NCBI GenBank assembly: GCA_002699025.1
Contig: PABA01000177.1
Coordinates: 1-64,000 of the forward strand
Origin: Sandaracinus sp.
GTDB lineage: Bacteria > Myxococcota_A > Polyangia > Polyangiales > Houyiibacteriaceae
DNA length: 64,000 nt
Reading direction: 5' to 3'
Shown one piece after another: positions 1 to 64,000 of this stretch. A program made the translations under genes and the position numbers. Below the pieces are notes generated by a model. The model searched no databases. It was given only the letters and a program-made list of their open reading frames with translations, and was not told where the DNA came from. Positions within the stretch are counted from its first letter, which is position 1, and each line of letters opens with the position of its first letter.

Positions 1-1
1 C

Positions 2-217
2 CGCGAGGAGCTCAACCCCCGCGTCAAGGCCGGCCGCGGCCAGCGCGACCTCCGCGAGCTCGCCCTCGCCCGCCGCCGCGACCACCAGGCCGGCATGGCC
101 CGCGCCCTCGAGGCCGTCCGCGCGGGCGAGACCGGCGTCGTCTTCCCCGCCGGCACCGACCGATGGCACCACGTCTTCGGCTTCCCCCGCCAAGACCCGC
201 CGCCGCTCCTTCTCTGA
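2..217 (+). CDS. C-terminal end of an unidentified protein (5' end outside window)
   Basis: An open frame enters from the left edge and stops at TGA 215-217, giving 71 residues. The piece is rich in Arg and Ala, with a helical stretch (RDLRELALARRRD) and a more conserved-looking end (GTDRWHHVFGFPRQDPP). I do not recognise the family. The composition fits a real high-GC coding end, and the frame is clean from the edge. The next gene is convergent and ends at 562; the gap carries the 21-bp repeats. No function is assigned. Confidence 0.5.
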   Translation, partial: REELNPRVKAGRGQRDLRELALARRRDHQAGMARALEAVRAGETGVVFPAGTDRWHHVFGFPRQDPPPLLL

Positions 218-438
218 GGCGCGCCCCGCCGCCTGCTCTCTGCCGCGGAGCCCCGCTCCGCGCGCCGCACCCCTCCGTCCTCCGCCTCGCGCCTCGGCCC
301 AACCGAGACGCCGAGGCCGCGCTCCGTCCGTCGTCCGGTCGGGAGAGGCGCGAACGCGGGCTCCGAGGCCCCGAGACCCTCGCTCGCGGCTCCGCTCGCC
401 GGCCCCGCCGCCTCGACAGCGCCCGCGCGGGCCCAGGC

Positions 439-501
439 GTCCTGCGGACGCGAGGAGGGGTCCTGCGGACGCGAGGGGGCGTCCTGCGGACGCGCCGCCT
501 G
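439..501. repeat. Three tandem 21-bp units with GTCCTGCGGAC core
   Basis: GTCCTGCGGAC occurs at 439-449, 460-470 and 481-491, exactly 21 bp apart, followed by GCGAGG or GCGCCG. The core is a short dyad (GTCC-N3-GGAC). Its reverse complement, GTCCGCAGGAC, is the core of the array at 6289-6450. The units lie in the 344-bp gap between two convergent 3' ends (217 and 562); apart from them I see nothing in 218-561. A role in termination or as a dispersed intergenic element is inference. Confidence 0.75.
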
Positions 502-561
502 GGGACCGCGCGGCTCGGACGGCCCGCGCGGGGACCTCGTGGCTGGGGCCCCGGGGGCTGG

Positions 562-1326
562 CTAAGGGCGGCGCGCGATGAAGAAGGTGTAGCCGTAGGT
601 TGCTCCGTGGCGGCGGTGCATGGCGGGCTCGCGGGCGAGCTCCCGGAGGATCTCGAGCGCCTCGGCGTCGCCCGCGTAGCGCTCGCGCATCTCCTCGAGG
701 CGCGCCTCCATGGGCGCATAGAACTCGTCCCACCACGCCGCGTCGCTGAGCCCGAAGGAGCCCAACGTGTCCCACCCCTCACGCTCGAGGAGCGCTCGCA
801 CGTCCTGCTCCGTGCCCATGCCCGGGTACTCCGCGAAGACCTCGCGCACCTCCTCTGGCGGGTCGGCCGAGTGCCAGACGGCCTCCGAGAACGCGAGGCA
901 GCCGCCCGGCTTCGACATCCGGCGACAGACGGCGAGGGCCGCGGGGAGGCCGAGGTTGTAGAGCGCCCCCTCGGACCACACGAGGTCGAAGCTCTCCGGC
1001 GCCAGGTCGAGGGGGGGCCGCTCGAGCGCAGCCATGTCGCCGACGCGGGCCTCCACCCGCCCCTCGAGCCCGAGCTCGACCACGCGCTCCCGGAGCCGCG
1101 CGACCAGCGGCGCGTGACCGTCCACGGCGACGACCGACCCCGCGCCCAAGCGGACGAGGTCGAGGGTCTGGGCGCCCGCGCCGCAGCCCAGGTCCAGGAC
1201 CCTCGGGGCGGACGGGAGATCCTGGCAGAGCCCGAACGCCCGCTCGGTGCAGGCCGCGCTCCCTGGTCCCTGCCGCGGCAGTCCCTCGAAGAGCTCGAAG
1301 AAGATGGCTTCCGCCCGTTCGGTCAC
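562..1326 (-). CDS. Class I SAM-dependent methyltransferase
   Basis: This is a 254-residue protein from GTG 1324-1326. Residues around 45-60 carry the SAM-binding motif I (VLDLGCGAGAQT), followed by the acidic residue that ends beta-2 (VVAVDGH) and a motif-II-like segment (FDLVWSEGALYNLG). The fold is therefore the Rossmann methyltransferase type 11/25 kind, acting in the cytoplasm on an unknown small molecule or protein. A longer open frame reaches 2136 but runs antisense to the FIST gene and has random composition, so GTG was taken as the start. It is divergent from the FIST operon with 214 bp between them. The substrate cannot be told from sequence. Confidence 0.85.
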   Translation of the reverse strand: MTERAEAIFFELFEGLPRQGPGSAACTERAFGLCQDLPSAPRVLDLGCGAGAQTLDLVRLGAGSVVAVDGHAPLVARLRERVVELGLEGRVEARVGDMAALERPPLDLAPESFDLVWSEGALYNLGLPAALAVCRRMSKPGGCLAFSEAVWHSADPPEEVREVFAEYPGMGTEQDVRALLEREGWDTLGSFGLSDAAWWDEFYAPMEARLEEMRERYAGDAEALEILRELAREPAMHRRHGATYGYTFFIARRP

Positions 1327-1540
1327 GCTGCCTCCTCCGCCGGAGCCTCCCCCTCGCGCCGGAGCCTGTCCAGCCCGAGCCCTCCCTGGCGGACCGCCCG
1401 GACGCGCGCCGGTGGCCTCGGCGGCAACACACGCCGGGCCGCTTCGCCGAGGCCTCCCGGCACCTCTGCGACGCCGCCCCGTGCTCCCGGAGGTCCCGTC
1501 ACCCGCGCGGGCTGTCCCCCATGCGATACACTCGCGCGCA

Positions 1541-2764
1541 GTGACGCTTCGCGCCTCGGTCGGGAGTACGGAACGCGCCTCCCCGGAGTCGGCCGGGAGG
1601 CTGGCTGCGGCCGCGGCCGCGGGCCCCCTCGGGCGCGAGCGTGTGCGCACGCTCATCGTCTTCTGCACGGGCGCCCACGCCTCCCAGGCGGAGTCCGTGG
1701 CGCGTGGCGCGCGGGAGGTCGTCTCGGACGCGGTCGTCGCCGTCGTCGGGGGCCCCGGGGCGCTCACGCCGGATGGCGACGTGGGCCCGGGCGCCGCCGT
1801 GGCGCTCGCTCTCGACGTCCCCTCCCAGGCCGCCGTGGCCGGGCTCGACGCCGCCGAGACCCTCGGCCGCTCGCTGCGCCACCGGCCCGCCCGCCCGCTC
1901 CTCGTCTTCGGCAAGCGCGCCATCCCCCCCGAGCGCCTCGCGAGCTTCGTCGAGGCCGCCGGCGCGTCCGCGGTCGCGGGCGGGGGGGCCGAGCCCAGCG
2001 CGAGCCTCGCCGTCGCCGTGCCCGACGGTGCAGTCTCGACCGGGGATCTCCTGGCCATGCGCATCGACGGGGGCCTCCGCATGGCGCTCGCCCACAGCGT
2101 CGCCGTCCATCCGCTCGGGCCGCTCTGGAAGGTCACGGGCGTCGAGAAGGGCTACGTCACCGCCCTCGAAGGGCAGCCCCCGCTCTCCCGCCTCGGCCGG
2201 GCCGTGCGCGACCGGCAGGACCGGCCCCTCGTGCTCGTCCGCTGGCGGCCCCAGGACGCGCCGGCCGCCGAGAGCTTCAGCGAGGCCGACCTCGCCGCGC
2301 TCCCGGGCGCGGGCCTCTCCGTCGCGCTCGGGGGCCTCGCCGGTGCCGGCCTCGGCCCGACCGTCGAGGAGAGCTCCGACGAGCCCCTCACGGTCGTCCG
2401 TGGCATCGGCGGGATCGACCCGGAAAAGGGCGCCGTCTACGTCGGCCGCGACGTCCGCGTCGGCGACGAGCTCGGCTACTGCGTCCCGGACGCGCGCGCC
2501 GGGCGCGAGGATCTGAAAGCCTCCCTGCAGCGCCTCGACGCCGACCTCTGCGGCGGCATCCCGGTGGCCGCGCTCGTGCTCGACAGCGTCGGTCGCGGCA
2601 GTCAGCTCTATGGCAAGGCGCACGTCGACGCGCGCGCCATTCGCCGGCACTTCGACGAGCTCCCCTTCGCCGGCGTGCGCACCGCGAGCGAGCTCGTCTC
2701 CCTGGGCCCGCCGCGCGTGGCCGGCCACTCCGCGGTCATCGCCCTCCTCTTCCGCCCCTCCTGA
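1541..2764 (+). CDS. FIST-domain sensory protein
   Basis: This 407-residue protein starts at GTG 1541. The N-terminal half (LIVFCTGAHASQAESVARG, later GGPGALTPDGDVGPG) and the C-terminal half (EDLKASLQRLDADL, then GIPVAALVLDSVGRG and FAGVRTASEL) match the FIST_N plus FIST_C layout of ligand-sensing proteins. These are known in signal transduction and are thought to bind small ligands such as amino acids. There is no transmembrane segment or signal peptide, so it should be cytoplasmic. It is first in an operon: its TGA overlaps the next ATG by one base (TGATG at 2762-2766). A GATACACT sequence at 1524-1531 could be a -10 element. The operon has no histidine kinase, which is unusual for FIST-linked signalling. 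Confidence 0.8.
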   Translation: MTLRASVGSTERASPESAGRLAAAAAAGPLGRERVRTLIVFCTGAHASQAESVARGAREVVSDAVVAVVGGPGALTPDGDVGPGAAVALALDVPSQAAVAGLDAAETLGRSLRHRPARPLLVFGKRAIPPERLASFVEAAGASAVAGGGAEPSASLAVAVPDGAVSTGDLLAMRIDGGLRMALAHSVAVHPLGPLWKVTGVEKGYVTALEGQPPLSRLGRAVRDRQDRPLVLVRWRPQDAPAAESFSEADLAALPGAGLSVALGGLAGAGLGPTVEESSDEPLTVVRGIGGIDPEKGAVYVGRDVRVGDELGYCVPDARAGREDLKASLQRLDADLCGGIPVAALVLDSVGRGSQLYGKAHVDARAIRRHFDELPFAGVRTASELVSLGPPRVAGHSAVIALLFRPS

Positions 2765-3228
2765 TGCCGCCCGACGCCCCGCCCACGAGGTCCCTCTTGG
2801 TGATCGAGGACGGCCACGAGTACGAGGAGTTCGCGCGCCTCTTCCTCGCGGACGGCTTCGCCATCCGGGCCGCCCACTCCGCCGCCGAGGCCCTGGCCCG
2901 GCTCACCGAGGCGCCCGCCGACGCCTTCCTCGTGGACCTCCGCTTCGAGCGCTCCCCCGTCGAGCATCTCATCGGCGACGTCGACGCCACGGCCCGCCGG
3001 CGCTTCGCCGGCGACGTGCACCGCGCCGTCCGCTACCTGAAGGAGCAGCAGGGCACGCTCGTGCTCGGCCGGGTCCGCCAGGCGGGCTTCGACGGCCCCG
3101 CCGTCTTCGTGCACGACTTCGCGGCGCGGCGCCTCGCGAATCTCCGCAAGCTCTACGGCGACGTGCACGCCGTGCCCGCCTTCGACGCCGAGGCCATCCG
3201 CCGCGCCCTCACCGGGGGCGCGCCGTGA
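2764..3228 (+). CDS. Divergent receiver-like protein
   Basis: A 154-residue protein, translationally coupled to the FIST gene. It has the start of a receiver fold: LLVIEDGHEY with the acidic pair at about 15-16, and a probable phosphoacceptor Asp at residue 58 (FLVDLRF). After this Asp comes an insertion of about 35 residues (beginning ERSPVEHLI) that standard receivers lack. The usual beta-5 Lys-Pro is not visible (VFVHDFAARR instead). The same insertion style (DLPVERLL) occurs in the receiver of the sigma-54 activator two genes downstream, so the two domains are probably related. It has no output domain. Its role could be phosphate relay or protein binding. Confidence 0.65.
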   Translation: MPPDAPPTRSLLVIEDGHEYEEFARLFLADGFAIRAAHSAAEALARLTEAPADAFLVDLRFERSPVEHLIGDVDATARRRFAGDVHRAVRYLKEQQGTLVLGRVRQAGFDGPAVFVHDFAARRLANLRKLYGDVHAVPAFDAEAIRRALTGGAP

Positions 3229-3307
3229 GCCGCGGTCCGCGCCCCGCTCCTCCTGCGCCCTCCCCACGATGGACGACGCCCCACGCCGAAGTCCCGAGGG
3301 GGGCGTC

Positions 3308-3658
3308 ATGAGCCCCTGGCAGCGCCTCGCCCACGACGTCGGCAAGTACGTCGCGCGCGCCGCCCGGAACCTCCCCGCGAGCGGCCCCGTCCCCGCCGTG
3401 CTCGTCGGCATGCTCGTCGACGATCTCTTCGCCCTCCGGGACGGCCAGCCCGCCTCCGCCGTCTTCGCCGAGCTCCGCGCGGAGCTCGAAGAGCGGGGCG
3501 AGGAGCCGCGCCTGGACGCGGTCGAGGCGCACCTCGTGGCCATCGACGCCCTCGAGGAGGCCGTGCGCCGAGGCGAGGACGGCGCCGTCCGCGCGGCAGC
3601 CGAGCACGCGTGCGCCGTCGAGGCGGAGCTCCGAGCGCTCGCGGAGGCCCGAGCGTGA
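3308..3658 (+). CDS. Small all-helical protein, possible phosphotransfer partner
   Basis: This 116-residue protein starts at ATG 3308, chosen because GAGGGGG lies about 6 bases upstream; an in-frame ATG at 3269 would add 13 residues. It is predicted almost entirely helical and opens with an amphipathic segment containing His-Asp (LAHDVGKYVARAARNL). I recognise no named domain. Position is informative: it lies between a receiver-like protein and a receiver-activator fusion, and its TGA overlaps the next GTG by four bases (GTGA). A dedicated Hpt-like or partner protein is possible, but the HxLKG signature of classical Hpt domains is absent, so this stays inference. Confidence 0.6.
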   Translation: MSPWQRLAHDVGKYVARAARNLPASGPVPAVLVGMLVDDLFALRDGQPASAVFAELRAELEERGEEPRLDAVEAHLVAIDALEEAVRRGEDGAVRAAAEHACAVEAELRALAEARA

Positions 3659-5355
3659 GCGCGCCGAAGGTGCTCGTCGTCGACGACGGAGACCGCTACG
3701 TGGAGCTCTTCCACGCGCTCCTCCGCGACTACGAGTACGCCACCCGCTGCGAGCTCGCCGGCCCCTGCTGGGAGTGCCCGCACCGCGCGGGCTGCACGCT
3801 CACCCACGCCCACGACTGGGCCGAGACGCAACAGGCCCTGGCGCGCCACCCCGACGTGGACGTCGTCCTCCTCGACGTGGCCTTCGACCTGCCCGTCGAG
3901 CGCCTGCTCGAGGTCCCGGGCGCGCCGGATCTCGAGGCCCGCCGCCGACGCCAGGGTCTCGCGATCCTCGAGCGTCTCCGAAAGCGTCGCGCGGACCTCC
4001 CGGTCGTGCTCATGACCTCCGCGGCCGAGCTCGGCCTCGAGGAAGCGGCGCCGCTCGCGGCGGACGAGTTCCTGACGCTCGCGGGCGCCGACGCCTTCGA
4101 CGCGCGCGCCCTCGGCCTGCTCGTCGAGCGCATCCTCGCGCGCCGGCGCGCGAGCCTCGTGCCCGCCGAGGGCGGCGACGGCGAGGGCTATGTCTGGGGC
4201 GCGAGCCCGGCGATGCGGCGCCTCCGTCGGGACGCGCGCACGCTCGGGCGCACCTCGCTCCCGGTGCTCGTGCTCGGCGAGACCGGCACGGGCAAGAGCG
4301 CGCTCGCGGAGCGGGTCGTTCATCGGGCGGCGAAGCGGGGCGGGCGCTTCGTGTCCGTGGATCTGAGCGCGCTCCCCGAGAGCCTCGTCGCGTCCGAGCT
4401 CTTCGGCGCCGCGCGGGGGGCCTTCAGCGGTGCCCAGGAGCGCCCGGGGCGCTTCGAGGAGGCCGACGGGGGCACCCTCTTCCTCGACGAGATCGGCAAC
4501 CTGCCGCTCGAGGCGCAGCGCCTGCTGCTGCTCGTGCTCCAGGAGAAGCGGGTGACGCGGCTCGGGGAGAACCGGCCCCGGCCCGTCGACGTGAAGCTCG
4601 TGGCGGCGACCCACGCGGACCTCGAGGCGGCCGTGCGGGAGGGGAGCTTCCGCGCCGATCTCTACGCGCGGCTGAACCCGGCGGCGCGGCTCGTGCTGCC
4701 GCCCCTCCGCGAGCGGGTGGAGGATCTCGAAGCCCTCGCACGGGTCTTCGTCGAGAGGCTCTTCGCGCGGCCCGGCTCGGACCGGGCGCTCCTCGAGGCC
4801 TACCAGCGTGCGGCCGGGCTCGAGGGGCCGGTGCGCGCGCGGCTCCACGTGGGGGCGGCGCCCGAGGCGGGGGAGGGGGTGGTCTTCGTCTTCGGCGAGG
4901 GCACCCTCGGCGCGCTCCGTCGGCACCCCTGGCCGGGGAACGTGCGCGAGCTGGAGCTCCTCGTGGCGAACGCGACCCTGATGGCGCTCGCGGACGCGGC
5001 CGAGGCCGTGGAGCAGGGGCGGCGTTCACCCTTGCCGCATGCCGTGCCTGTGCCCGCGCGGCTCGTCCGGGAGCTGCTCGCGGGTTCGTGGGTCGGGGAG
5101 GAGCGTGGCGCCATGGCGGCGGGAGTGGCCGGAGAGCCGCCGCCGGGGGCCCAGCTGCGGGACGTGGCCCGGGAGCTCGAGCGACGGCACTTCGAGCGGC
5201 TCTTCCAGGAGACGGGGGGCGACTTCGAGGCCATGGCGGCCCGGTTGCTCCTGGGCGAGCCGGCGACGAACGCCCGGCGGGTGCGGATGCGCTTCAACCA
5301 GCTCGGTCTCTCGGCGCGCGCGCTGCGCCATGATGTTGCTGACGGTATCGAATGA
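3655..5355 (+). CDS. Sigma-54 activator with Cys-containing receiver domain
   Basis: A 566-residue NtrC-type enhancer-binding protein starting at GTG 3655. Residues 1-165 form an atypical receiver with putative phosphoacceptor Asp74 (VVLLDVAFD). It has an unusual four-Cys segment, C32-x5-C38-x2-C41-x5-C47, and an insertion like that of the 2764 gene. The AAA+ domain has Walker A GETGTGKS (208-215), a GAFSGA loop in place of the canonical GAFTGA, Walker [10 protein letters not shown] and the [11 protein letters not shown] segment. A Fis-like DNA-binding end follows (TGGDFEAMAARLLLG). It should activate sigma-54 RNA polymerase. A strong -24/-12 element lies 55 bases after its stop codon, ahead of the next gene, which is the obvious candidate target. 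Confidence 0.9.
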   Translation: MSAPKVLVVDDGDRYVELFHALLRDYEYATRCELAGPCWECPHRAGCTLTHAHDWAETQQALARHPDVDVVLLDVAFDLPVERLLEVPGAPDLEARRRRQGLAILERLRKRRADLPVVLMTSAAELGLEEAAPLAADEFLTLAGADAFDARALGLLVERILARRRASLVPAEGGDGEGYVWGASPAMRRLRRDARTLGRTSLPVLVLGETGTGKSALAERVVHRAAKRGGRFVSVDLSALPESLVASELFGAARGAFSGAQERPGRFEEADGGTLFLDEIGNLPLEAQRLLLLVLQEKRVTRLGENRPRPVDVKLVAATHADLEAAVREGSFRADLYARLNPAARLVLPPLRERVEDLEALARVFVERLFARPGSDRALLEAYQRAAGLEGPVRARLHVGAAPEAGEGVVFVFGEGTLGALRRHPWPGNVRELELLVANATLMALADAAEAVEQGRRSPLPHAVPVPARLVRELLAGSWVGEERGAMAAGVAGEPPPGAQLRDVARELERRHFERLFQETGGDFEAMAARLLLGEPATNARRVRMRFNQLGLSARALRHDVADGIE

Positions 5356-5409
5356 TGTCGCGAGTAGATTTTGGAAAGAGGTGACGCTGAAATCATTGGG
5401 TAAATAGGT

Positions 5410-5425
5410 TGGTCCCAGGTTTGCT
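5410..5425 (+). promoter_or_regulatory. Sigma-54 -24/-12 promoter
   Basis: TGGTCCC-N4-TTGCT has GG at 5411-5412 and GC at 5423-5424, the exact GG-N10-GC spacing required by sigma-54, and the -12 element TTGCT fits the consensus. The predicted transcription start is near 5436, 25 bases before the ATG at 5461, leaving room for GAGAGAGGAG. The surrounding 5335-5425 is clearly more AT-rich than the rest of the window. ATGATGTTGC (5330-5339) and ATGATGTCGC (5352-5361), 22 bp apart, could be activator contacts. The activator gene lies immediately upstream. Confidence 0.7.
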
Positions 5426-5460
5426 CTGATCGACGGCGACCCCCGAGAGAGGAGCCCCGC

Positions 5461-6195
5461 ATGCCGACCGAGAACCCGACTTCCGCCGATTCCAGTGTCC
5501 TTTTTGCCCTGAAGGAGCTCGAGCAGCTCGAAGGGGAGCGCCAGGCTCGCGAGCGCGCCGAAGCGGAGGCCCGTCGCGCCGAGCAGGCGGCGCGGGAAGC
5601 CGAGGAGGCGAGGCGCCTTCGAGAGGCCGAAGAGGCCGAGCGCGCGGCCCGCGAGCACGCCGCGAAGGTGGCCCGGGAGGAGGCGCGGATGAACGTCGAG
5701 GCGAAGGTCGAGGAGCGCACGGCGGCGTCCGAGCAGCGGCTCGACGCCATGCGCCAGGAGCTCGCTCAGATCCGCGCCGAGCGCGAGGCGCTTCACCGGC
5801 GCGTGCTCGCCGGGACCGTGCCCGAGTCGACGCCCCGGCGCCGCGGCTTCGGCGTCGCCTTCGGGCTGAGCGTCGCCGTCTCGGCCGTGCTGGCGACCCT
5901 GCTCGTCGTGAAGGGCGCTTCGCCGGCCCCGTCCCCGCGCGTCATCGTGCGTGAGGTCCCCGTCGAAGCGGCCGCCGAGCCCGCGCCGGCCGAGGAGGCG
6001 CCGCCGGTCGAGGCCGAGGCGACGGCCCCGGAGCCCGTGGCGGAACCCGCGCCCGAGCCGACGCCGCGCGCTCGCCGGGAGCGTGCGCGGACCGGCCGGG
6101 TGCGCACCCCGGCCACGACCATGCGCGACCGGCACGAGCGTGCTCTGGAGCGCATGGACGAGTGTGGCGACGACCCACTCTGCATGATCGACTGA
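5461..6195 (+). CDS. Coiled-coil, single-pass membrane protein
   Basis: A 244-residue protein preceded by GAGAGAGGAG. Residues about 15-110 are a highly charged Glu/Arg/Ala coiled coil, followed by one hydrophobic segment near 128-146 (FGVAFGLSVAVSAVLATLLV). A Pro/Ala/Glu-rich linker leads to a short Arg-rich tail ending DECGDDPLCMID, with two cysteines that could pair. The coiled coil most likely faces the cytoplasm and the Pro-rich part the periplasm, but topology is inferred. No family is recognised. It has its own sigma-54 promoter directly behind the activator gene, so it is the best candidate output of the FIST operon. Confidence 0.75.
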   Translation: MPTENPTSADSSVLFALKELEQLEGERQARERAEAEARRAEQAAREAEEARRLREAEEAERAAREHAAKVAREEARMNVEAKVEERTAASEQRLDAMRQELAQIRAEREALHRRVLAGTVPESTPRRRGFGVAFGLSVAVSAVLATLLVVKGASPAPSPRVIVREVPVEAAAEPAPAEEAPPVEAEATAPEPVAEPAPEPTPRARRERARTGRVRTPATTMRDRHERALERMDECGDDPLCMID

Positions 6196-6288
6196 CGCGC
6201 GTCCGGCGCTGCCCGCGGCGGTGGGCCTCTCGTGGGCCGCCTCCAGCAGATGCCGCGCTGGAGGAGGGTCGCCGGGCTCTCACGCACC

Positions 6289-6450
6289 GTCCGCAGGACT
6301 CCCTCGGAGGGGGCCAGCAGGGGGTCCGCAGGACTCCCCGGGGGGACCTGGCAGGCGTCCGCAGGACTCCCTCGGAGGGGGCCAGCAGGGGGTCCGCAGG
6401 ACTCCCCGGGTTGACCTGGCAGGCGTCCGCAGGACTCCCTCGGAGGGGCG
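6289..6450. repeat. Array of five GTCCGCAGGAC repeats, 68-bp higher-order unit
   Basis: GTCCGCAGGACTCC begins at 6289, 6324, 6357, 6392 and 6425, so spacing alternates 35, 33, 35, 33 bp; the true unit is 68 bp and is present two and a half times. Each unit also contains CCCTC-G-GAGGG, able to pair with itself. The array fills the 284-bp gap between two convergent genes (6195 and 6480). The reverse complement of the same core forms the array at 439-501, also between convergent ends. The spacers are themselves repeated and short, so it is not a CRISPR. Confidence 0.8.
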
Positions 6451-6479
6451 GGCGGCTGGGCTCGCGGGGTGGGGGCCGG

Positions 6480-7466
6480 CTACCAGGCGAGGACGAGCTT
6501 GCCGAAGGTCTCCGAGGCCTCCATGCGGCGGTGGGCCTCGGCCGCGTCCGCCATCGGGAGCACGGCGTCGACGATGGGCTTCAGCCTCCCCGCCTCGAAG
6601 AGCGGCAGCGCCTGATGCCGGAACGCCTGGGCGAGCGTCCCCTTCTCCTCGAGCGGCCGGGCCCGCAGCACGGAGCCCATCCAGCTCAGGCGCTTGGCGA
6701 GCATCAGCCCGAGGTTCATCTCGCCTTTCACCCCGCCGAGCAGGCCGATGGTGACCACGCGCCCCCGCGGGGCCGCCACCTTCAGGTTCTCCCTCAGATA
6801 CTTCGCCCCGATGGTGTCGAGGATCACGTCCACGCCCCCCGGCGCGAGGGCCTTCACGCCCTCGACGAAGCTCCCGTCGCTCGTCTCGACCCCATGCTCG
6901 AGCCCGAGCTCGGCGCAGCGGTCGAGCTTGGCCTGCGAGCGCGAGGTCCCGATCACCGTGGCGCCCACCGCCTGCGCGAGCTGGAGCGCCGCCGTGCCGA
7001 TGCCGCTGGCGATGGCGTGCACCAGCAGCGTCTCGCCCATGCGGAGCTCGGCCTGCGGGAAGAGCGCGTCCCAGGCCGTCAGGAAGACCTCGGGGATCGC
7101 GGCCGCATCGGTCAGCGTCATGCCCTCGGGCACCGGGAGCAGCTCGCGCTCGTGCAGCACGGCATGCGTGGCCATGCCTCCGCCGCCGATGATCGCCATC
7201 ACCCGATCCCCCTCGGCGAAGGCGCGCACGCCCTCGCCGACGGCCTCGACGGTGCCGGCCAGCTCGAGCCCGGGCACGGCGTCCGGGTAGCCGGGGGGCG
7301 CGGGGTAGACGCCCTTGCGCTGGAGGCAGTCGGCGCGGTTCAGGCCGGCGGCGGCGACGGCGACCCGAACCTCCCCGGGCCCGGGGTCGCGCACCTCGAA
7401 GGGCTGGATCGCGAGGACCTCGGGTCCGCCCGGTTCGCGGATGGTGACGGCTTTTCCAGTGATCAT
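6480..7466 (-). CDS. NAD(P)H quinone oxidoreductase, PIG3-like (MDR superfamily)
   Basis: A 328-residue member of the medium-chain dehydrogenase/reductase superfamily. The N-terminal catalytic domain has VRVAVAAAGLNRADCLQRKG and lacks the zinc-ligand cysteines of alcohol dehydrogenases. The cofactor domain has the quinone-reductase pattern HAIASGIGTAALQLAQ and the end motif FGKLVL. Length and motifs fit the TP53I3/PIG3 group, which reduces quinones with NADPH in the cytoplasm. ATG 7464-7466 is the first plausible start; longer frames upstream overlap the MATE leader and look random. It stands alone, divergent from the MATE exporter. Confidence 0.9.
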   Translation of the reverse strand: MITGKAVTIREPGGPEVLAIQPFEVRDPGPGEVRVAVAAAGLNRADCLQRKGVYPAPPGYPDAVPGLELAGTVEAVGEGVRAFAEGDRVMAIIGGGGMATHAVLHERELLPVPEGMTLTDAAAIPEVFLTAWDALFPQAELRMGETLLVHAIASGIGTAALQLAQAVGATVIGTSRSQAKLDRCAELGLEHGVETSDGSFVEGVKALAPGGVDVILDTIGAKYLRENLKVAAPRGRVVTIGLLGGVKGEMNLGLMLAKRLSWMGSVLRARPLEEKGTLAQAFRHQALPLFEAGRLKPIVDAVLPMADAAEAHRRMEASETFGKLVLAW

Positions 7467-7717
7467 CGCGCGGAGCGTAGACGACCGGCCCCCGCCGGCG
7501 CACGTCCCACCGACCAGGAGCCCGGGCGGCCCGGTGGGCGCCCCTCCTCGTGCCCGACCGTGCCCGGGCCCTCTCCCGGGCCGGCGGATCCCCGGACGGG
7601 ACACGGCACGCGACACGGCCGGCGACCGTCGCGCCCGCGCCCGCCCGCGCGCTCCCCTCGCCCCCTCCCCGAATCACCTGGCGCGCCCTCGCCAGCGGGC
7701 CCACACCCTCGCCCCCC

Positions 7718-9058
7718 GTGTCGCCCCTCCGCTCCGAGCTCCGCAGCCTCTGGAAGCTGGCCGCGCCCCTCGCCGTGCTCCAGCTCGCGCACTCGGCCAT
7801 CGGCGCCGTGGGCACGGCGATCGTCGGGCGCTACGGCCGCGTCGGCGTCGTCCTCGAGCCGGGCGCCGGCGAGCGCGCGGTGGCGGCGGTCGGCCTCGGC
7901 AACGTCCTCTACTTCGCCGTGGCGACCCTCGGCCTGGGCTTCGTCCTCGGCTTCGACCCGCTCCTCGCCCAGGCCATCGGCGCCGGCGAGCGCGGAGAGG
8001 CCCGGCGCATCGCCTGGCAGGCCGGCTGGATGTCGCTGCTCGTCTCGATCCCGCTGACCGGCGCGCTCGCCGCCATCGCCTTCGCCCTGCCGGCCTTCAT
8101 GGAGCAGGGGACCGGCGCCGAGGCGCGCGACTACCTCCTCGCGCACCTGCCGAGCCTCTGGCCCTTCCTCCTCGCCGCCGCGGCGCGGGCCTACCTCCAG
8201 GCCCGGGACATCGTCCGCCCCCTCCTCGTGGGTGCCGTCGTGGCGAACGTGGTGCACGCCCCGCTCGCCTGGTGGCTCGCCCTCGAGCTCGGCTGGGGCG
8301 CGGCCGGCGCCGGCTGGGCGGCGAGCGCGGGGACCCTCGCCATGATGGCGGTGCTCCTCGCCGCTTTCTTCCAGCTCCCCGGCGAGGCGAGCGCGCGCAG
8401 CATCGATCCGGCGATGCTCCGCCGGGCCGCCCGCGTCGGCGGGCCCCTCGCGCTCCAGCTCTTCGCCGAGGTCGGCGCCTTCGCGCTCGCGACGATCTTC
8501 GTCGGCGTCCTCGGCGAGCGCGCCCTGGCCTCGCACCACGTCGCCCTCACGCTCTCGAGCCTCTCCTTCCAGGTCGCCCTCGCCATCGGCGCCGCGGCCT
8601 CCGTCCGCGTCGGTCATGCCATCGGGCGCGAGGACGTCCCCGGGACACGGCGCGCCGGGCTGACGGCGATCGGCGCGGGCGCCGTCTTCATGGCGGGCTG
8701 CGCCCTCCTCTTCGTCGCCCTGCCCGCCGAGCTCGCGGGCACCCTGACCGCGGAGCCGCCGGTGATCGCCGCGGCCGTCCCCCTCCTCCTGGTGGCGGCC
8801 GCCTTCCAGATCGGCGACGGGATCCAGGCCATCGCCGCCGGGGCCCTGCGCGGCGCCGGCGACACGCGGACGACCATGCTGGCGAACCTCCTGGGCCACT
8901 ACGCGATCGGCCTGCCGGTGGGGCTCGGGCTCTGCTTCGGGCTCGGCTGGGGGGCGTCGGGCCTCTGGTGGGGGCTGAGCGCCGGCCTCTGTGCCGTGGG
9001 GGCGCTGCTCAGCGTGCGCTTCTGGCGCCTGAGCCGGCGGCCCATCGCCCGCGCCTGA
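7718..9058 (+). CDS. MATE-family multidrug/cation exporter
   Basis: A 446-residue polytopic membrane protein with about twelve hydrophobic helices in two similar halves. It starts LWKLAAPLAVLQLAHSAIGAVGTAIVG and has the second-half equivalent RVGGPLALQLFAEVGAFALATIFVG. This two-lobe pattern and length are typical of MATE transporters, which export drugs or metabolites from the inner membrane using Na+ or H+. GTG 7718 is chosen as start because upstream sequence is Pro/Arg-rich and implausible; an ATG at 7550 exists in frame. Substrate unknown. It stands alone between the oxidoreductase (divergent) and the ZIP gene. Confidence 0.9.
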   Translation: MSPLRSELRSLWKLAAPLAVLQLAHSAIGAVGTAIVGRYGRVGVVLEPGAGERAVAAVGLGNVLYFAVATLGLGFVLGFDPLLAQAIGAGERGEARRIAWQAGWMSLLVSIPLTGALAAIAFALPAFMEQGTGAEARDYLLAHLPSLWPFLLAAAARAYLQARDIVRPLLVGAVVANVVHAPLAWWLALELGWGAAGAGWAASAGTLAMMAVLLAAFFQLPGEASARSIDPAMLRRAARVGGPLALQLFAEVGAFALATIFVGVLGERALASHHVALTLSSLSFQVALAIGAAASVRVGHAIGREDVPGTRRAGLTAIGAGAVFMAGCALLFVALPAELAGTLTAEPPVIAAAVPLLLVAAAFQIGDGIQAIAAGALRGAGDTRTTMLANLLGHYAIGLPVGLGLCFGLGWGASGLWWGLSAGLCAVGALLSVRFWRLSRRPIARA

Positions 9059-9298
9059 CCCGTTCCTCCCGATCGGTCGCTCCGGCTTCCTCGCTCGGCC
9101 TTCTTGGCTCGGCCCTTCTCACTCGGCCGCCCTGGCCTCCTCCTTCCGTGCGCTCCTCCCGGTCGCCGCACCGCCTCGACGACGCACCTCGACGACGTCC
9201 CGGCCGAGGCGCGCGGTCGGAGGACACCGCAAGGGCAGAAGCGGCGCGGGGGCGTCGCGCCCGGAGACCCCGCGCGGTAGATCGGAGGGCGAGGCCCC

Positions 9299-10039
9299 TT
9301 GTCGACGCTCGCCTGGATCCTGCTGACCGGCTTCGCCATGAGCGCCATCGCGCTCGTCGGCAGCCTGACCCTGCTGGTGCGGCAGGAGACGCTCCAGCGC
9401 GCCGTGTCGCCGCTCGTCGCCCTCGCCGCCGGCTCCCTGCTCGGTGGAGCCTTCTTCCACATGATGCCGACGGCCGTCGAGGCCATGGGCCCCGGCCTCG
9501 CGCCCTGGCTCTGGCTCACGGGCGGCTTCCTCGCCTTCCTCACGCTCGAGCGCCTGCTCCGCTGGCACCACTGCCACGACCTCGGCTGCGAGCACGACGC
9601 GACGCTCGGCTGGCTCGTCCTCCTCGCCGATGGCCTTCACAACCTCATCGGCGGCCTCGCCATCGGCAGCGCGTTGGTGCTCGACCTCGAGGTGGGCCTG
9701 ATGGCGTGGCTCGCCGCGGCGGCGCACGAGGTGCCGCAGGAGCTCGGCGACTTCGGGGTGTTGGTGCACGGCGGCTGGAGCCCCCGGAGAGCGCTCGCGT
9801 TCAACTTCGCGAGCGCGCTGACCTTCCCGCTCGGGGCGCTCGTCGCCTGGGCGGCGTCCGCGAGCGTCGACACGACCTTCCTCGTGCCCTTCGCCGCCGG
9901 GAACTTCCTCTACATCGCCGCGGCCGACCTCCTGCCCGAGCTCCAGCGTGAGCGGGGCGGCCTGGGCTGGGGCGCGCTCGGGGCCTTGCTCCTCGGCCTG
10001 GGTCTGCTGCTCGGCGTGCGGCTCTTCTTCCACGGCTGA
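9299..10039 (+). CDS. ZIP-family metal transporter
   Basis: A 246-residue inner-membrane protein with about eight hydrophobic segments. Helix IV carries DGLHNLIGGLAIG (His114, Asn115) and helix V HEVPQELGDF (His143, Glu144), the intramembrane metal-binding motifs of ZIP transporters. The cytoplasmic loop at 90-99 is rich in His and Cys (HHCHDLGCEH), the usual variable metal-binding loop. These import Zn, Fe or Mn into the cytoplasm. The start is TTG 9299, with GGAGGG about 15 bases upstream; no ATG or GTG gives a full first helix. The gene is convergent with the acyl-CoA ligase. Confidence 0.9.
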   Translation: MSTLAWILLTGFAMSAIALVGSLTLLVRQETLQRAVSPLVALAAGSLLGGAFFHMMPTAVEAMGPGLAPWLWLTGGFLAFLTLERLLRWHHCHDLGCEHDATLGWLVLLADGLHNLIGGLAIGSALVLDLEVGLMAWLAAAAHEVPQELGDFGVLVHGGWSPRRALAFNFASALTFPLGALVAWAASASVDTTFLVPFAAGNFLYIAAADLLPELQRERGGLGWGALGALLLGLGLLLGVRLFFHG

Positions 10040-10128
10040 GCCGCAGGTGCTCCGTGGGCCGCGCGTTCCGCGCGCCGTCGAGACCGGCTCGGCGGCGCGG
10101 GGGTCGCACGTCGGCGAGGTTCGTTCCT

Positions 10129-10164
10129 CATCCGGTCCGCCATCCGGTCCGCCACCCGATCCTC
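10129..10164. repeat. Three short 12-bp tandem units
   Basis: CATCCGGTCCGC occurs at 10129-10140 and again at 10141-10152, followed by a degenerate third copy, CACCCGATCCTC. It lies in the 217-bp gap between convergent genes (10039 and 10257), which otherwise shows no gene. A similar 12-bp expansion with a GTCCGGTCGCTC unit occurs at 28264-28299. Confidence 0.6.
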
Positions 10165-10256
10165 CCCGTGGCGCTCGGGCTCTCGGCTCCGCCGCCCTCG
10201 CGCGGTCTCGGTCGCCGCGCTCCGCGCCCCCGCTCGATCCGCGGTCCAGTCGCGCC

Positions 10257-11759
10257 TCAGCCCGCGGCGCTCAGGCGCGTCGGCGTCAGGCGGCCACCCG
10301 CGATCCAGTCGCGCAGCGTGCGGCGCAGCACCTTCCGGGAGGGGCCGAGCGGCAGCGCGTCGACCCGCACGACCTCACGGGGGACCTTCACCTTCGAGAG
10401 GCGCTCGCGGCAGAAGGCGTCGAAGGCCGCCGCGTCGAAGCCGGCGCCCTCTTCGAGCACGAGCACGGCGACGACCTCCTCCCCGTAGTGTGCATCGTCG
10501 CGCCCGACCACGGCGACGGCGGCGACGTCCGGGTGGTCGGCGATCGCGTCCTCGACCTCCGACGGATAGACGTTGTGACCGCCGCGGAGGATGAGGTCCT
10601 TCAGCCGGTCGACGACGAAGAGCCGACCGCGCGCGTCGAGCCGGCCGAGGTCCCCCGTGCGGAGCCAGCCGTCCCCCATGACGGCGGCGGTGGCCTCGGG
10701 GTCGTCGAGGTAGCCGCGCATGACGTTCTGCCCGCGGACGCAGATCTCGCCGACCTCGCCCGGCGGCAGCTCGGCCCCGGCCTCGTCGCGGACGCGGACC
10801 TCGATGCCCCAGACCGGCGCGCCCACGGAGCCGGGCGTGGGCTCGCCCGGCGGCGCGTCGATGCTGGTGAAGGTCGCCTCCGTGAGGCCATAGCCCTGGC
10901 GCACCTCGGCGCCGAGGCGGGCCTCCGCGCGGCGGCGGACGTCGTCGGCGAGCGGGGCGCCGGCGCTCAGGCCCCAGCGGAGCGCGCGGAGGGGGGCGCC
11001 CTCGGTGCGCGCCCAGGCGTCGAACATCGTCGGCACGCCCGGGAGCCAGGTCACGGCCTCGCGCGCGGCGAGGGCGAGGCTCGCGTCCGCGTCGAACCGG
11101 CCCGGGGGCGGGAGGACGACGCGGCCGCCGGCGAAGAAGGGCGCGAGCACGGCCATGCGGATGCCGAAGGAGTGCGTGAAGGGGAGGGCGCCGAGGACGA
11201 CCTCGTCGGCGCCGAAGCGCAGCGTGTGCTGCACGAGCGCGGCCGTGTGCGCGAAGAGCGACTCGTGGCCGATGGCGGCGCCCTTCGGCTTGCCGGTCGT
11301 GCCCGAGGTGTAGAGCATCATGGCGAGGCCGGCGGGCTCGTCCCGGAGGTCGAGCGCGGGCCCTTCGAGCTCCTCCACCGCGAGCGCCGTCAGCCCGGCG
11401 CGGGCGCAGACGCCGCGTCGCTCGCCGTCCGCCACCGCGACCTCGGCGCCGGCGTGCTCGGCGCGGAAGGCGATCTCCGGCGGGGCCGAGAGGATGGGCA
11501 CGGGCACCACCGCCGCTCCCGCGTAGAGCGCGCCGAACCAGGTGGCGACGAAGCGCCCCGAGTTGGCCGCGCAGAGGAGCACCCGGTCGCCCGGCTCGAC
11601 GCCGGCCTCGGCGAGCGCCCCGGCCGCGCGCTGGGCCGCCGCGTCCAGATCCCCGTAGGTCCATCGTGCGTCCCCCTCGACGAGCGCGACGCGCTCCGGC
11701 GCGCGGAGGGCCCATTGGTGCAGCAGCTGGCCGACGTGAAGCGTCACGCCGCCGAGCAT
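10257..11759 (-). CDS. AMP-forming acyl-CoA synthetase
   Basis: A 500-residue member of the acyl-adenylate-forming superfamily. Motifs in order are the P-loop-like YTSGTTGKPKG near residue 150, GYGLTEATF, the adenosine-binding GWLRTGDLG, the hinge VDRLKDLILRGGHNVYPSEVE and the C-terminal catalytic Lys in GPSRKVLRRTLRDW. It should activate a carboxylic acid (a fatty or aromatic acid) to its CoA ester using ATP in the cytoplasm. The start is ATG 11757-11759; a GTG four codons in is possible. It stands alone, so the acyl substrate cannot be named from context. Confidence 0.92.
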   Translation of the reverse strand: MLGGVTLHVGQLLHQWALRAPERVALVEGDARWTYGDLDAAAQRAAGALAEAGVEPGDRVLLCAANSGRFVATWFGALYAGAAVVPVPILSAPPEIAFRAEHAGAEVAVADGERRGVCARAGLTALAVEELEGPALDLRDEPAGLAMMLYTSGTTGKPKGAAIGHESLFAHTAALVQHTLRFGADEVVLGALPFTHSFGIRMAVLAPFFAGGRVVLPPPGRFDADASLALAAREAVTWLPGVPTMFDAWARTEGAPLRALRWGLSAGAPLADDVRRRAEARLGAEVRQGYGLTEATFTSIDAPPGEPTPGSVGAPVWGIEVRVRDEAGAELPPGEVGEICVRGQNVMRGYLDDPEATAAVMGDGWLRTGDLGRLDARGRLFVVDRLKDLILRGGHNVYPSEVEDAIADHPDVAAVAVVGRDDAHYGEEVVAVLVLEEGAGFDAAAFDAFCRERLSKVKVPREVVRVDALPLGPSRKVLRRTLRDWIAGGRLTPTRLSAAG

Positions 11760-11975
11760 AGCGCGCGCGCCGCGGGGCGAGCCGCGCGTGCGGCGCGGGG
11801 CCGAGCCGCGCCCGTGCCGGCTCGCGGACGGCGTGCCGCGACGATGGAGCGGGCTCGACGTCTCCGCGGGTCGCGGACCTCCCGCGATGGCCGTCCTTCG
11901 CCGGCCGGTCCGGCCGCCGGCCCAGCGGAGCGACGGAGCGGGGCCGCTCTCGCGACGTCCTCCCTCGCCGGGCCT

Positions 11976-14312
11976 TCAGCGCAGCCGGCGCGGGAGCGGC
12001 GGCAGCTCCCCCTCGTCGAGCCAGGCGTAGACGCCCCAGGTCTGCACGACGCGGCGGGTGTAGCGGCGGGTCTCGTCGTAGGGGATGTGCTCGACGAAGT
12101 CGTCGAGGTCGCGCTCCCCATCGGTCCGCAGCCAGCGGGCGAGCGCGCCCTGGCCGGCGTTGTAGGACGCGGGCACGAGCGGCGGCGGGAAGCGGCCGCG
12201 GAGGTAGCGCATGTAGCGGGTGCCGACGGCGAGGTTCACCTCGGGGCGCTTCAGGCTCGCGGGCGTGATGCGCACGTCGAGGTCGCGGCCCCAGCGGCGC
12301 GCGGTCGGGAGGATGAGCTGCACCAGGCCGTAGGCATGCGCCCAGGAGACGGCCGTGGGCTCGAAGCTGCTCTCCTCGCGCGCGATGGCGCGCACGAAGC
12401 TCGGCGGCACCTCCTGCGCCTCGGCATGCGTCTCGATCAGCGGCGCGAAGGCGCGCGGGTAGGCCAGGCGCCAGAGCTGGCGGCCGCGACCCGTGGGCAG
12501 CGTCCGGCGGAAGGAGTCGAGGCGGCGGCGCACGAGGCGCGCGACCTCGGCCCGCGCGCCGGCGCGCTCGAGCAGCGCGGCCACGAGCCACACCAGGTCG
12601 TCGTCGGCCCCCTCGCCGACCGCGCCCGCCTCGACGAGCTCCGCGATGGCCTCCGGAATGGCGCCCACGCGGAGCAGCTCGACGGCCCGCTCCATCCACG
12701 GCGCGTCGAGCTCGTCCCGCCAGGGGAAGCGGAGCGGCGTCGGCTCGGGCTCGCGCATCTCGGCGAGCACGGCCTCGGCGCGATCGCCGTCCACCTCGCC
12801 GAGCCGCGCGAGGGCCTGCTGCGCGTAGTACGAGAGGGGCCAGCGGCGGGCGACCCCGGCCCAGGCCTCGGTGGCTTCGGTGGGCCGCTCGAGGGCCTGG
12901 AGCGTGCGCCCGCGCCAGTAGGCGGCCCGGCCGCGGCGGTCCTCGGGCTCCTCGCCGGGGACCAGGCCGGCGCGGCTCCGCGCGGCGAGGAGGCGGTCGA
13001 GCCAGCGGAGCGCCTCTTCGTGCTCCCCCGCGTCGTGCGCGTGGAGGAAGAGACGGAAGAGGGCCTCGCCGACCATGTCGCCTTCGGGGTAGGCGTCGGG
13101 GAGCGAGGCGAGGCGGCGCTTCATGGCCTCCTCGTCGCCGCGGCCGGCCTCGAGGAGCGCGGCGCGGAAGCGCGCGTCGTCCGCGAGCCGGTGGGCCGGC
13201 GCCTCGCGCTCGAGCAGATCGAACTGCGCGATGGCGTCCTCGCGGCGGTCGATCTGCGTGTAGGCGCGGCCGGCCTTGTAGCGCGCCCAGGCCTTCACGT
13301 CCGTGTCCTCGCACTCCTCGGCGACGCGGCGGAGGAGCGGCGCCCCCTCCTCGCGACGGCGCCGGCGGAGCATGGCCCGGCCCTGCATCAGGCGCGCGCG
13401 GCAGCGGCCTGCGGCGTCCTCCTCGGGGAGGTCGCGCGCGAGGGCGGCGAAGGCGGCCTCCGCGTCGGCGTGGTGCATGCTCCCGTAGAGGGCCTCGGCC
13501 TGCACGAAGCGGTCGGCGAAGGGCACGGCGGCGAGGGCCTCGCGGCGCTCCTCGGGGAGCGTGGCGAGCACCTCGCTCGCGCGGGCGGCGGCGCGCTGGC
13601 CCACCTCGGCCTTGGGCGCGCGGGTGGCGACGCGCCGGAAGAGCGCGAGCGCCTCTTCGCGCTCGGCCGGGTCCTCGGAGGCGGCGAGGTGCTCGGCGAG
13701 CGGCATGCCCACGGAGGCGGCGCCGACGTGCGCGGGGGTGGCCTCGACGAGGGCGCGGAGCGCGGCGCGGGCGGCGGCCGTGGCCTCGGCGTCGTCGCCG
13801 GCCGTGGCCAGCGCGGCGCGGGCGGCGATGCGGCGCGCGGTGAGGGCGCCGGCCCAGCGCCCCTCCCCGAGCGGCTCGGCGAGCACCAGGGCCTCGGCCG
13901 GCTCCGTGGGCTCGAGGGCCTCGGCGATCCGCAGCGTGGCCCAGCGAGCGAGCGCGTGGTCGGTGGCGCCGAGGGCGCGGAGGTGCGTCAGGCGCGCCTC
14001 GACGTCGTCCCGCCGGTGGGCGGCCTCGGCGGCGAGCCAGAGGAGCCGGGCGCGCTCGTCGGGCGCGGCGCCGGCCTCGAGGGCGACCTCGGCCAGCCGC
14101 CGTGCCTCCGCCGGGTCGGTCTCGAGGGCGGCCCGGACCGACCGCACGAGCTCGCTCGCGTCGGTCGTCGCCGGGTCGAAGAGGCGCGGCGCGGGCGGGG
14201 TGGTCGCGGGCGCGGGCTCCTGCGCGGCGACGGGCTCGCTCCGCCGCACCTGGTTGCCGCAGGTGCTCATCACGCCGGCGAGCAGCGCGACGCTCAGGGG
14301 GCGGACGATCAT
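11976..14312 (-). CDS. Slt-type soluble lytic murein transglycosylase
   Basis: A 778-residue protein with an N-terminal export signal (VALLAGVMSTC; possibly a lipoprotein). It has a long Ala/Glu/Arg-rich helical region of TPR-like pairs (about 40-600) and a C-terminal lysozyme-like domain from about 638. The catalytic Glu is in AREESSFEPTAVSW (about 646), followed by YGLVQLILPTA and the substrate-binding YNAG near 717. The layout matches Slt70: a superhelical ring plus a glycosyl-hydrolase-23 domain that cleaves peptidoglycan to 1,6-anhydro products in the periplasm. ATG 14310-14312 gives a proper signal; 12 more in-frame residues lie upstream. Confidence 0.9.
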   Translation of the reverse strand: MIVRPLSVALLAGVMSTCGNQVRRSEPVAAQEPAPATTPPAPRLFDPATTDASELVRSVRAALETDPAEARRLAEVALEAGAAPDERARLLWLAAEAAHRRDDVEARLTHLRALGATDHALARWATLRIAEALEPTEPAEALVLAEPLGEGRWAGALTARRIAARAALATAGDDAEATAAARAALRALVEATPAHVGAASVGMPLAEHLAASEDPAEREEALALFRRVATRAPKAEVGQRAAARASEVLATLPEERREALAAVPFADRFVQAEALYGSMHHADAEAAFAALARDLPEEDAAGRCRARLMQGRAMLRRRRREEGAPLLRRVAEECEDTDVKAWARYKAGRAYTQIDRREDAIAQFDLLEREAPAHRLADDARFRAALLEAGRGDEEAMKRRLASLPDAYPEGDMVGEALFRLFLHAHDAGEHEEALRWLDRLLAARSRAGLVPGEEPEDRRGRAAYWRGRTLQALERPTEATEAWAGVARRWPLSYYAQQALARLGEVDGDRAEAVLAEMREPEPTPLRFPWRDELDAPWMERAVELLRVGAIPEAIAELVEAGAVGEGADDDLVWLVAALLERAGARAEVARLVRRRLDSFRRTLPTGRGRQLWRLAYPRAFAPLIETHAEAQEVPPSFVRAIAREESSFEPTAVSWAHAYGLVQLILPTARRWGRDLDVRITPASLKRPEVNLAVGTRYMRYLRGRFPPPLVPASYNAGQGALARWLRTDGERDLDDFVEHIPYDETRRYTRRVVQTWGVYAWLDEGELPPLPRRLR

Positions 14313-14530
14313 CGAGCAGAAACTATGGAGCGGGATCGAGGCGGGCAACTTCTAGGCCGGATGCGTCAGCACGCGGGCGTGACGAGCGTGCGAGGTGTCG
14401 GGGTCGCAGTGGATGTTCGCGAAGGGGGTCTCGGAGCAGGCCGACCGCGGAGGGCGCGCGGGGGAGGCGAGGCAGGACCCGGCCGGAGCCCGGCGCTGCG
14501 GCCTCCTCCGGACCCACTCGATCGAACGCC

Positions 14531-15019
14531 TCACGGCCCCTCGTCCCTTCCCCGGCCATGGAGCGCGAGCGCCCGATCCTCGGCCTCGTCCTCCTCGCGC
14601 TTCAGGGCGGCGCGGCGCCGCTCGTCCTTCCAGCGCGCGTGGTGCTTCTCGACGGCCTCGGCCTCGGCGCGCGCCTGGGCGAGCGCGGCGCGCGCCTGCT
14701 CCACCGCGGCCACGGCGGCGCGATGGGCTTCGGCGGCGCGGGCGGTGGCCTCGGTGAGCGCCTCCGCTTCGCTCGCGCGGCGGCGGAGCCAGGCGTCGGC
14801 GAGCATGAGGTCGGCGGCGCGGCGACGGCCCGGGCGCGCCTCGGCCTCGCGGAAGGCGCGGGTCTCCTCGGCGTGGGCGCGCTCCGCGGCGCGGGCGCGC
14901 TCCTCGGCCTCGGCGGCGGCCCGCTCGGCTGCGACGGCCGAGGCGAGGGTCTGCTCCGCGGCTTCCACCTCGCGGGCGCGGAGGTCGCGGGCGGCCTGGA
15001 GAGGGTAGCGCTCGGCCAT
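14531..15019 (-). CDS. Coiled-coil protein, FliJ/YscO-like
   Basis: A 162-residue protein that is almost entirely alpha-helical coiled coil, rich in Ala, Glu and Arg. It opens MAERYPLQAARDLRAREVEAAEQ. The length, the N-terminal start of the helix and the heptad pattern resemble FliJ/YscO stalk proteins of type III secretion and flagella, but no neighbouring secretion genes are present, so this is a resemblance only. High-GC composition makes Ala/Glu/Arg helices common, which lowers confidence. It has no signal peptide, so it is cytoplasmic. Confidence 0.6.
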   Translation of the reverse strand: MAERYPLQAARDLRAREVEAAEQTLASAVAAERAAAEAEERARAAERAHAEETRAFREAEARPGRRRAADLMLADAWLRRRASEAEALTEATARAAEAHRAAVAAVEQARAALAQARAEAEAVEKHHARWKDERRRAALKREEDEAEDRALALHGRGRDEGP

Positions 15020-15157
15020 CGCGGACAGTGTTGAAGACGCGGCGCGCTCGGGCCACCGGGCGGCGTGCGACGGGGCATCGATCCGCGGAGCGAGGAGGGG
15101 GCCGATCGAGTGGTGCGCGCGCGCGCCGCGAGGGCTTCGCGTCGGCCGCCGGCAGAC

Positions 15158-15955
15158 TCAGGCGGCGGCCCGCAGGGCGTCGCGGACCGACTGGTAGCGC
15201 GTCGGCAGCACGGGCTCGAAGCGCTGCACGCCGAAGAGCCCCCGGAGCACCTGGACCCCGTCCTCGGCGTCGTGCATCGACTGGACCGCCTCCGTGAAGC
15301 GCTCGCGCAGCAGGACGTCGACCCGCCCGGTCGCCACCAGCGTGTCCGAGGGGATCGGCTCGCTCACGAGCAGCGCGCGCATCGCCTCGCGCTCGGTGAC
15401 GAGCTCCCAGCCGGTGCCGGCCACGGGGGCGGCCTCGCCGTCGCCCGCCTTGTGGAGGAAGGTCGCGCCCACGTCGGCGTCGCCGCGCATCACCGCCTTG
15501 ACGACGGCGAGGTGGTCCCCGAAGTACCGCTGGTCCTGGAAGAACGTGTCCGGGTCGAGGCCCCGATCGGCGAGCGCGAGGCGGGGAAAGAGGAAGCCCG
15601 CGCAGCTGTTCCGGTCCACCCAGGCCACCCGCGCGCCCCGCGCGTCCTCGATCGCGCGCAGGGAGCCGTCGGAGCGGGCGAAGAGCGCGCCCCGGAAGTG
15701 GGCGCGCTTGGAGCGAACCCCGGCGAGGAGGAGCTGCACGTCGGCCACCTCCTCGGCGCGCACGTAGACCGCCGGCGGCAGCCACGCGAAGTCCGCCTCG
15801 CCGTCCGCCACCATCTCGAGCAGGTCCGCGTAGGTGGGGGTCGAGCGGATCTCGATCATCCGCCCCAGCCGTTCGGCGAGCAGGCGGGCGAACGCGGCGC
15901 GGGCAGAAGATCGTGCGGCGCCCACGGGCCCCGTGAGCAGCGTCAGGACCGGCAT
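15158..15955 (-). CDS. PhnD-like periplasmic-binding-fold protein without signal peptide
   Basis: A 265-residue protein with the PhnD/phosphonate-binding type II periplasmic fold. It has YADLLEMVADGEADFAWLPPAVYVRA near 45-70, ARVAWVDRNSCAGFLFP, the FFGDH-like RYFGDHLAVVKAVMRGDADVGAT, and ALLVSEPIPSDTLVA. These are the usual ligand-domain signatures. It begins MPVLTLLTGPVGAARSS with no obvious export signal, and no ABC permease or ATPase gene is adjacent, so it may work in the cytoplasm as a sensor or scavenging protein rather than in transport. ATG 15955 is used; an ATG eight codons upstream (15979) is an alternative. Confidence 0.78.
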   Translation of the reverse strand: MPVLTLLTGPVGAARSSARAAFARLLAERLGRMIEIRSTPTYADLLEMVADGEADFAWLPPAVYVRAEEVADVQLLLAGVRSKRAHFRGALFARSDGSLRAIEDARGARVAWVDRNSCAGFLFPRLALADRGLDPDTFFQDQRYFGDHLAVVKAVMRGDADVGATFLHKAGDGEAAPVAGTGWELVTEREAMRALLVSEPIPSDTLVATGRVDVLLRERFTEAVQSMHDAEDGVQVLRGLFGVQRFEPVLPTRYQSVRDALRAAA

Positions 15956-16106
15956 CGCCGAAACTCTATCAGACCGCATCGAGGGACGGGTCCGGCGCTT
16001 CCCGGTCCCGCCGGGGCCCGGCGCGCGGCGCCCCGCGGCGCCCCGTTTCGCTCCGCGTCGGCGCGTCCGTCGCGACATCGCGAGGGTTTCGTCCCAGAAT
16101 GCCGCC

Positions 16107-17462
16107 ATGCGCGTCCTCGCCCGCTCCCCTGGCTCCCTCTCCGCCCTCGGCCTGCTCGCGCTCCTGGCCGCCTGCGGCGACGACGTCGTGCTCATCGACG
16201 CCCGCGGCGACGCCGGGGTACCCCCCAGCGACGGCGCCCCGGGGGACGCGATGGTCGAGCCCGACGGCGGCGCGCCGCTTCACCCGGCGGCCTACCCGGC
16301 CGGGCGGACGCAGTCGCCCCTCACCCCCTTCGTCGTCGAGAACCTCCGTGCGGTCCGGGCGCGGGCCGACGACCTCCAGGACGACGTCTTCGCGAAGGTC
16401 GGCGCCTCGTCCACGGTCTCGACGAGCTTCGTCCACTGCTTCGCCGGCGACGACGTCGACCTCGACGGCCGCGAGCTCGAGGGCACGGTGAGCTTCTTCG
16501 CGGAGGGCGACGCCGGTGGCACGAGCCCCTACACGCGCGAGAGCCTCGCCGCGACCGTCGGCTGGCATGCGGGGCGCGCCCTCGACGGCGACCCCTCGCC
16601 GCTCGAGCAGGAGGTGGAGGCGATCCGGCCGGGCTGGGCGGTCGTGATGTACGGCACGAACGACATCAACATCGTCACCCTCGAGGACTACGCCGAGAAC
16701 ATGCTCGACCTCACGGACGCGCTCCTCGACCGGGGCGTCGTGCCGCTGCTGACGACGATCATGCCGCGGGGCGACGACCCGGACGCGGACGCGGAGGTGC
16801 CGGACTTCAACATGGCCCTGCGCGCCATCGCCGAGGCGCGCCAGGTGCCGCTGATCGACTACCACCGGGAGCTCGTGGACCTGCCCGACCAGGGGCTCTC
16901 GGCGGACGGCATCCATCCCTCGGTCCTTCGCGACCCGGGGGCGCGGGCTTGCGTGCTGAACCCGGAGGGGCTCGCCTACGGCTACAACGTGCGGAACCTG
17001 GTCACGCTCGAGGCCCTCGACCGGGTGCGGCGCGCGGTCGTGGAGGGAGAGGGCGCGCCCGATCCGGCGGGGCCCGCGCTCGAGGGGGACGGCTCGCCGA
17101 CCGCGCCCTGGGTGATCGATCGGCTGCCCTTCGCGCACGTCGCGAACACGCTCTTCTCGGACCACCGCGAGCTCGACCTCTACGACGGCTGCATGGCGGA
17201 CCAGGACGAGTCCGGGCCCGAGTACCTCTACCGGCTGGAGCTGGAGCGGGCGACCTCGCTGCGCATCTTCGTCTTCGATCGGGGCGACGTGGACATCGAC
17301 CTGCACGTGCTCGACGCGCCGACGGAGGCAGGCTGCGTGCAGCGGGCGCATCGGCAGCTCGACGCGGACCTCGGGGTGGGCACCTGGTATCTGGCGCTGG
17401 ACACCTTCGTGGGCTCGCGCGAGCAGGCCGGCGAGTACGTGCTGGCGATCATGGAGCGTTGA
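16107..17462 (+). CDS. SGNH/GDSL-hydrolase-like lipoprotein
   Basis: A 451-residue lipoprotein: signal MRVLARSPGSLSALGLLALLAAC with lipobox LAAC, then an Asp/Gly/Ala-rich linker. The hydrolase-like domain shows the SGNH block III pattern YGTNDINI (Asn) and the block V pattern DGIHPS (Asp and His). The block I Ser is less clear (GASSTVSTSF). After it lies a beta-rich C-terminal domain of about 110 residues (YRLELERATSLRIFVFDRGD) resembling pre-peptidase C-terminal domains. It is predicted to sit on the outer membrane and hydrolyse an ester. ATG 16107 gives the signal; the overlapping ATG at 16099 is in another frame. Confidence 0.8.
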   Translation: MRVLARSPGSLSALGLLALLAACGDDVVLIDARGDAGVPPSDGAPGDAMVEPDGGAPLHPAAYPAGRTQSPLTPFVVENLRAVRARADDLQDDVFAKVGASSTVSTSFVHCFAGDDVDLDGRELEGTVSFFAEGDAGGTSPYTRESLAATVGWHAGRALDGDPSPLEQEVEAIRPGWAVVMYGTNDINIVTLEDYAENMLDLTDALLDRGVVPLLTTIMPRGDDPDADAEVPDFNMALRAIAEARQVPLIDYHRELVDLPDQGLSADGIHPSVLRDPGARACVLNPEGLAYGYNVRNLVTLEALDRVRRAVVEGEGAPDPAGPALEGDGSPTAPWVIDRLPFAHVANTLFSDHRELDLYDGCMADQDESGPEYLYRLELERATSLRIFVFDRGDVDIDLHVLDAPTEAGCVQRAHRQLDADLGVGTWYLALDTFVGSREQAGEYVLAIMER

Positions 17463-17705
17463 GCGACGCGCGCGGCGCGCTCGGCGCCGGCATGAGTGAC
17501 GAGGACCTCGCAGCCATCGGAGCCGGCGAGGGGGGAGGGCATGCGCGAGCGGGGGGAGGAGCGCGTCGGTTCGGCGATCGGCTGGGCGCCTTCGCCGACG
17601 GCGCCGCGTCCGCGAGGAGGCTGTGCGGGCGCGGACCGGCGAGCCGTGGGAGGATCCGAGCGTGGACCAGGGAGCCGCGACTCCGCGGAGCGACGAGGAG
17701 GAGCG

Positions 17706-18686
17706 GTGACGGTCGCCTGCCCGCGCTGCCGCTACCCGCTCCACGAAGCCACGGGGCTTCGGCCCTGGTCGCGCTGCGAGCGCTGCGACGCCGTGCACGA
17801 CGCGGGGCGCGAGGCGCCGCGGCCCCTGGCGGCGCTGGCGCGGGCCTTCGACGCGCTCGGCTGGCCGGCCGGCGCCGCGGACCTGACCTGGTCGGCGCGC
17901 TGCGCGAAGCTGCGGGGGGCGCTCGTCCGGCAGCGGCTGGCGCGCTCCCACCCCGACCACCTCGCGGCGCTCCGAGAGGGCCTCGCGCATCTCGAGCGAC
18001 GTGCGCCGCTCCCCGCCGCCCGGCTGCCCGAGGCCTTCGCGCCCGCCCCGGCGCCCCCGGACCGCGCGACCTACCGAGTGGCGCCGCCCGTGGTGCAGGG
18101 TCGCCTGGTGGGGACGCCGTGGTCCGGTGAGGGGTGGAAGTGGATGGGCGGCGGGGCGCTCCTCGTGCTCGCTGCCGCCGGCTGGGCCCACCCGCTGCCG
18201 GCGCTGCTCGGGGGGCTCGGGCTCTTCGCGAGCTGGCTCGAGTGGCGGATCGCGGTGAAGCGGACGGAGCTGGAGATCGAATCGCAGGAGCTGGTGCTGC
18301 GGCACCACCGCCCGGCCGGCCCGAAGGAGGAGCGGGTGCCCCGGAGCAAGATCGAGTACGTGGACGTCGCCCGGGGAGACGGGCTCTGGTCGGTACGGGT
18401 GGTGCGGCCGGGGTGGCTGGCGTCGATGGGGGTGCTGCTGTGGCGGACGCCGCGCCGCGACGAGGCCTTCGGGCTGGCGACGAAGCTCGAGGAGATGCTC
18501 GGGCTCGAGGGCCGGGAGGCGGCGATGGCGCCGCCCCGGGACCGGGGAGAGGTGCCCGTGAAGGCGCGCGTCGGCGAGCTCGAGCGGCAGGCGGACGCGC
18601 CCCCGGGCGCGGCCGTCGAGGAGCCGGTCGAGGCGCTCGCGGAGGCGGACGCGGAGGCGGACGACCAAGCGGAGGCGTCGCCCTGA
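17706..18686 (+). CDS. Zinc-ribbon membrane protein, first of a pair
   Basis: A 326-residue protein starting at GTG 17706 behind GGAGGAG. The N-terminus has a zinc-ribbon Cys set (C5-x2-C8 and C24-x2-C27). A J-domain-like helical segment follows (RQRLARSHPDHLAAL), then a hydrophobic hairpin near 150-185 and a cytoplasmic beta-rich domain resembling bacterial PH-like domains (TELEIESQELVLRHHR; VPRSKIEYVDVARGDG). The acidic tail is low-complexity. It overlaps the next gene by four bases, and the two share the same plan (zinc ribbon, membrane hairpin, PH-like domain). The family is not recognised. Confidence 0.75.
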   Translation: MTVACPRCRYPLHEATGLRPWSRCERCDAVHDAGREAPRPLAALARAFDALGWPAGAADLTWSARCAKLRGALVRQRLARSHPDHLAALREGLAHLERRAPLPAARLPEAFAPAPAPPDRATYRVAPPVVQGRLVGTPWSGEGWKWMGGGALLVLAAAGWAHPLPALLGGLGLFASWLEWRIAVKRTELEIESQELVLRHHRPAGPKEERVPRSKIEYVDVARGDGLWSVRVVRPGWLASMGVLLWRTPRRDEAFGLATKLEEMLGLEGREAAMAPPRDRGEVPVKARVGELERQADAPPGAAVEEPVEALAEADAEADDQAEASP

Positions 18687-19669
18687 GCGCCGCCTTCGAG
18701 GGGGCGCCCTGCCCGCGCTGCGAAGAGACGCGCTTCGAGCCCGTGGAGGCGCCGGGCGTGGAGCGCTGCGTCCGCTGCCGCCTGCTCGTGGCCCACGCCG
18801 GCGCGGGCTGGCGGCCCGCCGAGCCGCAGGAGGCGCGGCGGGTGGCGGTCTTCGACGCGCTCGCCTCGGCCCCCGTCCCGCCCGAGGACCAGTCCGGCTC
18901 GGAGCGGCTCCAGCGGGCGCGCGCCGCGCTCCGGGCGGCGGGGCTCTCGGACGGCGAGGCGCTCGAGCGGGAGGCGCGGGCGGGGCGGCGCGCGGCGGAT
19001 GGGCGCTGGCCCGAAGAGGCGCCGGCGCTGCCGAAGGGCTGGCTCGAGCTCGAGCGGGACACGACGCGGGGCGGCACCTACCGGGACGCGCCGGCCGGGG
19101 GGCGCGGGGTGCGCTTCGTCTCGCGTCGGCTGACGAGCACGGAGCTCTCGGTCTTCAGCGGGTTCGGCGTCGCCCTCATGGCGGTGCCCGCGTTCATCGG
19201 CTCCTTCGTCGGGGATCCGGTCGCGATCGGGGTCGTCGGCACCGCGGCGGTCGGGGCCGGCGCGCTCTGCGTCGCCAGCGCGCTCCATGGCCGGCTCGTG
19301 GCCCTGGAGATCGACGTCACGCCCGACGCCGTCGTGCGGCGCCTTCGGGGGCCGCTCCGCGTGCGCGAGGAGCGGGCGCCCCGCGAGGCGATCGGCGCCG
19401 TGCGCGTCGTGCGGCACGCGACCACGGAGACCTTCCGGGTCGTGGTCGATCGCCCCACCGGCGAGCCGCTCCGGCTCTGGACCGCCGGGCGCGCGGAGGC
19501 CTTCGCGTTCGCCGCCGCGCTCGAGCGCGCGCTCGGGCTGACGCGGCCGCTGCCTCCGCCACGCCTGCGCGTCGAGGTGGGCTCCGCGGCGTCCGACGCT
19601 CCGGCGGGGGCGACCGGCGTGGAGGCGACCGGCGTGGAGGCCGCCGAGCTCGAAGAGCCCGCGCCATGA
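18683..19669 (+). CDS. Zinc-ribbon membrane protein, second of a pair
   Basis: A 328-residue protein with the same plan as its upstream neighbour: zinc-ribbon cysteines (C10-x2-C13, C29-x2-C32), a hydrophobic hairpin (FGVALMAVPAFIGSFVG and VVGTAAVGAGALCVASAL) and a beta-rich cytoplasmic domain (ALEIDVTPDAVVRRLRG). No ATG, GTG or TTG precedes the first Cys pair within the reading frame near the previous stop. The best start is CTG 18683, overlapping the stop as CTGA. The start is therefore uncertain; internal GTG codons would remove the zinc ribbon. Probably a gene duplication. Confidence 0.7.
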   Translation: MSAAFEGAPCPRCEETRFEPVEAPGVERCVRCRLLVAHAGAGWRPAEPQEARRVAVFDALASAPVPPEDQSGSERLQRARAALRAAGLSDGEALEREARAGRRAADGRWPEEAPALPKGWLELERDTTRGGTYRDAPAGGRGVRFVSRRLTSTELSVFSGFGVALMAVPAFIGSFVGDPVAIGVVGTAAVGAGALCVASALHGRLVALEIDVTPDAVVRRLRGPLRVREERAPREAIGAVRVVRHATTETFRVVVDRPTGEPLRLWTAGRAEAFAFAAALERALGLTRPLPPPRLRVEVGSAASDAPAGATGVEATGVEAAELEEPAP

Positions 19670-19799
19670 GGAGCCCGCGTTGCGGCGGGTACGCCGCCGC
19701 CGACGCGATGCTCTCGGGCTCGTTCATTGCGCGCGCTGCGAGACGGCCTGCGCCGCCGGCGTCGAGGTGCACGGGCACGTCGCCCGGCGAGGGGGCGGC

Positions 19800-20780
19800 T
19801 CAGAGGTCGTTCAGGGCGTCGAGGGCATCGAGCCGTTCGCGCCGCCGCCTCCGTTCGTGGCCCAGCGCGATGGGCCGGCGGAGCTGGGCGGGGACGGACG
19901 CGCGATGCGTGGCGGGCGCGAAGGCCAGGTCGACGGGTCCGCGCTCGGAGCGCGGGTCGTCGAAGACGGTCAGCCAGCGGGTCTCCGCGAGGGCGGCTTC
20001 GGGCACGGCGCCGCGGAGGGCGTCTCGCAGCGTTGAGGGCCGATCCGCGTAGCCGACGCGCGCCGTCCAGGGCTCGGCGCCCTCGTGGGCCTCCACCCGC
20101 GTCGGGGCGACGACGCTGACCCGGAAGGGGCGCGGCGCCGCGTCCTCTTCTGGAGGCTCCGAGTAGGGGAAGAAGGGCTCCGTCGTTCGGAAGCTCATGC
20201 GGACGGCGCGGCTCCGGGCCGTGCGCGCGCCCCCCGGGTCGAGCTTGAAGGCGGTGATGCGCCAGCGGGCGCGCACATAGGGGGCGAACCAGTCGCGGAG
20301 GGCAGCCGTCGCCGGGTAGCCGTTGGCGGCGAGCCAGCCGAGGAGCGCGTCCTCGTCGCTCGCTTCGAGCACGGCCGCGTCGAGGCCCGCGACGACGCGT
20401 CGCTCGATGACGCGCACGGACGAGCCGGGGCCCCCCATGGCGCTGCGCCGCGCGCCCATGGGCGTGGGGAAGCGCGAAGGCGGATCGGGGCGCCGGTAGA
20501 TCCGGAAGAGCCGCTCGAAGACCGCGTCGTCCACGTCCGCGAGGGTGGGGCGCGTGGGAGTGGGGACGAGGAAGCCGAAGTCGCCGGAGGCCCCGGCGAA
20601 GGCCGCGCGGCGTACGAAGTGCTCCTCGCGGCGCTCCGCGTCCCAGACGATCAGCGCCTCTTCGCCGACGATCGGGATCGGGCCTCGACGGCCGACGGCG
20701 GCGCAGGCCTCGACCGAGGGCGGGGGCGAGCCCGAGGCGGCGAGGAGGGCGAGGCAGGCGAGAGCGAGGGCTCGACGCAT
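19800..20780 (-). CDS. DUF2330 exported protein
   Basis: A 326-residue protein with signal peptide MRRALALACLALLAASG. The mature start CAAVGRRGPIPIVGEEALIVWD, then EEHFVRRAAFAGASGDFGFLVPTP, is characteristic of the DUF2330 family, common in myxobacteria and actinobacteria. These are exported or membrane-anchored proteins of unknown function. A hydrophobic C-terminal anchor is absent here, and the tail is Arg-rich (HERRRRRERLDALDAL). It is convergent with the zinc-ribbon pair and monocistronic. Confidence 0.82.
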   Translation of the reverse strand: MRRALALACLALLAASGSPPPSVEACAAVGRRGPIPIVGEEALIVWDAERREEHFVRRAAFAGASGDFGFLVPTPTRPTLADVDDAVFERLFRIYRRPDPPSRFPTPMGARRSAMGGPGSSVRVIERRVVAGLDAAVLEASDEDALLGWLAANGYPATAALRDWFAPYVRARWRITAFKLDPGGARTARSRAVRMSFRTTEPFFPYSEPPEEDAAPRPFRVSVVAPTRVEAHEGAEPWTARVGYADRPSTLRDALRGAVPEAALAETRWLTVFDDPRSERGPVDLAFAPATHRASVPAQLRRPIALGHERRRRRERLDALDALNDL

Positions 20781-20895
20781 CGGGGGCGAGCGTACCAGGT
20801 CGGTCCGTGAGCCCCTTCGCCGCCGACGGCTCGGGGCGGACGCGGCCCGCGGGGCCGGGCGGCTCCGTGCGCCCCCCTCGCGCGGGGCCGACCGC

Positions 20896-21897
20896 TCAGG
20901 GGCAGGCGCGGCCGCAGACGAAGACGTCGCCGGGGCAGCTCATCTCCCCGCCGTTGCAGCTGCTGAAGCCGCAGCTCGCGGCGCCCGTGCAGTCGACGAG
21001 GCAGTCCGCGCTGCCCCGGCACTGGACGCTGCAGTCGGTCGCGCCGGTGCAGTCGGTCTCGCAGGTGCTCCCGCCGCGGCAGTCGACGCGGACCGTTCCG
21101 GCGCTGGTGGCGTCGACGTCGCAGCTCCCGCTCTGACAGCGGAGGTCGCAGGTCTCGGCGCCCGCGCAGTCGGGCGCGCAGCAGCCGTCGTTGCAGGAGC
21201 AGAGCCCGCTCGTGCAGTCGAGGTCGCAGTCGCAGCCGGCGGGGCAGCTGCCGGCGTCCGGGGTCGGCGTGGCGGCGTCGGTGCCGGCGTCCGGGGTCGG
21301 CGTGGCGGCGTCGGTGCCGGCGTCCGGGGTCGGCGTGGCGGCGTCCGGGATCGGCGCGCCGCCGTCGAGGACGCCGCCGTCGAGCATGCCGCCGTCGAGG
21401 CCGCCGTCCGCCGGGGTCATGCCGGCGCCGGCGTCCAGGCCGCCCTGCGGGTACGGCGTCAGCTCGCTCGGCGCGATGTCCACGACGCGGCAGCTTCCCC
21501 GATCGCAGGTCAGCCCCTCCTCGCAGGACGAGTCGATGCAGGCGCTCGAGAGGATGAGCTGCAGCACCCGCACCTCGCCCTCGACGAAGGAGAAGCGCGC
21601 CCGCCGCTCGACGATCGGGACGCCACCGCTCAGGCCCTGGATGCGCGCGAGGAAGGGGCCGAGCGGGCCCTGCGTGTGGACCAGGCCGAGCGTGCGCGGG
21701 AGCGGCCGGTTCGTGAGCTCCGCCGTGGCCGCCCGCGGCGTTCCGTCCGGCCCGAGCACCTCGACGTCCACCGTGTCGATGGGCACCTCGCCCTCCCACT
21801 GGCCGCCGATCACCAGCACCACCTGGGTGGGCTCCGTGGTCCCGCAGGCGCCCAGCAGGGAGAGGGCGACGAGGGCCCTGGCGAGGCGCGCGCGCAT
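20896..21897 (-). CDS. Cys-rich lipoprotein with Asp/Ala/Pro/Thr repeat linker
   Basis: A 333-residue lipoprotein with signal MRARLARALVALSLLGAC. An N-terminal beta-rich domain (to about 140) is followed by a Gly/Ala/Asp linker containing three copies of an 11-residue DAGTDAATPTP unit. The C-terminal domain of about 110 residues has some twenty-six Cys in a near-regular rhythm (for example CRGSADCLVDCTGAASC), which suggests a disulfide-stabilised repeat fold on the cell surface. Similar Cys-rich tails on D/A/G-linker lipoproteins are typical of Polyangia; no enzymatic function is known. Confidence 0.8.
   Translation of the reverse strand: MRARLARALVALSLLGACGTTEPTQVVLVIGGQWEGEVPIDTVDVEVLGPDGTPRAATAELTNRPLPRTLGLVHTQGPLGPFLARIQGLSGGVPIVERRARFSFVEGEVRVLQLILSSACIDSSCEEGLTCDRGSCRVVDIAPSELTPYPQGGLDAGAGMTPADGGLDGGMLDGGVLDGGAPIPDAATPTPDAGTDAATPTPDAGTDAATPTPDAGSCPAGCDCDLDCTSGLCSCNDGCCAPDCAGAETCDLRCQSGSCDVDATSAGTVRVDCRGGSTCETDCTGATDCSVQCRGSADCLVDCTGAASCGFSSCNGGEMSCPGDVFVCGRACP
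21251..21349. repeat. Three 33-bp in-frame tandem repeats
   Basis: A 33-bp unit begins at 21251, 21284 and 21317; the third copy differs in its last bases. It encodes the 11-residue Asp/Ala/Thr/Pro units of the Cys-rich lipoprotein linker. Near identity at DNA level suggests recent expansion by slippage. Confidence 0.85.
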
Positions 21898-21991
21898 GAC
21901 GCCAAAGCTACGGCCGGATGTCGCTTCCGACCACCTGCGTCCGCCGATTCCCCGCGGTTTTCACGAAGACTGCTTCAATTTTCCGCGCTGC

Positions 21992-23434
21992 CTACTCGGC
22001 GGCCTCCTCGAGGTCGCGCGCGACCACGTCCGGGCGCCGATCGAGCCCGGCCAGAGCGCGGGCGCGAGCGACCTTCGCCTCCCAGTCCGTGGTGCGCTCG
22101 AGCACGATGCGCTGCGCCTGCGGCGAGCCGGCGCCGTGCATGCATTCGATGCGGAAGGGCACCGCGCCGCTCCCGTAGCTCATGTACTCGACGAGGCGGA
22201 GCAGCTGCGCCCGGTCCCGGCCCCCGACCACCGTCTCGAGCGCCGGGCCGAGCTCGGGATGATCGAGGTCGGCGATGGAGGGCATGGTCGCGACCATGCC
22301 GCCGGCGAGATCCTCGGCGAGGCGCACGACCTCGTAGGGGAGCTTCGTGACGTGGTGCTTGCAGACGTTGGCGAGGATCGGGTCGACCTTCCAGACGCCG
22401 GCGTCGTGGCGCGTGCCCTTGCCGCTCGCCGCGAGGCCGAGCCCGTGGATCGTCTCCGTCAGGTGGGTCATCTCGACGAGCTTGTCGCGCACGTGGCTCG
22501 CCTTGCGGATGCCGTGCTCGCGCGTGAGCAGATCGGCGGCGCCGATGAGCACGTCGAGGTTGCCGGGCTTGCAGCCGCCGTAGCTGGCGCGGTGGTAGCC
22601 GGCGAAGGCGTCGACGAGGGTGGCGGCGGCGTCGAGGTCGCCGTCGAGGAAGACGCGCTCGCTCGGCACGAAGACGTCCTCGAAGAGCACGACGCACTCC
22701 TGGCCGCCGTAGCGGAGGTTGCCCGCGTCCGGGCCGCCCTTGCGCTCGTCCGAGGGCTGGCGGCCGAGCACCATCGTCACGCCGGGCGCGTCGACGGGTA
22801 GCGCCGCGGCGACGGCGAAGTCCTCCTCGCCCTCGCGGAGCGCCTGGCCGGGCATGACGAGGATCTGATGCGCGTTGGCGGCGCCCGTCTGGTGCACCTT
22901 GGCGCCGCGGAGGACCACGCCGTCCGGGCGGCGCTCGACGACGCGGAGGTAGCTCTCGGGGACCTCGGGCGGGCGCTTCGAGCGGTCGCCCTTCGGGTCG
23001 GTCATGGCGCCGCAGAGCATCTCGTCGCGGGTCTGCACGCCCTTCAGCCAGGCGACGAAGCGGCCGTGGGCGTCCGGGCCCGACTCCCAGGTCGCGAGGA
23101 AGAGGGCGTTGAGGCCGTCGAGGCCGACGCAGCGCTGGAAGCAGGTGCCCGTGAGGGCGCCGAGGGCGCGCTGGAAGTGGAGCTTCGCCGTGAGGTCGGC
23201 CTCGTCCCGGAAGAGGTGGCAGAAGCGGTTCACGGGCGCGTCGATGAGGTCCGAGTGGGCGACGGCGAGGGCGCGCGTGGCCGGGTCGTGGGCCATGGCG
23301 TAGGTGGCCGCGACGGCGTTCACGGAGGGGCGCACCTTCGGGTGGTCGACGGGCTCGGCGACGCGCTCGCCGTCGACGTAGAGGACGAGGTCGCGCTCCC
23401 GGAGCGAGGCGAGGTACGCGGCGGCGGTCTTCAT
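21992..23434 (-). CDS. abfD: 4-hydroxybutyryl-CoA dehydratase / vinylacetyl-CoA delta-isomerase
   Basis: A 480-residue member of the HpaB/4-hydroxyphenylacetate 3-hydroxylase superfamily. It carries all four [4Fe-4S] ligands known from the clostridial dehydratase: Cys98 and Cys102 (TGTCFQRCVG), His281 and Cys288 (HRASYGGCKPG), matching the C99/C103/H292/C299 set. These separate it from the flavin-only hydroxylases. The reaction converts 4-hydroxybutyryl-CoA to crotonyl-CoA by a radical mechanism with FAD, in the cytoplasm, for 4-aminobutyrate or gamma-hydroxybutyrate breakdown. No other genes of that pathway are adjacent. The cluster is oxygen-sensitive in characterised enzymes. Confidence 0.88.
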   Translation of the reverse strand: MKTAAAYLASLRERDLVLYVDGERVAEPVDHPKVRPSVNAVAATYAMAHDPATRALAVAHSDLIDAPVNRFCHLFRDEADLTAKLHFQRALGALTGTCFQRCVGLDGLNALFLATWESGPDAHGRFVAWLKGVQTRDEMLCGAMTDPKGDRSKRPPEVPESYLRVVERRPDGVVLRGAKVHQTGAANAHQILVMPGQALREGEEDFAVAAALPVDAPGVTMVLGRQPSDERKGGPDAGNLRYGGQECVVLFEDVFVPSERVFLDGDLDAAATLVDAFAGYHRASYGGCKPGNLDVLIGAADLLTREHGIRKASHVRDKLVEMTHLTETIHGLGLAASGKGTRHDAGVWKVDPILANVCKHHVTKLPYEVVRLAEDLAGGMVATMPSIADLDHPELGPALETVVGGRDRAQLLRLVEYMSYGSGAVPFRIECMHGAGSPQAQRIVLERTTDWEAKVARARALAGLDRRPDVVARDLEEAAE

Positions 23435-23443
23435 GGACCCAGC

Positions 23444-24967
23444 CTACCAGCGCGGCGCCGGGGGCTCAGGTGTCGATGAAGGGCACGGGGGGCGCAGGCG
23501 GATCTCGACGCGGCGGCTCGCGGCGAGGGTGGCGGCGTCGGTGCCGGGGCCCGCCGGGGCGCGCGCGCCGAGGGCGCGGAGGCGGACCCGGCCGGGGCGG
23601 GCGCCCAGCCGGTGCAGGGCGTCGGCGACGGCTCGGGCGCGGCGCCAGGAGAGGGGATCGTTGTGGCTCGGGGCCCCGCGGACGTCGGCGTGGCCGAGCA
23701 CCTCGAGGACGCCGCCGGGGGTGCTCGCGAGCCAGCTCGCGAGGGCGCGCACGCTGGCTTCGCCGGGGGCGTCGAGGGTGTGGCGATCGGTGGCGAAGAA
23801 GACGGCGCCGCGGAGCTCGCGGGTGCAGAGCGGTCCGGCCACGCCGTGCCCGGGCGAGGTGCGGCCGGCGAGGGCGATGGCGGCGTCGACGAGGGCGGCC
23901 GTGGCGTCGGGCTCGGGGCAGCCGTCGCGGTCGAGGTTGCCATCGACGTCCTCGGGCGTGTCGACGCAGAGGTCGCGGGCGTCGGGGACGCCGTCGCCGT
24001 CCGTGTCCGCGTCCTCCGGGGCGAGGGAGGGCGCGGGAGCCGGGCCTGCGGGGAGCGCCCCGTCGGAGCGCGGGGGCGCGCCGCCGAAGCGTGCGCTCAC
24101 GCCGACGAGGCCGCGGTGCGCGGGCGTGCCGTAGCCGCGGACCAGGCCGACGCCCAGCGCTGCGAGGAGCTCGACGGGGCCGACGGAGATCCTGGCGCCA
24201 GCGCGCGCCTCGACGTGCGTCTCCGGGAGGTCGAGGAAGGACTCGGGTCCGAGACCGGTCGAGGCCTGGAGCTCGCCGAGGAGCTGCAGCGTGCCGAGCG
24301 TGTGCTCGAGGGCGACGCGGGCCTCGAGCTGGGGGCCGAGCGCGAGGTTGGCGACGCGGCGTCGGGGCGCGGTGCGTGCGCCGAGGTCCAGGAGCACGCG
24401 CGTGGAGCCGAAACGCAGCTCGGCGAGGGCGCGCGCGGCGGCGCCGAGGTGGTCGTCCCCGGTCCAGGGGCCGCCCGTGCTCGTGGGGAGCCGGAGCCAG
24501 ACGCTGCCGCCGAGCGTGAGCGGTCCGCGGCGTCGGCCCGCGACCCGGAGGCCGAGGCGGCTGTCCCCGAAGCCCGCGCGGCCGGGGGCGAGCTCGAGGT
24601 TGCCGTCGTGGCTTCCGTCCAGCCAGGGCGTGGCGGTGGCCGAGGCGGCGAGGGCGAGGCCGGGGCGGAGCCGGGCGCTGGCCGTGAGGTGGGCGCCGAG
24701 CTGGCGCGAGACGACCTCGGTCTCGACGGGACCGAGCGCGTCGTCGCGGCGGTGGACGCGGAGGGGTCGGGCGGCGTGGGTGAGCTGGAGCGCGGCCCGC
24801 GTGCCCGCGGCCCGCGGCGGGGCCTCGGTCGAGAGGACGCCCTCGCCGGGGGCGGGCTGGTAGCGCTCGAGGCGCACCTGGGCTCGGCCGGAGGAGGGGA
24901 CGAGGGCGACGGAGGCGACGAGCGCGAGAAGCGCGGCGTGGGCGGCGCGGCGCCCCGGCGCGATCAC
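23444..24967 (-). CDS. OmpA-family outer-membrane protein
   Basis: A 507-residue exported protein from GTG 24967 with AAAGAGG seven bases upstream. After the signal (LLALVASVALVPSSGRAQ) comes a beta-barrel-like domain of alternating strands (about 40-320). A calcium-binding thrombospondin-3-type linker follows (DADTDGDGVPDARDLC), then a C-terminal OmpA peptidoglycan-binding domain with the NDPLSWRRARAVADAL motif. It should anchor the outer membrane to the cell wall. The GTG overlaps the stop of the upstream gene (GTGA), so it is translated from the same mRNA as the 24964 and 26852 genes. Confidence 0.88.
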   Translation of the reverse strand: MIAPGRRAAHAALLALVASVALVPSSGRAQVRLERYQPAPGEGVLSTEAPPRAAGTRAALQLTHAARPLRVHRRDDALGPVETEVVSRQLGAHLTASARLRPGLALAASATATPWLDGSHDGNLELAPGRAGFGDSRLGLRVAGRRRGPLTLGGSVWLRLPTSTGGPWTGDDHLGAAARALAELRFGSTRVLLDLGARTAPRRRVANLALGPQLEARVALEHTLGTLQLLGELQASTGLGPESFLDLPETHVEARAGARISVGPVELLAALGVGLVRGYGTPAHRGLVGVSARFGGAPPRSDGALPAGPAPAPSLAPEDADTDGDGVPDARDLCVDTPEDVDGNLDRDGCPEPDATAALVDAAIALAGRTSPGHGVAGPLCTRELRGAVFFATDRHTLDAPGEASVRALASWLASTPGGVLEVLGHADVRGAPSHNDPLSWRRARAVADALHRLGARPGRVRLRALGARAPAGPGTDAATLAASRRVEIRLRPPCPSSTPEPPAPRW

Positions 24968-26859
24968 GACGGCCTCTTTCGACGTCGCGCGCGGGTCGCG
25001 ACGAGGGCGAGCGGGGCGAGCCACGGCGTCCGCGCGTCGGGCGCCGCGAGGCCGAGGGAGCAGGCCTGGCTGCCGAGGGCGACGTGGGCGCTCGCGTCCG
25101 GGGCGTCGACGTCGGAACCGGTCGGACGGGGCCCGGTCTCGCGGCGGGCGTCGTCGCCGGCGTCGGGCGTGTGGGAGCCGGCCTCGCCATCGGGGAAGAG
25201 AGCGACGCCGGCGTCCTCGGGGAAGGGGCCCGCCTCCCGCGGGGCGCCCGCGTCGGCGGCGCCCGCGTCGGACGGCCCCGCGTCTCCGCTCGGCGAGGGC
25301 GCGCCCGCGTCGGCGTCGAGCCTCGAGTCCGCGGCGGCACAGGCGCCCGGGGTCACCACCAGCGCGCTCACGCGTGGCGAGGCCTCGGCGCCGGGGGGTG
25401 CCTCGAGCTGGAGCTCGACCTCGAGGCGCGCGGTCGGCGCGAGGCGCCAGACCCCCGCGTCGTCGGGCAGGATCCCGAGCGCCCTCCACTCCGCCCCCTC
25501 GGCGCGCGCCCGCGCGGCGACCCGCGTGCCCGCCGGCGTCGCCGCGCGCACCTCCACGGTCCAGGGCGCGACCTCGCCCCCGGCGCAGGCGTCGACCGTG
25601 CGCCGGAGCGCGCCGCGGGCGCCGGTCCCCAGGCGGAGCTGGGCGCCGGTCATGTCCGAGTAGGTGTAGGGGGCCACCAGCCCCGGCAGCACGTCCGTCT
25701 CGAGCGCCGCCGCCTCGCTCCCGGGTACCGGCAGCGCGACGTCTGCCCGGCCGCCGAGCGTGATCGACCAGACCTGACCCGCGTCGTCGAGGGCGAGCCC
25801 CTTGTGGAGCGGCCCGGCGCTGCCCTCCACGACGCGCCAGCGCGCCGGGTCCTCCGCGTCCGCGCGCAGGAGCCCGCGCCCGAGGAGCGCACCCCAGACG
25901 CCTCCCACGCCGTCGGCGACGACACCGTGCACGACGACGCTCTCGTCCCAGGGGAGCCCGGCCCGTGCCCAGCGGCGACCCACGGGCGCCGCCGGGTCGT
26001 AGCGGGCCAGGTCCGTGCCCCCGAGCCATACGCGGCCGGCGCCGTCGACGGTGACGCCGTAGGGCACGACCGGCGCGGCGATCCGCTGCGCCGCGCAGCC
26101 GTCGCCCACGCCCTCGCCATCGCAGATCGCGCAGCGCTCCACGCCCGTGCAGGCGAGCGTGTCGATCCGCCCGAAGCGCCGCCCGTCGCGCGTCGCGATC
26201 CAGAGCTGGTCGTCCCCGTCGAGGGCGAAGCCGTAGGGGCGTACGGGCGCGTCCACGACGAAGAGGACCTCGCCCGTCTCCGCGTCGAGCTTGGCGACCT
26301 GCCCGCTCACGTACCCACCGACCCAGACGAAGCGCGCGAAGGGATCGCCGCCCGCGCCGTCCTGCACGGCGACGGCCCGGAGCCCGTCCTCGCCGAGGAG
26401 GTGCGCGTCGAGCCCCGTCGACCAGAGGACGCACTCGTCCGCGCCCCAGCCGAGCGCGGCGCGGCCCCAGGACGTGTCGATCGTGCCGTCCCCGTCGCGA
26501 TCCGGGCAGGCCTCGGGCTGGCTGGCGATGCGCGTCACCCGGTTGCCCGCGCGGTTGGCCACGTAGGCGTCGCCGAGCGGGTCGACGGAGGTGCGCGAGG
26601 GGTCGTTGCCGGGGCCGAGCGGGCCGGTGAAGAAGCGGCCCGTCTCCTCGCGGGTGGCGGTGTCGAAGCGGGCCACCGTGCCCTCGCCGGTGTTGGCGAT
26701 CCAGAGCGCGCCGCTGCTCCGGCGCGCGAGGTCGAGGGCGAGGGCGCCGTCTTCGGCGACGAGCCCGACGAGCGCGTCGCCCGGCGCCGGGAGCTGGGCC
26801 AGGGCGGTGCTCGCCGGGCCGAGGGCGAGCAGGAGCAGCGGCCAGCGCATCTCACGCAT
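24964..26859 (-). CDS. NHL/Vgb-like beta-propeller surface protein with MYXO-CTERM-like tail
   Basis: A 631-residue exported protein with signal peptide (MRWPLLLLALGPASTALAQ). Repeated motifs such as LWIANTGEGTVARFD, VWVGGYVSGQVAKLD and VWLGGTDLARYD build a six-bladed propeller of the Vgb/NHL kind. A beta-sandwich region follows, then an Asp/Ala/Gly/Pro linker and a tail of Cys, a hydrophobic stretch and a basic end (ACSLGLAAP ... ATRARRRKRP). That tail fits MYXO-CTERM, a sorting signal to the outer surface in Myxococcota. The start may be ATG 26859 or 26850. It lies between a glycosyltransferase and OmpA in one operon. Confidence 0.82.
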   Translation of the reverse strand: MREMRWPLLLLALGPASTALAQLPAPGDALVGLVAEDGALALDLARRSSGALWIANTGEGTVARFDTATREETGRFFTGPLGPGNDPSRTSVDPLGDAYVANRAGNRVTRIASQPEACPDRDGDGTIDTSWGRAALGWGADECVLWSTGLDAHLLGEDGLRAVAVQDGAGGDPFARFVWVGGYVSGQVAKLDAETGEVLFVVDAPVRPYGFALDGDDQLWIATRDGRRFGRIDTLACTGVERCAICDGEGVGDGCAAQRIAAPVVPYGVTVDGAGRVWLGGTDLARYDPAAPVGRRWARAGLPWDESVVVHGVVADGVGGVWGALLGRGLLRADAEDPARWRVVEGSAGPLHKGLALDDAGQVWSITLGGRADVALPVPGSEAAALETDVLPGLVAPYTYSDMTGAQLRLGTGARGALRRTVDACAGGEVAPWTVEVRAATPAGTRVAARARAEGAEWRALGILPDDAGVWRLAPTARLEVELQLEAPPGAEASPRVSALVVTPGACAAADSRLDADAGAPSPSGDAGPSDAGAADAGAPREAGPFPEDAGVALFPDGEAGSHTPDAGDDARRETGPRPTGSDVDAPDASAHVALGSQACSLGLAAPDARTPWLAPLALVATRARRRKRPS

Positions 26860-28102
26860 GACCCGCCAGCCGCTTCGGCGCGCGCCCCCGCTCGTGGCAG
26901 ACGGCGGCGTAGAGGGACTCGTGCCGGGCGGCGACGGCGCCCCAGTCGAAGGAGGCGGCGGCGCGCTGGGCGGCGTGCCCGAGGGCCCGGCGCGCCTGGG
27001 GGTCGGCGAGCAGGCCGCGGAGCCGGTCCACCCAGGCGCCGGCGTCGCCGGCGGCGAGCGCCATGCCGGCGTCGAGGTGGGCGGCCAGATCGGCCTGCCC
27101 GCCCACGGCCGCGAAGAGCGTGGGGCGCCCGGCGGCCCAGGCCTCGACCACCTGTAGGCCGAAGGCCTCGTGGCGCGAGGGGGCGAGCACCAGGTCGGCG
27201 GCGGCGAGGAGGTCCGGGATGCGCTCGGGGGGCTGGTTGCCGAGCAGGCGGACCCGCTCGGCGACGCCCGCGGCCCGCGCGGCATCGCGGAGCGCGTCGG
27301 CCTCGCCCGGGTCGGTCTCTGCGCCGACGAAGGCGAGGACGCCGGGCCCCCCGGCGCGCGCGAAGACCTCGAGGGCGAAGGCCTGGTTCTTCTGCGCGCC
27401 GAGCCGGCCCACCTGCATCACGAGGGGCGTCTCGTCGTCCAGGCCGAGCGCCCGCCGGGTCGCTCGCCGGTGGCCGCGCGCGAAGCGACGCGCGTCGACG
27501 CCCTGGCTCATGCGCACGACACGCTCGGCGCGACCGTGGGGCGCGAGGTGGGTGCGCACGGCGGCCTCCTCGGCGCGGTTGAAGACGATCACCCGGTCGG
27601 CGTCCCGGAGCACCCGGCGGGCCCCGACGAGCGCGCCCCAGGGCTGGCCGACGTCGAGGCTGCGGCCCCGGCGCCGGGCGCTCTCCTCGGCGACCCAGGC
27701 GGGGGCGGAGAGGAGTGGGCCGTGGATGGAGACGACGTAGGGGCGCCCCGTGTGGCGCATGGCGACGCGCACGGCGCCGCCGACGCGCCGCTGCGTGTGT
27801 GCGTGGGCGAGGGCGAAGCGCGCGTCGCGGGCGAGGCGGAGCGGGAGGTCGAGGCTGATGAGGTTGCCGCCGACGGCCCAGAGCGCCCGGCGCCGCTCGG
27901 CGGGGCCGAGCACGGGGAGCAGCGCCCGGTAGCGCTCGACTGGCGCGCCGCCGGGCGCCTCGTCCTCGGGGCCGCGCCGGGGGGCGAAGAGGGTGCCGCC
28001 CACGTCGCGGGCGCGGAGGGCGGCGGCGAGCGCGTGGACGTGGGTCTCGACACCGCCCCAGGCGGCCGGGTCGAGCTTGCGGAGGACGTGGGCGACGTGC
28101 AT
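26852..28102 (-). CDS. GT4-family glycosyltransferase
   Basis: A 416-residue GT-B glycosyltransferase. The N-terminal lobe opens MHVAHVLRKLDPAAWGGVETHVHALA, the acceptor-binding Gly-rich loop. The C-terminal lobe has VMQVGRLGAQKNQ and the donor-binding E-x7-E motif region APSRHEAFGLQVVEAWAAG. It transfers a sugar from a nucleotide donor to a lipid-linked EPS intermediate at the cytoplasmic face. It is the first gene of an operon with the propeller and OmpA genes. A sigma-54 -24/-12 element ends only 15 bases before its ATG, so the transcript would have almost no leader. Confidence 0.9.
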   Translation of the reverse strand: MHVAHVLRKLDPAAWGGVETHVHALAAALRARDVGGTLFAPRRGPEDEAPGGAPVERYRALLPVLGPAERRRALWAVGGNLISLDLPLRLARDARFALAHAHTQRRVGGAVRVAMRHTGRPYVVSIHGPLLSAPAWVAEESARRRGRSLDVGQPWGALVGARRVLRDADRVIVFNRAEEAAVRTHLAPHGRAERVVRMSQGVDARRFARGHRRATRRALGLDDETPLVMQVGRLGAQKNQAFALEVFARAGGPGVLAFVGAETDPGEADALRDAARAAGVAERVRLLGNQPPERIPDLLAAADLVLAPSRHEAFGLQVVEAWAAGRPTLFAAVGGQADLAAHLDAGMALAAGDAGAWVDRLRGLLADPQARRALGHAAQRAAASFDWGAVAARHESLYAAVCHERGRAPKRLAGHA

Positions 28103-28116
28103 GGGCTTCGGGGGAG

Positions 28117-28132
28117 TGCAACGCCCGGGCCG
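28117..28132 (-). promoter_or_regulatory. Sigma-54 -24/-12 promoter of the 28102 operon
   Basis: On the minus strand CGGCCCG-N4-TTGCA has GG and GC at exact GG-N10-GC spacing with a consensus TTGCA. The expected start is near 28106, four bases before the ATG. It is back-to-back with the promoter at 28286-28301, with three dyads between them. Confidence 0.7.
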
Positions 28133-28161
28133 GGGCCGCCGCTCCCTGGACGTGGCCCGGG

Positions 28162-28222
28162 TGGACCGGGCCGGAACGGCCGCCGTCCCGTTGGCGAACG
28201 CGCGCCGTCCCACGCTGGAACA
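28162..28222. promoter_or_regulatory. Three 22-bp-phased enhancer dyads between divergent EPS promoters
   Basis: Dyads of the form CGTYCC-N5-GGAACG lie at 28162-28178 (TGGACC-N5-GGAACG), 28184-28200 (CGTCCC-N5-CGAACG) and 28206-28222 (CGTCCC-N5-GGAACA). Starts are exactly 22 bp apart, two helical turns, so the sites share a DNA face. They sit 40-125 bp from the two divergent sigma-54 elements, the normal range for activator sites. Confidence 0.65.
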
Positions 28223-28263
28223 CCCCTCCCTCCACGGCGGCGGGTGGGCCGGAGAACGTCCTG

Positions 28264-28299
28264 GTCCGGTCGCTCGTCCGGTCGCTGGCCCGGACGCTG
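28264..28299. repeat. 12-bp tandem repeat overlapping a sigma-54 element
   Basis: GTCCGGTCGCTC (28264-28275), GTCCGGTCGCTG (28276-28287) and GCCCGGACGCTG (28288-28299) are three tandem 12-bp units. The last supplies most of the -24/-12 element at 28286-28301, so the promoter may have arisen by repeat expansion, or the repeat may make the match fortuitous. Confidence 0.6.
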
Positions 28300-28301
28300 C
28301 A
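28286..28301 (+). promoter_or_regulatory. Sigma-54 -24/-12 promoter of the 28315 gene
   Basis: TGGCCCG-N4-CTGCA has GG at 28287-28288 and GC at 28299-28300. The ATG at 28315 lies 14 bases past the element, so the predicted leader is about three bases; no Shine-Dalgarno sequence is visible. Confidence 0.65.
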
Positions 28302-28314
28302 AAGCGCTCCGGCC

Positions 28315-28734
28315 ATGGACCTCGGACCCCTCCCCGCCCGCCACTCCGCCGCGCGCCGCCGCGTGCTCGTCCTCGCCGGCGCCGTGCTCCCGCTCTTGGC
28401 CCTCGGGGGCTGCGTCGCGCTCGACCCGCCGGAGCGCGAGCCCTTCGCCATCGAGACCGTCGACGACGAGCGGTTCGGGCTCGAGCTCGTCGACCCCACC
28501 GGCGAGCCGCTCGCGGGCGCCCCGGTGACGCACCGCGCCGTGAGCGCGGAGGACGGCGGGGGCGGTGGCACCCTCGCGACCGGCGACACCATCCCCGACG
28601 CCCTGCGCCCCTTCGAGGCAGGCGACCGAGCGGTTGCGCCTCTTCTCCATGGCAGACGGCTGGCGGAGCGGCGCGTCGACCGGCCTGGGCGGGCCCGGGG
28701 GCGCGGCGGGGCGCTCCGCCTCGTCCGCCGGTAG
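28315..28734 (+). CDS. Short lipoprotein, possibly frameshifted at the 3' end
   Basis: A 139-residue product with a lipoprotein signal (VLVLAGAVLPLLALGGC). The first two thirds read well (ETVDDERFGLELVDPTGEPLAGAP looks like a carboxypeptidase-regulatory or Ig-like beta segment). After about residue 105 the frame becomes Arg-rich (LLHGRRLAERRVDRPGRARGRG), while the neighbouring frame reads RLRLFSMADGWRSGAS, more protein-like. A small indel near 28630 is possible. It has its own sigma-54 element and sits just before the EPS glycosyltransferase operon. Function unknown; an outer-membrane EPS accessory is a guess. Confidence 0.5.
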   Translation: MDLGPLPARHSAARRRVLVLAGAVLPLLALGGCVALDPPEREPFAIETVDDERFGLELVDPTGEPLAGAPVTHRAVSAEDGGGGGTLATGDTIPDALRPFEAGDRAVAPLLHGRRLAERRVDRPGRARGRGGALRLVRR

Positions 28735-28753
28735 CCCGCGCCGAACGCGGGGC

Positions 28754-28791
28754 CGTTCCAGAACGGTACGGCCCCGACCCGGCCTGGAACG
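28754..28791. promoter_or_regulatory. Two 21-bp-phased enhancer dyads
   Basis: CGTTCC-N5-GGTACG at 28754-28770 and CGACCC-N5-GGAACG at 28775-28791, start to start 21 bp. The first also contains the perfect palindrome CCGTTCCAGAACGG (28753-28766). They lie 42-79 bp upstream of the sigma-54 element at 28833. Confidence 0.65.
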
Positions 28792-28832
28792 ACCGGCGAT
28801 CGAGCGCTGCGGGATCCCGGCCTGTGCGCCCC

Positions 28833-28848
28833 TGGCCGCCCCCTTGCA
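28833..28848 (+). promoter_or_regulatory. Sigma-54 -24/-12 promoter of the 28890-33131 operon
   Basis: TGGCCGC-N4-TTGCA, GG at 28834-28835 and GC at 28846-28847. The element is nearly identical to that at 49486-49501. The predicted start near 28859 leaves a 31-base leader with GAAGAGGAG before the ATG. Confidence 0.75.
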
Positions 28849-28889
28849 ACGTCACCTCGCTCGAACGGGAAGAAGAGGAGAGCCCCGCC

Positions 28890-30071
28890 ATGCACGTCAC
28901 CTGGATCCACGATCACGCCGCCTTCCTCGGCGGCGCCGAGAGCTACGTCTTCCGCACGGCCGAGCGCCTCCGCGCGCGCGGGGTCCGGAGCACGCTGCTC
29001 TACCGCGTCGACGGCGCCTTCGACCGCCGCTTCCTCGCGCCCTTCGACGGCGCCTTTCCCCAGGTCGACGTGGGCCGTCAGGTCGCCGACCTCGCCCCGG
29101 ACGTGGTCTACGCGCAGAAGGCCTCCGGGCGCGTCCTCCGGGCCGCCGCCCGCCACGCGCGGACGCTCCGCTTCGTGCACGACCATGCGCTCTTCTGCCT
29201 CCGAGAGCACAAGTACACGCTCCGCGGCGCGACCTGCAGTCGCCCGCTCGGGGCCCACTGCTACGCCCGCTGCGGAGGGCTGAAGCGGAGCGAGGGCTTC
29301 CCCGGCGTGCGCCTCGTCTCGCTCGGTGGGCTGCAGCGCGAGCAGGCGCTCCACCGGCGCCACGCCGAGCTGGTCGTCGGCTCGCTCTATCTGAAGCGCC
29401 ACGCGGAGGCCCACGGCTTCGCCCCGCGGCGCGTGCACCACCTCCCGCTGCCGGTCGATCGGGCGGCGCCGGGCGCCGCGCGGCGGGATCCCCGGCGCCT
29501 GCTCTTCGTGGGCGCGCTCCTCCGCAGCAAGGGGCTGGACGTGCTGCTCGAGGCGCTCGCGACGCGGCCGGCGTTGCACCTGCGGGTGGTCGGCCGTGGG
29601 GCCCAGCGGGACTGGGTGGCGGGGGAGGTCCGCCGGCTCGGGCTCGGCGCGCGGGTGCGGCTCGTGGGCCCGCGGCACGGGCGGGCGCTGGCCCAGGAGT
29701 ACGCCGAGGCGGGCGCGCTGGTGCTGCCGAGCCGGACCCCGGAGACCTTCGGGCTGGTCGCCGTCGAGGCGCTCGCGCACGGCACGCCGGTGGTGGCGAG
29801 CGCGGTCGGGGGCGTGGGCGAGTGGCTCGTGCCCTGGCGCACGGGGCTCGCCGTGCCTTCGAACGACGCGGCGGCGCTGGCGCGGGCCCTCGAGGTGGTC
29901 GAGCGCGAGCCGATGCGGATGGCGAGCATGGGGGAGCGGGGGCGCGCGCTCGTGCGGAGGACGCTGAGCCCGGAGCGCCACCTGGACGGGCTCCTGGCCC
30001 TCTTCCAGGCGGGGCGCGCCGCTGCGGCCCCCCGGCCCGAGGCGTGCTCGGTGCCGGCGGAGGTGCTGTGA
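28890..30071 (+). CDS. GT4-family glycosyltransferase
   Basis: A 393-residue GT-B enzyme opening MHVTWIHDHAAFLGGAESYVFRTAERLRARG, with a Gly-rich acceptor loop. It has an unusual central Cys set (CLREHKYTLRGATC ... CYARC) often seen in polysaccharide GT4 enzymes that bind a small Cys loop. The donor lobe has LLFVGALLRSKGLDVLLEAL and the E-x7-E region RTPETFGLVAVEALA. It adds a sugar to the EPS repeat unit in the cytoplasm. It is first in a four-gene operon with 1- or 4-base overlaps throughout, led by a sigma-54 promoter and a good ribosome-binding site. Confidence 0.9.
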   Translation: MHVTWIHDHAAFLGGAESYVFRTAERLRARGVRSTLLYRVDGAFDRRFLAPFDGAFPQVDVGRQVADLAPDVVYAQKASGRVLRAAARHARTLRFVHDHALFCLREHKYTLRGATCSRPLGAHCYARCGGLKRSEGFPGVRLVSLGGLQREQALHRRHAELVVGSLYLKRHAEAHGFAPRRVHHLPLPVDRAAPGAARRDPRRLLFVGALLRSKGLDVLLEALATRPALHLRVVGRGAQRDWVAGEVRRLGLGARVRLVGPRHGRALAQEYAEAGALVLPSRTPETFGLVAVEALAHGTPVVASAVGGVGEWLVPWRTGLAVPSNDAAALARALEVVEREPMRMASMGERGRALVRRTLSPERHLDGLLALFQAGRAAAAPRPEACSVPAEVL

Positions 30072-31357
30072 TGGGTCGCCCGCGCGCGCTCTCCACGGCG
30101 CCGCCGCTCGGCGCGGCCTCGCCCGACTCCGGGCGGCCGCGCTACACGGCCCTCGGGGGTCCCGCGGTGGAGGCGCGCGTTCACGCGCTGGTCGAGCGGG
30201 TGGGGTCCCTGGTCGACGCCCACGCGCCCCCCGGCGCCTGCGTGGCGCTGCTGCTCGTCGGCGGCTACGGCCGCGGCGAGGGCGGCGTCGAGCGCGGCCT
30301 CGCGGGGCCGCGCCCGCACAACAACCTCGACTTCCTCCTCGTCGTCCGCGGGCTCGGCGCGCGCGAGCGGCGGGCGCTGGGGGCGCGGCTCGGCGAGCTC
30401 CTCGAGGACCTCGCCGCCGGGGCCGGGCTCGGCCTCGATCTCGGCGTGATCGCGGAGCGGGCGCTCCCCGGTCTCGCCCGGCGCGTGATGGGCTACGACG
30501 TCCGCCACGGCCACCGCGTCGTGCGCGGGGCCCTGCCCCCGGCGCTGCGCGCGGCGCGGCTCGAGCGCATCCGGCCGGCCGACGTGGGCGCCCTGGCGAC
30601 GAACCGGGCGGCGCTCCTGGTCTTCAACGCGGTCCTCCTCGACGCGGGCGAGCCCGGCCCGGCGGCGCGGCGCGCGATCGTGAAGCATGCCGCGAAGGCC
30701 ACGCTCGGCGTCGGGGACGCGCTCCTCTTCTTTCGCGGCGCCTACCACTGGAGCTATCGGGAGAAGGGGCGGCGCATGGCGGCGCGGCGCGACGTGCCCG
30801 CGGCCTTCCGGGCCCTCTACGCCGAGGCCCTCGCCTTCCGCTTCGCGCCCGATCACGCCGCCTGGGCCAGCCGCGATCTTCGCGCCCATCACGCCGCCCT
30901 CGTGGAGGCCCTCGCGCCGATCCACCTGGCGGTCGAGCGCCTCCGGCTCGGGCGCCCGCGCCTCGGCTGGGCGGGGCACGCGGAGGCCGCCTTCGCCGGG
31001 GCGCTGGGCGAGGACGTCTGGTCGTCGCGCGGCTGGGCCCGCAAGGCGCGGGCCGGCTCGCGAGGCTCCCCGAAGGCGCCCGCCCACCTCTCCCGGCGTG
31101 CCCGCCTCGGGCTGCGCCTCACCGACCCCGCCCAGCGGCTCGCGCTCCTCCTGCCGAGCGTGGCCTACCCCGCGGCGGCGCGCCGGGATCCGCTCACGGC
31201 GCCCGCGATCCTCGGCGCGCCCCCGGGGCCGGCGCTCCGGCGCGCCTATCTCCGCGCCTGGGGCGCGGCCTGCGATCCGAGCTTCGCGCCCGCTGCGCGC
31301 CGGCTCGGCCTCGACCTCGACCTCCACCACGACCCGACCGAGAGGGGGCGCGCGTGA
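30071..31357 (+). CDS. Nucleotidyltransferase-fold protein in EPS operon
   Basis: A 428-residue cytoplasmic protein whose ATG shares a base with the previous stop. Residues about 55-95 carry a pol-beta-like nucleotidyltransferase signature, VALLLVGGYGRGEGGVE followed by NNLDFLLVVRG, where the second acidic residue of the usual DxD is Asn-shifted. The rest is helical, with a segment (AIVKHAAKATLGVGDALLFFRG) common to this protein type in bacterial polysaccharide clusters. Activity is unproven; it may modify a small EPS precursor or a protein. Confidence 0.7.
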   Translation: MGRPRALSTAPPLGAASPDSGRPRYTALGGPAVEARVHALVERVGSLVDAHAPPGACVALLLVGGYGRGEGGVERGLAGPRPHNNLDFLLVVRGLGARERRALGARLGELLEDLAAGAGLGLDLGVIAERALPGLARRVMGYDVRHGHRVVRGALPPALRAARLERIRPADVGALATNRAALLVFNAVLLDAGEPGPAARRAIVKHAAKATLGVGDALLFFRGAYHWSYREKGRRMAARRDVPAAFRALYAEALAFRFAPDHAAWASRDLRAHHAALVEALAPIHLAVERLRLGRPRLGWAGHAEAAFAGALGEDVWSSRGWARKARAGSRGSPKAPAHLSRRARLGLRLTDPAQRLALLLPSVAYPAAARRDPLTAPAILGAPPGPALRRAYLRAWGAACDPSFAPAARRLGLDLDLHHDPTERGRA

Positions 31358-32208
31358 TCGTCCTGACGGGAGACCTCCACCACCAGCGCCTCGGCACGGG
31401 CAACCAGGCCCACTGCCCGATCAGCGAGATCCAGGCGGCCGGTCGCTACCTCGCGCTCCTCGAGGGGGCCGGCGTGAAGACGACCTTCTTCGTGAGCGGC
31501 CGAGCCTTCGACGAGGAGTGGGAGGACCTCCGCCCGATCGCGCGCCACCCGCTCGTGGAGATCGGCGGCCACGGCTACGACTGCTTCGAACCCGCCTGGG
31601 TGCACCGGGCCTGCCTGAAGCTCCTCGGGAGCTACGCCGGCAGCCCGGGGATGATCCGGCGGGACGTGCGCCGCACCCGGCGGGCCATCGAGCGGCGCAC
31701 CGGCCGACGGATCCGGCTCTGGCGCAACCACATGTACATGCACGGGCCCTACACGAAGGCGGCGCTCGCCGCCGAGGGCATCGAGCTGGTCTCGGATGGC
31801 GTGCGCAGGGGCGCCCGGGGGCCGCGCCGCACGCGCGCAGGGATCTTCAGCTTCCCGCTGAACGTGATGCCGGACCACGAGCACCTCCTCCACGCCGAGC
31901 GCACGCCCGAGCACGTGGCCTGGTTCGTCCGGCGCCATGGCTGGTCGGACGACTTCGGCTCGGCCTCCTACCCGATCGAGGAGTGGGTCGACCGGGTGCT
32001 CGCGCAGCTCGAGGAGAACGAGGCGCGGGGCGTGATCAGTCACATGATCGTGCACCCGATCACCATGTACGTCGCCGACGGCTTCGCGGGCTTCGAGCGC
32101 CTGCTCGCCTACCTGGCGACGCGGGAGACGCGGCACCTCGGCGAGGTGCTGGACGCGGCGCGGGATGCTCGCGCGCGGGCGGGCGGGTGCGAGGAGGTGA
32201 GGTCGTGA
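31354..32208 (+). CDS. Polysaccharide deacetylase-like protein (NodB/CE4 fold)
   Basis: A 284-residue protein from GTG 31354 (GTGA overlap). The NodB-type motifs are present in altered form: TGDLHHQRLG at the start in place of TFDDG, TTFFVSGRAF, the metal-binding-like EIGGHGYDCF, and RNHMYMHGPYTKAALAAEGIELVSDG for the R-x-P-Y motif. No signal peptide is seen, so it probably acts on a cytoplasmic sugar intermediate. It would remove N- or O-acetyl groups from an EPS sugar, but the altered first motif leaves the catalytic Asp uncertain. Confidence 0.75.
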   Translation: MIVLTGDLHHQRLGTGNQAHCPISEIQAAGRYLALLEGAGVKTTFFVSGRAFDEEWEDLRPIARHPLVEIGGHGYDCFEPAWVHRACLKLLGSYAGSPGMIRRDVRRTRRAIERRTGRRIRLWRNHMYMHGPYTKAALAAEGIELVSDGVRRGARGPRRTRAGIFSFPLNVMPDHEHLLHAERTPEHVAWFVRRHGWSDDFGSASYPIEEWVDRVLAQLEENEARGVISHMIVHPITMYVADGFAGFERLLAYLATRETRHLGEVLDAARDARARAGGCEEVRS

Positions 32209-33131
32209 GGGGCGAGGGCGATCGGCCGCCGCGCGTGAGCGTGATCATGCGCTGCAAGAACAGCGACTGGGTGATCCACCACGCGCTCGCGGCGCTCCGG
32301 GGGCAACGCTTCCGCGACTGGGAGCTGATCGTGATCGACTCGGGCTCGACCGATCGCACGCTCGAGATCGTGCGCGCCCACGGCGCGCGGCTCGTGGAGA
32401 TCCCCCCCGAGGACTACTTCCCGGGGCGCGTGCTGAACCTGGGCGCGCGGCTGGCGCGGGGGGAGCTGCTCGTCTTCCAGAATTCGGACGGCGTGCCCCT
32501 CGGGCCGGACGCGCTCGGGCGGCTGGTGGCGGCCTTCGACGATCCGGCCGTGGAGGCGGCGCTCGGGCGCCAGGTGCCGCGGCCGGGGGCGCCCGGCTGG
32601 GTGCGGCGCGAGTACGCCGCGAGCTTCCCGGAGGCGGCGGAGGCGGCGCCCTGGATCACGCTCTCCATGCCCTTCGCGGCCGTGCGCCGGAGCGCCTGGG
32701 AGGCGCACCCCTTCTACACGGACGCCTGGGCGAGCGAAGACACGGAGTGGGGTCTGCGGGCGCGGCGGCGCGGGGCGAAGATCGCCTACGTGAAGGACGC
32801 GCTCGTCATGCACTCGCACGACTACACGCTCCGGCAGGGCTGGGGCCGGCGCTTCGTCGAGGGGGAGGCGGACGCCTTCCTGCGGGCGCGGCCGACGCCC
32901 GCCTGGCGGGTGATGGCGCGGGCGCTTCGAGGCGCGGCGGCGGACGCCCGGGCGGCCTGCGGCCGGGACGGAGCGCTCGGCGAGCTGCCGAAGGACCTCG
33001 CGCGCCGCGCCGTGGACGCGGTCGCCTGGGCGCGCGGCCACCGGCTCGGCTGGCGCCGGAGGCGGCGCGGTGACGCGGACGCGCGCCTCGGCCAGCGGAC
33101 GGCCATCGCGACCCACCCCTCGCGCCGCTGA
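32205..33131 (+). CDS. GT2-family glycosyltransferase
   Basis: A 308-residue GT-A enzyme from GTG 32205 (GTGA overlap). It shows VSVIMRCKNSDWVIHHALAAL, VIDSGSTDRTLEI, the NSDG metal-binding region (in place of DxD) and EDTEWGLRARRRG for the ED catalytic motif. It is a family 2 inverting transferase, adding a sugar to the EPS unit. It is the last gene of the operon. The C-terminal 60 residues are Arg-rich and could touch the membrane. A clear hairpin lies downstream at 33176-33195. Confidence 0.9.
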   Translation: MRGEGDRPPRVSVIMRCKNSDWVIHHALAALRGQRFRDWELIVIDSGSTDRTLEIVRAHGARLVEIPPEDYFPGRVLNLGARLARGELLVFQNSDGVPLGPDALGRLVAAFDDPAVEAALGRQVPRPGAPGWVRREYAASFPEAAEAAPWITLSMPFAAVRRSAWEAHPFYTDAWASEDTEWGLRARRRGAKIAYVKDALVMHSHDYTLRQGWGRRFVEGEADAFLRARPTPAWRVMARALRGAAADARAACGRDGALGELPKDLARRAVDAVAWARGHRLGWRRRRRGDADARLGQRTAIATHPSRR

Positions 33132-33175
33132 GGTCGCCGGCGAGCGAGGGCGCCGGGCGTCCATCCGCGGGCGTG

Positions 33176-33195
33176 GGGGCCGCGCGGGCGGCCCC
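33176..33195. terminator. Perfect hairpin between convergent genes
   Basis: GGGGCCGC-GCGG-GCGGCCCC, an 8-bp perfect stem with a 4-base loop, between the 3' ends of the GT2 (33131, plus) and Crp/Fnr (33210, minus) genes. There is no T-run, as usual in such GC-rich DNA. Confidence 0.55.
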
Positions 33196-33209
33196 GTCCC
33201 GCGCGGCCC

Positions 33210-33791
33210 TCAGGACACGCGGCGGAGGCGGCTGAGGTGCTCGGGCGTGATGCCGAGGTAGGAGGCGACGTGCCGCAGCGGCACGCGTTCGAGCAGCGCC
33301 CCCCGGGTCCCGCGGAAGCGGGCGTAGCGCGCGCCGGCGTCGAGGGTCAGCAGCTCGCGCTCGCGCTCCGCCTTCCGCCGATAGGCGTGCTCCGCGAGGG
33401 CGCGGGCGAAGTGGTCCCACGCCGGGTCGACGCGCGTGAGCTCCTGGAAGTGGGCCCAGGGCACCTGCGCCACCCGCACGTCCTCGAGCGCCTGCAGGCT
33501 CATGCGCGCGGGCGCCCCTCCGAGCAGGTCCTCGAGGGAGCCCGCCAGCGTCCGCTCGTCGGCGAAGCCGCGCGTGTGCTCGCGCCCCTCCGCGTCGACG
33601 AAGTACTCGCGGAGCACGCCCTCCAGGACCACGGCCGCGACCTGGGCGCGTCCGCCCTGACGGAGGAAGAAGGCGCCGCGCGCGACCCGGCGGAGCGTGA
33701 GCATGGGACGGAGCCGCGCGAGCGAGTCGTCGGGCAGCGCCGCGACGTCGTGGAGCGTCGCGGCGACGATGGACCAGGCGGCGTCGTCCAT
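33210..33791 (-). CDS. Crp/Fnr-family transcription regulator
   Basis: A 193-residue protein. The N-terminal cyclic-nucleotide-binding fold spans about 10-120 (LRRVARGAFFLRQGGRAQVAAVVLEGVLREYF). The C-terminal winged helix has VPLRHVASYLGITPEHLSRL as recognition helix. It lacks the N-terminal Cys cluster of FNR, so it is not an oxygen iron-sulfur sensor; a haem or redox signal (as in DNR) or a nucleotide is possible. It is divergent from the epimerase-hydrolase gene, and the 88-bp gap holds an FNR-like palindrome, which it probably binds. Confidence 0.88.
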   Translation of the reverse strand: MDDAAWSIVAATLHDVAALPDDSLARLRPMLTLRRVARGAFFLRQGGRAQVAAVVLEGVLREYFVDAEGREHTRGFADERTLAGSLEDLLGGAPARMSLQALEDVRVAQVPWAHFQELTRVDPAWDHFARALAEHAYRRKAERERELLTLDAGARYARFRGTRGALLERVPLRHVASYLGITPEHLSRLRRVS

Positions 33792-33829
33792 GGGGTGCAC
33801 GATAGCGTGGCCGGCGGGATCGGCGGCGA

Positions 33830-33847
33830 CCTTGATGTGGGTCAAGG
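33830..33847. promoter_or_regulatory. FNR/DNR-like operator palindrome
   Basis: CCTTGA-N6-TCAAGG is a perfect 6-bp inverted repeat containing TTGAT-N4-GTCAA, one mismatch from the FNR/DNR box TTGAT-N4-ATCAA. It lies between the divergent Crp/Fnr gene (33791, minus) and the 33880 gene (plus), ending 33 bases before the latter's ATG. Confidence 0.7.
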
Positions 33848-33879
33848 CGGCCTGCAGCGAGCGGTCGCAGGCTCCTTCC

Positions 33880-35592
33880 ATGAGCGAGACCTTGTTCGTC
33901 GTGGGGAGCACCGGGCTCCTCGGAGACGCGGTGGTGCGGGAGGCGCTGGCGCGCGGCTGGCGGGTGATGCCGCTCGTACGAAACCTCGAGGCGCGGCGGG
34001 CCGCGCTCGGGGCGCGCTGGCCGGGCGCCGAGCCCGTCGCCGGGGACGTGATGGCGCCGGGGCTCGGTCTGGCGGACGGCGACCGGCGGCACCTCGCGGC
34101 GGTGAGCCTCTCCATCGACTGCTTCGGCCGGTTCGCCTTCGGGCTGGACGACGCCCAGGCGCGCGTGAACGTCGACGGAGCGGTGGCGACCGTGCGCGTC
34201 GTGGCGACGCTCCCGGGGCTCCGCGCGCACGGGCACGTGGGGGGCTACCGCGTCGCCGATGGCACGGAGGGCGACGGCGCCTACGAGCGGAGCAAGCGCG
34301 AGGCCGTGCGGCAGGTCGCGGCGCAGGCCGAGGCGCTCGGCGTCCCCCTCACCCAGCTCCACCCGGCGACCGTGCTCGGCGACAGCCGGACCGGCGAGAC
34401 CTCGCAGACCACCGGGCTCGGCGACACCTTCCGGCGGCTCTGGGAGCGTCGCCTCCCCGCGCGGGTCGGCGGCAGGGACACCTGGGTCCCGGTGGTCTTC
34501 GCCGACGACTTCGCGCGCCTGGCCCTCGCCGCGCTCGAGGATCGGGCCGGGCGCGACGAGACGACGGCGCACTGGATCCTCGACGAGGCGACGCCGCGTC
34601 TGCCCGAGCTCCTGGAGACGCTCGCGCGCGTCGCCGGCGTCGACGCGCCGACCCGCTCGGTGCCGGTGGGCCTCGTGAGGGCGCTCCCAGCGCGCTGGAC
34701 CGGGGTCGAGAAGGAGACGCTGGGCTTCCTCGACGCGCGGACCTATCCGACCGAGTCGGCGCGGGCGCTCCGGGAGGCCCATGGGATCGCGACTCCGGAC
34801 CTCTCGGCGGGGCTCTCGCGCTGGGCGTCGCACCTCGTCGCGACGGGGTTCTCGGCCGAGCCGGCGGCGCGCGGGCGCTTCGTCGGCGGGACCTTCGTCG
34901 GGGAGCTCGGCGCGCCGGGGGATCGGCTCCTGCTCCACGGGCTCCCGCTCGAGCACGGGAGCTGGGCGCCGCTGGTCGACGCGCTCGGGCGAGGTGCCTG
35001 GGCGCCCGACCTGCCCGGGCTGGGGCGCTCGGGCGGCGCGGGGCGTGACCTCGACGGCGCGTGGCTGGAGGAGATCCTCGACGGTCTGGGCCTCGAGGCG
35101 GCGACGATCGTCGCGCACTCGCTCGCGTGTGCGCCCGCGCTCGAGCTGGCCGCCACGCGGCCCGAGCGGGTCCGCGCGCTGATCCTGCTCTCGCCGTTCT
35201 TCCTGCAGCGGCGCGCCGGCGCGCTGGGGCGCTGCCCGGCGCTCGCGGGGCCCGCGCTGAAGCGCATGAGCTCGGAGCGGCTCGGCGCCGCCCTCTTCCG
35301 CCGGCCCGACGTGCGGGTGGTGGCGCGGACGCGGGCGGCGCTCGCGCGGCGGGGTGTGGCGAGGGAGGCGGCGCGGCGGCTCGCCCAGGCGTCCCGGATG
35401 GACGAGCGCGCGCGGCTGCGAGCGCTCCTCGAGCGGGTGTCGCGGGAGTGGGGGCCGGTGACGCTCGTCGTGGGCGAGCACGATCCGCTCGAGGTCGCGG
35501 GGAAGGCGGAGTCGATCGCGGGCGCGGGCCACGCGCCGCAGGTCGACGCGCCAGAGGCCGTGGCGGCGGTCGTGCGAGCGGCGGTCGTGTAG
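33880..35592 (+). CDS. Fusion of NAD(P)-dependent epimerase/reductase and alpha/beta hydrolase
   Basis: A 570-residue protein with two enzyme domains in one frame. Residues 1-300 form an extended short-chain dehydrogenase (TLFVVGSTGLLGDAVVREAL as the Rossmann loop, GAYERSKREA carrying Tyr-x3-Lys). Residues about 345-570 form an alpha/beta hydrolase, LLLHGLPLEHGSW then IVAHSLACAPAL as nucleophile elbow and GAGHAPQVDAP with the catalytic His. The nucleophile motif AHSLA departs from Gly-x-Ser-x-Gly. ATG 33880 follows GGCTCC rather than a strong Shine-Dalgarno. It is likely controlled by the divergent Crp/Fnr protein. Substrates unknown. Confidence 0.85.
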   Translation: MSETLFVVGSTGLLGDAVVREALARGWRVMPLVRNLEARRAALGARWPGAEPVAGDVMAPGLGLADGDRRHLAAVSLSIDCFGRFAFGLDDAQARVNVDGAVATVRVVATLPGLRAHGHVGGYRVADGTEGDGAYERSKREAVRQVAAQAEALGVPLTQLHPATVLGDSRTGETSQTTGLGDTFRRLWERRLPARVGGRDTWVPVVFADDFARLALAALEDRAGRDETTAHWILDEATPRLPELLETLARVAGVDAPTRSVPVGLVRALPARWTGVEKETLGFLDARTYPTESARALREAHGIATPDLSAGLSRWASHLVATGFSAEPAARGRFVGGTFVGELGAPGDRLLLHGLPLEHGSWAPLVDALGRGAWAPDLPGLGRSGGAGRDLDGAWLEEILDGLGLEAATIVAHSLACAPALELAATRPERVRALILLSPFFLQRRAGALGRCPALAGPALKRMSSERLGAALFRRPDVRVVARTRAALARRGVAREAARRLAQASRMDERARLRALLERVSREWGPVTLVVGEHDPLEVAGKAESIAGAGHAPQVDAPEAVAAVVRAAVV

Positions 35593-35650
35593 CGAGGTCG
35601 TCGGCGCGTCGCTCGAGCGGGCGCCCCTCGGCTCGGCGGCGCGGCCGACC

Positions 35651-36916
35651 TCAGCGGCGGCGGAGCTGGCGCGTGAGGGCGTCGACGAGGGCGAGGGAGA
35701 GCCAGAACATGTAGGAGACCTCGGTCTGGCGGGCGACCCACTCCATCAGGCCCTGGAGGTAGGTCACCGTCAGGCCGGCGCTCAGGCCGAGGAGCACGTC
35801 GGCCCGGGGGTCGCCGCGGGCGCGGAAGGCGCCGCGGAGCGCGCGCACGAGCGGCGGCAGGAGCGTGCCGAGATAGGCCAAGAGGCCGAGCAGGCCGAGC
35901 TCGGCGAGCGTGAGCCAGTAGACGTGGTGGGCGACGCCGTGCCGGTCGACGGCGAGCACGCCGGCCCGATCGCCGTAGCCCATCTCGGAGACGGCGTGGC
36001 TGTAGTGGTTGATGCCGATGCCCGTCAGGGGATGGTCGGCGAGCATCATCGCCGCGGCGTCGTTGAAGCGGTGGCGCGCTTCGGCGCTCGACTTCGGCGC
36101 GTTCTCGAAGCGCGCGATCAGGCTGTCGAGGCTCTGGCCGAGCACGACGAGGCCCGCGAAGACCACGCCGAGGGCGATGCCGATCTTGCGGGCGCTCAGG
36201 CCCCGGCGCGCGGTGCCGGCGAAGACCAGGGCGCCGGCGAGGGCGAAGAGGGCGAGGGAGCCGCGCGACTGGCCGAGGATCACGCACAGGCCCGCGCCGC
36301 CGATGCACGCCGGGGCGAGCCAGCCGCCGCGCCCGGCGAGGAGGAGCGCGAGGGAGGTCGGGTAGACGAGGTTCACGGCCATGCCGAGCGTGTTCGAGTG
36401 CGGCATGGCGCCGGAGGCGCGGAGGATGCCGAGGCCGTAGCGATCGTGAAGGGCCGTGGCGGTCACGTAGACCACGCCGAGGGCGAGCCCCGTGAGGGCC
36501 GCCGGGGTCAGCTCCGGGCGGCGCACGTAGCGGGTCGCGACGGCGAAGACGAAGTACATGCGCAGGAGCTTCCAGGTGCTGAAGAGCGCGTAGAGGGGGC
36601 GGTCCGCGCCGGGGATGGAGGCGAGGACGGCGAGGAGGTAGAGGGCACGGGGGACGCGCCAGGCGGCGGGCGCCTCGCGCTTCGGGGCGGCGACGAAGAG
36701 CGCGAGCGCGACGAGGTCGACGAGCGCCACCTCGAAGCCGAGGGAGTCGCCCCGGTAGGCCGGGAGCGCGTAGAGGTTCATCGTGAAGCGCTCGCCGATG
36801 AACGGGAGGAAGGCGAGCAGGCCGATGCCGAGGCGGAGGAGCTTCGGCCGGCCGCGCGCGAGGGCGCCCGCCGCCGGCATGGCGACGAGCGCGGCGGCGA
36901 GCGCGAGCCACTTCAC
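35651..36916 (-). CDS. O-antigen ligase / Wzy-like polymerase
   Basis: A 421-residue inner-membrane protein with about ten to twelve hydrophobic helices, from GTG 36916 overlapping the upstream stop (GTGA). The large periplasmic loop carries ARHRFNDAAAMMLADHPLTGIGINHY, the Wzy_C/O-antigen ligase signature, with RGSLALFALAGAL before it. It should polymerise or ligate lipid-linked repeat units on the periplasmic side. It is second in the operon after the flippase, the natural Wzx-Wzy pair. Confidence 0.85.
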   Translation of the reverse strand: MKWLALAAALVAMPAAGALARGRPKLLRLGIGLLAFLPFIGERFTMNLYALPAYRGDSLGFEVALVDLVALALFVAAPKREAPAAWRVPRALYLLAVLASIPGADRPLYALFSTWKLLRMYFVFAVATRYVRRPELTPAALTGLALGVVYVTATALHDRYGLGILRASGAMPHSNTLGMAVNLVYPTSLALLLAGRGGWLAPACIGGAGLCVILGQSRGSLALFALAGALVFAGTARRGLSARKIGIALGVVFAGLVVLGQSLDSLIARFENAPKSSAEARHRFNDAAAMMLADHPLTGIGINHYSHAVSEMGYGDRAGVLAVDRHGVAHHVYWLTLAELGLLGLLAYLGTLLPPLVRALRGAFRARGDPRADVLLGLSAGLTVTYLQGLMEWVARQTEVSYMFWLSLALVDALTRQLRRR

Positions 36917-38400
36917 GGCCGGAGCTCCGCGGCGGTCTGGCTCGGGACAGCGGCCGGGGGGGCGGCGTCGGCGGGCGAGCGGTGCCGCCAGGTCCAGGCC
37001 AGGCCGGCGCCGGCGCCGGCGAGGGTGACGAGGCCGCAGGCGAGGGCGGCGCCGAGGGGGCCGGCGGCGAGCGGGCGGAGCGCGGCGGCGAGGGGGAGCG
37101 CGACGGCGAGGGCGGCGGCGCCGGGCGCGAGCGCCTCGGCGACCTCACCGCGCGACCAGCCGAAGGCGCGGCGAGCGGCGCGCCAGCTCAGCAGCGCCGT
37201 CAGCGCCGCGCCGGCGACCGTGCTCCCGGCGACGGCCCAGACGCCGAGCCGGTCGGCGAGGGAGAGGGAGATCGCGGCGTTGAGCACGGCCCCGGCGATC
37301 ACCGGACGGGCGCCGCGCCAGGCCGAGCCGCTCGCGTAGGTGAGGGCGACGCAGGCCATCTCCTGGGCGCCGGTCCAGGTCGCGGCGAAGGCGAGCAGGG
37401 CGAGGGGCACCGCCAGGTCGGCGGGCGCGAGACCCCCGCCGGCCCAGCTCTCGAGGAGGGGCGCGCCGAGGAGGGCGATCGCGAGCATGCCCGCGGCGAC
37501 GAGGGGCGTGAGGACACCGGTGCCGAGGCGGATCGCTTCGCGCGGCGCCGCGCCGAGGCGGGGGAGGAGGGCGGCGCTGGTCTGCTTGGCGAGCACGTAG
37601 CTCTGGTCGACGGCGCGGAGGGCGACCCCGTAGGCGGCGACGGCGGCGAGGGGCGCGGCCCGGACGAGGACGAGGAGGTCGATGCGGAGCGCGAGGACGC
37701 CGGCGAAGTGGATGGCGAGGGCGGCGGCGCCGTCGCGGAAGGCGGCGCGGCGTGCGCCGGGGGCGCGGGGCGCGGCGGGGAGCAGGGGGAGCGCCGGGTC
37801 GAGGGTGCGCGCGATGCGGACGACGAGCGCGCCCTCGACGAGGGCGAAGAGGAGGAGCGCGGCGGCGGGGGCGACGAGGCTCTCGGCGAGGACCAGGCCG
37901 AGGGTGGCGGCGATCACCTGGAGCGCGGCGGCGAGGGCGCGGGCGCGCGCGAGGGGACGGAGGCCGCCGCGGGCGATGGCGACGCCCCGGAAGGGGGCGG
38001 CGAGGGCGGTGAGGCCGGCGGCGAGGAGCACGAGGGCGGCGGCCAGGTGGAGCTCGCCGGCGCGGGGCGTGGGCGGGACGGCGACGAGGAGAGGGAAGAG
38101 GGCGAGGGCGACGAGCGGGGCGAGGAGCGCGTTGGTGCGGAGCGCGAGGCCGACGAGGGCGTGGCTGCGGGCGCGCTCGCCGGCGACGATGGCGCGCTGG
38201 ACGGCGGTGGTGAGGCCGAGGTCGGCGAGGCCGGGGAGGGCGGCGGCGGTGCCGAGGAGCGCCCAGAGGCCGAGCGCCTCCGCACCGAGGCGGTGGCCGA
38301 CGAGGGGGACGATGACGAGCCCGGCGGCCGTGGCGGCGAGCTGGCGGAGCACGCCGGCGGCCATGTCGGCGAGGGAGGCGCGGCGGGAGGAGGAGCGCAT
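36913..38400 (-). CDS. Wzx-like oligosaccharide flippase
   Basis: A 495-residue polytopic membrane protein with about fourteen hydrophobic segments, beginning LADMAAGVLRQLAATAAGLVIVPLVGHRLGAEALGLWALLG. This is typical of the MOP-superfamily polysaccharide exporters (RfbX/Wzx). It flips undecaprenyl-linked repeat units to the periplasm. ATG 38398-38400 is chosen: 26 more in-frame residues exist upstream, but a sigma-54 element ends 13 bases before this ATG, making it the likely start on an almost leaderless transcript. It heads the wzx-wzy operon. Confidence 0.85.
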   Translation of the reverse strand: MRSSSRRASLADMAAGVLRQLAATAAGLVIVPLVGHRLGAEALGLWALLGTAAALPGLADLGLTTAVQRAIVAGERARSHALVGLALRTNALLAPLVALALFPLLVAVPPTPRAGELHLAAALVLLAAGLTALAAPFRGVAIARGGLRPLARARALAAALQVIAATLGLVLAESLVAPAAALLLFALVEGALVVRIARTLDPALPLLPAAPRAPGARRAAFRDGAAALAIHFAGVLALRIDLLVLVRAAPLAAVAAYGVALRAVDQSYVLAKQTSAALLPRLGAAPREAIRLGTGVLTPLVAAGMLAIALLGAPLLESWAGGGLAPADLAVPLALLAFAATWTGAQEMACVALTYASGSAWRGARPVIAGAVLNAAISLSLADRLGVWAVAGSTVAGAALTALLSWRAARRAFGWSRGEVAEALAPGAAALAVALPLAAALRPLAAGPLGAALACGLVTLAGAGAGLAWTWRHRSPADAAPPAAVPSQTAAELRP

Positions 38401-38412
38401 GGAGGCCGGAGG

Positions 38413-38428
38413 TGCAGCGGGCGTGCCG
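38413..38428 (-). promoter_or_regulatory. Sigma-54 -24/-12 promoter of the flippase operon
   Basis: On the minus strand CGGCACG-N4-CTGCA: GGCACG is a consensus -24 element and CTGCA a good -12. The expected start near 38402 is two bases before the flippase ATG (38400). Confidence 0.75.
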
Positions 38429-38521
38429 CGGCTCGCGGGGCTCTCGGCGGGCGCCCGTCGGACGGGCGCGGTCGGCATCCCGGGGGCCGCCCTCGCCGCG
38501 CGCGGCGGGGCGCTCCGGCGC

Positions 38522-38537
38522 TGGCACGGCAGCCGCT
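38522..38537 (+). promoter_or_regulatory. Sigma-54-like promoter of the 38575 gene
   Basis: TGGCACG-N4-CCGCT: perfect -24 element and exact GG-N10-GC spacing, but a weak -12 (CCGC in place of TTGC). The predicted start near 38548 leaves 27 bases with CCGGAGAG before the ATG. It is divergent from the promoter at 38413-38428. Confidence 0.55.
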
Positions 38538-38574
38538 ATCCGGAGGCTCCACACGCTTCGACCCCCGGAGAGCC

Positions 38575-40530
38575 ATGACCACCCCCCTCGCGCTGCCCCG
38601 TCCCGGAACGCTCCGTCCCGCATTGGAACGGCTCCTCGGCCACCGGGCCTTCGTGCCCGGCGTGGCTCTCCTCGGCCTCCTCGCGCGCCTCGCCCTCGTG
38701 GGCCTCCTCGGCGGCGAGCTCCGCTTCTGGGACGAGCGCGACTACGACCGCATCGCCCGGGCGCTCCTCGCGGGGGAGGGCTTCGACCGGGGCTTCGGTC
38801 CGACGGCGTTCCGGCCGCCGGGGCAGCCCGTCTTCCTCGCGGCGCTCCAGGCGCTCGGCGCCACCGCTCGGATGGTGGAGGCGGCGCAGGCGCTCCTGCT
38901 CACGCCGCTCACCTTCCTCGGGTCCCGGCTCGCGCGCGAGCTCGGCGCCCGGCCGGCGGCGGTGGGCGCGGTCGCGGCCGCCATCGCGCTCCACCCGGGC
39001 CTCGCCTACGGGAGCGCGACGCTCTTCCCGGTGGTCGGGACGGCGCTCCTCCTCGGCCTCGGGCTCCCGCTCGCGGCCCGCGCCGTGCGTCGGGGTCGGG
39101 TCCGGGCCGCGCTCGGGGGCGGGCTGGCGCTCGGGCTCGCGGCCTCCTTCACGCCCTACTTCGCGCCGCTGCCGCTCCTCGCCGCCGGGCTCGCCGCGCG
39201 CCGGGCCCCGCGCCGCCGCCTGGCCGTCGCGCTCGCTCTCGCGCTCGTCGGCCTCGCGCCGACCGGCGCCTGGGTGCTGCGCAACGCCATCGTGCTCGGC
39301 AGCCCGACCCTGGGTACGCACGGCGGGTACAACCTCGCGCTCGGCGCCAACGATCGGGCGACGCCGCGGAGCGGCAACCACATCGAGCCCGACCGGCCGG
39401 CGAGCCTGCCGGCCGACGAGCCGGGGCGCGACGCGGCCATGCGCGCGGTGGCTCGACGTTGGATCGCGGCGCACCCGGGGCGCTGGTTGGGGCTCGCGGC
39501 CGGGCGCGCCGTCGCGGTGCTCGACTCGGCCGGGCGCCCGACGGCGGCCCGCGCCGACTTCGGCGTGGCCGCGCAGCTCCTCGGGGGCGCGCTGAGCGCG
39601 CTGGTGCTCCTCGGGCTGGTCGGGCTCTGGCGGCGGCGGCGGGACCCGCGGGCCTGGCTCGTCGCGGCGGCCTTCGCGCTGGTCCTGGCGGCGGCGGCGA
39701 GCAGCATCGTCAAGCCGCGCTTCCGCTTCCCCCTCGACCCGCTGCTCATCGCCTTCGCGCCGGCGGCCTTCGGCTCCCGCCCGCGCCCCGGGCGCGAGGC
39801 GACGCTCAGCGCAGGCCGTACTTCTTCAGCTTGCGATAGACGGTCGTGCGGCCGATGCCGAGCTGCCGCACCACCTCGGCGACGTTCCCGTCGCAGCGCT
39901 CGAGCGCCTCGACCAGCGCCCGGCGCTCGAGCTCCTCCATGCTCAGCGGCCCGCCCGCTCCCTCGGCGCCGGCGCCGGCCGGGGCTCCGGGCTCCTCCCC
40001 CGGCCCGTCGGTGCCCGCCGCCGCGGCCTCGCGGATGCGCGGCGGCAGGTCCTCCAGGCGCACCAGGCCGTCCCGGCACACCACCAGCGCGCGCTGCACG
40101 GCGTTCTCGAGCTCGCGCACGTTGCCCGGCCAGCGGTGCCGCCGGAAGAGCGCCACCACCGCGTCGTCGAGCCGGGGCGGCGGCTCGCCGCCGTGCTGCG
40201 CCAGGAAGCGTCGCGCCAAGAGCAGCACATCGTCGCCCCGGGCGCGGAGCGGCGGCACGTCCATCTCGAACACGGCCAGCCGGAAGAAGAGGTCCTCCCG
40301 GAAGCGCCCCGCGGCCACCTCGCTGGCCAGGTCCCGATGGCTCGCGGCGACGATGCGGATGTCGACGCGGATCTCCTCGGCGCCCCCGATGCGGTGGAAG
40401 CTCCGCTCCTGCAGCACGCGCAGCAGCTTCGCCTGCAAGCTCGCGCTCAGCTCGGCGACCTCGTCGAGGAAGAGCGTGCCGCCGTCCGCCTGCTCGAAGC
40501 GCCCTGCCCGGCGTCGGTCTGCGCCGGTGA
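38575..40530 (+). CDS. Membrane glycosyltransferase (GT-C, ArnT/PMT-like); no stop before the convergent gene
   Basis: The frame from ATG 38575 gives about 410 convincing residues. Approximately ten hydrophobic helices follow an early periplasmic acidic pair ([23 protein letters not shown]), as in GT-C lipid-linked sugar transferases (ArnT/PMT). From about 39800 the same frame continues without a stop to 40530, running antisense to the sigma-54 activator as Arg/Pro/Ala-rich, unstructured sequence. The real end is probably near 39839, where an adjacent frame stops, which would need a one-base shift; the extent given is the literal open frame. It acts at the inner membrane, using a polyprenyl-linked sugar. 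Confidence 0.65.
38594..38630. promoter_or_regulatory. Two 20-bp-phased enhancer dyads inside the 38575 gene
   Basis: TGCCCC-N5-GGAACG (38594-38610) and CGTCCC-N5-GGAACG (38614-38630), 20 bp apart, within codons 7-19. They lie about 165-220 bp upstream of the flippase promoter and just downstream of that at 38522. Sigma-54 activators work from either position. Confidence 0.55.
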
Positions 40531-41203
40531 AGGCGCCCTTCTCGTGCCCGAAGAGCTCCGCCTCCTGGAGCGTCTCCGCCACCGCCGCGCAGTTCAGCGC
40601 GACGAAGGGGCCCCGGGCGCGCGGGCCCTGGTCGTGGATGGCTCGGGCCACCAGCTCCTTGCCGGCGCCGCTCTCGCCGCGCAGCAGGACCGTCACCTCG
40701 CTCGAAGCGACCCGGTCCACCTGCCGGAAGAGGGCTCGCATCACCGGCGAGCGGCCGAGCATGCCCGCGTACTCGTCGGTCGTCGTCGACGCCTGCTCGA
40801 GGCCGGCGATCTTCAGCGCCATGCCGTGGCGCTCCACGGCGTTGCGGACCACCGTCTCGAGGCGCGTGCGGTCGAGCGGCTTGGGGAGGTAGTCGTAGGC
40901 GCCGCCCTGCATGGCCTCGACGACCGTGTCGACCTCCCGGTCCGCCGTGAGGATCACGACGGGCAGGCGCGGGTGCGTCCGCCGCAGCCGATGCAGGGTC
41001 TCCATGCCGCTCATGCCCGGGAGCCCGAGGTCGAGGCAGACGCAGTCCGGGATCGTCGTCGGCAGCACGTCGAAGAGCGCCTCGCCGCTCTCGACCGGCT
41101 CCACGTCCCAGCCGGCCTTCTCGAGCCAGCGGGTCGTCAGCAGCCGGAGGTCCGGGTCGTCCTCGACGAGGATGACGACCCCGTCGGTGTCGGGAGCGGC
41201 CAT
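39806..41203 (-). CDS. NtrC-type sigma-54 response regulator
   Basis: A 465-residue activator in three parts. Receiver: phosphoacceptor Asp58 ([11 protein letters not shown]), acidic pair EDD near 14-16, Lys in YLPKPLD. AAA+ domain: GESGAGKE, canonical GAFTGA loop, [19 protein letters not shown]-terminal Fis-type helix-turn-helix: [20 protein letters not shown]. It has every feature needed to drive sigma-54 RNA polymerase. It sits inside the EPS locus, divergent from the H-NOX/hybrid-kinase operon (143 bp between), and is the best candidate activator for the sigma-54 EPS promoters. A comparable EPS-cluster activator is known in Myxococcus (EpsI/Nla24). Confidence 0.93.
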
Positions 41204-41282
41204 GGGGAGAGTGTATCGGCTCGACCTCCGGAGATCGCCAAGGACCTGTCCGGAGCGTGGGATGCGTTCGGAGGGAGCGGGA

Positions 41283-41302
41283 CGGAATGGACCGGAATGG
41301 AC
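41283..41302. repeat. Perfect 10-bp tandem repeat upstream of the H-NOX gene
   Basis: CGGAATGGAC occurs twice without spacer (41283-41292, 41293-41302), 45 bases before the H-NOX ATG, in the divergent gap with the activator gene. Direct repeats of one helical turn can be regulator contacts; the regulator is unknown. Confidence 0.55.
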
Positions 41303-41346
41303 TGCACGCGATGGGATGGCGCGCGCGCGGCAGGTAGACTCGCGGC

Positions 41347-41891
41347 ATGCTGGGCGTCGTCTTCACGGAGCTCGTCGAGATGATCGAAGGGGAGCTCCCC
41401 GCGGGCGAGGCCGAGGCCGTGATCCAGCCCGGCTCGCTCTCGCGGGGCGGGGCCTACACGGCCCTCGGCCGCTACCCGGCCGAGGAGCTCGTGGGCATCG
41501 TCCAGCGCCTCGCTGCGCACAGCGGGCAGCCCCTGGAGCACTGGCTCCGCGCGTTCGGGGCGCACCTCTTGCCCCGCTTCATGGAGCGCTGGCCGGCGCT
41601 CTTCGAGGGTGTGGAGAGCGCCTTCGACCTCCTCGAAGGGCTCGAGGATCGGGTCCACGCGACCGTGCGGCGGCTCTACCCGCAGGCCGAGCTGCCGCGC
41701 TTCGAGGTCCGGCGCGACGGGGACCGGGAGCTGGTCCTCGTCTACCGCTCGGAGCGGGCGATGGCGGATCTCGCGCGCGGGCTCCTCGAAGCCGCCGTGG
41801 CCCACTGGGGGGAACCGATGGAGATCGGGGAGGAGGATCTCTCGGGGGGCGCCCGCACCGAGGTCCGCTTCACCTTGAGGTCCCGGTCGCC

Positions 41892-41895
<4 letters not shown>
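41347..41895 (+). CDS. H-NOX haem-NO/O2-binding sensor
   Basis: A 182-residue cytoplasmic haem sensor. The proximal haem ligand is His104 ([13 protein letters not shown]), followed by Pro117 and the haem-propionate-binding Tyr133-x-Ser135-x-Arg137 (VYRSER). The spacing equals that of the Thermoanaerobacter protein (H102, P115, Y131/S133/R135) shifted by two. The position matching its distal O2-stabilising Tyr140 is Leu142, so the pocket is predicted NO-selective. The stop overlaps the kinase gene start by four bases (GTGA), the usual H-NOX/kinase pairing, so it should modulate that kinase on binding NO. Confidence 0.88.
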
Positions 41896-44519
<2,624 letters not shown>

Positions 44520-44526
44520 GGGGGCC

Positions 44527-44558
44527 GCGCGGCGTGCTCGCCCCGGAGCACGCCGCGC
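44527..44558. terminator. Strong two-way hairpin terminator
   Basis: GCGCGGCGTGCTC pairs perfectly with GAGCACGCCGCGC (13-bp stem, 6-base loop GCCCCG) in the 46-bp gap between the convergent kinase (44519) and decarboxylase (44566) genes. The stem could serve both strands; there is no T-tract. Confidence 0.8.
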
Positions 44559-44565
44559 GCGGGCC

Positions 44566-45522
<957 letters not shown>

Positions 45523-45567
45523 GGGAGACCTCCGGGGGGAGCGGTTGGGGTTTCGGGGGAGGGGGAT

Positions 45568-45583
45568 TGCAGGGGCCGTGCCT
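45568..45583 (-). promoter_or_regulatory. Sigma-54 -24/-12 promoter of the decarboxylase gene
   Basis: On the minus strand AGGCACG-N4-CTGCA with exact GG-N10-GC spacing and a consensus GGCACG. The predicted start near 45557 leaves a 35-base leader containing GGAGG before TTG 45522. Confidence 0.75.
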
Positions 45584-45613
45584 GCTGGAGGGGGCGCGCC
45601 TTCGGGAGCTCGG

Positions 45614-45650
45614 CGTCCCGATGCGGGACGGGCGGGCCCAGGCTGGAACG
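45614..45650. promoter_or_regulatory. Two 20-bp-phased enhancer dyads
   Basis: CGTCCC-N5-GGGACG (45614-45630, a perfect palindrome) and GGGCCC-N5-GGAACG (45634-45650), 20 bp apart, 30-67 bp upstream of the decarboxylase -24 element. Same pattern as at the other EPS promoters. Confidence 0.6.
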
Positions 45651-45662
45651 GTCGGCGCGCGT

Positions 45663-46694
45663 TCAGGGGCGCTCGTCGCCGGCCGGGCGCTGGCGGCGGG
45701 GAGGAGCGGTGGAGGCGAGCGGATCCCTGAGCGCGTCGTGCGGTTCCGCCCCCGAGAGCGCCCGGGCGAGCGCACGCGAGTAGGTCTCGGCGCCGCGGGC
45801 GTCGAGGTGCACGTCGTCGACCCAGTGGCCGTTCGGGACGGGGAGCGCGCGGAGGTCGATCACCGAGACGCGGCGCGCCCGCGCGAGCTCGAGGAGCGTC
45901 GCCAGCGCGCGCGCCTCGGGCGCGGGCCAGCCACCTCGCCGCGGTCCGACGAGGAAGCGCACCTCGACCCCCGCGACGCGCGCGTCGTCGACGAAGGCCG
46001 CGTAGTGGGCGAGGCCCCGGGCGGCGGCGTCGTCGGCCCGGGGGACGGCGGGGGGCGTGACGGGGGAGGGGGGCGTGGGGCGCAGACCGGCGCGCGGCGC
46101 GAGCGGCGCGAAGCCCCGGCTCGGAGGCCCGCCGCGGAGGGCGCGGGCCAGGCTCGGCAGGCCGGCCGAGTTGTAGCGGTAGACGTGGCTGAGCAGCTTG
46201 AGGCGCGCGAAGGGGTCGCGCGCTTCGAGGGCCGCGTCCACGCGGGGATCGCGCCCGACGAAGGGCGCGAAGAGGCCGAGCCGGCCCGCACGATCATCGA
46301 CCAGATCGTGCGGGTTCAGGTCGAGCACGTAGGAACGGGCGCGCGAGCCCTCGGCGCGCATGAGCGCGGCGAGCAGGCGGGCGTAGAGCACGCCGTGGCC
46401 GTCGCAGCCCGCGTTCCGTACGCGCTCTCCGAGGGCCGCCTCGAGGGGCACCGGGTCCACGTGACGCCGAACGCGCGAGCTCCCGAAGACCACCCAGCGG
46501 GCGCGCCGGTCGGCCAGAGCCGCGCGGAGGAGGCCACCGCTCTTCTCGCCGTCGAGGGCGCGGGCGCTCGCGAGCTCGAGGCCGGCGCCGAGGGCGCGGT
46601 CGGCGAGCCCGAGCAGGGCGAGGAAGAGGAGCACCGGGCGGAGCGTGGCCGGGCGGAAGGTCGGACGAAGGCGGGCGCGGGGCGGGGTCGACAT
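45663..46694 (-). CDS. SGNH/AlgX-like acyltransferase partner protein
   Basis: A 343-residue protein with one N-terminal membrane anchor ([17 protein letters not shown]). The following periplasmic domain has [14 protein letters not shown], resembling the SGNH block I Ser, and [17 protein letters not shown], resembling the Asp-His block V. It lies 12 bases behind an MBOAT gene, the arrangement used in AlgI/AlgJ- or DltB/DltD-type acyl transfer to polysaccharides. It would pass acetyl groups from the MBOAT protein to EPS in the periplasm. It is the last gene of the operon. Confidence 0.75.
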
Positions 46695-46706
46695 GGCTCC
46701 CTCGGC

Positions 46707-48110
46707 TCAGAACTGGAAGTAGATGAACTGGGCGCCGACCTCGACGCCGAGGAGCGCCACGAGGAGCGCGAGGCTCCCGGCGGCGGCGCGGCGGAGGCTC
46801 GGGGAGGTGCGCTCCCGGAGCGCGGCGGGCGTGAGCTCGACGAAGGCGAGGAGCGCGAGGCCGACGCCGGCGTGGGCGAAGGTGTGGGCGTCGACGAAGA
46901 GCACGCCGGGGCGGGCCAGGCCGCCGAGCACCGCGAGGGCGTCGGACAGGGAGGCGGCGCGGAAGAAGACCCAGCCGAGGCAGACGAGGTGGAACGTCAG
47001 CAGCACGTCGAGGCCGTGATGGAGCCGCGGCGGCAGGCCCTCGAAGGGGTGGCGGAGCCCGCCGTGGCGCATGGCGTGGGAGGCGACGAGGAGCAGGCCC
47101 TGGAGCAGGCCCCAGACGACGAAGGTCCACCCGGCGCCATGCCAGAGGCCGCCGAGGAGCATGGTGAGGACGAGGTTTCGCCAGGTGCGCAGGCGGCCGC
47201 CGTGGGAGCCGCCGAGGGGGACGTAGAGGTAGTCGCGGAGCCAGGAGGAGAGCGAGATGTGCCAGCGGCGCCAGAAGGCGCGGATGGAGCGCGCGAGGTA
47301 GGGGCGGTCGAAGTTCGCGCGGAGGTCGAAGCCGAGGGCGCGCGCGCAGCCGATGGCGATCAGCGAGTAGCCGGCGAAGTCGGCGTAGATCTGGAAGGCG
47401 AAGGCGTAGGTGGCGGCGAGGAGCGTCGCGCCCGAGTGGGCACCGGGATCGGCGTAGACGGCGTCGACGTAGAGGGCGAGCCGGTCGGCGATGACGACCT
47501 TCTGGAAGAGGCCCCAGAGGGCGAGGCGGAGGCCGCTGGCGATCTCGGCCGCCGTGGCCGCGAAGGCGCCGGCCTGGAGCTGGGGCAGCAGGTGGGTCGC
47601 GCGCTCGATGGGCCCGGCGACGAGCTGCGGGAAGAAGGAGACGTAGAGGGCCAGGCGGCCGAGCCGGCGCTCGGGGACGAGGTCGCCGCGGTAGACGTCG
47701 ATCGAGTAGCTGAGCGTCTGGAAGGTGTAGAAGGAGATGCCGACGGGGAGGACCAGGCCGAGGCGGGGCGGGGTCCAGCCGAGGCCGAGGGCGCCGAGGA
47801 GATCGGCGGTCGCCTCGAGGAGGAAGTCGGCGTACTTGAAGGTGCCGAGGAGGCCGAGGTTGGTGGCGAGGCTGAGGCCGAGCCAGGCCTTCTTCGCCGC
47901 GCGGCTGCGGGCGGCGTGGAGGCGGAGCGCGGCCTGCCAGTCGACGACGGTGGAGAGCGCGAGGAGGAGGACGAAGGGGGGGCTCCAGGCGGCGTAGAAG
48001 CCGTAGCTCGCGACGAGGAGGAGCGGCCAGCGGCGCGGGCGCGGGAGCGCGTGGTAGGCGGCCGCGACGGCGGCGAAGAAGAGCCAGTAGCCGACCGTGT
48101 TGAAGAGCAT
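46707..48110 (-). CDS. MBOAT O-acyltransferase (AlgI-like)
   Basis: A 467-residue polytopic inner-membrane protein whose ATG shares one base with the upstream stop (TGATG). The MBOAT signatures FWRRWHISLSSWLRDYLYVPLGG and MLLGGLWHGAGWTFVVWG (catalytic His in the second) are intact, as is NFDRPYLARSIRAFW. It should move acetyl groups across the membrane to a partner for EPS O-acetylation. The flanking SGNH-like and phosphodiesterase-like genes in the same operon support a polysaccharide-modification unit. Confidence 0.93.
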   Translation of the reverse strand: MLFNTVGYWLFFAAVAAAYHALPRPRRWPLLLVASYGFYAAWSPPFVLLLALSTVVDWQAALRLHAARSRAAKKAWLGLSLATNLGLLGTFKYADFLLEATADLLGALGLGWTPPRLGLVLPVGISFYTFQTLSYSIDVYRGDLVPERRLGRLALYVSFFPQLVAGPIERATHLLPQLQAGAFAATAAEIASGLRLALWGLFQKVVIADRLALYVDAVYADPGAHSGATLLAATYAFAFQIYADFAGYSLIAIGCARALGFDLRANFDRPYLARSIRAFWRRWHISLSSWLRDYLYVPLGGSHGGRLRTWRNLVLTMLLGGLWHGAGWTFVVWGLLQGLLLVASHAMRHGGLRHPFEGLPPRLHHGLDVLLTFHLVCLGWVFFRAASLSDALAVLGGLARPGVLFVDAHTFAHAGVGLALLAFVELTPAALRERTSPSLRRAAAGSLALLVALLGVEVGAQFIYFQF

Positions 48111-49324
48111 CAGGCGGCCTCGGCGCGGAAGCTCCGCGGGGGGGCGTCGCGCTCGGCGGCGTCGTCGGCGAGGGCGCGGCCGCTCGCCCAGCGGGCGTCG
48201 TCGACGAGCACGTGGAAGAGGTCGGTGAGGCGGCGCACGGGCCGGGCGGGCGCCTCGTTCGAGAGGAGCGCGGCGAGGCTGTCGGCGTGCTCCGGGCGGT
48301 AGCCGTGCATGCCGCGGAGGGCGGCGCGGCCGAGGTCGGAGGGGACGAGGAGGCGGCCGGGCTCGAGGGTCCAGACGGCGTCGCCGAAGCGCCCGTCGGC
48401 CCAGTGGACGCCCCAGGCCTTCGCCTGCGCGGGGTCGAGCCAGCGGCCGTCGGGGCCGTCCGGGAGCGCGGCGCGGAGGCGCGCTTCGGCGCCGGGCTTC
48501 AGGAACCAGAAGCGCGCCATGGTGGAGTCGAGGACGCTGGCGTAGTCGACGCCCCAGCGCAGGCCCGTCCGGCCGATGCGCGGGCGGATGTCGATGGGGC
48601 GCTGCACCTCGGCCATGCCGTGGTCCGAGACGACGCGGAGGCGCACCTCGTCGTAGATCCCCCAGGCGGTCGTCGCGAGCGCGCGGAGCCGGGCCTGGGT
48701 GGTGCGGAGGAGCGCGTCCACGGGTCCCTCGGCGCGGCCCTCGCGGTGCATCAGGCCGTCGAGGTCGGCAGCGTAGACGAAGGCGACGTCGATCCCGCCC
48801 CGGCGGATGGCGGCCTCGGCGGCGGCGAAGCGGGCGGCCTCCGGGGCGCGCCAGTCCGAGACGTGGTGCGGCACGGCGTCCGCGGCGAGCCGGTCGAAGA
48901 GGGTGCGGCCGCGGTTCAGTCCGCCCGGTTGGAAGTAGCTTCTCTTCTCGGTCCAATCGAGCTGCGGGAGGCGCGCGAGCGGCATGTCGTGGAGCGCGAA
49001 GTAGCCGTCCCAACCGCGCTCGCGCGCGAGGCGCTCGGCGATGCGGCGTCGGAGGGGCGGGAGGCGCGCGGCGAGGGCGGGGAGGCGCTGTAGCCAGCGC
49101 GCGTCGCGGAAGGGGCTGCCCTCCGGATCCCAGCGCCAGGAAGACCAGTGGTCGCACTCGTTCGGGAGGCGGCCGGAGAGGATCGCCGGGAGGCAGGCGG
49201 AGGAGTAGCCGAAGACGGACTCGACGGGCTGGCGGTGGGAGAGCTCCGGGAGCAGCCAGGGGCGCGGCGAGACGACGTCCCAGCCGCAGGCGTCCACGAA
49301 CACGGTGAGGGCGAGCTTGCGCAT
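48110..49324 (-). CDS. Alkaline-phosphatase-superfamily phosphodiesterase
   Basis: A 404-residue protein with the metal-site pattern of type I phosphodiesterase/nucleotide pyrophosphatases: VDACGWDVV (Asp), GYSSACLPAILSG (nucleophile region), AADLDGLMHREG (Asp, His), VVSDHGMAEV (Asp-His) and MHGYRPEH (His). No classical signal peptide is seen, only a short hydrophobic start. Substrate unknown; removal or transfer of a phospho-substituent on EPS precursors is possible. The ATG at 49324 lies 13 bases after a sigma-54 element. It is first gene of the phosphodiesterase-MBOAT-SGNH operon. Confidence 0.85.
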   Translation of the reverse strand: MRKLALTVFVDACGWDVVSPRPWLLPELSHRQPVESVFGYSSACLPAILSGRLPNECDHWSSWRWDPEGSPFRDARWLQRLPALAARLPPLRRRIAERLARERGWDGYFALHDMPLARLPQLDWTEKRSYFQPGGLNRGRTLFDRLAADAVPHHVSDWRAPEAARFAAAEAAIRRGGIDVAFVYAADLDGLMHREGRAEGPVDALLRTTQARLRALATTAWGIYDEVRLRVVSDHGMAEVQRPIDIRPRIGRTGLRWGVDYASVLDSTMARFWFLKPGAEARLRAALPDGPDGRWLDPAQAKAWGVHWADGRFGDAVWTLEPGRLLVPSDLGRAALRGMHGYRPEHADSLAALLSNEAPARPVRRLTDLFHVLVDDARWASGRALADDAAERDAPPRSFRAEAA

Positions 49325-49336
49325 GGCCCGGGGCAG

Positions 49337-49352
49337 TGCAGCGACCGTGCCC
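49337..49352 (-). promoter_or_regulatory. Sigma-54 -24/-12 promoter of the modification operon
   Basis: On the minus strand GGGCACG-N4-CTGCA with exact spacing. The predicted start near 49326 is two bases before ATG 49324, and no Shine-Dalgarno sequence is visible. Confidence 0.75.
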
Positions 49353-49393
49353 GGCGCGTGGGGGGCGCGGCGCGGGTCCGGCGGGGGGCGATG

Positions 49394-49434
49394 CGTTTCG
49401 GAGTGGAACGGCGCGACCGGCCCGCTTCGGAACG
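49394..49434. promoter_or_regulatory. Two enhancer dyads midway between divergent EPS promoters
   Basis: CGTTTC-N5-GGAACG (49394-49410) and CGGCCC-N5-GGAACG (49418-49434), 24 bp apart. They lie 41-97 bp from the sigma-54 element of each divergent unit, so one pair could serve both. Confidence 0.65.
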
Positions 49435-49485
49435 GCGGGCCGAGCGAGGCGGCACGGGGCGCTCGCCGGCGCGGAGGCGCTGCGT

Positions 49486-49501
49486 TGGCCGCCCGATTGC
49501 A
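49486..49501 (+). promoter_or_regulatory. Sigma-54 -24/-12 promoter of the 49514 operon
   Basis: TGGCCGC-N4-TTGCA, GG at 49487-49488 and GC at 49499-49500; ten of twelve defined bases match the sigma-54 consensus. The ATG is 13 bases downstream (49514), giving a leader of about two bases. Confidence 0.78.
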
Positions 49502-49513
49502 AAAGCCCGCGGC

Positions 49514-50698
49514 ATGACCCACTCCCCCCTCCGCGTCGCCGTCCCCCTCGGCGGCACCGACCGGGGCCGCTCCGGCCTCGGCACCTGGGTGCAGGCCGTG
49601 CTACCGCGGCTCGCCCGACGACTCCGCGCCCGCGGCGGCGAGCTGCTCGCCATCGGCACGCCGCGGGACCTCGACGCCTACGCCGCCGTGCTCGGCGAGG
49701 CGCGCCCGGAGACGCTCCCGGCGGCGCTCGATCGGGCGGGCGCGAGCGCGGGCTGGCACCTCGCGGCGCTCGGTCGGCTGGCCCGCCGCCGGGGCGCCGA
49801 CGCCGTGCTCCTGCCGGCCGCGAACCGGCGCCTGAGCCTCGGCGGCCCGCCGACCCTCGCCGTCGTGCACGACCTCGCCGAGCTCCACGTGCGCGGCAAG
49901 TACCACGCGCTCCGCACGCCCTACGTCGAGCACGTCGTGCCGCGGGCGCTCCGCCGGGCGGCGGCCGTCGTCGCCGTGAGCGGCGCGACGCGCGACGATC
50001 TGGTGCGCCACGCGGGCCTCGCGGCGACGGCGGTGCGGGTCGTGCCGAACGGCGTCGACGTGGAGCGTTTCCGCCCGGGGCGGGCGCCGGCGGCCCTGCG
50101 CGCCGAGCTCCGGCAGGCGCTCGGCTTCCGCGGGCCCTTCGTCTACTACCCGGCGCGCCTCGAGCTGCCCGGGAAGAACCACCTGCGCCTGCTCGAGGCC
50201 TTCGCCCGGGCCGCGCGCGCCGGCGCGCTCCCGCATCACCTGGTGCTCACGGGCAGCGACTGGGGCGCCTGGGCGCGCATCGACGCGCGCGCCCGCGAGC
50301 TCGGCGTCCGCGAGCGCCTCGCTTGGCTCGGCCGGGTGGACGCGGCGTGGGTGCCGGCGCTCGTTCAGGAGGCCGACGCGATCGCGATGCCGGGCCTCTT
50401 CGAGGGCTTCGGCCTCCCGGCGCTCGAGGGGCTCGCCTGCGGGACGCCGGTCGCCTGCTCGGATACGGGCGCCTTGCCGGAGGTCGTCGGCGAGCTCGGC
50501 GTGCGCTTCGACCCGCGCTCCCCCGAGGACATGGCCCGCGCGTTGGCGACGGCGTTGACGCACCCGGTGGTGCGGCGGCGGGCCGCGGAGGAGGGTCCTG
50601 CGTGGGCCGCGCGGCGAAGCTGGTGCCGCACGGCGGCGCGCCTCGACGCGCTGCTCGAGGAGATCGCCGTCGCGCCCGGGAAGGCGGTGGCGGCATGA
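49514..50698 (+). CDS. GT4-family glycosyltransferase
   Basis: A 394-residue GT-B enzyme. It has the N-lobe RSGLGTWVQAVLPRLARRL, VVAVSGATRDDLVRHAG, VRVVPNGVDVERFRPG, then the donor lobe YYPARLELPGKNHLRLLEAF and MPGLFEGFGLPALEGLACG (E-x7-E). It adds a sugar to the EPS repeat unit. Its stop overlaps the WecG-like gene (ATGA). It is expressed from the sigma-54 element directly upstream. Confidence 0.92.
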   Translation: MTHSPLRVAVPLGGTDRGRSGLGTWVQAVLPRLARRLRARGGELLAIGTPRDLDAYAAVLGEARPETLPAALDRAGASAGWHLAALGRLARRRGADAVLLPAANRRLSLGGPPTLAVVHDLAELHVRGKYHALRTPYVEHVVPRALRRAAAVVAVSGATRDDLVRHAGLAATAVRVVPNGVDVERFRPGRAPAALRAELRQALGFRGPFVYYPARLELPGKNHLRLLEAFARAARAGALPHHLVLTGSDWGAWARIDARARELGVRERLAWLGRVDAAWVPALVQEADAIAMPGLFEGFGLPALEGLACGTPVACSDTGALPEVVGELGVRFDPRSPEDMARALATALTHPVVRRRAAEEGPAWAARRSWCRTAARLDALLEEIAVAPGKAVAA

Positions 50699-51750
50699 GC
50701 GAGCTCCTCCCGCGCGCGCGGCTCGTCGACGTGCTCCTCGGGCGCGCTCCCCTGGTCGGCAGCCGGCTCGATCCGTCCGCGCCCCGAGGCCTCGTCTCCC
50801 CCGTGGAGGCGCGGGTGCGCATGGGCATCCCCTACGGCGACCTCCGCGCGGACGAGGCGGCGCAGCTCGCCGCCGGCGCGGGCGCGAAGGTCGCGCTCAA
50901 GGCGCTGGTGGCGGCGCTGCTCGAGGGCGGCGGGGAGGAGACCCCGAGCGTGCCCCTGGTGAGCACGGAGCTCGACGCGCTGACCATCGAGGAGGCCCTG
51001 GAGGCGCTGCTCGCGCCCGCGCCCCCCGACCGGGCGCGCCTCGCCTACCTGGTGCATCCCCACGCGCTCAACCTGGCGCTGCTCGACGGGGCCCACCGGC
51101 GTCGGCTCGCCGAGGCGGACCTGCGTCTCCCGGACGGGATCGGGCTGCGCATCGGCGCGCGCCTGCTGGGCCGGAAGCTGCGTCACAACCTCTGCGGGAC
51201 CGATCTCGTGCCGCCCCTCCTGGAACGGGCCCGCGCGCGCGACGTCGACGTGGTGCTCGTCGGGGGCGCCCCGGGGGTGGCCGAGCGCTGCGCGGCCGTC
51301 TGGGAGGAGGCGCATGACGCGCCCATCGCCTGGACCTCGCACGGCTACCTCGACGCGGACGGGGTGGAGGCGCTCCGGGCGCGGCTCCGGGCCGGCGGCG
51401 GGGGCCTGGTGCTCGTCGGCATGGGGAGCCCCGTGCAGGAGCGCTTCGCGGCGGAGCAGCTCGCCGACCTCGGCGGGTGGACCGTGCTGACCGTCGGCGG
51501 GCTCTTCGACTACTTCGCCGGGAACGTCCCGCGCGCGCCGCTGGTGTGGCGCGAGCTCGGGCTCGAGTGGCTCTTCCGCCTGCTGCAAGAGCCGCGGCGG
51601 CTCGCGCTGCGGTACCTGGTCGGGAATCCCGCGTTCCTGCTGGCCACGGTGGCGCAGCGGGCGGGGGCGCTGCGCGTCCCGCCGGCGCGGCGGCATCTCC
51701 CGGCGCCGCCGCCCCGCCTCGAGGCGGGGGGCCACGAGCGCGCGGCGTAG
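50695..51750 (+). CDS. WecG/TagA/CpsF-family glycosyltransferase
   Basis: A 351-residue protein whose C-terminal 240 residues are a GT26 enzyme: LRLPDGIGLRIGARLLG, DVVLVGGAPGVAERC, LVLVGMGSPVQERFAAEQ and RAPLVWRELGLEWLFRLLQEP, the last typical of the C-terminal end of this family. It transfers ManNAcA- or glucose-type residues to a polyprenyl-linked sugar at the membrane face. The N-terminal 100 residues are less conserved. Coupled by ATGA to the preceding GT4, it closes this operon. Confidence 0.9.
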   Translation: MSELLPRARLVDVLLGRAPLVGSRLDPSAPRGLVSPVEARVRMGIPYGDLRADEAAQLAAGAGAKVALKALVAALLEGGGEETPSVPLVSTELDALTIEEALEALLAPAPPDRARLAYLVHPHALNLALLDGAHRRRLAEADLRLPDGIGLRIGARLLGRKLRHNLCGTDLVPPLLERARARDVDVVLVGGAPGVAERCAAVWEEAHDAPIAWTSHGYLDADGVEALRARLRAGGGGLVLVGMGSPVQERFAAEQLADLGGWTVLTVGGLFDYFAGNVPRAPLVWRELGLEWLFRLLQEPRRLALRYLVGNPAFLLATVAQRAGALRVPPARRHLPAPPPRLEAGGHERAA

Positions 51751-52155
51751 GGCTGCTCTCGGGGGCGTCGGTGCGCGCTGGCGGCCCGCGGGTTCTCTCC
51801 CCTCGGCCGGGCTGCGATCCGCTCTCCGCGCTGTCGCCGGCGTCGGCGGCCCATGCCGCGTTCGCGGAAACGCGGGCCGTGGCGTCTGCGCGCTGCCGCT
51901 CCGCACGGTCGCGGCGGCGGCAGCGCGGCGAGGCGATGTGGTGGGCGGCCGCTGCACGCGGAGCCGCAGGATGCTGCGCCGTGGGAGGAGGGCCGGCGTG
52001 GGCGGAGGCGGCGTCCGCCGAAGGGGCGCCTCCGCTCCGGCGTCACGATGGCTGTGTCCGCGCTCGGTGGAGGCGTCTTTCGCGTCGAGGCCGCCGCCTG
52101 CTCGAGCGTCGTCGCGAGGACGAGCGGGGCCGGCTCGCGCGCGGGCGCCGACGTC
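51751..52155. other. Intergenic stretch without a supported gene
   Basis: 405 bp between the WecG-like gene (plus) and the 52156 gene (minus). Open frames here are Arg-rich shadows with no domain. One minus-strand frame near 52070-52150 reads moderately protein-like but has no start or homology I can see. No promoter, hairpin or repeat stands out. Confidence 0.5.
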
Positions 52156-52554
52156 TCATCGCCGGGATGGGTCCGCGCCGGGCGCGCCCCGGAGCACGCG
52201 GACGTGGGCGACGACGCGCCGGTCGTCCTTCTCACGGACGGTGAGCTCGAGCGCGTCGCCGGTCCGGAGGGAGGACCAGGCGACGGGCTCTTCGCCGGCG
52301 AGGGGGAGGGCCATCGGCATGACGCGAAGCCGCTCGACGCGTCCCTCCTCCCGGCGGCCCTCCTCCCGGCGGCCCTCCTCCCCGCTGCCGACGCGCACGT
52401 GGAGGGTGAAGGTGACCGGGTGGAAGCGGACGAAGGCGCCGCGCAGGGTGCGCTGGACGCTTCCGTCCCGTGGGCAGCTCCCACACGCGGCCGCCGGCGC
52501 TGGGGCGAGGCTGGCGGCGAGGGGCAGGGCGAGGGCGAGGACGAGGCGGCGCAT
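52156..52554 (-). CDS. Small exported protein with Cys pair
   Basis: A 132-residue protein with signal peptide MRRLVLALALPLAASLAPAPAAA and mature start CGSCPRDGSVQRTLRG, a CxxC pair. A small beta-rich domain follows (FHPVTFTLHVRVGSG; AWSSLRTGDALELTVREKDD), with an internal triple REEGR repeat. Strands resemble copper-efflux (CusF-like) OB folds, but the Met/His/Trp ligands are not clear. It is convergent with the EPS operon and probably unrelated to it. Confidence 0.65.
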   Translation of the reverse strand: MRRLVLALALPLAASLAPAPAAACGSCPRDGSVQRTLRGAFVRFHPVTFTLHVRVGSGEEGRREEGRREEGRVERLRVMPMALPLAGEEPVAWSSLRTGDALELTVREKDDRRVVAHVRVLRGAPGADPSRR

Positions 52555-52809
52555 GGGAGCTTGGACGCCCGGCGGCGCAGAAGGTTCTCGCGCTCTCGGG
52601 GAACGAGCCGTGGGCGGCGGAGCTTCCGGCCGGGGCGGCCGCCAGCGCGCGGCGGGCCACCCACGTCACCCCCATGGCGAGCGAACGCCCACCGGCGCGG
52701 GGCGCTGGGTGGGCGTTCTGGGTGGGCGATCTCGGGCGTCGGCGAGCGGGGTCGAGCGGACGAGCGGAGGAGACGCGGGGCGGCCCCGGCCCGGCGCTCC
52801 GCATGGCGC

Positions 52810-53757
52810 TCAGAGCGCGAGCATCGCCAGCGTCGCGATCATCATCGCCGCCGCCACGAGCGTCGCCCGGGCGTTCCAGCGCGGTCGCGGCCGCACCGTC
52901 GCGGAGGTGGCCTCGCCGCAGCGCACCCCGCGGACGCCGCCCCCGATCGTCGCCGCCGCGTCGACCAGTCGTGTCCCCTCCTCGAGCATCGCGTCCTCGC
53001 CGAGGTACCCGCGCACGACGCGGCACCCGCGGGTGACCACCGCTCCCGCCGAGAGGTGGGCCCCGGGCCCGACCTGCGCCTCGGCCTCCACGACGCAGTC
53101 CCGGTCGATCCAGGCCGGCCCGACCAGCCGAGCGCGGGGGTGGATGCGCGCGCCCCGGGTCGTCCAGACGCCCGGCGCGATCTCCACGCCGTGCACCTGC
53201 ACCGGGAAGAGGTGCTCGGGCCCGGCCTCCGGCAGCCGCCCGCGGAGGATCGCGTCGCCGAGCTCGAGGGCCTCTCCGAGCGTGCGCACGCTGACGCCCC
53301 AGCCGGGCCCGACGACCGTCCGGCGCTCGGCGCGCGGGTCCGGGCCGAGCACGTCCACGGTGGGGTGCCGACGCCAGGGCAGCGCGCAGGGCGGCGCGAG
53401 CACGCCCCGGGCTCCGGCGGCCTCGGCCTTCGCGAGCAGGCGGGTCAGATCCCCGTCGCCGAGGACGTCGTAGGGGAGGGCCACGAAGGAGGCGTCGTCC
53501 GGGAAGCCCGCCCGCCGCGCCGCTTCGCGCACGCTCACCTCCTCGCGGAGCAGGTAGACGTCGCGCGACACGGGCTCGTCGGCGAGGCGCCGGGCGACCG
53601 CGTCGCCGAGGGCGCTCGGCGGCAGGACGACGACGACCTGCTCGACGCCGTTGGCGCGCAGCCACTGGAGTTGCCGCACGATGAGCGGCCGGCCGGCGAC
53701 GGGGAGGAGGCAGACGAAGGGGTCGAGCGAGGCGGGGGGATGGATGACGGCACGCAT
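52810..53757 (-). CDS. Sugar-nucleotidyltransferase-like protein with left-handed beta-helix
   Basis: A 315-residue protein opening MRAVIHPPASLDPFVCLLPVAGRPLIVRQLQWLRANG, a degenerate nucleotidyltransferase start (the Gly-rich G-x-G-T-R loop is replaced). It has a hexapeptide-repeat beta-helix near 200-270 (VEAEAQVGPGAHLSAGAVV) and a C-terminal transmembrane helix (ATLVAAAMMIATLAMLAL), which is unusual for the family. It may be a membrane-tethered, partly inactive pyrophosphorylase or acyl/sugar regulator in EPS assembly. It is the last gene in the operon; ATG 53757 is preceded by AGGAG. Confidence 0.75.
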   Translation of the reverse strand: MRAVIHPPASLDPFVCLLPVAGRPLIVRQLQWLRANGVEQVVVVLPPSALGDAVARRLADEPVSRDVYLLREEVSVREAARRAGFPDDASFVALPYDVLGDGDLTRLLAKAEAAGARGVLAPPCALPWRRHPTVDVLGPDPRAERRTVVGPGWGVSVRTLGEALELGDAILRGRLPEAGPEHLFPVQVHGVEIAPGVWTTRGARIHPRARLVGPAWIDRDCVVEAEAQVGPGAHLSAGAVVTRGCRVVRGYLGEDAMLEEGTRLVDAAATIGGGVRGVRCGEATSATVRPRPRWNARATLVAAAMMIATLAMLAL

Positions 53758-53789
53758 GAGGGGCTCCTGGACGGGAAAGGGGGACGGGC

Positions 53790-54446
53790 TCAGTAGGCGC
53801 CGCGGCCCGTGAGCACGGCGGGGACGGTGGCGGCGAGGATGCGCAGGTCGTCGAGGGGGCGGGCCGTGTCGACGTAGGTCAGGTCGAGCTCCACCTGCTC
53901 CTCGAAGGAGAGGTCGCTGCGCCCCTGCACCTGCCAGAGGCAGGTCAGGCCGGGGCGCACCTCCATCCGGCGCAGGGCGCGCGGGTCGTAGAGGTCGCAC
54001 TCGGAGAGGGGCGCGGGCCGGGGGCCGATGAGGGTCATGTCGCCGCGGACGACGTTGAAGAGCTGAGGGAGCTCGTCGATGCTCAGCTTGCGGATGACGC
54101 GGCCGACGCGGGTGATGCGCGGGTCGCGCTTCAGCTTGAAGCGCGCGCCGCTCGTGGCCTGCTGCGCCTGGACGAGCTTCGCGCGGATGGTGTCCGAGTC
54201 GACGACCATGGAGCGCAGCTTCCACATGCGGAAGGGGCGCCCATGGAGCCCGCCGCGGAGCTGCGAGTAGAGCACCGGGCCCCGGCTCTCGAGCTTGATG
54301 AGGAGCGCGACGAGGCCGAGGAGGGGCGCGAGGAGGAGCAGGCCGAGGCCGGCGCCGAGCACGTCGACGGTGCGGCGGAGCGCGGGGGCGAGGTCGGCGG
54401 AGACCAGGCGGAGGCGGCGGAGGATGGGATGAAGGGAGGGGGTCAT
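53790..54446 (-). CDS. Initiating sugar-phosphate transferase (short, PglC-like)
   Basis: A 218-residue polyprenyl-phosphate sugar-1-phosphate transferase with one N-terminal hydrophobic helix (VDVLGAGLGLLLLAPLLGLVALLIKLE). It has the family core: GPVLYSQLRGG, FRMWKLRSM, RVGRVIRKLSIDELPQLFNVVRGDMTLIGPRP and PGLTCLWQVQGRS. It lacks the extra N-terminal helices of WbaP/WcaJ, so it is the minimal form. It loads the first sugar onto undecaprenyl phosphate, starting EPS synthesis. Coupled to the Wzc-like gene by ATGA overlap. Confidence 0.93.
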   Translation of the reverse strand: MTPSLHPILRRLRLVSADLAPALRRTVDVLGAGLGLLLLAPLLGLVALLIKLESRGPVLYSQLRGGLHGRPFRMWKLRSMVVDSDTIRAKLVQAQQATSGARFKLKRDPRITRVGRVIRKLSIDELPQLFNVVRGDMTLIGPRPAPLSECDLYDPRALRRMEVRPGLTCLWQVQGRSDLSFEEQVELDLTYVDTARPLDDLRILAATVPAVLTGRGAY

Positions 54447-56383
54447 GGCTGTCTCTCGGGGGTGGGGGCCGCGGCGTGGAGGGCGCGGCGGCGGCGGGAG
54501 CGGGCGGCCCAGAAGGCCTCGACCTCGCCGACCTGGTCGGAGAGCTCTTCAAGGTCCGGGCCAACCCCGACCAGCGCGAGGCCGACGCCCTCCGCGCGAC
54601 CGATGCGCGCGGCGATCCCCGCGACGGTGGCGGCGCCGAAGGCTCCCGCGGGCACGAGCACGAGCACCCGATCGGCGTCCCGGCAGGCGCGTCGGAGGGC
54701 GGCGCCCCGTTCCGGTCCGGGCCAGGCGCGGAAGCGCTTCGTTCCGACCTGGAACGGGCGTGGCGCCGCGGACGCGTCCGGGGGCTCTTCGCGCGGCGCG
54801 CCTTCCGCGACGGGCGCGAGCCGGGCGAGGGCCACGCCGACGGAGCGGAGCGCGGGGTCGGCGGCGACGACGAGGGTCTCGCCGCCGCCGACCCCGGCGA
54901 GCTCTTCGAGGTCCCCGACGAAGGCGCACCAGGTCTCCGCGGTGGCGTCGTCCTCGTCGGCCTCCTCGCCGCGCGGCGTCCAGCGCGTGCTCGCCACGAC
55001 CGGAAGGCGAGCCCACCAGGCGTGCTCTGCGGGCGTGCGGAGCCGCAGACCGCGGAGCTCCCGGAGCAACACGCCGACGAGCGCGAGGAGCATCGCGAGC
55101 AGCGGGAAGGCCACGGCGAGCGGCCGCCGCATGGAGCTCGCGGGGAGGTCGGGCGCGCTCGGCGCGGCGAGCAGGCGCACGTCCGCCGGCGCCGCTCGGG
55201 CCCGCGCCTCCGCCGCGAGCGCGCGGGCCTCGAGCTCCCCGAGCGCCTCGGCGCTGACCGTGACGGCGGCGAGGTGGGCGGCGGCGCGAGTCTGGAGCGA
55301 GCTGAGCTCCTGCAGCCGGCTCGCGCTGGCGTCGGCGAGCTCCGCGAGGGCCTCCCGCCGCGAGGAGGCCGCGTCGGCGGCGGCGGCGGCCTGGCGAAGC
55401 GCCGACTGCCCTTCGTCCCAGTGCGGGTTCCGCCCCACCGTGCGGCTGGCGCGGACCGCCGCCCCCCCGGCGACCCGGGCGCGCAGCGTCGCGATCTCCG
55501 CCCCCAGCGCGCGCACCTCCGGATGCGCCTCCCCGAGCGCGGCGAGGAGCGACGCGCGCTCCCGCTCCGCCTCCGCGAGCCGCAGCCGATCCGGCGAGGT
55601 CTCCTGCTCCTGGAGCACCGCCATGGGCGTCTCGCCGGCGAGGAGCTGCCGGAGCCGCTCCGTGCGCGCCGCCTCCGCCTCGGCCTCCGCTCCCGCCGCC
55701 TCGGCCTCGGCCCGGAGCGCGGCGAGGCGCTCGATCAGCAGCCGCGCCTCGAGGGGCAGATCTGCGACGCGATGCTCTCGCCGGAAGGCGTCCCAGACCT
55801 CGCGCGCGGCCTCGTGCTCGGTCCGCGCCGCGGCCACCTGGCCCCGTAGGGCCTCGGCCTCCTTCCGCCGCGCCTCCGCGCGCACGCGCGCCCGCTCCTC
55901 CAGGAAGGCGTCGACGACGGCCTCGGCCAGCGCCGCGGCGTCTTCGCCCGAGTCCGCCGCCGCCGTGAGCGTGAGCACCCGCGACTCCTCGCTCGCGCCC
56001 ACCTGGATGCGCGCGCCGAGCTTCGGGAGCGTCGTCTCGAGCCCGAGCTCCTCGCGCACCTGCCGCAACACCACCGGGACCTTCACGCTGTCCGCCACCG
56101 TCCGGAGCTCGCGCGCCGGGTCGGACATGGCCTCGCCCTCGCCCTCCAGCTCGGGCGGCTCCCAGAGCAGCACGGCGACCGCCTCCCAGCGCGCGTCGAC
56201 GACGAGCTTGGCGACCAGGGCGCCGGCGACGGCGCCGAGCACGCCCGCCACCGCCACCCAGCGCCGGCCCCGGCGGAGGGCGAGCCAGAGGCGCGCCAGG
56301 GAGACGGGCTGCCCCGCGCGCGCCGGCGCGGCCTCGTCGGTCGCCGGCGTCGCCCCGGAGGCTCGTTCGGGGGGCGCGTACAT
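54443..56383 (-). CDS. Wzc-like chain-length/polymerisation protein with degenerate kinase domain
   Basis: A 646-residue inner-membrane protein. Wzz-type N-terminal part: a first membrane helix after residue 35 (WVAVAGVLGAVAGALVAKLVV), a long periplasmic coiled coil (Ala/Glu/Arg heptads, about 190-420) and a second helix (PLAVAFPLLAMLLALVGVLL). The C-terminal cytoplasmic region (about 480-640) looks like the ATPase part of a BY-kinase but lacks a clear Walker A (GGGETLVVAADPALRSVGVA) and a Tyr-rich tail. It probably controls EPS chain length and links to the Wza-like exporter. Confidence 0.8.
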   Translation of the reverse strand: MYAPPERASGATPATDEAAPARAGQPVSLARLWLALRRGRRWVAVAGVLGAVAGALVAKLVVDARWEAVAVLLWEPPELEGEGEAMSDPARELRTVADSVKVPVVLRQVREELGLETTLPKLGARIQVGASEESRVLTLTAAADSGEDAAALAEAVVDAFLEERARVRAEARRKEAEALRGQVAAARTEHEAAREVWDAFRREHRVADLPLEARLLIERLAALRAEAEAAGAEAEAEAARTERLRQLLAGETPMAVLQEQETSPDRLRLAEAERERASLLAALGEAHPEVRALGAEIATLRARVAGGAAVRASRTVGRNPHWDEGQSALRQAAAAADAASSRREALAELADASASRLQELSSLQTRAAAHLAAVTVSAEALGELEARALAAEARARAAPADVRLLAAPSAPDLPASSMRRPLAVAFPLLAMLLALVGVLLRELRGLRLRTPAEHAWWARLPVVASTRWTPRGEEADEDDATAETWCAFVGDLEELAGVGGGETLVVAADPALRSVGVALARLAPVAEGAPREEPPDASAAPRPFQVGTKRFRAWPGPERGAALRRACRDADRVLVLVPAGAFGAATVAGIAARIGRAEGVGLALVGVGPDLEELSDQVGEVEAFWAARSRRRRALHAAAPTPERQP

Positions 56384-56742
56384 CAGGCCGTGTCCTCCGC
56401 GGGGCGCCGCGCAGGCGCCTCGAGCGCCTCGGCGGAGCGCGCCCGGTCGCCGCTCCGCGCGACGGTGACGAGACCCCCGGCGGCGCGCCGCCGCGGCGCC
56501 GAGGCGCGGAGCGCCGGCCGGAGGGGCCGCCGCGGCTCCAGGCTCCCGGCCGTCCCGAAAGGGCGCACCCGGCTCGGGGATCGGTGCACCGTTTCGGGAT
56601 CGCCCGCCCGCGCGCAGCCCGTGGACTGGACCTCGAGCTCGTGCTCCCGAGCGCGCCGCGGCTCCGCGGCACCCGCCGCGAAGCATGGGCATCCCCCGTG
56701 GATGTCGGGGGGGAAGAGCTCGTGGAGGAGGGCGAGTCGCAT
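56383..56742 (-). pseudogene. Truncated GT4 N-terminal remnant, coupled to the Wzc-like gene
   Basis: A 119-residue frame from ATG 56742. The start MRLALLHELFPPDIHGG and the segment HELEVQSTGCARAGDPETV resemble the first 60 residues of GT4 enzymes. Everything after is low-complexity Arg/Pro/Ala and no donor-binding lobe exists. Its stop TGA shares a base with the Wzc-like ATG (TGATG), so it is still positioned as a leader cistron. It is best read as a decayed glycosyltransferase kept for translational coupling; a genuine short protein cannot be excluded. Confidence 0.5.
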
Positions 56743-56807
56743 GGTGGGTCCCGTCGGGGAGGCGGCGCGGAGGGGGCACGGAGCGCGCGTCGGCGCCCAC
56801 CTCGAAC

Positions 56808-56824
56808 TGGCACGTTGCGTGCCA
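56808..56824. promoter_or_regulatory. Perfect palindrome matching sigma-54 elements on both strands
   Basis: TGGCACG-TTG-CGTGCCA is a perfect 7-bp inverted repeat. Each strand has a consensus -24 TGGCACG and, at exact GG-N10-GC spacing, a GC (-12 GTGC). It lies between the divergent chain-length operon (56742, minus) and export gene (56837, plus). AGGGAGG lies after it, six bases before the plus ATG. It may be a two-way promoter or simply an operator for a dimeric repressor. Confidence 0.6.
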
Positions 56825-56836
56825 GGGAGGACGGCC

Positions 56837-57820
56837 ATGCGACGCTCGCTCCCCACGCTCCTGCTCCTCGTCTCCGGCCTCGGCTGCGCCCCCGAGCTCC
56901 CGGCGGCGCCGGCCCACCCCACGCCCTCCGCCTTCGTCGCCGCGGAGCGCGCGCCACTCCCCGGCCTGACCTCCGATCCTCCCGCGCCCTTCACGCTGCA
57001 GCCCGGCGACCAGCTCACGCTCCGCACGCTCAGCGTCCGGCCGCTCGAGGCGGAGGTCTCCGTGGATCCGGCCGGCCGCCTGCACGTGCCCCTGGCCGGC
57101 GCGGTCGAGGTCGGCGGGCTGCCCCTCGACGCGGCCGAGCGTCGCATCGAGGGGCGCCTCGCCCCCTACGATCGTTTCGCTCGCGTGAGTCTTCACGTCC
57201 GCGAAGCGCGAGGCCACCTCGCCTCGGTCGCTGGCGCCGTGCGGGAGCCCGGCCGCTACGTCGTCGAGGGGGATCTGCGCGTCTCCGATCTCCTCGCGCG
57301 CGCCGGTGGCCCGCGCGCGCTCGAGAGCGACGAGGTGGAGTGGGTCGAGCTCGCCGATCTCGCCGGCGCCTCCCTCGTGCGCGACGGTGAGGCGCTCCCC
57401 ATCGACGTCTCCCTCGCGGCCCGCGGCCGGCCGCATCACGACGTGCGCGTGCACGCCGGCGATCTCCTCTACGTCCCCCCGGCGCGCGGTCGGCACGTGA
57501 CCGTGCTGGGCGAGGTCGGCGAGCCGAGGGTGCTCCCCTTCAGCGAGGGGCTCCGGCTCACGGCCGCGCTCGCCCGCGCCGGGGGCATGACCGACGACGC
57601 CGACGAAGCCGACGTACGCGTCCTGCGCGGGCCCCTCTCGGGCCCGGCCGTCTACCGCGCCAACCTCTCCGCGCTGGTGCGCGGCGAGGCGCCGGACGTG
57701 GCGCTGGCTCCGGGCGACGTCGTCTACGTGACGACCGAATGGCTCGCGGAGGTGGGCGAGGTGATCCAGCGCCTCGCCCCGGCGCTCGGCGGCGCGGCCC
57801 TGCTGGGGCTCGCGCGCTAG
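56837..57820 (+). CDS. Wza/BexD-like polysaccharide export lipoprotein
   Basis: A 327-residue lipoprotein with signal MRRSLPTLLLLVSGLGC (lipobox GLGC). A polysaccharide-export (PES) domain lies at about 50-140 (FTLQPGDQLTLRTLS, VDPAGRLHVPLAGAVEVGGL), followed by two SLBB domains (ASVAGAVREPGRYVVEGDLRVSDLLARAGG and VTVLGEVGEPRVLPFSEGLRLTAALARAGG). It forms the outer-membrane EPS pore and is the partner of the divergent Wzc-like protein. AGGGAGG precedes ATG 56837. Confidence 0.93.
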   Translation: MRRSLPTLLLLVSGLGCAPELPAAPAHPTPSAFVAAERAPLPGLTSDPPAPFTLQPGDQLTLRTLSVRPLEAEVSVDPAGRLHVPLAGAVEVGGLPLDAAERRIEGRLAPYDRFARVSLHVREARGHLASVAGAVREPGRYVVEGDLRVSDLLARAGGPRALESDEVEWVELADLAGASLVRDGEALPIDVSLAARGRPHHDVRVHAGDLLYVPPARGRHVTVLGEVGEPRVLPFSEGLRLTAALARAGGMTDDADEADVRVLRGPLSGPAVYRANLSALVRGEAPDVALAPGDVVYVTTEWLAEVGEVIQRLAPALGGAALLGLAR

Positions 57821-58002
57821 TTCGGATCGTCCGTCCGCGAACCGAGGAGTGGCGCCGCCGTCTCGAGCTGAGGGGATGGGGCGAGATCGGCTCGTCCCGC
57901 CCTCGGTCGTCTGACCTACGCCCACGCGCTCCTCGCCCGCGTGGGTCCGCGGCGTGATGATCGTGCAGGGCCCGTGCATCGTTTCCCGCTCGTGCAACGA
58001 AA

Positions 58003-58043
58003 GGCACCCGGTGCCACGTCGGGGTGCGCCCGACAGGCGCACC
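58003..58043. promoter_or_regulatory. Two inverted repeats upstream of a response regulator gene
   Basis: GGCACC-C-GGTGCC (58003-58015) and GGTGCGCC-N5-GGCGCACC (58023-58043, perfect 8-bp arms) lie 49-89 bases before ATG 58092 in a 271-bp gap after the export gene. The second could be a stable hairpin in the leader. TACGCT near 58074 could be a -10 element. No gene is seen in the gap. Confidence 0.45.
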
Positions 58044-58091
58044 GTTCGAGAGGACGGTTCTGGTACGCTGAGAGCGGAAAGGAAGGCGCCC

Positions 58092-58478
58092 ATGACGAGG
58101 CCAGCGAAGCGCGTGCTGGTGATCGAAGACGACCCGCTGAACGTGCAGGTGATGACCCACTTCCTGCACGCGCACGGCTACGACACGGTCGTCGCGCGCA
58201 CGGGCGTCGCCGGGGTCGAGGCCTTCGAGCGGGAGCACCCGGACCTCGCGATCGTCGACGTCCAGCTCCCGCGCAAGAACGGCTTCGAGGTCTGCTTCGA
58301 CATCAAGCGCCAGGACGAGGGCAAGCGCACGCCCGTGCTCCTCATGAGCGCCGTCTACACGGACCGCGAGCACGCCCAGCGCTACTCGAGCGAGCTCGAC
58401 GCGGACGGCTACCTGGTCAAGCCCTTCGACATGCACGCGCTCCTCCGCCGGGTCCGCGAGCTCATCGGCGACGCGTGA
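58092..58478 (+). CDS. Single-domain response regulator
   Basis: A 128-residue receiver: acidic pair EDD at 12-14, phosphoacceptor Asp56 (LAIVDVQLPRKNG), Ser/Thr switch (LLMSAVY) and Lys in YLVKPFD. No output domain. CheY-like or PleD-receiver-like proteins of this kind relay phosphate or bind a partner. The start ATG 58092 follows GGAAAGGAAGG. The histidine kinase gene starts 43 bases after it, so the pair is probably a two-component unit. Confidence 0.92.
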   Translation: MTRPAKRVLVIEDDPLNVQVMTHFLHAHGYDTVVARTGVAGVEAFEREHPDLAIVDVQLPRKNGFEVCFDIKRQDEGKRTPVLLMSAVYTDREHAQRYSSELDADGYLVKPFDMHALLRRVRELIGDA

Positions 58479-58521
58479 GCGCAGGGCGGGAGCGCGCGCG
58501 TCGCGAAGGCGGAGGGGGCTG

Positions 58522-59916
58522 ATGCGCTACCCGACCTTCGTCGCCGAGATGGGCCTGCCCTCGAACCGGGGGAAGCTCTGGTTCGGCGTGCGCTCGGGCT
58601 ACGCCGTCGCGGCCTGCTTCGGCCTGCTCGCGTGGGTCGGGGGCGAGACCGGCGTCGTGCCCCATCGCTCGGGCTTCTACGCGCTCCTCGCCGCGAAGGC
58701 CCTGACGAACACGCTCGCCCTCCTCGCGCTCCGCCGCGACGTGGCCGTCCTCGAGACCCAGGGGCTGAACACGGTCGCCGACGTCGTCCTCCTCACGGGC
58801 GCCGTGCACCTCACGGGCGGCGCGCTCAGCCCGCTCTTCGCCACCTACGTGATCCTGATCAGCGTCGTCGCGCTGCTCTCGAACCGCGGCGTCACGACGC
58901 TCATCGCGGCCCTCGCCTTCGTGTCCCACGCGACCGCGCTCGTCCTCGGGCACCTGGGCGTCGTCGCGGTCTACCCGCCGCCCGCGTCGCCCGTCTCCCA
59001 GCCCTTCACGGCCGCCCAGCTCGCGCTCGCCATCGCCTTCGCGGGCTTCGTGCTCGGCGTGACGACCTTCTTCACGAGCGGGCTCCTCGCGCGGCTCAAG
59101 CGCAAGACGCGCCAGCTCGAGCAGCGCACCGAGGAGCTCCTCGAGGCGGGCCAGCAGAAGAGCCACTTCATGGCGAACGTGACGCACGAGCTGCGCACGC
59201 CCATCCACGGCATCTGCGGGCTCACGGATCTGCTCGACGCGGAGATCTACGGGCCGCTCACGGAGGAGCAGCGCGACGCGCACCGATCGATCCGGGAGAG
59301 CGCGGGCGGGCTGCTCCGGCTGATCGACGACCTGCTCACGATGGCGAAGGCCGAGGCGGGGGCGCTCCGACTCCGGCCGGCGGACGTGCCGCTGCCGGAG
59401 CTCGTCGAGAGCGTGGTCGCGTCCGTGCGCTGGATGATCGGCACCAAGGAGCTGCACCTGGACGTGGAGGCGGAGCTCGGGCTGCCCCCCTTGAAGACCG
59501 ACCGCGGCAAGCTGAGCCAGGTGCTCGTGAACCTGCTCTCGAACGCGGTGAAGTTCACGCCCGAGGGGGGCACGGTGACGCTCCGCGTGCGGGCCGAGGA
59601 GCGGGACGGCGTGCCCGGGGTGGCCTTCGATGTGGTCGACACCGGGATCGGCATCCCGCCGGCGCAGCTCGAGCGGGTCTTCCGCCCCTTCCGGCAGGTC
59701 GACGGCTCCGACGAGCGCGAGTTCGGGGGCGTGGGGCTCGGGCTCTCGCTGGTGAAGCGGCTCGTGGAGATGCTCGAGGGCGAGATCGAGCTCGCGAGCC
59801 GGGTGGGGAAGGGGACGACCTTCAGCGTGTGGCTGCCGCCCGCCATCGAGGCGCCCGCCGTCCCGAGCGAGCCGCCGGCCCGCGACGAGGTCTCCGGCGC
59901 CCGCCGCATCGCCTGA
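58522..59916 (+). CDS. Membrane sensor histidine kinase
   Basis: A 464-residue kinase with six or so N-terminal transmembrane helices (about 25-190) that form a membrane sensor of the MASE type. HisKA follows with His222 (FMANVTHELRTPIHGI), then HATPase motifs NLLSNAVKF, DTGIGIP and GVGLGLSLVKRL. The receiver gene just upstream is the likely partner. The short EGGGG before ATG and the position behind the regulator support co-transcription. The signal is unknown. Confidence 0.93.
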   Translation: MRYPTFVAEMGLPSNRGKLWFGVRSGYAVAACFGLLAWVGGETGVVPHRSGFYALLAAKALTNTLALLALRRDVAVLETQGLNTVADVVLLTGAVHLTGGALSPLFATYVILISVVALLSNRGVTTLIAALAFVSHATALVLGHLGVVAVYPPPASPVSQPFTAAQLALAIAFAGFVLGVTTFFTSGLLARLKRKTRQLEQRTEELLEAGQQKSHFMANVTHELRTPIHGICGLTDLLDAEIYGPLTEEQRDAHRSIRESAGGLLRLIDDLLTMAKAEAGALRLRPADVPLPELVESVVASVRWMIGTKELHLDVEAELGLPPLKTDRGKLSQVLVNLLSNAVKFTPEGGTVTLRVRAEERDGVPGVAFDVVDTGIGIPPAQLERVFRPFRQVDGSDEREFGGVGLGLSLVKRLVEMLEGEIELASRVGKGTTFSVWLPPAIEAPAVPSEPPARDEVSGARRIA

Positions 59917-60005
59917 GCGCCCGCGCGCCGGCCGGCGCCGGGTTCGGAGGATCCCGCGAACCCTCCGCCCCGCGGCCGAGCAGTTGCGCCCCGCGACCGC
60001 GAGCT

Positions 60006-61769
60006 TCAGCGAGCGGAGAACGCCAGCTCGATGCGTCGGATCAGGCGGTCGAGGATGCGGGAGCGCGGCCAGGTCGCCTCGGCGCGCGCGGCGCGCACGG
60101 CGGGGAGGGCGTCGGCGCCCCAGTAGCGGCGGAGCAGCGGCCAGGTCGGGTCGAGCTGGGCGTCCCCGCGGTGGATGATCTCGATGAGATCCGTCAGCAC
60201 GCGGGGGTCGCGGGAGGCCGCCTCGTCGAGCTCCAGGAGGTGCTCGTAGCGCTCGCGGGCCGCCGTGTACCAACCGTTGGCCATGAAGGCGCGGGCGAGC
60301 ACGAGATGCCCACGCAGGTCGTCCGGCTCGTGGTGCGCGTAGCCGTAGAGCACCCGGAGCTGCTCCTCGTCGAAGCGCTCGCCGGCCTCCGCGCGGCCGA
60401 GGGCCTCTTCGAGCTCCCGCGGGAGCGCCCCGCCGAGGAAGGGGCCGCGGCCGGACGGGTCCGGAGTGTCCGCGCGAGCCTCGACATCCGCTTCGGCTTC
60501 CGCGTCCGCTTCGGCTTCCGCGTCCGCTTCGGCTTCCGCGTCAGCTTCGGCTTCCGCCACGTCCGCTTCGGCTTCCGCCACGTCCGCTTCGGCTTCCGCC
60601 GTCGCTTCGGCTTCCGCTGCGGCTTCCGCTTCCGCCGGAGCTGCGGCGCTCAGCTGGGCCGCGGCCTCCGATGAGCGCGGGGTGGCCGCCTCCATTCCCT
60701 CTCCCGCCCGGGCTGCGGTCTCGGCCGCCTCCGGCGTCTCGTCCGCCCCGCCGAACGCCCAGGCCACGGCGCCCGCCGCCCCGAGCACCAGCACGCCGCC
60801 CACGATCCACGGCGCCATCGAGCGACCCTTCTCCTCCGCCTTCGGCGGTGGCGGCGCCGAGGGCATCGACTTCCAGAGCGGGGGCGGCGGATCGGTCGGC
60901 GCATCCATCGGCGCCTCGTCCAGCACCTCGAGCGCCAGCGCCTCGCGGAACGCCCTCGCGCTCGGGAATCGCTCCGTGGGGTCGTGCCGCATGGCCTTCT
61001 CGACCACCGCCCGGAGCCCCGGCACGCGCTCCCAGCGCCCGAGCTCCGCCCCCGGCTTCCCCGGCGGCGCCCCCACGACCATGTGGTGCAGCAGCGCGCC
61101 CACCGAGTACAGGTCCGACGCCGCGTCACCGAGCGCCCCTCCGAGCACCTCCGGCGCCAGGTAGCGCACCGCCGCCGGCCCGGAGCCTCGCCCCGTCGGC
61201 CCGGTCACGTCCGCCGGCCGCACGCGCCGGAGCACCGCGGCCACGCCCAGCCCGAAGAGCCGGACCTCCTCCTCGGGCCCCACCAGCACGTTCGCCGGCG
61301 TGAGATCCCCGTGGAAGGCGCCCGCCCCGTGGATCCGCTCGAGCCCACGCAGGACGCCGCGCGCGATCACGAGCGCGTCCCGCGGCGGGAGCGGGCCACC
61401 CTCGAGCATCTCCGCGAGGGCCACGCCGACGACGCGCTCGTAGGCGATGAAGGGCACGCCGTGCTGCACGCCGTGATCGACGATCGAGACCACCGCGCCC
61501 TGCGCCCCGTCGGCCGCGATGGCGCGGAGCGGCGTGAGCGTCTTGTGGAAGAGCCGGCTCTGCTCCGGGTGCGCCTCGCAGTCGAGCGGCAACACGGCCA
61601 CGGCGAGCTCGCGATCGAGGGAGCGGGCGTCGTGGACGAGGGCCAGGCCGCCCCAGCGGGAGCGGTCGTCGATCGTGAAGCGCCCGGCGAAGAGCTCGGC
61701 CAGGGTGGTGCGGGTCTCGTCGGTCGGCGGCACGTGATCCGTCTTCGTTCGCGGAGGGGGCGGGAGCAT
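60006..61769 (-). CDS. Serine/threonine pseudokinase-like membrane protein
   Basis: A 587-residue protein with an N-terminal kinase fold (to about 285), one transmembrane helix (PWIVGGVLVLGAAGAVAWAFG), an Ala/Glu/Asp-repeat region and a C-terminal TPR-like domain (VLYGYAHHEPDDLRGHLVLARAF). Catalytic residues are replaced: the Gly-rich loop is lost (SRWGGLALV), VAIK reads VAVL, and DFG reads GLG, although HGDLTPAN keeps the Asp and Asn of the catalytic loop. It is therefore predicted to bind partners rather than phosphorylate them. Start ATG 61769; GTG 61733 is an alternative. Confidence 0.78.
   Translation of the reverse strand: MLPPPPRTKTDHVPPTDETRTTLAELFAGRFTIDDRSRWGGLALVHDARSLDRELAVAVLPLDCEAHPEQSRLFHKTLTPLRAIAADGAQGAVVSIVDHGVQHGVPFIAYERVVGVALAEMLEGGPLPPRDALVIARGVLRGLERIHGAGAFHGDLTPANVLVGPEEEVRLFGLGVAAVLRRVRPADVTGPTGRGSGPAAVRYLAPEVLGGALGDAASDLYSVGALLHHMVVGAPPGKPGAELGRWERVPGLRAVVEKAMRHDPTERFPSARAFREALALEVLDEAPMDAPTDPPPPLWKSMPSAPPPPKAEEKGRSMAPWIVGGVLVLGAAGAVAWAFGGADETPEAAETAARAGEGMEAATPRSSEAAAQLSAAAPAEAEAAAEAEATAEAEADVAEAEADVAEAEADAEAEADAEAEADAEAEADVEARADTPDPSGRGPFLGGALPRELEEALGRAEAGERFDEEQLRVLYGYAHHEPDDLRGHLVLARAFMANGWYTAARERYEHLLELDEAASRDPRVLTDLIEIIHRGDAQLDPTWPLLRRYWGADALPAVRAARAEATWPRSRILDRLIRRIELAFSAR
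60491..60606. repeat. In-frame 18- and 21-bp tandem repeats
   Basis: An 18-bp unit (CTTCGGCTTCCGCGTCCG on the plus strand) repeats three times from 60491, then a 21-bp variant repeats from 60545. On the minus strand they encode Ala/Glu/Asp repeats between the kinase-like domain and the TPR-like end of the 60006 gene. Copy number is likely variable between strains. Confidence 0.8.
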
Positions 61770-61841
61770 ACCCGCGCCCGCCGCGCGCGTCAGGCGGTAC
61801 GGCCCCGGCATGGCGAGAGCCGCTCTCTCCATCCGTATGGC

Positions 61842-61856
61842 CGCACCAAATGTGCG
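61842..61856. promoter_or_regulatory. Palindromic operator next to a -35 box, MarR gene
   Basis: CGCAC-CAAAT-GTGCG is a perfect 5-bp inverted repeat, immediately followed by TTGACA (61857-61862), a consensus -35. The -10 is weak. It lies 37 bases upstream of the MarR ATG and between divergent genes, the usual place for MarR autoregulation. Confidence 0.6.
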
Positions 61857-61892
61857 TTGACACAGCATTCGTGCCGTCTCACCGTAAGCTGC

Positions 61893-62423
61893 ATGGAGCG
61901 CGCGAAAACTGCCCTGGTCGACTCGGACCCGACCGTCGACGCCTACCTCGAGCTCGTGCGGGCGCACGAGGAGATGGCGACGGCGCTGGCGCGGGTCTTC
62001 CAGGGGCATGGAGTGACCCAGCAGCAGTACAACGTCCTCCGCATCCTCTACGTGCGCGACAAGGGCGACGGGCTGCCGTGCTCGGCGATCTCCGCGCGCC
62101 TGGTCAACCGGGTGCCGGACATGACGCGCCTGCTCGACCGGCTCGAGAAGGCCGGCCTCGTCACGCGCCATCGCTGCACGAGCGATCGGCGCGTCGTGCG
62201 CACGCGGCTCTCGGAGGAGGGCACGGCGCTGGTCGAGCGGATCCACGGGCCGCTCCACGCCGCCCACGCGCGCCTCGCCACCGAGCTCGATCCGGGGGAG
62301 CTCGACGAGCTCACGCGCCTGCTGCGCAAGCTGCGCAACGGCGTCGCCCGGGCCGAGGACGAAGACGCCTCCGCCGCCCAGCGGGCCGCGGCCGAAGCGA
62401 CGCCGGTCGAAGCGTCGGCCTGA
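61893..62423 (+). CDS. MarR-family transcription regulator
   Basis: A 176-residue winged-helix regulator. It has a helical N-terminus (AYLELVRAHEEMATALARVF), HTH with LPCSAISARLVNRVPDMTRLLDRLEKAGLV, and the wing RHRCTSDRRVVRTRLSEEG (the conserved D-x-R). As a dimer it would bind a palindrome such as the one at 61842-61856. The ligand is unknown. It is divergent from the pseudokinase gene. The C-terminal 25 residues are a low-complexity extension. Confidence 0.92.
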   Translation: MERAKTALVDSDPTVDAYLELVRAHEEMATALARVFQGHGVTQQQYNVLRILYVRDKGDGLPCSAISARLVNRVPDMTRLLDRLEKAGLVTRHRCTSDRRVVRTRLSEEGTALVERIHGPLHAAHARLATELDPGELDELTRLLRKLRNGVARAEDEDASAAQRAAAEATPVEASA

Positions 62424-62655
62424 AGGCATCGGGCGCCGGCCCGGCCCTCCGCTCGGCGCTCGGCCCGCCCTCTGCGAGGAGCGGGCTTCGCCTCCTTCCG
62501 GTGAGGAGCGGCCCTCGGCCCGAGGCGCCGAGCCGGGACCGTCGCGTGTCGATCCCCACCCACGCGCGGCCCGTGGCCCGGCGTCGAGGGAGGCGTTCGG
62601 ACCGCCGGGTGTAAGCGACGCGGTGCGGCTCCGTTCGCTTCTCCGGAGGACGCCC

Positions 62656-63408
62656 ATGCACCGCACGACCCGCTCGCTCGCCGCCCTGGCCTTCGCTCTC
62701 GCCGCCCTCGCCGCCGCGCCCGCGCGCGCCGACGTCGTCGTCGAGGACCTCCAGACGCCGCCCGGCGTCGACCAGTGGGAGCGCGCGCCCCAGGGCCCAC
62801 CGCCGCCCCGCTCCCGCGCCATCGCCACCCTCGCCTTCTACGGCTCGGGCGTCCGCCCCCGCGCCCTGAACCTCCGCCTCGTCGATCCGGAGGTCGCCCT
62901 CGTCGACGGCCTGGCGCTGCCGCCTGGCGCCTTCGCCGACCGCGCCAACCAGGGCGGCTTCACCTACGGCGCCGGCTACCGCCCGCTGCCCTGGCTGCGC
63001 CTCCCGGAGATCCGCCTCTCCTTCGGCGGCGGCAAGGTCGACGGAAGCTGGACCGCCCTCCAGAGCGACGAGCCCCTCGAGGCCCGCGTCGATCGGCACT
63101 TCGCCATCCGCCTCGAGGCCCTCGCCGGCGTCGAGCACGACTTCGGCCCCATCACGCCCTTCCTCCGCGGCTACGCCGCCATCGCCGTCCACACGGGTCG
63201 CGCCGCGGTCCGCCACGGCCGGCTCGGCGACCTCGGCCACGAGCGGCTCCTGGGCGCGCGGGGCGAGCTCGGCCTCGAGATGGGCGTGAACGTCATGTTC
63301 GGCGACGAGGACGACGGGCGCCCGGGGCTGATGCTCGCCTACCGGCGCGGCCTCGTCGGCAGCCTCGAGCACGGCGTGATCATCGGCCTGGCCATCCAGG
63401 GCGACTGA
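62656..63408 (+). CDS. Exported outer-membrane beta-barrel-like protein
   Basis: A 250-residue protein with a clear signal peptide (TRSLAALAFALAALAAAPARA) and many short alternating strands (WLRLPEIRLSFGGG; FAIRLEALAGVEHDFG; ITPFLRGYAAIAVHTG) ending GLAIQGD, typical of outer-membrane barrels. ATG 62656 with GGAGGA five bases upstream is preferred over GTG 62623. Function unknown. It stands alone between the MarR and dipeptidase genes. Confidence 0.75.
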   Translation: MHRTTRSLAALAFALAALAAAPARADVVVEDLQTPPGVDQWERAPQGPPPPRSRAIATLAFYGSGVRPRALNLRLVDPEVALVDGLALPPGAFADRANQGGFTYGAGYRPLPWLRLPEIRLSFGGGKVDGSWTALQSDEPLEARVDRHFAIRLEALAGVEHDFGPITPFLRGYAAIAVHTGRAAVRHGRLGDLGHERLLGARGELGLEMGVNVMFGDEDDGRPGLMLAYRRGLVGSLEHGVIIGLAIQGD

Positions 63409-63512
63409 GCTCCATGACACGGAGCTGCGGCGTGAATCCGCGCCGAGCCCGGGCCCGGCGCGGACGCCAACGCCCTTCGCCACCCTCCGCGAACGTGGTA
63501 CGCACTGCGGCG

Positions 63513-64000
63513 ATGCGCCTCGCCCACCGTGACTGGAGCGCCGAGCCGGAGGCCTGGGCCCGCGCCCTCGACGTCTCCCGCGAGGCCATCGAGCTCTACG
63601 CGAGCTCGGACGTGATCGACCTCCACCTCGACTCCTTCATCTGGACCCGCATCTTCGGCTACGACCTCCGCCGCAAGCACGGGCTCGGCCTCTTCGGTCG
63701 CCACTTCTACAGCCAGGTCGACTTCCCCCGCGCGCTCGAGGCGGGGCTCACGGGCGGCACCTGGATCATCACGACCAACCCCTTCAAGCCCGCCCGCTGG
63801 CGTCGCGACGCCTTCTTCCGGAACCTCGATCGCATCAAGGCGCTCTTCGCCGAGACGGCCAGCGACTTCCAGCACGTGCGCACCGCCGCCGAGTACCGCG
63901 CCGCCCGCGCCGCCGGTCGGCACGGCGCCTTCCTCGGCATCCAGGGCGGCAACGCCCTCGACCACGCCCTCGACGACGTCGGCCGCATCCCCGACGGCGA
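63513..64000 (+). CDS. Membrane-dipeptidase (renal dipeptidase) family protein, 3' end outside window
   Basis: 162 residues are visible from ATG 63513. The metal-binding motif of renal dipeptidase-type enzymes is present, His38-x-Asp40 in VIDLHLDSF. The second conserved block reads GAFLGIQGGNAL with Gln144 where the family has the metal-bridging Glu (IEGG), so the zinc site may be incomplete or single-metal. No signal peptide. The rest of the gene, including the later His ligands, lies beyond the window. Confidence 0.8.
   Translation, partial: MRLAHRDWSAEPEAWARALDVSREAIELYASSDVIDLHLDSFIWTRIFGYDLRRKHGLGLFGRHFYSQVDFPRALEAGLTGGTWIITTNPFKPARWRRDAFFRNLDRIKALFAETASDFQHVRTAAEYRAARAAGRHGAFLGIQGGNALDHALDDVGRIPDG

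Follow-up and report, generated by a model that had tools for sequence, protein, structure and literature searches.

The palindrome TGGCACG-TTG-CGTGCCA, which lies immediately before a wza-like gene in the analyzed window (the whole stretch of Sandaracinus DNA, 64,000 nucleotides), is probably a sigma-54 (RpoN) -24/-12 promoter, a reading to which we assign a probability of roughly three in four. Its wza transcript is predicted to start about 3 nt before the ATG and to be leaderless or nearly so. The use of sigma-54, the start point at 56834, and leaderless translation are what we infer from the site itself, its spacing, its conservation, its membership in a class of similarly placed sites, and the presence of an RpoN gene.

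The palindrome and its neighbors

The palindrome was found at 56808–56824, exactly where the initial annotation had placed it, and it extends by one more pair on each side (table 1). As had also been proposed, TGGCACG matches the -24 element at 7/7 positions on the plus and minus strands alike, and on both strands a GC occupies the -12 position, correctly spaced as GG-N10-GC. The -12 element is otherwise weak: GTGCC agrees with TTGCW in the T, G, and C, but not in the first T and the final W, and each strand scores 10/12 against TGGCAYGN4TTGCW. The palindrome can be read both ways because reversed TGGCAC supplies the GC of the -12 element at the right spacing. An RpoN gene is present in the genome (Sigma54_DBD match, E 5e-66). 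With +1 placed 12 nt past the C of the GC, the predicted wza leader is 3 nt.

Table 1.— Sigma-54-like sites and flanking genes in the window, followed by the sites compared before wza genes (G000 is the window genome).
Feature	Position	Strand	Remarks
Sigma-54-like site CGGCCCGGGCGTTGCA	28117..28132	-	ATG at +4, glycosyltransferase
Sigma-54-like site TGGCCCGGACGCTGCA	28286..28301	+	ATG at +3, 139-aa gene
Sigma-54-like site CGGCACGCCCGCTGCA	38413..38428	-	ATG at +2, 495-aa gene
Sigma-54-like site TGGCGCGCGCGCGGCA	41317..41332	+	ATG at +4, haem-NO-binding (HNOB) gene
Sigma-54-like site GGGCACGGTCGCTGCA	49337..49352	-	ATG at +2, 404-aa gene
Sigma-54-like site TGGCCGCCCGATTGCA	49486..49501	+	ATG at +2, glycosyltransferase
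wzc-like chain-length determinant gene	54443..56383	-	Weak match to Wzz, slightly below the Pfam cut-off; 38% identity to G051 gene
Glycosyltransferase-start remnant	56554..56742	-	63 aa; 49% identity to intact divergent G051 gene, E about 1e-12; ATG 56742
Palindrome CTGGCACG-TTG-CGTGCCAG	56807..56825	both	17 bp plus one extra pair each side; 8-bp arms
Sigma-54-like -24/-12 site of wza, TGGCACGTTGCGTGCC	56808..56823	+	10/12, GG-N10-GC; predicted +1 56834, ATG 56837
Minus-strand reading of palindrome, TGGCACGCAACGTGCC	56809..56824	-	10/12; predicted +1 56798, 56 nt before glycosyltransferase-remnant ATG; activity uncertain
Shine-Dalgarno-like GGGAGG	56825..56830	+	Upstream of predicted +1; probably not transcribed from this promoter
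wza-like outer-membrane polysaccharide exporter	56837..57820	+	Lipoprotein signal, Poly_export and SLBB domains
G000 site TGGCACGTTGCGTGCCA			12 nt to wza ATG
G051 site TGGCACGCCCCGTGCCG			10 nt to wza ATG
G070 site TGGCACGAACGGTGCCG			11 nt to wza ATG
G464 site AGGCATGCAACGTGCAG			12 nt to wza ATG
G075 site TGGCACGACGCACGCAA			14 nt to wza ATG
G060 site TGGCACGGCGCGCGCAC			14 nt to wza ATG
G068 site TGGCATGTCGCTCGCAC			14 nt to wza ATG
G081 site TGGCATGGACCATGCCA			11 nt to wza ATG
G040 site TGGCATGATGCGCGCCA			6, 15, or 21 nt to ATG depending on start chosen; 9/12, leader outside 0–5 nt
G487 site GGGCATGTCGGTTGCTA			12 nt to wza ATG

The initial annotation described the setting as lying between divergent Wzc-like and Wza-like genes. 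This is right for wza on the plus strand, but the minus-strand neighbor proved to be a decayed glycosyltransferase gene, whose open frame continues to a TGA overlapping the wzc ATG, and wzc comes only after it. The same layout, with wzc and glycosyltransferase on the minus strand and wza on the plus strand, was observed in G051, a member of another family of the order, in which the glycosyltransferase is intact. Within the wzc coding region of the window, a perfect CGTTCCGACCTGGAACG is present at 54740–54756.

It had also been noticed that GGGAGG falls upstream of the predicted start, which is the case, and an operator role had been deduced from it. That deduction is not supported: near-leaderless spacing is the common arrangement at sigma-54 sites of this order (see below), so the position of the Shine-Dalgarno-like motif fits a leaderless promoter rather than an operator. 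In the proposed mechanism, sigma-54 RNA polymerase would bind the plus strand and be opened by some enhancer-binding protein, wza transcription would begin about 3 nt before the ATG, and GGGAGG would remain outside the resulting leaderless or nearly leaderless mRNA. On the other hand, GGGAGG has a suitable position for wza and would be of use had transcription begun further upstream.

A search for further copies, as the initial annotation had suggested, revealed two exact occurrences of TGGCACGN3CGTGCCA in the 9.24-Mb Polyangiales-type genome. The second (L001, 1501–1517) is in the spacer of divergent PEGA-repeat-type and DUF2330-like genes (named from their translations); it has no leaderless-spaced ATG in either direction, and a better sigma-54 site is close by. 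The genome's two one-mismatch copies (L003 and L004) are both within coding sequence. In the window, the motif class shows no enrichment (3 observed vs. 6.8 expected, up to three mismatches), and genome-wide it is rarer than its control (53 vs. 166 for the reversed pattern, up to two mismatches). With no such enrichment in this GC-rich genome, abundance was dropped as support for the palindrome, and the functional case is built on position and conservation.

Spacing to the start codon in the window and across the order

Seven sigma-54-like sites in the window, the wza site among them, are followed by an ATG at +2 to +4 (table 1), when gene starts are estimated by third-position GC. Of the window sites scoring at least 10, 5/9 have a gene-start ATG at +1 to +5, as do 7/57 of those scoring at least 9, whereas eleven control offsets gave totals of 0 and 2, respectively. 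Three other window sites (28833+, 38522+, and 45583-) have longer leaders of 27–35 nt. The leaderless-spaced site ahead of the HNOB gene (41347–41892, plus strand) is followed, after that gene, by a hybrid histidine kinase gene (41877–44516, plus strand) with receiver and Hpt domains.

Tandem CGTYCC-N5-GGRACG sites, 20–24 bp apart, were detected at 28184–28222, 28754–28791, 38594–38630, 45614–45650, and 49394–49434. These pairs, which are likely enhancer sites of one activator, are located 65–220 bp upstream of five sigma-54-like places, but not upstream of 56834 or 41343. In agreement with the initial annotation, which saw no CGTYCC-N5-GGAACG pair near the palindrome, the spacer and the region ahead of the wza start contain no CGTYCC-N5-GGRACG match with up to two mismatches; the nearest one has two mismatches and is inside the wza coding region. 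Thus, wza may be under a different activator from these loci. An activator gene is present at 3658–5352 and is not linked to the palindrome site.

We then analyzed the strict consensus in 177 genomes of the order. TGGCAYN5TTGCW followed by an ATG after 11–14 nt occurs 458 times, compared with 34 for the reversed pattern; with the ATG after 31–34 nt, the corresponding counts in the same genomes are 154 and 29. Among the matches listed for the 11–14 nt set, the gap is 12, 13, or 14 nt in 99/100. The gap histogram over 5–34 nt, again among the matches listed and with overlapping ATGs counted separately, peaks at 12–15 nt in this order, with none at 11 nt, whereas in a second order of the phylum it is flat; the latter histogram excludes a set of near-identical G328 copies and a few listed lines. 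That genome, which belongs to another order, carries about ten such copies of TGGCACGAYGTTTGCA...CGACTCGATG. Shine-Dalgarno-like motifs are rarer at gaps of 12–14 nt (7/46) than at 25–34 nt (16/34) among the matches listed (Fisher P = 0.003). The strict consensus at leaderless spacing has no match in the window genome itself, and its sites are accordingly regarded as degenerate members of the class.

Palindromic sites at other loci also show leaderless spacing. One of the sites observed, in G139 (L063), is a palindromic TGGCACGGGCCGTGCCT at this spacing with a FliD-type flagellar gene downstream. In G060 and G068 (L181 and L182), a minus-strand sigma-54-like AGGCACGNGCGCTGCA precedes a small unnamed gene, with 13 nt to its ATG.

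Sites before wza in other genomes

A GG-N10-GC site scoring at least 10/12 with a 0–5 nt leader precedes 9/41 other wza orthologs (G051, G070, G464, G075, G060, G068, G081, G487, and a Kofleriaceae MAG). Over 1000 dinucleotide shuffles under the same criterion, the mean was 0.038 and the maximum 2, and the other leader bins contain 0–1. The element is absent from about 32/41 orthologs, including most of the window's own family. Ten sequences were compared (table 1). Ten loci had a site in the shuffle test, and nine of these were included, together with G040, whose site is weaker. GGCAYG and GC are kept in this set; conservation of these letters is partly built in because the sites were found by scanning, but the fixed distance to the ATG is not. 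The -12 elements include near-matches such as GTGCA, TCGCA, and TTGCT.

The dyad might instead be an operator, at which a dimeric regulator other than sigma-54, bound beside the start codon, controls wza and the divergent gene by repression or activation. The arms are perfect in the window, and 7/7 and 6/7 pairs are matched in G081 and G051, respectively; the site is 6–14 nt from the wza start, a position at which a bound repressor could prevent transcription or initiation, and a MarR-type gene is located at 61914–62420. However, when conservation of dyad symmetry across the orthologs was taken as the mark of an operator, the symmetry was found not to be kept: one to five of the five free pairs match in the ten sites, position 6/12 is often uncompensated, and five genomes (G487, G464, G060, G068, and G075) have lost it while retaining GGCAYG, GC, and the ATG distance. 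Moreover, G487 has the textbook -12 element TTGCT, the divergent spacer of G051 (38 bp) is too short for two conventional promoters with ribosome-binding sites, and hundreds of unrelated consensus sigma-54 sites share the same spacing. An operator is thus unlikely in our opinion. In G081 (L183), right before the wza ATG, the palindrome is embedded in an inverted repeat with perfect 22-bp arms, which may be real or an assembly effect.

A combination, in which the site is a sigma-54 promoter and a regulator on the same dyad competes with the polymerase, appears more doubtful still. Some wza sites are more symmetric than chance suggests (by hand count, 2/10 have all five free pairs), but this excess is weak because one of the two was picked for being palindromic, and the need for two-way reading would account for the symmetry as well.

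It is very improbable that the dyad acts as an RNA hairpin tuning translation beside the Shine-Dalgarno-like motif: the plus strand can form an 8-bp stem with a 3-nt loop adjoining GGGAGG, but the fold is no better than that of shuffled sequence (z -0.57), the stem is missing in G487, G464, and G060/G068/G075 despite their promoter letters, and a hairpin role would require transcription to begin upstream of the dyad. A functionless coincidence in GC-rich DNA, with which the lack of enrichment in window and genome and the coding location of both one-mismatch copies would agree, hardly deserves consideration, given that a similarly placed element precedes wza in nine other genomes (0.04 expected) and that the 10.7 Mb of G051 contain a single TGGCACGN3CGTGCC, 10 nt before the wza ATG.

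Two directions and comparison with known systems

Under the sigma-54 promoter reading, the dyad would be a compact form of promoter, one site serving both reading directions. Start codons lie 10–14 nt from the palindrome on both strands in G051, G070, and G078. In G051, the predicted leader is 1 nt for wza and 2 nt for the glycosyltransferase; in G070, they are 2 and 5 nt; and in G078, where the flanking genes are unrelated (an RCC1-repeat protein and a secreted-looking protein), they are 4 and 2 nt. G487 has two separate sites in place of one, each at leaderless spacing. In relatives such as G051 and G070, the palindrome is therefore placed such that it could start both wza and the divergent glycosyltransferase as leaderless transcripts, and it is plausible that one palindrome drives both divergent genes.

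The situation in the window is different. The initial annotation had proposed a sigma-54-like element on both strands and a single site for both operons. For the plus strand, the proposal is supported by GGCAYG and GC at a fixed distance from wza, by the class of window sites, and by the order-wide counts, and the idea of a shared site agrees with the start codons of the three genomes above. On the minus strand of the window, firing is uncertain because the partner gene, a glycosyltransferase, has decayed and its ATG is 65 nt from the palindrome; bidirectional firing here is not supported by the placement of start codons. Any minus-strand transcript would cross the glycosyltransferase remnant toward wzc. 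A broader suggestion is that Polyangiales possess a class of leaderless sigma-54 promoters whose palindromic versions are truly bidirectional, with a single 17-bp site giving rise to a leaderless mRNA in each direction; we offer it tentatively and would lean against it at present.

If these ideas are true, activator-dependent sigma-54 transcription would be commonly coupled to leaderless translation across a bacterial order, which we did not find described in the open-licence literature searched, and the spacing rule (GC, about 13–16 nt, ATG) would help to infer gene starts and sigma-54 regulons from sequence data. Within the portions of the literature covered by our search, palindromic sites would be the first sigma-54 counterpart of bidirectional promoters; in the accessible text of open-licence papers, none was found that describes leaderless or bidirectional sigma-54 promoters.

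The site resembles known sigma-54 (RpoN) -24/-12 promoters in TGGCAYG, in the GG-N10-GC spacing, and in the presence of rpoN in the genome; a link between sigma-54 and polysaccharide genes is also known (PMC3162934). It differs from usual ones in that the predicted start is 2–4 nt before the ATG, without a ribosome-binding leader, and in that the site is palindromic here and in a few relatives. The Caulobacter flagellar flaN/flbG genes are likewise divergent units under sigma-54 with shared regulatory sites; they have two separate promoters, whereas the palindrome would serve both genes as a single site.

Promoters of the -10 type that yield leaderless mRNAs, and bidirectional promoters with symmetry, are already known. 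Passages of two papers describe "-10 next to ORF" promoters in Deinococcus-Thermus (PMC12340547) and an extended -10 leaderless motif in Bradyrhizobium (PMC4842269). The arrangement is alike, with an element directly before the start codon giving an mRNA without leader; their elements are of the -10 type, whereas the one studied here is of the -24/-12 sigma-54 type and would need an activator. Shared -10 symmetry has also been described in bidirectional promoters, in which one pseudo-symmetric promoter serves two orientations (PMC12825309, citing Warman et al. 2021), and the passages on them do not mention sigma-54. The symmetry of such promoters resides within a shared -10 element, whereas here the -24/-12 element would carry it, and the transcripts in both directions would lack a leader.
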